From positions 1 to 20,743 of the IMG/VR virus record IMGVR_UViG_3300036985_003341: DNA of 20,743 nt. One strand, 5' to 3'. Positions 1 to 20,743 of the stretch are shown piece after piece (positions within the stretch are counted from its first letter, which is position 1; the number at the start of each line of letters is the position of its first letter). Below the pieces are notes generated by a model. The model did not search any database and had not been told where the DNA came from. It saw only the letters and a list, made by a program, of their open reading frames with translations. The translations under genes and the position numbers were made by a program. The stretch comes from a virus.

Positions 1-1588
1 CACGCTCCCGCTGAACCCGCTCCTGCAACTTGCGGAACTTGCTCTCGGCAGCGTTCAGTTCGTTGACCGCCTTCTTGTACTCAGGCGACACAAGCGGGTC
101 CGCAAGGGCGCGGGTCTTGCGCGTCTCTGCGATTTCCTTGATGAGTGTGGCGCGCTTGGCGGGGTCGGTCGTCACCCGAAGTTCGTCCAGGGCTTCCTTC
201 ATGCGCTGCGTGTGCCCGCCGACAGCCGCCTTGGATTGCGCGTCCATCTCCTTGCGGGACTCGCGCAGTTGCTCAAAGATTTCCTTGGTCGCCATAAGGT
301 CGCGATCAATGTCAATGGCTTCAACGCCTTGCTTTGCCGCACCCTCGGTTGCCTTCTTGGCGTCCACAATCTCAAAGTCGTCGCCGACCTGCTTGAGCCC
401 AAGGGTGGCAGCCTCGCCTGCCTCGGTCACGCGCTGCGGGCGGGCAACAACGGCAGGCGTGCCGTACTCGTCGCCGGTTCGCACGATGCCCTCTCGCGCT
501 ACCGTCTCGCCGACCTGCGACCCGTAACCCTCCAACTCGCGCCCGATACGGGTGGACTCCGACACCATGTTCTGCGTGACCGCTTCAACGGCGGGGTCGT
601 CCTGCGAACGATAGTCCTCGCCCATGCGGCGCAGTTTGGCACCCATGCGAGAGGCTACCCTACCGAGTGCAGGGGACGCTGCGCCGACGACTGCGGGGAT
701 GTTGGGTGCCAATGCTCCGAGAGCCGCGCCGACCATAGGGGCGCCGAAGGCTGCTCCAAGCACCGCACCGACCTGGGCGCCACCACCGGAAGCCTGCGTG
801 CGAGAGAGCGCCTGCCCAACGGGGCGAAGCACTTGCCCCATGCGCTGCATCGCCGGGGCGCGTTGCACGGCGGCAGTCGCGGCTCCGGGTTGACCTGCGG
901 CATCGGCGACGCCTTGAGCAACCGGAGTAGGTCCGGGAGTGATTGGCACTTCGCCGGGTTGCACATCCGGCACGCGGGCATTGGCGGTTGGCGCAAACGG
1001 CTCCGGGGCCTTGCCTGCAAGCCGGAACGCTTTGACGCCCTTGCTGATAGCCTGCAATGCGAGGATGGCCGCAAGTGAAGTCTCCACCGGCTGATAGGTG
1101 AACGCGCGCCTAGGGTCTTGACCAATGAGCATCGCCTGCGCGACTTGTCCGGGGCCGACGGCTTGTGCCAACTCCCCGCCGAACGCCTCGTACTGCCCCA
1201 TGCTTTGAGGCGGAATGTCCGCAACAGCCGAGAGCCCTTTCCCGACGAACTTGCCGAGGTTGTCGATGCCGCGCAAGCCGGAGACTGCGGAGGCGTGTTC
1301 CAATCCCTTCGCCGCAACTTCCGCTTGGCGCAATGCCTCGGCTTGCTGAGAGAGTTGCCGGTCAAACGCAGCCTGAGATCCCGTAGGGGCATCGAGGTAC
1401 ATCGACGGGTCGCCGCCGCGCATCGAAGCGTAGTCCGGGGCAGACAGCCACGAACCCGCCTCTTTGAGCGCGCCGTAAGCCATTGGGACCAACGGCAGAA
1501 GCGGGACAGAGACAGGCTCCTTGAGCATTCCGGCAGCCGCCCTCGCGCGCCATGCTGCTCGTTCTGCTGCGCCAAGCGGATCTGCCAT
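1..1588 (-). CDS. Internal virion (ejection) protein candidate, 3' end cut by window edge
   Basis: The frame starts at ATG 1588 after an AGAGGG ribosome binding site, eight bases downstream of the preceding stop. It stays open for 529 codons to base 1, so the C terminus is missing. The protein is Ala/Gly-rich and contains no cysteine. Hydrophobic stretches lie near residues 24-40 and 168-184. A Gly/Ala segment at about 270-308 has glycines at 274, 278, 282, 287 and 291, a glycine-zipper spacing able to insert in membranes. The rest (about 330-529) is charged and helical, with likely coiled coil at 430-529. It is the third gene of a trio resembling in position and size the P22 gp7-gp20-gp16 or T7 gp14-gp15-gp16 ejection proteins. 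That role is inferred from context, not homology. A lytic transglycosylase or other enzymatic domain could lie in the missing part; none is visible here. Confidence 0.85.
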   Translation of the reverse strand, partial: MADPLGAAERAAWRARAAAGMLKEPVSVPLLPLVPMAYGALKEAGSWLSAPDYASMRGGDPSMYLDAPTGSQAAFDRQLSQQAEALRQAEVAAKGLEHASAVSGLRGIDNLGKFVGKGLSAVADIPPQSMGQYEAFGGELAQAVGPGQVAQAMLIGQDPRRAFTYQPVETSLAAILALQAISKGVKAFRLAGKAPEPFAPTANARVPDVQPGEVPITPGPTPVAQGVADAAGQPGAATAAVQRAPAMQRMGQVLRPVGQALSRTQASGGGAQVGAVLGAAFGAPMVGAALGALAPNIPAVVGAASPALGRVASRMGAKLRRMGEDYRSQDDPAVEAVTQNMVSESTRIGRELEGYGSQVGETVAREGIVRTGDEYGTPAVVARPQRVTEAGEAATLGLKQVGDDFEIVDAKKATEGAAKQGVEAIDIDRDLMATKEIFEQLRESRKEMDAQSKAAVGGHTQRMKEALDELRVTTDPAKRATLIKEIAETRKTRALADPLVSPEYKKAVNELNAAESKFRKLQERVQRER

Positions 1589-1596
1589 GATGCCCT

Positions 1597-3912
1597 CTAG
1601 TCCTCGCCGGGTTTGGTGTAACGGGAGTTATTGGTAGGAGCGGTTGGATCGGCGGGAGTTCCGGCTTCCGCCTGCTTGGCGGCGAGGGCTTGCTTGTAGG
1701 CGGCGTTGAATTGCGGCAATCCTTCCAAGTCCTTGATGCGCTTCACAACACCTTCGTCAAGCCCAAGGTAATCAGCCAACTTCTCGCCGGTCGGCAACGC
1801 CGCGTCGCCAATCTGTTCCTTCTTCATGGTCGCCTGAGCGAGCAAAGCCGCCGCACGGTTGACGGCAGCCTCGTTGGACTTTGCCCACTGTGCGACGAGT
1901 TGCGCGTGCCTGTCGCGCTCCATCGAGCCGCGCTCGGGGATGCCCGCCAGGGAGGAGACGGCTTTGGCGGCGTCGGTGTAGAGCCGATCGGCTTCGTCGC
2001 GGACTTTGCGGACCAACTGCGCTTGCTCCTTGGTGGCACCCTTCCCGCCAATCATCAGCGAGAAGCCTTTGCCTTCCTTGGGCTGCTCGTTCAACTTCTT
2101 GAGTTTGAGCAAGTAGTCCACAGGGGTCAACTTGTTGGTGCGGCGAGCCGAGGCCGAGGCGTTGGCGGCGATGCCGTAGTCCTTCGCCATGCCCGCCTTG
2201 GTCTTGGGCACCAGCACTTCGGTCTGAGCCGCGACGTTCTCTGCCGAGGCTTGCGCGCCGACTGCGCGGGCAGCTTGACTGCGAGCGCCGACCTCTGCCG
2301 TGCCAAGGCGGCGAGCCGCGTCTGCCTGCCGGAAGTTCATCCTGTCCGCGTCGACCAGTCCCTTATCTTCCATGCGCTCGCCAACGCGACGCTGGTAGGC
2401 AGCCTTGCTCAAGGCCGTCGCGAGGTCTGATGCGCTCTCAGGCGCCTGCGTAACGCCGGTCAAGGCGCCCATCAGGCGAGTACGTTCCCGCCCAACATGC
2501 GCGCCGCCGAGCAAGTCCGCGAACACCGACTGCGCCCGCGCGCCTCTCATGCTGCTGCGCGAGATGGCGTCGGCAACCTTCTGGATCGCCTCGCGGTCGC
2601 CGGTCGCTTTGGCCTTGGTAATCAAGGCTTCCAACTGCGGCACTGAGTAGTCGTACTCCTCGACCTGCAACGGCTGCCGACGCTGGGCAGAATCCAAATC
2701 CGCAGAGATCGCGCGTTCCGACTGGTCGGGTTGCGACTCTTTGTAGTTCTTCTCCAACTCGGAAACGTACCCCTCGCCCTTACCAATAGCCTCGCCGGCT
2801 TCTTCACGAGCAGGAACGTAGGCTGCCGCGTTCTGCTGCTGCGCCCGTTGAACCTGCTGGGCAATGTCGCCCTGTGCCACGTCCACCTTCTGCTGGAGCG
2901 AGGGTGCTGCCTTCCGAGGACGCGCCTGCGGACGGGGAACAAAACCCGCACCGGGGAGGTAACGCTTGACGACGCCTATCCACGAATTGTCTTTGCCTGC
3001 GCTCAAGTCCTCGGTTTGCGGCTGCTGCTGCTCCAACATCGCGCGGAACTCCGGCGTACCGGGTTGCGGCATCCCCGCCTGCGGAGCGTTGAACAGTCCT
3101 GGAGGCAGAACCTCGTCGCTGCTCATACCTAACAGCACCTCTTGCGGAGGTAGCCCTTGCGGCAGCAAGCGCGGGTCGTAGGGCGCCTTGGGTTGCACGC
3201 TGCGGCGGTCCATCGGCGGGGTGTGCCCCCAATCCAACTGGTCTACTGCTGGCACTGCAAATGCCGCCTGAGCGGGACGTTGCGCCGAAGTCTGAGTGGA
3301 GCCGACAGCGCCCATGCCAAGCATAAGGTCGGCGGCGCGGGAGCGGGCATCCCTCTCGGGAGTGTTGCCGTCGTCGAGGCGCATCCGGTATGGATTGGCA
3401 GGCTGCATAGAGCGCGGCAACTGCTGCGGAATCTGTGGCACCGGAACTTGAGGCAGCATGTCCATGCCGGGGATAGGCGCCCGCAGGCGCTCCATCGGGG
3501 ACATACCAACAGGGTCAACCCCGCCAAAGAATTGCGGGTCAGGCTGCACGATGGGCGGCGCAAGCGCCTCCTCGTAACTGCGCCGCCCTGCTCTCTCCGG
3601 GGGAGGTTGCATCGAAGCCATGGCGCCACGCTCTGCACCGCTTTGCAGTAACGCATTGGCAGCTCGCGCCCGCCCAATCTCGGCCAGGCCAGCATCCGCC
3701 GCCTGCACTTGCGACTCGACGTTACTGTTCGCCAACCCGACGATGCCGGGTCCAATCAGTTCGTTGCCCAGCACAGAGCCGATTTGCACGGCTTTGCCCG
3801 CCATATCGAGGCCCTGCCCCACGTCCTGCATAGTGTCGCGCCCGAAGGTGCGAGGGCCGCGACGTTCGCCGGCAAACAGTGCCGCCTGCGGATTGACGAT
3901 GATGCGCCCCAC
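1597..3912 (-). CDS. Large Pro/Ala/Gln-rich internal virion protein candidate (771 aa)
   Basis: Start is GTG 3912, five bases after AGGAGG, nine bases downstream of the previous gene. Residues 34-63 form a Gly-rich hydrophobic stretch that could touch a membrane. Residues about 102-337 are unusually rich in proline, glutamine and methionine and look disordered. From about 338 onward the protein is Ala/Gln/Lys/Glu-rich and probably mostly helical. There is no cysteine in 771 residues and no enzymatic motif that I recognise. Its place as second of three similar genes after the tail proteins matches the ejection-protein block of short-tailed phages. Its length is above P22 gp20 (471 aa) and close to T7 gp15 (747 aa). 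The specific role is inferred; coding status is secure. Confidence 0.85.
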   Translation of the reverse strand: MGRIIVNPQAALFAGERRGPRTFGRDTMQDVGQGLDMAGKAVQIGSVLGNELIGPGIVGLANSNVESQVQAADAGLAEIGRARAANALLQSGAERGAMASMQPPPERAGRRSYEEALAPPIVQPDPQFFGGVDPVGMSPMERLRAPIPGMDMLPQVPVPQIPQQLPRSMQPANPYRMRLDDGNTPERDARSRAADLMLGMGAVGSTQTSAQRPAQAAFAVPAVDQLDWGHTPPMDRRSVQPKAPYDPRLLPQGLPPQEVLLGMSSDEVLPPGLFNAPQAGMPQPGTPEFRAMLEQQQPQTEDLSAGKDNSWIGVVKRYLPGAGFVPRPQARPRKAAPSLQQKVDVAQGDIAQQVQRAQQQNAAAYVPAREEAGEAIGKGEGYVSELEKNYKESQPDQSERAISADLDSAQRRQPLQVEEYDYSVPQLEALITKAKATGDREAIQKVADAISRSSMRGARAQSVFADLLGGAHVGRERTRLMGALTGVTQAPESASDLATALSKAAYQRRVGERMEDKGLVDADRMNFRQADAARRLGTAEVGARSQAARAVGAQASAENVAAQTEVLVPKTKAGMAKDYGIAANASASARRTNKLTPVDYLLKLKKLNEQPKEGKGFSLMIGGKGATKEQAQLVRKVRDEADRLYTDAAKAVSSLAGIPERGSMERDRHAQLVAQWAKSNEAAVNRAAALLAQATMKKEQIGDAALPTGEKLADYLGLDEGVVKRIKDLEGLPQFNAAYKQALAAKQAEAGTPADPTAPTNNSRYTKPGED

Positions 3913-3921
3913 GGTGCCCTC

Positions 3922-4575
3922 CTATACGTCGATGTTGCCCTTGCGGACTTGGTTCGCAAGGTAGAGCGCGTGATTCTTGCCAGCTCCGGGAGGCAGAGTG
4001 GCGGCGTAGGATTCAAGCGAAGCGGCCACATCCTCGTCCTCGCCCACCCAATTGTTTGAGTTGGCGGCGACAATCTCGTCGAACTTGTCGTTCACGATGT
4101 TCACTTCGGCTGCGTCGTCGTCGGCGCCTGTGCCGGCTTCGGCCTCAAAGGCGACCTGATCCATGAGCGCCTGTGCCGCCTTCTCGCGGGCACCGTAGAT
4201 GCTCTCGTCGGTCTGCGCTTGGAGTTGTTGCCGCATCGCCTGCTGCTGCAATCCGAGTTGCGCCAACCCCTGCCCCGCCTGGTTCTGAGCTTGGAGCATC
4301 GCGCCATACCCGCCCATGCCGCCTGACTGCCCCGCATTAGCGGCAAGACCCTCGGCAGCCTGCTGCGTCAAGTCCTGCTTCTGAGCGCCAAACTCCTTGC
4401 CCTGCGCGCCAAGCATGTCAGCCGCAGCCTTCTGCTTGGCAGACACGCCTTGGTTGGCGAGGTCGGTCTGCGACTTCTTAGCCGCAACCGCCTGCTGCCG
4501 CAACCCGGCTTTGGTCTTGATTGCGGCCATATCGGCAGCGCCGCCCTTGAGATGCACGTTGATGGGGTCCGCCAT
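3922..4575 (-). CDS. Small Ala/Gln-rich internal virion protein candidate (217 aa)
   Basis: ATG 4575 follows a GAGGT ribosome binding site by five bases, and the gene begins three bases after the preceding stop. Residues about 12-80 are Ala/Gln/Lys-rich and helical. A Gly/Met hinge lies at 82-92, and a second Gln-rich helix spans about 96-147. An acidic segment (150-182) precedes a short C-terminal helical region. No cysteine and no transmembrane segment are present. P22 gp7 is about 229 aa and is the first gene of the P22 ejection block, so size and position agree with a first ejection protein. An alternative is a structural linker between tail and core. I see no sequence motif that proves either. 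Confidence 0.8.
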   Translation of the reverse strand: MADPINVHLKGGAADMAAIKTKAGLRQQAVAAKKSQTDLANQGVSAKQKAAADMLGAQGKEFGAQKQDLTQQAAEGLAANAGQSGGMGGYGAMLQAQNQAGQGLAQLGLQQQAMRQQLQAQTDESIYGAREKAAQALMDQVAFEAEAGTGADDDAAEVNIVNDKFDEIVAANSNNWVGEDEDVAASLESYAATLPPGAGKNHALYLANQVRKGNIDV

Positions 4576-4578
4576 TTG

Positions 4579-6258
4579 CTACCTCACAATCTGGTTCTTG
4601 GTCGTCGCCAAGTGCTTCTTACCGTAGATGAACACCCAATGCCCGCCGTGGCCCGCCCAAGTATAGCCGGGATCTGCAAGCCCTGCACCTGCCGCTTGAA
4701 TAGACATGCGAACTTCTAGGGCCTGCTCGCACCCTCCGGTCAACGGAGGGGCGACAACGGCGCCTGCGGTGTCGTAGGTGTTCGTGCGCGTCACAGTGCG
4801 GGAGGTTCCCCGACTCGCCCAAATGGGAAAACCCTGGGCGGCAAAGCCTGCGCCGGTTGGCCCAACCGGTCCGACCAGCGGAACCGACATGAGGCGCACA
4901 GGTCCAAGCGTTGAGCGATAGGTGCAGCGGTCAATCGTGCCGGTCCACGAGGCGCAATCCGTTGAACGGTAGGCAACCTGCGAGACGGCGTTGAGGTCGC
5001 TGCGGATGCCAGACAGAAGCCCGACGCCGCACGCCCAGGTCTGCGTTGCAAGGTTCGGCTCTGCGCCAGAAGCCAGCGCCGACCACCCGCCAAAGGCGTT
5101 GCTGCGTCCCGGCATTGACCAGTTGAGCCCGGCGACGACGTGGTGAATCGTGATTGGGTAGGCAAGCGGGATGATGCGGCGGTCGCAGAGCGCGTTGTTG
5201 TAGGGCGCCGCGCCCACGTTGTTCGCGCTGCCCACGTTGGTAGAGCAGATTGCGCCGCCCTCCACCATGTTCTGCATCATGGGCACCGCGATAATCTCAT
5301 AGGCTGCGGTGTCGTCGAGTTCTTCGTATTGCGGTAAAGAGCCGTCGCGCTCGTAGGAGCCTGCCACACCGCGCTGTGCAACCGCGTCAAGCGCCGCCAT
5401 GTTGGTTGCAACACCGTCGTTGCTCGCCGCCTCAATGGTAGTGTCCGCTGCCGGCGCGGTGATAGTGACCGCGTGCGTCGCCGGGATACCGAGGTGAGAC
5501 GGCATGTTCTGCATAGGGAAGCCGAGAAGCGACACGTCCCGGCTCATCAGTTCGCAGACGAAACGCAGCGAGACGGTGACGGCGGGAAGGGCGAGGTAGA
5601 CGCCATCGACCTCGGCGGCTTCGTAGGCGCGAGGCCAATCCAGCACAAGGACGTATGACTTCCACGGCGAGACAGCCTTGCGAAGCGATTGAATAACAAA
5701 CGGATTCGCACGCAGGAACGCAGACTGAAATGCAAGCGCGGGCAGTTCAACCGAGAACACCTCGGCGTCCGGCTCCAAGGAGGTGTTACCGAACACGGTC
5801 GGCGAATGCTCCAAGAGGGTCAGGTGTAAGGTCAGGTTGAGCGCGGCGGCTTGGCTCAACCTGCCGTCCACGCTGCCGGCTGCAACCGGGGTAATCTGTG
5901 GGGCAGCGCCTTCGTCGCCTTGGTCGAATGATAACTGCACTTCTTCCAAGTACATGCGCGGCGGTGCTGCGCTGAGGTTCGGTTGCGTGCCATTCCAATA
6001 CTGTTGCGGCAGCGGTAGGACGAATGGGACCGGGACGCCGTTTGCGTTGGTAAGAAGTCCGGGCGGTGTGCGAAACGCCCAAAACGGCAACTGCGGGAAA
6101 TGCAGGTTGACGCGGAATGGTGCCCCCTTCTCCGCACAGTTCTCCGCACCGACAAGCGCTGTAGACAGCGCCGAGGCGACCGACTGCAACGGGGTAAAGA
6201 CGTTCTGTAACGCCAACTTGACGCCGCGCGCCATGCCGCCTCTGGTGAACGTGGGCAT
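4579..6258 (-). CDS. Beta-rich virion protein of unknown function (559 aa)
   Basis: Start ATG 6258 overlaps the preceding TAA by one base (TAATG) and has AGGAGG seven bases upstream. The first 40 residues are basic and helical. The rest looks beta-rich, with alternating hydrophobic strands such as residues 102-111, 140-150, 201-208, 218-236 and 363-380. Many Trp, Pro and Asn residues suggest a folded surface protein. Seven cysteines (41, 235, 338, 358, 410, 435, 445, with another at 510) contrast with the Cys-free ejection genes downstream. A Gly-Pro-rich segment lies at 452-476. The C terminus ends in a Trp/His/Gly-rich strand (534-546). I recognise no family. Its place between nozzle and ejection genes favours a tail spike, receptor-binding or head-surface protein; this is inference. 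Confidence 0.82.
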   Translation of the reverse strand: MPTFTRGGMARGVKLALQNVFTPLQSVASALSTALVGAENCAEKGAPFRVNLHFPQLPFWAFRTPPGLLTNANGVPVPFVLPLPQQYWNGTQPNLSAAPPRMYLEEVQLSFDQGDEGAAPQITPVAAGSVDGRLSQAAALNLTLHLTLLEHSPTVFGNTSLEPDAEVFSVELPALAFQSAFLRANPFVIQSLRKAVSPWKSYVLVLDWPRAYEAAEVDGVYLALPAVTVSLRFVCELMSRDVSLLGFPMQNMPSHLGIPATHAVTITAPAADTTIEAASNDGVATNMAALDAVAQRGVAGSYERDGSLPQYEELDDTAAYEIIAVPMMQNMVEGGAICSTNVGSANNVGAAPYNNALCDRRIIPLAYPITIHHVVAGLNWSMPGRSNAFGGWSALASGAEPNLATQTWACGVGLLSGIRSDLNAVSQVAYRSTDCASWTGTIDRCTYRSTLGPVRLMSVPLVGPVGPTGAGFAAQGFPIWASRGTSRTVTRTNTYDTAGAVVAPPLTGGCEQALEVRMSIQAAGAGLADPGYTWAGHGGHWVFIYGKKHLATTKNQIVR

Positions 6259-7070
6259 TACTGCACCTCCTCAAGAAAGGTCAACGTCCATGACCAGTTT
6301 GCATCTGCCCAAGGGCGAACCGACCAGCCGTGAGCGCCAGCAAAATTGTATCGCGGAATCACGATGCCGAGGCGGACGCGGGACAGTTCGGGCAGCGCAA
6401 TACCAAGCCCGCGCTCCTCAAGAGCAAAGCCCCAAAAGCCGTTGAACGCTCGGACCACAGAAGGGTAGTGCGGCGGCAACATCGTGTTGGCGTAGGCAGG
6501 CGCAGGCAGCGCGTCGTTCATGCTCCAGAACGCCCGCATATCCAATCGGTTGAACAGGTATTGGAGAAGCGATTGCCGGCGAATGTCCGGGGTCCAGCGG
6601 TCGTCCACGTCCACGAGAACGGTCATATCGCCGTCCACCGTCGCGCAGTTCGGCGCAACTGCCCGCCCGTCGTAGTCCAAGGAAACCGCAATGCCGTCGA
6701 GGATCGCACCCTTGGGCATGGCGATCTTCGGCCCCCACACCACGATGCGGTCAAACGGAACCGGGATCATCTCCGGGTCAATGTACGGGTTGCGCGTCCC
6801 CTTGTACCGCCATTCGTTGCGCTTGTCGTCGGAGTTGTAGAAGAAGTCGGAGTTGTACGCGGACATGAACGGCAACTGCCGGTTCTCGCCGCCGCCCATA
6901 TTGAAGCCGCCGACCAACTGTGTCTGAACATAACGCTTCGCCCGGTTGCGCTTGGGGATTGCATTCCAAAAGGAAACAATGTCCCGCATGGCGCGGTCTA
7001 GGCGATTGCCGTCCGCCGTGGTGCCGGGGGAGAATTGCTCTTGCGTTTGCTCGCGGTTGCTGAGTCCCAC
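6258..7070 (-). CDS. Beta-rich virion protein of unknown function (270 aa)
   Basis: Start is GTG 7070, one base after the stop of the previous gene, with GAGG about six bases upstream inside that gene. The last base of its TAA is shared with the next ATG, so the two are translationally coupled. The N terminus (1-60) is polar and basic. From residue about 100 the protein alternates hydrophobic strands with loops rich in Trp, Tyr and Asp, including a DVDD motif and a C-terminal strand pair with several tryptophans (near 249-263). One cysteine is present. No catalytic motif is evident. Like the 559-aa protein that follows, it looks like a compact beta-sandwich surface protein. The pair may form one structure, such as a fibre, spike or vertex protein. 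No family was recognised. Confidence 0.82.
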   Translation of the reverse strand: MGLSNREQTQEQFSPGTTADGNRLDRAMRDIVSFWNAIPKRNRAKRYVQTQLVGGFNMGGGENRQLPFMSAYNSDFFYNSDDKRNEWRYKGTRNPYIDPEMIPVPFDRIVVWGPKIAMPKGAILDGIAVSLDYDGRAVAPNCATVDGDMTVLVDVDDRWTPDIRRQSLLQYLFNRLDMRAFWSMNDALPAPAYANTMLPPHYPSVVRAFNGFWGFALEERGLGIALPELSRVRLGIVIPRYNFAGAHGWSVRPWADANWSWTLTFLEEVQ

Positions 7071-7071
7071 C

Positions 7072-7653
7072 CTACACCTCGAAGATCACGGTGGCGTTGA
7101 CGTGCGCCCGCGTGGTTGCATTGTAGCACCCGACGATGCCGACTGCTGCGGGGAGTCCCGCGTTGTTTACCACGTTGCCCGCTGCCACCGCGTCGCCAAA
7201 GGTGCAGCCAACGAACACCGCACGCCCGCCTGCCGCCACGTCAACGAAGTTGCCGCCGAGGCCGCTGGGCCGCGTGAACCGGCAGTTGTTGAACACGACC
7301 CGAGCGCCTGCGGCGACGGTCACTTGAGCGCCTGCGGGGCGCCGAACGCGAGCATCGAAGTGAATCCCTGAGAACACCGCGCCAACACCTGAGACGGCAA
7401 CCTGCCCGATCTCGACCGCGCCGGGTTGTCCCGCGACCTGGCCCCAAGGCTTTGCCACCGCTGCGCCGGGGTGTTGCCCTGCAAGCAGAAGCGCGCTGTT
7501 GTCCGAGTTCGCAAGTTCGCTGTACTCGTCGCCCTGGATCAGCAGCGACGGTGCGAGGGCAGTCGCCAACTCAAAGAGCCGGTCGATCTGCGAGTCGCCC
7601 TCAATGCTGTGGCGGTCCTCGTTTCGTTTATCGGGAAGCCCTACAACTTTCAC
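7072..7653 (-). CDS. Small right-handed beta-helix-like protein (193 aa)
   Basis: GTG 7653 follows GGAGG by six to seven bases and begins three bases after the nozzle gene stop. The N terminus (1-60) is polar and helical. Residues 90-193 hold a repeated rung of the form small-V-F-x-x-C-x-F. Copies start at about residues 91 (GAVFSGIHF), 118 (RVVFNNCRF), 144 (RAVFVGCTF) and 170 (AVGIVGCYN), a period of 26-27 residues. Repeats with stacked Asn/Cys positions are typical of parallel beta-helix proteins (pectate-lyase-like fold), seen in phage spikes and fibres. At only about four turns it would be a stub, perhaps an adaptor for a longer fibre. No polysaccharide-cleaving residues can be assigned. 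Fold inferred from repeats; role inferred from position. Confidence 0.82.
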   Translation of the reverse strand: MKVVGLPDKRNEDRHSIEGDSQIDRLFELATALAPSLLIQGDEYSELANSDNSALLLAGQHPGAAVAKPWGQVAGQPGAVEIGQVAVSGVGAVFSGIHFDARVRRPAGAQVTVAAGARVVFNNCRFTRPSGLGGNFVDVAAGGRAVFVGCTFGDAVAAGNVVNNAGLPAAVGIVGCYNATTRAHVNATVIFEV

Positions 7654-7656
7654 GGC

Positions 7657-10293
7657 TTACCTCCCGATGCGGCGGCGACCACCCATCTTGAGCACCCGAG
7701 TAACGACCTCGCGCAACACCATCTTCTCAGCGCGGTCCCGCACATGGCCGAACAGCAGAACCGAGATCGTCTCGCCGCGAACCGAGTCGGAGATGGCGAT
7801 GGTATCGACTTGCTCGTCGTCGACGAGGTAGTTGCCTTTGGTGGCGTCAGCGGTTGATCCCCACTTGAGCCCGCCGTCAAACACCCTGCGGATCATCGCC
7901 GCCGTGGCGTCTTTGACGCGGGAGCGGGCAGGGACCGTCTTGGCGACAAGTTCGTTCTGCCAACCGCTCCAGTCCACAATCTGCCCGCTCCAGTCCTTCC
8001 AGTCGCTTGAGTAGTAGGCGTTGAGCAATCCCCAAGGCCAAGCCGCTGCGATCCCGCTGGTGCCCTGCGCGTGTGTCAGAACCCGCAGGAACATCTCGCG
8101 CAAGCGAACCTGCCCGCCGCCGTCGAGTTGAGCGCCCTTGAGTGCCCAATCCACCGGCTGCGCGGCGTCGTCGTTGTTGTGCAGCATGTAGGCACCGGTC
8201 AACGGCACTGTGCTTGTTCGGTCAAACTGCCGCCAGGTGCGAATGCGCGCCTGCACGTTGAACGCTGCTGAGACACCGACGAAGGGAACAGTTGCCGGGG
8301 CTATTGCCCAAGCACACCCTGTCGACGGCTGCGTCGTTACGCGGGTCATGGCGATGTAGAACAGCGGTTGCTCTAGGCGTCGAGAAAGGTTGAGCGGGAT
8401 CACCGAGTTGTAAGTCAACGAGATTTGATTGGCTGCCGGCCTGTTGATTACCCAACCCGCCGAGGTCAGCAACCGCTCGTTCGGCCACACCACGTCAATC
8501 GCCGGTCCTGCGCCGACAAGCAGCGGCGCCCATCGGGTATCGTCAAAGGTCACGTCTGCGTCGATGTAGCCTACCGGCTGCCCGTTGGCTGCGTCGCTGG
8601 GTTGCACGGTTACGGGGATGAGCCAAGCTCCGCCGGCTCCGACCGCGTTGCCGCCTGCCGATGCCGTCCAACCCTGCCACAACTCGATCGGCTTTCCGAA
8701 CGAGATCACGGGGTCGTCTGCGGCAACCGCGCCGTGATGCGTCCACCAACCGAGGTGCTGCCGGTTGTCCTCGCCGTACTCAACGCTGCGATCAATGCCG
8801 CCGCCTCTGCCGAGTTCTAGCAAGTACCAACTCGCGGTTGTCTCTTGGTCCGCCATGAGCGAACTGCTGAACGTCTCCGGTCCAGCCGCCGCAAACACCC
8901 GCCCGTCAACCGCGCAAAGGGCTTGCAGGTCCAGCGACGAGATGCCAACCGTGGTAGCGAAGTTGCTTGCCCGGCTCTCTGCCGTCCAAATGCTCCACTG
9001 ATTGCCGGTGCGGCACAGGACCGCTTGCTCGGAGGGAAACAGGACGAGAAGCCTGTCACGCAACGGCTCGTAAGCCATAGAGACTTTATCGAGGTCGCGC
9101 CATTCCCATTGCAGTCTCGGCGTCTCGCCGGTCGGCGGGGTGTACCCGCCCTGCTGCGTCATCAGGAACGCCGACAGCGGATTGCCGAAGCCTTCCGTCA
9201 CAAGCGACTTGAGCGCGGGGGCTGCGTTCTCTGCGTCGTACTGCCCGCTTGACGCGAACACGCCGCGCTTTCCAAGCCACACAACGCCTTGGTTGAACGC
9301 CAACTTCGCGCCAGGTCCAGCACAGCCTGCGTCCCCGCTCACCAACCGCCAAGAGCCATCGGTCTGAAACGTCCCCGCCTTGGGGCGGTAGATGCCGAAC
9401 TCCGTCGAGGTCCACACCAACAAATTCTCAAAGACCGTGGCAATCGCGGTGATCTCGTTTTGGAGCGGCAGCGTCACATCGTTGCCGGCGATGAAGCCTC
9501 GCGCGTTGAACTTGTCCGAGAAGTAGAGCGTCCGCCCGGCGCCCAGCACAAGGCGGTCATCCCACACGCACACGTCGGCTGTGACGGGCGCTGCGGACTC
9601 GGGGCGGTACTCGTACGAAAACTGTCCTTGCTCAAGCGAGAGGCGGCAAAGCGGCGCAGCCTCGCCCATCCGCGAGTCGAGCAGAAGAAGCGTTCCCGCC
9701 TGTGGGGCAACCTGCTCAAACATCGAAGGGCGGTAGCACCAAACGCCCGCCGCTGGCGTGCCAAAGACAACCGTGTCGGCCATCTCGCAGAAGAACGCTC
9801 GCTCGCCGGGCTCTGCCCTCGTCGGCACAATGCGGTCGGCGTTGGCGTCGCTGTTGCCCCAAGGGCGAACGTCCTGCGGACTCACAGCACCCATGCTCAC
9901 GGAAGGCGTCTGCGTGTGCAAAGCGAACTCGGCGTGCGCGTTAGCCGTCACATCGTAGACGTGCAGCATGTACTGCTGCGCCCATTGCCCGTAGAGCCCG
10001 AGGCCCTGCTCAGTGTCGAACGTCATCCCAAGGGTGCGTAGAAGCGTGAGAACCTGCACCCTTCCCGCATTGCTGCGAAAGGCGAAGGCGCCCAAAACCT
10101 CTTGAACGCCCGACGCCGTATCGCTGTCATTGAACTGCTGCGTGCAGTCCCATTGCCCGATTTGCCCAAAGCCTTCGCGGACCTGCACAGCCTTTCCGTG
10201 GGCGTACAGGTTGACAAGCACGGGGCCGCGGTCTGGATAGTCGTCGTCCATCCCGAGCGATAGGCTTGCAATCTCAGGCTTTTCAGTCGCCAT
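7657..10293 (-). CDS. Tail nozzle protein, T7 gp12 / P22 gp10-like (878 aa)
   Basis: ATG 10293 lies six bases after AGGAAG and four bases downstream of the previous stop. The N-terminal 100 residues describe a beta domain after a short acidic leader. Residues about 172-350 have repeated strands with a WDDRLVLGAG motif (244-253), a YFSD motif (257-260), then VWTSTEFGIY (293-302) and a GVVWLGKRGVFASSG strand pair (336-350). This resembles the beta-propeller region typical of short-tail nozzle proteins. The C terminus ends with a basic VRDRAEKM-containing helix. Length is close to T7 gp12 (794 aa) and well above P22 gp10 (472 aa). These proteins form the hexameric tube below the adaptor ring and retain packaged DNA. 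Order portal, adaptor, nozzle supports the call. Exact family untested. Confidence 0.85.
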   Translation of the reverse strand: MATEKPEIASLSLGMDDDYPDRGPVLVNLYAHGKAVQVREGFGQIGQWDCTQQFNDSDTASGVQEVLGAFAFRSNAGRVQVLTLLRTLGMTFDTEQGLGLYGQWAQQYMLHVYDVTANAHAEFALHTQTPSVSMGAVSPQDVRPWGNSDANADRIVPTRAEPGERAFFCEMADTVVFGTPAAGVWCYRPSMFEQVAPQAGTLLLLDSRMGEAAPLCRLSLEQGQFSYEYRPESAAPVTADVCVWDDRLVLGAGRTLYFSDKFNARGFIAGNDVTLPLQNEITAIATVFENLLVWTSTEFGIYRPKAGTFQTDGSWRLVSGDAGCAGPGAKLAFNQGVVWLGKRGVFASSGQYDAENAAPALKSLVTEGFGNPLSAFLMTQQGGYTPPTGETPRLQWEWRDLDKVSMAYEPLRDRLLVLFPSEQAVLCRTGNQWSIWTAESRASNFATTVGISSLDLQALCAVDGRVFAAAGPETFSSSLMADQETTASWYLLELGRGGGIDRSVEYGEDNRQHLGWWTHHGAVAADDPVISFGKPIELWQGWTASAGGNAVGAGGAWLIPVTVQPSDAANGQPVGYIDADVTFDDTRWAPLLVGAGPAIDVVWPNERLLTSAGWVINRPAANQISLTYNSVIPLNLSRRLEQPLFYIAMTRVTTQPSTGCAWAIAPATVPFVGVSAAFNVQARIRTWRQFDRTSTVPLTGAYMLHNNDDAAQPVDWALKGAQLDGGGQVRLREMFLRVLTHAQGTSGIAAAWPWGLLNAYYSSDWKDWSGQIVDWSGWQNELVAKTVPARSRVKDATAAMIRRVFDGGLKWGSTADATKGNYLVDDEQVDTIAISDSVRGETISVLLFGHVRDRAEKMVLREVVTRVLKMGGRRRIGR

Positions 10294-10296
10294 TGG

Positions 10297-10791
10297 CTAC
10301 TTCCTATCTTTCAACATTGAGGTTGCCGCCTTGGCCCTCGCTGCCTTTGGAGTCGGCGGATAAAACGTCCGCTCGCTAATCCCTACGGGACGGCTGTTGA
10401 GGTCGGCGTAACCCTTAGCCGGCGTTGCTTTCGGCGGTGCCGGGGTCATCCGTGCGGCTGCCGCCTCTTTGCTGGCGTAGCCGCTGCCGAACTCTTTGCC
10501 GAATGGGGTTGGGTTCTCAACCTCGGTATCTGTCTCCGATTCATAGGCCAAATCGAACAGCGCGCCCTCGTCGGTCCCCGGCTTTTCAAACATTGTCCGC
10601 AACTTGTTGAACTGCCCTTCGGTTTCCTCTCGCGTGGCCTTGCCGCGCTTCATGTTGTCGTACAATTCCTGTCGCATCTGCCGCTGTTGTGTGTAGCGGT
10701 GCTTCTCGTCAGGGGTCATACCCCTTGCCAAATCCTCAAAACCGGGACCATTCGAATCGTAATTCACTTTAACATTGCGAGGTTCCGGCAT
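10297..10791 (-). CDS. Charged, probably disordered protein between adaptor and nozzle (164 aa)
   Basis: ATG 10791 follows a TAGGTG site by about five bases and begins seven bases after the adaptor stop. Residues 22-72 are very hydrophilic and helical (many Arg, Gln, Lys, Glu), residues 73-95 acidic, and the C terminus (115-164) Ala/Pro/Lys-rich and likely disordered. No cysteine and no hydrophobic core can be seen. A line sampled from the middle of the gene is about 50% GC, against roughly 60-70% in neighbours such as the capsid gene. I do not recognise a family. Position suggests a small virion or assembly factor for the tail, but it may be a lineage-specific insertion. Confidence 0.78.
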   Translation of the reverse strand: MPEPRNVKVNYDSNGPGFEDLARGMTPDEKHRYTQQRQMRQELYDNMKRGKATREETEGQFNKLRTMFEKPGTDEGALFDLAYESETDTEVENPTPFGKEFGSGYASKEAAAARMTPAPPKATPAKGYADLNSRPVGISERTFYPPTPKAARAKAATSMLKDRK

Positions 10792-10798
10792 GGTACAC

Positions 10799-11506
10799 CT
10801 ACCAAACGAGGTTGACCCGCATGTTCTGCGGCGCCCTGGTGATGAAGAACCGCTCCATGTCGCTCTCGATGGCGGACAACTCGCGGAGCAACTGAGGGTT
10901 ATCCCCGCCGTCGCGCACCGAGTAGTATTCCTTCGCTGCGGTCAGAGCGATCAACTTGTGGAACTGTGGGAAGTCGTCGATGTACTCGGTATCCGCAGGC
11001 GCCGTCTTGGACCAGTCGATGCCGGTCGCGTTTTCCGGCTTGCTCGGATACGGCACATAGAACACGCCAACCGTCTTGGTCACAGGGCCAGGAAAGAACA
11101 GCGCGTCCTTAATGAAGCAATACGCCGGCTGCCCGTAGCCCAACCCGGAAGTGCCGATGCTGCTGTTGTAGAGTTCCTGCAACGAGCCAACCCCGGTCAA
11201 CTCCTGGGTGATTTCCATCGTCGACGGGTTGAGATAGAACACGCCTTGAAGCCGCAGCAGCCGGGGAGCGTCCACAGTTTTGCCAAGAATGCGCGGCACA
11301 ACCTGCGAAAGCGAAAGCGAAGTCGCGTTGCTCACCGTGTAACTCTGCCGCTCGATAATCGACATGGGCGACAACTGCGCGATCTTCTCGCGCACCGTGT
11401 CATACGCCCCGCGCAGCGCCAACTGCGCCTGCAAGTCGCTGATAAACGTAGTGTCGCTCTCGTCGATGTACGAGCGGAACAGGTTGTAAACGTCGGTGAC
11501 GTACAC
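10799..11506 (-). CDS. Head-to-tail ring adaptor, T7 gp11 / P22 gp4-like (235 aa)
   Basis: I place the start at GTG 11506 because AGGAGG sits seven bases upstream of it. The frame is open back to a GTG at 11548, but that would overlap the previous gene by 31 bases. The N terminus (MYVTDVYNLFRSYI) fits the usual opening of phage adaptor proteins. A helical N-terminal part, a central beta region with short Asn/Ser-rich turns (about 75-160) and a helix bundle near the C terminus follow. The motif DDFPQFHKLIALTAAKEYY near residues 178-196 resembles the conserved helix of the adaptor family that binds below the portal. Two cysteines at most. Position after portal and before nozzle is canonical. 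The protein would form a dodecameric ring joining portal and nozzle. Confidence 0.82.
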   Translation of the reverse strand: MYVTDVYNLFRSYIDESDTTFISDLQAQLALRGAYDTVREKIAQLSPMSIIERQSYTVSNATSLSLSQVVPRILGKTVDAPRLLRLQGVFYLNPSTMEITQELTGVGSLQELYNSSIGTSGLGYGQPAYCFIKDALFFPGPVTKTVGVFYVPYPSKPENATGIDWSKTAPADTEYIDDFPQFHKLIALTAAKEYYSVRDGGDNPQLLRELSAIESDMERFFITRAPQNMRVNLVW

Positions 11507-11517
11507 GGTCAGACCTC

Positions 11518-12087
11518 CTATTTTTTCAATGGAGCCCGCGTTCCCCACTCAGATTGCGACCCTGCCGGAGCCGCATCCAACTCCTCTTGCGTCAACCTCC
11601 GACCAGGGTAAGTTCTAAACTTACTTACACCCCGAACGGAGTGATCAATGGGTCTGCGGATCTGTTGACCACTTGCCGTGTACTCGCCAGTTGTCGGGTC
11701 TAACCCTGCGTTAGCCCTAGCGAATGCGGCGGCGTCACGCTCAGATGCGCGGTCACGTTGGGCTAAGACCTGATTTTTATAATTCGGCATAAAATCACTA
11801 TCTCCCTGGTAGACGCGGGTGTCGACATCATGCAAGAACCCCTCACCTTGAGATGCGACAGGTGCAAGTTCGCGCCCCGACTGCAAAGCATCTGTCGGCT
11901 CGTTGGCGCGTCGAAGATCACGTTCTCTTTTCCTATCCCCGCGCCCACTATCTTCATACTCTGTGCTGTCAATTTTTGCATGGCGTCTGTCAGCCAACTT
12001 CCCGCGACGCATTTGATCGGCGCGAATTGCGTCATCTCGATCCTGCGCCTCTAACAACTTTTTTGCCGCTTCTTGTCTTGGCTTCAT
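11518..12087 (-). CDS. Highly charged, low-GC protein downstream of portal (189 aa)
   Basis: ATG 12087 begins one base past the portal TAG, with GGGGG about seven bases upstream. The stop TAG forms part of the ribosome binding site (TAGGAGG) of the next gene. Residues 1-75 are dominated by Arg, Lys, Asp and Glu and probably form a charged helix or disordered tail. The remainder is Gln/Arg/Ala-rich with scattered aromatic residues. No cysteine or membrane segment is visible. Three sampled 60-base lines have 47-52% GC, clearly below the capsid gene (about 72% in one line). This gene and the 164-aa gene after the adaptor share this composition. I recognise no family. Possible roles are a portal-associated or head-completion accessory, or a recently gained gene. 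Confidence 0.78.
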   Translation of the reverse strand: MKPRQEAAKKLLEAQDRDDAIRADQMRRGKLADRRHAKIDSTEYEDSGRGDRKRERDLRRANEPTDALQSGRELAPVASQGEGFLHDVDTRVYQGDSDFMPNYKNQVLAQRDRASERDAAAFARANAGLDPTTGEYTASGQQIRRPIDHSVRGVSKFRTYPGRRLTQEELDAAPAGSQSEWGTRAPLKK

Positions 12088-12089
12088 AC

Positions 12090-14051
12090 CTAACCCCCTA
12101 TCGTCCCGCTCGTAGACCCGTTGCCCGCAAGCGCGTCGCCCGGCGTGTGTTCCATGTCGCCTTCGCCCATCGGACGCGGACCCGGAACACCCTGCTGCTC
12201 AGGCGGCACCAACTGCGGGGCAGCCGGGAACACCTTGGCGGAAGCGAGCGCCTTGATCTGCTCTGCGCCTGTTCCCATCGGAACCGACACAGATACAAGC
12301 ACTTCCCGAATGTAGTCCTGCACCATCGCCGCCTCAAGCAAGGTCTGCTGTGCGGTCGGGTCGCCGGAACGCTGCGCCTCTAGCGCGAGGTTCATCTCCT
12401 CGTAGTACGCAGGCGAGTTGATGAATTCCTCGAACACGTCCTTGATTGCCTCAAGGTCGTCGGAGGGGAAGATTTCAATCTGCTGGCCCATACGGCAGGC
12501 AGCGAGCAGGTCTTGCGCGTGCGAGAGCGCGACCATCTTCTTGCTTGCCGACTTCTGGCCAAGCTTGAGCGAAGTCTCTTTGAGGTACTCCGCAGGCTGG
12601 ATCACGCCCGCCGTCACAAGGTTCATGAGCCTGCGCTCGCGGTCCTCTTGCGTCACAGCGAACAGGCTGCCCATCTCAATGAACACCTCGGGGTTGCCCA
12701 CCAGGTCGGTTCCTGCGACCTCCTTGAACACCACCGCGCCCGCAGCCTCGTCGAAGAACTTGATGTTCTGCGACTCCGGCAAGTACGTCTGCCAGTAGAC
12801 GAGAGCGACCCGCAGCGCGTCGGCAACGGCATCCTCTACATCGTCCATCGTGGCGCGTAGTTGTCCGAGGTCGTTCTCGCTCAAAGCCTCAATAGCCTTG
12901 CCCGAGGTCACACCTGAAGCTCGCTTGCCCATCGTGGTCGAGTGGATACCCGACACGTCCATCATCTCGCCGAGCGCCCGCGTCTGAATCTCAAAGAGAT
13001 GTGGCGGGACTGCCGGGGCAGCCTGCCTTTGCGGCGCCGGGGCGTGCGGCTGGTAGAAGATCGGCTTGCCCGGCTCGTTGGTCAGGTGCCCTGGATTGAC
13101 ACCGCTGTTGAACGGCACAACCCACACCGGGTTAGAGATAGCGTCGGCAATGTCGAGCCCGAAGTTCTTGAAGCGGTTGATCTGCCATTGCAAGTCAAGC
13201 AAAGGCCACAGCACCGGCTGCCCGTAGATCCGATTGGCAATCGCGTGCGCCCGGTACGGCATGACCGGCATAACGCCTTGTGGCGTCCGCCCTTTGTAAA
13301 GGTAGGTCGTCTCTTGGTTGCCGAGTAGAATAAAGTGCCGCCCGTCACGGTGGTAAACCTCCCAGGTTTCAACCCGGTCGGTCGGCATCTTGGTGCGCTG
13401 GTCGCTGCTGCTCAGGGCCGCGCAATCCGCAATCTGCGTAGCGAATTCCGGGTACTGCTCTTTCAAGTCCTCGCGGCGGTAGATATGCCGGATGGCAACC
13501 CAGGCGCTCTCATCATAGGTCTGCGCCCCGTACTCAAACAGGAGGTCGTAGGGCGAGACGCCCTCAATCCCAATCGACTGCTTGGCGGGGTCAAAGAACA
13601 CATGCAGCGCGGCGTTGCCTGCGCCCATCAGCCACCTGTTGTTGGCGGCGAGGATGCGCTTGACCTTGTTGGCCGAGTACAGGTAGCGGCACACCATCTC
13701 GGCAGCAAGCGCCTTGGTGATGTCGTCCCAACTCGGCGATCCGGGGACCACCGTAAACTTGGGCGTCGCGGTAGACATGAGCCCGCGCCACGTCCTGTCG
13801 ACCTGCAAAAGCTGATTGGTGATGGTCGAATTTTTACCAGGGGTGGACGTGATAGCGCGGATCTTGGTGCGAGCGCGGTCAAACTCATAGTTCTGGTCGC
13901 CCGCAAGTTGGCGAAAGCACAGATCCCAGGTCATTACCTCTTGGAGCCTGTCACTTCTCGCCTTCTCGATTTCGGCGCGGAGATTGAGCGGGGTCTTTAC
14001 CTCGTCGACAACCCCGGCTTCGCCTTCCTCAAATTCGTCTTGGTCAATCAC
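12090..14051 (-). CDS. Portal protein (653 aa)
   Basis: GTG 14051 overlaps the preceding stop by four bases (GTGA), a coupling arrangement. Length and profile fit the portal of short-tailed phages. The wing region contains helices at about 23-50 and 75-90. Residues 134-176 hold the NNRWLMGAGNAALHVFFD and GVSPYDLLFE motifs, which resemble the portal clip/stem core. Residues 369-395 contain GIHSTTMGKRASGV, SGKAIEAL and ENDLGQL, matching the conserved portal motif seen near the long crown helices. The C terminus (about 610-653) is Pro/Gly-rich and probably disordered. The protein would form the dodecameric ring at one vertex through which DNA is packaged and released. The adjacent adaptor and nozzle genes support it. 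It sits downstream of scaffold and capsid genes, which is unusual. Confidence 0.92.
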   Translation of the reverse strand: MIDQDEFEEGEAGVVDEVKTPLNLRAEIEKARSDRLQEVMTWDLCFRQLAGDQNYEFDRARTKIRAITSTPGKNSTITNQLLQVDRTWRGLMSTATPKFTVVPGSPSWDDITKALAAEMVCRYLYSANKVKRILAANNRWLMGAGNAALHVFFDPAKQSIGIEGVSPYDLLFEYGAQTYDESAWVAIRHIYRREDLKEQYPEFATQIADCAALSSSDQRTKMPTDRVETWEVYHRDGRHFILLGNQETTYLYKGRTPQGVMPVMPYRAHAIANRIYGQPVLWPLLDLQWQINRFKNFGLDIADAISNPVWVVPFNSGVNPGHLTNEPGKPIFYQPHAPAPQRQAAPAVPPHLFEIQTRALGEMMDVSGIHSTTMGKRASGVTSGKAIEALSENDLGQLRATMDDVEDAVADALRVALVYWQTYLPESQNIKFFDEAAGAVVFKEVAGTDLVGNPEVFIEMGSLFAVTQEDRERRLMNLVTAGVIQPAEYLKETSLKLGQKSASKKMVALSHAQDLLAACRMGQQIEIFPSDDLEAIKDVFEEFINSPAYYEEMNLALEAQRSGDPTAQQTLLEAAMVQDYIREVLVSVSVPMGTGAEQIKALASAKVFPAAPQLVPPEQQGVPGPRPMGEGDMEHTPGDALAGNGSTSGTIGG

Positions 14052-14320
14052 AGCAGCCCCCCGCCGAAGCTGCCCAGTGTTTCGCCGGCGACCATGCCCA
14101 TGCTTGCGCCCTTGGCGATGCCGGCAGGGCCAGCGTTACTACCAATGAAGCCGCCGATAAGACCGCCAAGGATCTTGCCCCCGGTGCCCATAGCACCTTG
14201 CAAGTCAGCCTTGCGCTTGCGATTCAGTTTCTCAAGAGCCGTTTCCTGCGGAACAGGTGCGGCGCCGCCCATGAGTTCCTGCGCTGCCGCTGCTCGCGGG
14301 TTGAAAGCGTAGGGGTCCAC
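14048..14320 (-). CDS. Glycine-zipper membrane-active protein candidate (90 aa)
   Basis: GTG 14320 follows AGGAGG by four bases. The last bases overlap the portal start (GTGA). The N-terminal 45 residues are polar with a basic patch (KLNRKRK, 31-37). Residues 48-83 are hydrophobic with regular glycines: G52, G56 and G60 in the first half, then G71, G75, G79 and G83 in the second half, separated by SNAGPAG. Glycines at every fourth position (glycine zippers) let helices pack tightly in membranes. A helical hairpin of two such segments would fit a membrane-inserting or channel-forming small protein. I do not recognise a holin or known family. Its place directly before the portal suggests a virion or head role. 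Function is inferred from composition only. Confidence 0.8.
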   Translation of the reverse strand: MDPYAFNPRAAAAQELMGGAAPVPQETALEKLNRKRKADLQGAMGTGGKILGGLIGGFIGSNAGPAGIAKGASMGMVAGETLGSFGGGLL

Positions 14321-14328
14321 GGCGCCTC

Positions 14329-14586
14329 CTATTCGTTTAGGTCGTTGAGATTCGGCCCGTAGTCGTTGATGGTCTGCTCGCCAGTAGCGCGCATATGTTG
14401 CGCTACAACCTCGGCGGCGCTGCGAATCGCAGGGTCCGGTTCAGGCGGGGCAAGGTCGTGCATCTTTCGCACTTCGCCCTCTACCTGCTGAAGAACGCTG
14501 CCGACCGCCGAGCACATCGAAGCCAAGCCCCACATACCAATCTTGGCATACTGAACTGCGGCAACGATGCGCTCGGCGTTCTTCAC
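14329..14586 (-). CDS. Small unknown protein in the capsid-portal gap (85 aa)
   Basis: GTG 14586 begins three bases after the previous stop, with an AGGA site about eight bases upstream. The first 35 residues form an amphipathic or weakly hydrophobic helix (MWGLASMCSAVGSVL, 18-32). Residues 36-48 are charged. After a Pro/Glu linker (47-53) a second helix (54-70) follows. The C terminus is polar, with Asn and Asp. I do not recognise a family. Tight spacing to neighbours on both sides, a ribosome site and the same strand argue for a real gene in the late operon. Confidence 0.75.
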   Translation of the reverse strand: MKNAERIVAAVQYAKIGMWGLASMCSAVGSVLQQVEGEVRKMHDLAPPEPDPAIRSAAEVVAQHMRATGEQTINDYGPNLNDLNE

Positions 14587-14589
14587 GGC

Positions 14590-14892
14590 TTAGTCCTTGA
14601 GCGGTCGGCCAAACGGGCCTTTCTTGACCGGCTTCTGCTCGTCATTCTGCGCCGGTTCAGCCGTTTCCGCAACAGGAGCAGGTGCCTGTGAACTCTTGAC
14701 CACCAGGCCGACGACGCAGGAATCTTCCACGACCACCCGCAGGTGATTCGGGTCGTGCTGAGAGATGAACTGCGTGAGCGGCGCGTACTTGACGTTGCCC
14801 GAGAAGATCGGTCCCTTGCCGTACTCGCCATCGGGGAGGTCGGCAAAGAAGGGAGCGTTCGGGATCAGCGACTCGTTCGGTTTCAGGTTCAC
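14590..14892 (-). CDS. Small unknown protein downstream of decoration gene (100 aa)
   Basis: The frame is open to a TTG at 14916, but I choose GTG 14892 because GGAGG lies exactly five bases upstream of it and the TTG has no clear site. The predicted protein begins MNLKPNESLIPNAPFF. Residues 1-65 carry proline- and aromatic-rich motifs and a compact beta-like segment (about 37-68, VKYAPLTQFI and LRVVVEDSCVVGLVV). Residues 69-100 are Pro/Ala/Glu/Lys-rich and likely disordered, ending with a basic tail. One cysteine. No family recognised. The gap of 25 bases to the decoration gene and the tight link to the next gene place it in the same operon, perhaps as a capsid accessory protein. Confidence 0.78.
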   Translation of the reverse strand: MNLKPNESLIPNAPFFADLPDGEYGKGPIFSGNVKYAPLTQFISQHDPNHLRVVVEDSCVVGLVVKSSQAPAPVAETAEPAQNDEQKPVKKGPFGRPLKD

Positions 14893-14917
14893 AGGAGCCT
14901 CCGGGGGTTGGACCAAA

Positions 14918-15367
14918 CTAGGTGAGCTTGATCATGTGGATGTAGACGTAGCACGACGGGTCGTTCGTCGTCTTGGCCGTGGTGACGCCGATGGGGTTGC
15001 CAGCGGTGTAGACCTGCGCGGCGTCGTCGACAAGCAGCCACGAAGTCGCCTTGTCCGCGAGGCCGGTCAGGCTCGCAGCGCCGGTCAGAGCCGAACCGTT
15101 GTTGACCACGGTAACGGTATCCGCCGCGCCGCCCGCCGCACCGGCCTTGATGATCTGGATGCCGATGATGCGGAAGGTCGTGCCTTCGGTCGTCGGGACA
15201 GCCTTGATGAAGGTCGAAGAAGCAGCATCGGCAATGGCGTCGATGGGCAGCACCAGCACTTGAGCGGGCTTGGTGAGGTTGGCGGTGTAGCCGGGAAGGG
15301 CCGCGTTGAGTTCCTGATTGACCTGCGCGCCGTTGGCGTCGATGGTCACAAACTTGGGATTCGCCAT
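14918..15367 (-). CDS. Probable capsid decoration (head) protein (149 aa)
   Basis: ATG 15367 has AGGAG eight bases upstream and sits directly after the capsid gene and its hairpin. The protein is rich in Ala, Thr, Val and Asn with alternating beta strands. Segments near 67-90 (FRIIGIQIIKAG, then VTVVNNG), and the C-terminal strand (CYVYIHMIKLT), resemble the small beta proteins commonly encoded after phage capsid genes that stabilise the shell. No signal peptide or transmembrane helix is present. One cysteine near the C terminus. The assignment is by position and composition, with moderate pattern resemblance. A head-fibre role is an alternative. Confidence 0.82.
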   Translation of the reverse strand: MANPKFVTIDANGAQVNQELNAALPGYTANLTKPAQVLVLPIDAIADAASSTFIKAVPTTEGTTFRIIGIQIIKAGAAGGAADTVTVVNNGSALTGAASLTGLADKATSWLLVDDAAQVYTAGNPIGVTTAKTTNDPSCYVYIHMIKLT

Positions 15368-15393
15368 GAGCTTTTCTCCTGAATAAAGTGTTG

Positions 15394-15436
15394 GGGTAGC
15401 GGGTCAGCCGAGAACATCCCGACCGACCCGCCACCC
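15394..15436 (-). promoter_or_regulatory. Long RNA hairpin between capsid and decoration genes
   Basis: In the 90-base gap between the capsid stop (15458) and the decoration start (15367), the minus-strand RNA can form a 12-bp stem: GGGTGGCGGGTC pairs with GACCCGCTACCC, reading 15436-15425 against 15405-15394. Eleven pairs are Watson-Crick and one is G-U. On the plus strand the same position would be an A-C mismatch, so the stem is better in the transcribed orientation. A second short stem can form inside the loop. No uracil run follows directly (only CCAACACTTTATTC), so full termination is uncertain. Partial termination, RNA processing or mRNA stabilisation to favour capsid expression over downstream genes are possible. 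Confidence 0.7.
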
Positions 15437-15457
15437 GCAACTATTGCGGCGCTACGC

Positions 15458-16837
15458 CTACGAGATGCCGCACAGGACGGCGTGGCGCTGCGGCGCGCAG
15501 AAGAATAGGTTGTCGAACTGCTGCCACGCGCCTTCGTAGGCGGCGGTGCCGGGCACGCGGGTCAGAATGGCGCCGTCCTCGTCCATCCAGCCGGGAGCGG
15601 CGTAGCGGGCGAGGTAGATTTCCTTCTTGCCCTGCAAGAACATCGCGGCGTGCTTGGGCCAGTGCTGCGAGGTCTTGAACTTGATGCCCGCGATGCGCTC
15701 GGCCTGCGGGACCAGATCCGATTCGCGGCCCTGGTTCACAAAATAGCTCGTCGTGCCGGCGACGGCGGCGACGTAGGCGGCGCGCTGCAAGGGGCTCAGG
15801 ATCACGGTGTCCGGGTCCATGTCCGACTTGACCTTGACCTCATCGAACACAGCCTGCACGCGCTGCGCGGTGAGAGCCGTCAGGGCGTGGACGCCCGCGA
15901 CAGCCGAGGTCAGCAGGGTCGACTGCAACGTGGTCGCCGTGCCGGTGGCCGTGGTGCGGTCGATACCCCAGTGGTTCGGGTCGTACAAGTTCCCGAGGAT
16001 GCCGCGCGGCTCCAAGGAGAAGTCGTACTGCGTGCCGAAGTTGACGCCCGCGCTGTCGACGTACTGCGTGTTGTGAACCGCCAGGATGATGCCCTTGCCG
16101 TCCATGCCCGTGCCGAGGGTGGCAGCGGCCAGGTCGAGGGTCGCGCCTGCCGCGTTCGCCACCACCGAGAGGGTGACGGTGCGAGCGGAGGTCGAGAACG
16201 CCGAGACGAACACCGCCGGGTTGGCCGCGCCAGCCGGTAGGACTTCGGCGAGGGTGTCGCTGCGGAACACGCGAACACGGACCCAGGTCAGCGGATTGGC
16301 GGTCACGACGCTGGCGAACGGGCGGAAGTCGCCCTGGTAGTCGTGGATCGCGTCGCCGTTGTTGGGGACCGCAACCGTGCAAGCGCCGCCCGTGGCAGCC
16401 GAGGCGATATGCTCATTGAGGACGCCCTTGCAGCGACCGCCGAACAGGTACGCCTGGTCGTTGAACTGCTTGACGTCATCTTTGACGCGGGTCATCTCTT
16501 GGTCGAGGATGCCAGCGAAGGCGCCGGGGCCGGCGTTGGCAGCGCCCTTCATGGCACGGGTCGAAACCTGAATGCGCGCGGCCAGTTCGCTCGTGGTGAT
16601 GGTCAGGTCGCTGTAACGCTGCTGACCAGCCGCCGGCAGGGTGCCGGACTCGCCAATGAAGCCGATGCCGCTGTTGCGGCCCAGGTGGACCGGCGCCTTG
16701 ATTTCGGAGCCCTGCCACTGGTAGGGGCTCTCCTCGATGATGTCGGCAATCAGCGCCTCGTTGTTCAGAGACTCGCTGATCTTCTTGGTGTAGAAACGCT
16801 TGAGGATTGCACTCGCGGTGCTAAGGGAAGCTGGCAT
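15458..16837 (-). CDS. Major capsid protein, HK97 fold (459 aa)
   Basis: ATG 16837 lies seven bases after AGGAGA. Residues 20-140 follow the pattern of a broad phage capsid family: SESLNNEALIADII, then a PV.LGRN.GIGFIGESGTLPAAGQ segment (about 49-72) with regular glycines, and a helix ending LFGGRCKGVLNE (131-142). A beta insertion spans about 145-260. Residues 318-354 contain a long helix and VILSPLQRAAY, the usual spine-helix and P-loop region of the HK97 fold. The C terminus (about 437-459) includes a FDNLFFCAP strand. Four cysteines in total (136, 153, 447, 456). Scaffold gene immediately upstream and probable decoration gene downstream support the call. Capsid proteins of this type form the icosahedral shell. 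Confidence 0.9.
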   Translation of the reverse strand: MPASLSTASAILKRFYTKKISESLNNEALIADIIEESPYQWQGSEIKAPVHLGRNSGIGFIGESGTLPAAGQQRYSDLTITTSELAARIQVSTRAMKGAANAGPGAFAGILDQEMTRVKDDVKQFNDQAYLFGGRCKGVLNEHIASAATGGACTVAVPNNGDAIHDYQGDFRPFASVVTANPLTWVRVRVFRSDTLAEVLPAGAANPAVFVSAFSTSARTVTLSVVANAAGATLDLAAATLGTGMDGKGIILAVHNTQYVDSAGVNFGTQYDFSLEPRGILGNLYDPNHWGIDRTTATGTATTLQSTLLTSAVAGVHALTALTAQRVQAVFDEVKVKSDMDPDTVILSPLQRAAYVAAVAGTTSYFVNQGRESDLVPQAERIAGIKFKTSQHWPKHAAMFLQGKKEIYLARYAAPGWMDEDGAILTRVPGTAAYEGAWQQFDNLFFCAPQRHAVLCGIS

Positions 16838-16852
16838 TGTCGTTCTCCTGGG

Positions 16853-17686
16853 CTATTTCCAGCCCATTTCCCGCAAGAGGCTCTGCACCTCGGCGGTACG
16901 GGTACTGCGGTCGCCCCAACCCTTCTGGCTGGACTGCCCAGCCGAAGAATGAGAGGTGGCCCCTGCTTTGGCAGGCCGTGGCGGTGCCGAAGGCGTCGGC
17001 GCGCGTACCGGAGCGGCTTGTCCTTGTGCCTGCCCTTGCGGCTGCTGCGGCAAGTGCGGCGCGACCCACGACATGAATTCGTGGGCCACTTCTTCCAGGT
17101 TCACTTGCGGGTTTTGCGCGACCTGCTGGAGCAGGAACTTGCGCGGAACTGCCGGAAACTGCGCCTGGACTGCGGCGAGTTCGGTTGCCAACTCCTGCTT
17201 GGCATAGGCGACTTGGATTTCTTCAAGCGCCTTCTGCTGCCCGCGAACGAGTTGGTCTAGTTGGCGCACGCGAGGATCGCCGTCGTCCTCCGTTTCGCCG
17301 GTCACAGGGTCGACCAAGCCGACTTGCTCTAGTTGGCTGCGAACTTGGTCCGCAACCGCCTGCCGGGTCTGGAACTGCTGCTCCATTTGCTGCAAACGCG
17401 CCTGCGTCTGCTGGAGTTGCTGCCGCGCTTCGTTGCGCTCCCGGATCGTCTGGCTGAACCTGTCATAAGGGACGTGGTGCTTGCGCTGCTCTTGCTGTGC
17501 GCTCGGCTCAGAGGGCTGCTGCGGCTCCTGCGTCTCCTGTTTGGCCTCCGGTGCGGGCGTTTCCGCCTGTTGCTCCGTCTGCCCCTGCGCTTCTTGCTCG
17601 GGCTCCTGTTGATCTTCCTGTTCCTGCCCTTGCTCTGCGGCAAAGGCTGCCATTTCCTTCAACTCGTCCTGAGAAAGCAGCGCCAT
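16853..17686 (-). CDS. Capsid scaffolding protein candidate (277 aa)
   Basis: ATG 17686 is preferred over the GTG at 17698 because GGAG lies six bases upstream. The N-terminal 70 residues are dominated by Gln, Glu and Pro and look disordered. The motif VPYDRFSQTIRERNEARQQL (residues about 68-87) is typical of phage scaffold proteins. It leads into a long coiled coil (about 78-115) rich in Gln, Arg and Leu. A second helical part (about 130-205) follows. The C terminus is Pro/Ala/Gln-rich with a final helix (SLLREMGWK) that may bind the capsid protein. No cysteine. The gene is directly before the capsid gene. Such proteins co-assemble with capsid and portal and leave before packaging. Confidence 0.85.
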   Translation of the reverse strand: MALLSQDELKEMAAFAAEQGQEQEDQQEPEQEAQGQTEQQAETPAPEAKQETQEPQQPSEPSAQQEQRKHHVPYDRFSQTIRERNEARQQLQQTQARLQQMEQQFQTRQAVADQVRSQLEQVGLVDPVTGETEDDGDPRVRQLDQLVRGQQKALEEIQVAYAKQELATELAAVQAQFPAVPRKFLLQQVAQNPQVNLEEVAHEFMSWVAPHLPQQPQGQAQGQAAPVRAPTPSAPPRPAKAGATSHSSAGQSSQKGWGDRSTRTAEVQSLLREMGWK

Positions 17687-17700
17687 TTTTCGCTCCACAA

Positions 17701-17719
17701 CGCCCTGTTTCGCCGGGCG
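17701..17719 (-). other. Short hairpin in terminase-scaffold gap
   Basis: In the 75-base gap between the terminase stop and the scaffold ATG at 17686, the sequence CGCCC-GGCGAAACA-GGGCG (read on the minus strand) gives a five-pair stem with a nine-base loop. It lies just upstream of the scaffold ribosome site. No uracil run follows and no clear promoter boxes are visible. It may be incidental in GC-rich DNA or may modulate scaffold translation. Confidence 0.35.
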
Positions 17720-17761
17720 GCACGTTATTGGCCTCAGTTTGGAAACAATCGCCGGGCATTG

Positions 17762-19453
17762 TCAATAGTCCAGCGACAATTGCGCCATCTGCGCGCGAAC
17801 AACCTCGCCCGCGCTTCGCATTCCGATCTGTCCGCCGTCAAAGTCCTCGTCGTCGTCGAAGGCGTAGTCCGCCGGGCTCTTGCCAGTGAGCCGCTTGAAC
17901 CTCGCCTTGTCCTCCAAGGTCTGCGGGCGCTCCTTGGTGTCGACGCGCATCTCTGGGGTGATCTGGTCCCGCCCGATCAGCGCCATTGCGAGGGCGAACA
18001 GCATGTCGTCGTGGTTCGGACGCAGAGCTTCCGCCCGCAAACCGTCCTCCGACCACATGAAGTCGTTGATTTCCGTCTGCAAACGCCCGTCGATAAGGTC
18101 CACCTTGCGCTGGCCGATGTACTCGATGAGCAAGTTGATCAAAACGTCGCGGTTCTTCTTGCTCGTGGTGAAGCCAAGGCGCGGCTCGACCGGGTTGCCG
18201 ACGCTCGCCATCTTCACTTCGCGGTACACCCGCTGCGCTCCGGCCTCGACAAGCCGGTTGAGCATGTCCAAACCGTTGTTGTTGCGCTCGGCGACGATGA
18301 GAGCCCCGTACCTGTCGGCAATCCGCTTCACTTCGGCGGCAAAGTCAGGAACAGCGGTCCTTCCGTAGAAAGTTGCGACTGTCACAGGCTTGTCATGTAG
18401 GGTCGCGTCGATGAGATATGCCGCAGAAAAGTCGCCGTCCTCGTATCCGCCGGCTGTATCTACGCCCAGCACATAGGCTTTGTACCTCTCCGGCGCCCTA
18501 TATTCCACATACCCCTGCACCAACTCCGCAGAGGGGAAAGAGATCTTGGGGAACACCCGGCCCTTGCTCGAAACGAACGCCAACTCCGGGACAATCGGGA
18601 AGTTTTCGTGGAACTTGCGCCAGTTGTAGTGCAGTTCGTGGAGTTTGACGGCGGCGAAGTTCGCCTGGCCCTCGTCGATACCCCACTTGTCGATGTACTC
18701 CCGCAGTTCCGGCGTGAACGATGATCGTGGAACGTCGCGCGGAAGGTGCTTTAAGGTGTACTGCTTGTCTAACACCCACGGGACAAACAGCTTTTTCCAT
18801 CCGCTGTTCGCTTTCCACATCTCCCAGCCGTAGCCGAGGCCGTTTGCAGTCGTCTCGTAGACCGCGCGACCGCCCATCTTCGCGCCGCCCTCGATGGCGC
18901 CCACAACGTCCATAGGGTTGTCGTAGAAGGCGAATTCGCTGTAGTGCCGGAAGTGCAGCGTCGCGCCGCCGCGCATCTGTGCCGCCGTGCCGACCCGGTA
19001 ACTGCCGCCGTGCCCGAACACCAACTTGTTCTCTTGGTCCCGCTTGAGCTTCATAGAGCCCTGCTTGAACCACCACGGCAGCGCCTCATACCAGCCGCGC
19101 ACGTCTTGGAACAACTCGATCGCGGACTCCTGGCTGTGCGCCACGGTCGCGCAAGCAACGCCTTCGTTGAACAACGCCTGCCAGAAGAAGTACCCGAGGA
19201 TCGCCCGCGAGAAGCCCATGCGGCGGGCCTTCAGCACATAGGTCGCACCGTTCTCCTGCACCGCATCGATCAGCAACTTCTGACTCGTCCGCAGCCGGAA
19301 CGGGATCAACTTGCCCGTATCGCGGTCGATCACCTTGAGGTAAGTGTTCGCAAAATAGTGGAAGTCCTCCTTACACCTCAGCAATTCTTCCGCAAGGATT
19401 GCCGTCGCCCCACCTCGGGCGTCCGCTGAAAGCCCTGTTTCTGTTTCGGCCAT
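17762..19453 (-). CDS. terL: Terminase large subunit (DNA-packaging ATPase and nuclease)
   Basis: The 563-aa protein carries both terminase domains. The ATPase domain has a variant Walker A at residues 75-82 (KARRMGFS), a Walker B-like LHFRHYSEF with the probable catalytic E173, and the coupling motif ETTANG (200-205). The C-terminal nuclease (RNase H-like) domain shows VDTA with D332, E389 in LIVAERN, and the pair D482/D483 in HDDMLF. These sites match the metal-binding acids of large terminases. Start ATG 19453 has only a weak GGGG site nearby, and it overlaps the preceding 137-aa ORF by 76 bases. The enzyme binds the portal, pumps DNA into the procapsid and cuts the concatemer. Length fits family range (about 450-650 aa). 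Confidence 0.95.
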   Translation of the reverse strand: MAETETGLSADARGGATAILAEELLRCKEDFHYFANTYLKVIDRDTGKLIPFRLRTSQKLLIDAVQENGATYVLKARRMGFSRAILGYFFWQALFNEGVACATVAHSQESAIELFQDVRGWYEALPWWFKQGSMKLKRDQENKLVFGHGGSYRVGTAAQMRGGATLHFRHYSEFAFYDNPMDVVGAIEGGAKMGGRAVYETTANGLGYGWEMWKANSGWKKLFVPWVLDKQYTLKHLPRDVPRSSFTPELREYIDKWGIDEGQANFAAVKLHELHYNWRKFHENFPIVPELAFVSSKGRVFPKISFPSAELVQGYVEYRAPERYKAYVLGVDTAGGYEDGDFSAAYLIDATLHDKPVTVATFYGRTAVPDFAAEVKRIADRYGALIVAERNNNGLDMLNRLVEAGAQRVYREVKMASVGNPVEPRLGFTTSKKNRDVLINLLIEYIGQRKVDLIDGRLQTEINDFMWSEDGLRAEALRPNHDDMLFALAMALIGRDQITPEMRVDTKERPQTLEDKARFKRLTGKSPADYAFDDDEDFDGGQIGMRSAGEVVRAQMAQLSLDY

Positions 19454-19791
19454 GTCAAACCCCGCAACGCCTGAATCGGCGTCGGTCCCTCAAAACTTCC
19501 CAGTGCCTGCCCGTACTCGTTCAACTTCCGCGCGACAAACCCGCCTTCTTTCAAGCACTCCAACTCCACACACTCCAACCGCCACCACTCCCCACGCTCA
19601 AACGCCGCCCACTTGTTCCCCATCCGCTTGACGACCCCGTACCGCCCCAAAAGCCTCCGAAGAACAGGGTCCATCCTCGCCCACACAGCGGATTCGTCCC
19701 ACAAATCCAACCCTTCCAACCCCGTCTCTATCCGCACAGAAGCACCCATCCCAACAACCTCCACACAAGCAACCCCTTCCACATCCCCCAT
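19378..19791 (-). CDS. Unknown protein overlapping terminase start (137 aa)
   Basis: ATG 19791 begins a 137-codon frame whose last 24 codons overlap the terminase gene in another frame. Upstream there is only a weak GGGG near a poly-A run. The non-overlapping part (residues 1-112) is rich in Trp, Glu, Gly and Leu, with WWRLECVELECL (69-80) and a GSFEGPTPIQALRGL motif (98-112). The GPTP-x(2)-AL pattern resembles the small phage domain often written as ABA-sandwich type, but I am not certain. A 137-aa protein directly before the large terminase could in principle be the small terminase; no DNA-binding helix-turn-helix is obvious. Coding is supported by length and composition but less securely than for neighbours. 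Confidence 0.6.
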   Translation of the reverse strand: MGDVEGVACVEVVGMGASVRIETGLEGLDLWDESAVWARMDPVLRRLLGRYGVVKRMGNKWAAFERGEWWRLECVELECLKEGGFVARKLNEYGQALGSFEGPTPIQALRGLTWPKQKQGFQRTPEVGRRQSLRKNC

Positions 19792-19931
19792 TGCTTTTTT
19801 ACCCCAAATATGCTAAAGGGGAACCTACGTTTAGAGGAGGGGATAGCGAAGGCGGTCCTCGCAAGAGGATGCCCCGCCGAGCGTCTAGGGGTCGCGCGGT
19901 TGCACGACGGTAATACAGAGGCCAGAAAGCC
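19792..19931 (-). other. Structured non-coding gap upstream of the packaging genes
   Basis: No gene is visible in these 140 bases. Three hairpins can be drawn. At 19851-19878 a five-pair stem GGCGG/CCGCC continues, after a four-base bulge, into TCCTC/GAGGA closed by a GCAA loop (a GNRA tetraloop if read on the plus strand). At 19891-19908 GTCG/CGAC with an inner GC pair encloses a GGTT loop. At 19918-19933 GAGGC/GCCTC encloses six bases and reaches into the upstream gene's stop codon. No clear -35/-10 promoter pair is evident. A packaging (pac or cos) site, a promoter region or a small RNA are all possible. Confidence 0.45.
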
Positions 19932-20372
19932 TCAACGCACCAACCCCATCCTCCCTCCCCCCACAACCCCCGCACCCGTTCGGGCTCGACTCGCCTGCTG
20001 CCTCACAACAGCCATCGTCGCCTCCTGCCCAGCCTCCAACGCCTCGTAAAGCGGGATCACAACGTCCTCTACCCACCCGCGTACCTTCTCCTCCCGCCAA
20101 GTCGGATCCGGCAGGCTATGCCTCCCCGCCTCCCTCCACGCCTTGCGCTGCACCGTATGCTCGTCCGCCCACTGATGGTTGGCCGGCACCGCCCCCAAAT
20201 GCAGCAACGCCTCCTTGACACTCTGCTCCCATAACCGAACAAACACCCAAAGGTTGCTGTCCGCATCCAACGTCTCTAACCCGTTCAGAAACGTCGCAAA
20301 CACCGTGCAGTAGTCCCGCCGCAACCGCAGCAACAACGCATCCACCTTCTCGTAATTCGTCATGCTCCGCAT
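19932..20372 (-). CDS. Unknown helical protein (146 aa)
   Basis: The frame has three ATGs close together. ATG 20372 is preferred because AGGAGG lies seven bases upstream; an ATG at 20378 overlaps the previous stop as ATGA but sits one base from the site. The predicted protein is mostly helical, with aromatic and charged residues (DALLLRLRRDYCTVFATFL near residues 11-29 and LWVFVRLWEQSVKEALL near 41-57). The C terminus is Gly/Arg-rich and probably disordered. One cysteine. No family is recognised. The gene lies before the structured gap and could be a small terminase candidate or a DNA-metabolism accessory; neither is shown by motifs. Confidence 0.75.
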   Translation of the reverse strand: MRSMTNYEKVDALLLRLRRDYCTVFATFLNGLETLDADSNLWVFVRLWEQSVKEALLHLGAVPANHQWADEHTVQRKAWREAGRHSLPDPTWREEKVRGWVEDVVIPLYEALEAGQEATMAVVRQQASRARTGAGVVGGGRMGLVR

Positions 20373-20374
20373 CC

Positions 20375-20743
20375 TCATCCCTCCTGTATCGTCCGGTACT
20401 TCTTCACCGCCTTAAGCACCCCAAGGTCGCTCGGCCCCAAAGGCTCCCGCGTCGGCAACCTCCCGTTCAACACCGCCCGTGCCTTCGCAGTTACCACCAT
20501 CCGATGCCGCTTGCTGCTCGGCTGCTCCGTCTTGCTCGCAGGCATCTCCGGGTACACCAAGTCCTCCCCTGCCTCGTCTAGCAACTGCGCCTCGATTACC
20601 TCCGCCTCAGAGAGATCAGGCGCCAAAACTTTCAACGGATGTTGCGGTGGGAGAGAGGGGTGTCCATCTACTTTAGCACCTGCCCTATTCGTCTTTTTTT
20701 CCTCTATATCAGGTTGCTGCTCACTCTGACTTTGGCCCTCCTC
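20375..20743 (-). CDS. Unknown protein, 5' end cut by window edge
   Basis: The frame is open for 123 codons from the right edge of the window to TGA at 20375, so the start lies outside. A TTG at 20635 could be read as a start but no ribosome site precedes it, and the upstream in-frame sequence is coding-like. The visible part begins with Glu/Gln-rich residues. It includes an acidic stretch (LSEAEVIEAQLLDEAGEDL) and a basic C-terminal part (KRHRMVVTAKARAVLNGR). The last helix ends KAVKKYRTIQEG. This acidic-to-basic pattern could suit a DNA-binding or terminase-type protein, but no domain is recognised. It overlaps the next frame by four bases or is adjacent to it. Confidence 0.65.
   Translation of the reverse strand, partial: EEGQSQSEQQPDIEEKKTNRAGAKVDGHPSLPPQHPLKVLAPDLSEAEVIEAQLLDEAGEDLVYPEMPASKTEQPSSKRHRMVVTAKARAVLNGRLPTREPLGPSDLGVLKAVKKYRTIQEG

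Follow-up and report, generated by a model that had tools for sequence, protein, structure and literature searches.

The window analysed here is a 20,743-nt fragment from an uncultured virus, and all of its late genes lie on the minus strand. The head part of the gene order runs from the large terminase through a Gln-rich probable scaffold and the major capsid protein (MCP) to four small genes (149, 108, 85 and 90 aa) and the portal. After the portal follow a 189-aa gene, a gene that weakly resembles the SU10 adaptor, the tail genes, and finally three genes coding for 217, 771 and at least 529 aa. The 90-aa gene encodes a glycine-zipper protein directly before the portal, and its features and neighbours are collected in Table 1. 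The capsid gene precedes the portal gene, and this order (TerL-scaffold-MCP-portal) is common to the whole lineage; the usual order is portal-scaffold-MCP.

Table 1. Position and supporting evidence of the features discussed in the text.
Feature	Position	Strand	Evidence or remark
90-aa glycine-zipper protein gene, GTG start	14048..14320	-	ORF and homologues
Shine-Dalgarno AGGAGG	14325..14330	-	4 nt upstream of the zipper gene GTG; overlaps the 85-aa gene stop
Motif R-A-A-A-A-Q-E-L in the zipper protein	14273..14296	-	within predicted short helix, residues 8-17
Zipper segment 1, residues 48-60	14141..14179	-	G48 19/20, G52 19/20, G56 17/20 homologues
Zipper segment 2, residues 67-87	14060..14122	-	G71 18/20, G75 20/20, G79 15/20 homologues
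Major capsid protein gene, upstream bound of the interval	15458..16837	-	PHROG major head protein 2e-26
85-aa protein upstream of the zipper gene, its N-terminal helix weakly hydrophobic	14329..14586	-	74% identical in L066
Portal gene, P22/SU10 type	12090..14051	-	Pfam P22_portal 5e-15, PHROG portal 4e-26
189-aa protein directly downstream of the portal, start MKPRQEAAKKLLEAQ, carries R-x-x-A-A-x-x-[LMI]	11518..12087	-	sequence and motif scan
217-aa zipper-less protein in the gp7 place of the presumed ejection cluster	3922..4575	-	position and size
771-aa presumed second ejection protein	1597..3912	-	position and size only; MGRI- start common to several relatives
Presumed third (large) ejection protein, 529 aa seen, cut by the window edge, motif near start	2..1588	-	position only

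The stop codon of the zipper gene (TGA, 14048-14050) shares the bases GTGA with the portal start (GTG, 14049-14051), which is the 4-base overlap described in the initial annotation. The glycines listed there (52, 56, 60 and 71, 75, 79, 83) and the SNAGPAG linker between the two segments were all found at their places, and the glycine chains proved longer than first noted, at 48-52-56-60-64 and 67-71-75-79-83-87. A chance Gly-rich frame in low-complexity, GC-rich DNA could also give a sequence so rich in Gly and Ala, and a long antisense ORF (13335-14312, plus strand) overlaps the gene. Against such a coding artefact, the gene has a Shine-Dalgarno site and start/stop coupling, its length and position are conserved, and homologues occur in other lineages too. 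Compared with the related locus L066 it also showed codon-level constraint, with pN (0.38) lower than pS (0.63) and a dN/dS of about 0.38, a ratio to be read with the high dS of this pair. Because of these conservation data a chance ORF is excluded for practical purposes. The antisense 325-aa ORF was itself rejected as an artefact of GC-rich DNA.

In composition-preserving shuffles, 10 or more GxxxG pairs gave P = 0.0005 for the whole 90-aa protein and 0.011 inside its Gly-rich half. The GxxxG excess within this single sequence was moderate, with P between 0.0005 and 0.03 according to the null. Alignment-free counts over 30 homologues showed glycine pairs strongly enriched over shuffles at lag 4 (z = +8.2) and lag 8 (z = +4.5), and depleted at lags 1, 2, 3, and 6. 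G48, G52, G71, and G75 were kept in 90-100% of a 20-member alignment. Loss of the spacing in homologues had been named at the outset as the finding that would speak against the zipper; the lag-4 signal indicates that the spacing is kept. As judged from these sequence comparisons, conservation among homologues is decisive in setting the glycine spacing apart from chance, and repeated GxxxG in two adjacent, conserved segments is the pattern of a glycine-zipper hairpin.

Searching with three aligned portals gave 62 loci, whose portals are about 33-77% identical to the window portal (one is 100% identical). Among the non-redundant loci with both capsid and portal, 25 of 26 had an intervening ORF with a hydrophobic two-segment small-residue zipper (zipper score at least 6). 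In the 26th (L140 group) the glycines are present and charged residues lower the hydropathy. The zipper ORF stands immediately before the portal in about 17 of these loci and two to five genes upstream elsewhere. L006/L066 are the closest relatives of full length; their homologue at this place has 92 aa, is 54% identical and shows the GTGA overlap too, and about 25 other lineages carry homologues there. Family members are 90 to 410 aa long and share a charged N-terminal helix followed by a hairpin with a G/P/A-rich turn, to which the longer members add a variable tail. The zipper protein is a family trait across a lineage of uncultured phages, and the homologues beside other portals that the initial annotation had suggested looking for do exist. 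Its remark that the gene might be misplaced among the head genes is at odds with the capsid-portal position, which is typical of the lineage. Used directly as a query, the 90-aa sequence detected no homologues among viral contigs and phage records, and neither did the zipper protein of one relative. The portals of the lineage gave only distant matches to cultured phages and no match in genome contigs.

Other small proteins occupy the same interval in some relatives. L070 and L113 have a short TM protein where the window has its 85-aa protein. In one sublineage (L131 4822-4980, L137, L146, L153) a Lys-rich 50-52-aa protein lies directly before the portal with a 4-nt overlap and matches PHROG 2423, of unknown function (E = 2e-16). 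In many distantly related portal loci (L075-L105, e.g., L091 5235-5588 and L103 4635-4991), the ORF overlapping the portal start encodes another small membrane-type protein, with one N-terminal hydrophobic helix and a charged helical tail.

The best 19-residue Kyte-Doolittle mean of the 90-aa protein was 1.23 and its octanol-scale sum +1.8, both under the usual TM thresholds. P22 gp7 (1.31 and −0.6) and T7 gp14 (1.31 and −0.1) were equally borderline by the same measures; both are ejected and assigned to the host envelope (PMC8954989). AlphaFold placed helices at residues 8-17, 28-46, 48-61, and 64-86, and the model of the L118 homologue had a similar helix order. Mean pLDDT was low (55 for the window protein, 54 for L118, and about 45-50 in the zipper helices of the window protein), so the models serve as a hint of secondary structure only. 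The two zipper segments described at first are real, but their hydrophobicity was overstated; the transmembrane and structure predictions that the initial annotation proposed gave helices across the zipper in both models, but with low confidence and borderline hydropathy. We infer that the zipper may insert into a membrane.

We ranked 90 late proteins of T7, P22, Sf6, epsilon15, LUZ24, and SU10 according to how strong a hydrophobic two-segment zipper they carry. No more than four had a module as strong as that of the window protein, with a score of 10 or more, namely P22 gp7, Sf6 gp11, SU10 gp22, and LUZ24 gp53, in all of them at or near the C-terminus. No holin, portal, capsid or tail protein in this set of six podoviruses reached 10. 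The T7 ejection proteins, including gp14, scored low, so the module is not universal among ejection proteins. The window protein has its two-segment zipper at the C-terminus, as do P22 gp7, Sf6 gp11, and SU10 gp22. P22 gp7 is a proven ejection protein that leaves the particle upon infection (PMC8402733), the SU10 virion contains gp20-24 but no longer does so after genome release (PMC9509320), and LUZ24 gp53 is annotated as a phage particle protein. Packaging still occurs with a gp7 fragment of residues 21-154 that lacks the C-terminal region and its zipper (PMC8402733), in keeping with an N-terminal part for packaging and a C-terminal part that does the work.

The resemblance to these proteins differs from case to case. 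P22 gp7 and the gp7-like Sf6 gp11, the smallest ejection proteins of P22-like phages, share with the window protein a similar borderline hydropathy and, at the extreme C-terminus, a glycine zipper of two segments whose turn contains P. Unlike it, they are 229-230 aa long, have a long Gln/Ala-rich N-terminal part, show no detectable homology to it, and have their genes in the ejection cluster that follows the tail genes instead of ahead of the portal. SU10 gp22, a Kuravirus ejection protein, has a comparable C-terminal hairpin (GGFLGGAMSGAAAGSSFGPWGALAGGVIGG), and the SU10 portal and adaptor models weakly match the window portal and adaptor; gp22 is, however, 322 aa long and lies in the gp20-24 ejection cluster within another gene order. 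The zipper of LUZ24 gp53 (GLGSALGALGGASLGALFGGPAGASVGMNAG) has the same GPAG turn, but the protein has 313 aa, its gene lies away from the portal, and its role is unproven. Four relatives of the window protein matched Pfam Gly-zipper_Omp (best E = 1e-4) and others YMGG or Rick_17kDa_Anti, while the window protein itself matched none of these glycine-zipper models, which describe a motif and not one function. The T6SS effector Tde1 also has consecutive GxxxG in two helices, although as part of a bacterial toxin; its N-terminal glycine zipper permeabilises the target membrane, and tape measure proteins of phages are relatives of this zipper region (PMC10240207).

When an HMM of the zipper core was used for searching, P22 gp7 and SU10 gp22 did not rise above decoys and no gp7/gp14 homology was seen; the zipper protein also had no significant PHROG match of the gp7/gp14 class. 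Given this HMM result, the tie to gp7 and gp22 is stated as a likeness, not as homology or membership. Weak Pfam and PHROG matches (DUF6861, tape measure, others) were set aside as glycine-zipper composition. The virion and DNA-entry role put forward in the initial annotation gains from finding the module in ejection proteins (gp7, gp11, gp22) and a particle protein (gp53) and in no other tested late protein, but this is likeness without homology.

One rival reading is a small portal-associated protein that never enters a membrane. In T7, two small genes shortly upstream of the portal encode gp6.7 (88 aa) and gp7.3 (99 aa), virion proteins of which the first wraps around the portal barrel and the second forms a lining of the tail channel; the virion loses both on infection (PMC11784390). 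A portal or core adaptor or assembly factor of this kind would bind the portal barrel or tail channel in the virion, and its zipper would pack a soluble oligomer, which the borderline hydropathy of the window protein would fit. Neither T7 protein has a two-segment glycine-zipper hairpin or meaningful hydropathy, however; gp7.3 is Lys-rich, gp6.7 lacks a long helical half, and we found no similarity of sequence or composition to the window protein. We consider such an adaptor unlikely, though with an appreciable minor share of the probability. The PHROG matches of the window protein are weak and driven by composition, and would also allow a protein of some unknown type, active in decoration, head completion or host interaction, in which the zipper serves oligomerisation only. 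The restriction of the module in the reference phages to ejection-type or particle proteins makes this quite unlikely.

The second role first suggested was that of a small holin-like protein in the head operon, and we weighed other lysis proteins together with it. The protein is indeed small and Gly-rich with two helices, and one relative has a weak match to a holin Pfam model (E = 0.36). The window protein has no holin family match and, at its borderline hydropathy, no clear TM segments; no reference holin has the module, and the N-terminal motif described below, shared with presumed virion proteins, would be unexpected in a holin. Several relatives moreover carry separate, strongly hydrophobic and weakly holin-like genes adjoining the zipper gene in the capsid-portal interval (in L149 of 74 aa, PHROG holin E = 0.0014; in L131 of 76 aa, octanol sum −14), which weakens the holin reading to the point of being improbable. 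Tandem small hydrophobic genes lie between the zipper gene and the portal in L131 (4386-4796), L149 (973-1380), and L151 (4207-4611), and consist of a holin-like protein starting MDKxKSRKLWLSLLAALLP and a 57-aa TM protein. It is possible that these pairs are lysis genes in the head operon.

The first 60 residues of 197 protein clusters of the lineage were scanned for the motif R-x-x-A-A-x-x-[LMI], with 500 shuffles. It was present in 17 clusters against 1.1 expected (shuffle maximum 6). Permuted control motifs were found in 1 to 9 clusters; the highest, R...AA.[LMI], is raised partly because Ala runs satisfy both motifs. Among the zipper proteins 9 of 30 members carry the motif against 0.6 expected. 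The other carriers are proteins at the gp7 position, small portal-flanking proteins (the 189-aa protein in the window), and the large protein at the window edge. Terminase, capsid, portal, and tail proteins were not among the carriers in the 197 clusters, and the motif was not found in the reference phages. Sites in otherwise unrelated small proteins were seen in the window at 12055-12078 and near 1588 (minus strand) and in L116, L117, L155, L176, L179, L180, and L182. T4 has a capsid targeting sequence (PMC7697877), and by analogy the shared motif may be a head-targeting signal.

All eight related contigs compared carry, in the downstream region, genes for proteins of 198-259 aa, 560-837 aa, and 1.2-1.5 kaa one after the other, an arrangement like that of gp7/gp20/gp16 or gp14/15/16. 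No tested protein of this cluster matched a known family, the presumed third ejection protein of the window included, so the cluster is assigned by order and size only. The first protein, at the gp7 position, had neither a zipper nor a strong hydrophobic segment in the eight relatives and in the window. The zipper gene itself lies outside this cluster, before the portal, and the 217-aa gene holds the gp7 position. Tentatively, and with low confidence, the whole lineage may have split its first ejection protein into a zipper-less packaged body at the gp7 position and a portal-coupled zipper membrane gene, with the shared motif sending several internal proteins into the head as the T4 sequence does. 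Since the 217-aa protein had no match in 12 related contigs, this idea draws only on position and on the absence of the zipper.

The 90-aa protein is best explained, with a probability of about 0.5, as a small, minor component of the virion that belongs to the ejection type and is membrane-active through its C-terminal hairpin. In favour of this reading are the module carried by proven ejection proteins, the shared motif, and the conservation of both the glycine spacing and the capsid-portal position. The lack of detectable homology to gp7 and gp22, the sub-threshold hydropathy, and the low pLDDT stand against it. We infer that the protein is located in the virion and ejected. Its N-terminal part, the short helix with the R-x-x-A-A-x-x-L motif and a charged helix, would dock it in the assembling head near the scaffold or portal, and the glycine-zipper helical hairpin would stay packed as an oligomer inside the virion. 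After ejection via portal and tail, the hairpin may insert in the host envelope and help to form or seal a DNA-entry channel. The protein would then act like the C-terminal module of P22 gp7 or SU10 gp22, but as a separate gene translated just before the portal. The nearest cultured portals (about 23-25% identity) come from phages of actinobacteria, and an outer-membrane role would fail if the host is Gram-positive.

The protein bears on how short-tailed phages carry a membrane channel inside the head and deploy it. A 90-aa stand-alone version of a possible membrane module would be a minimal system for insertion and pore formation. If the shared packaging motif holds true, it would give a sequence handle to predict the internal virion proteins of uncultured phages where homology searches fail.
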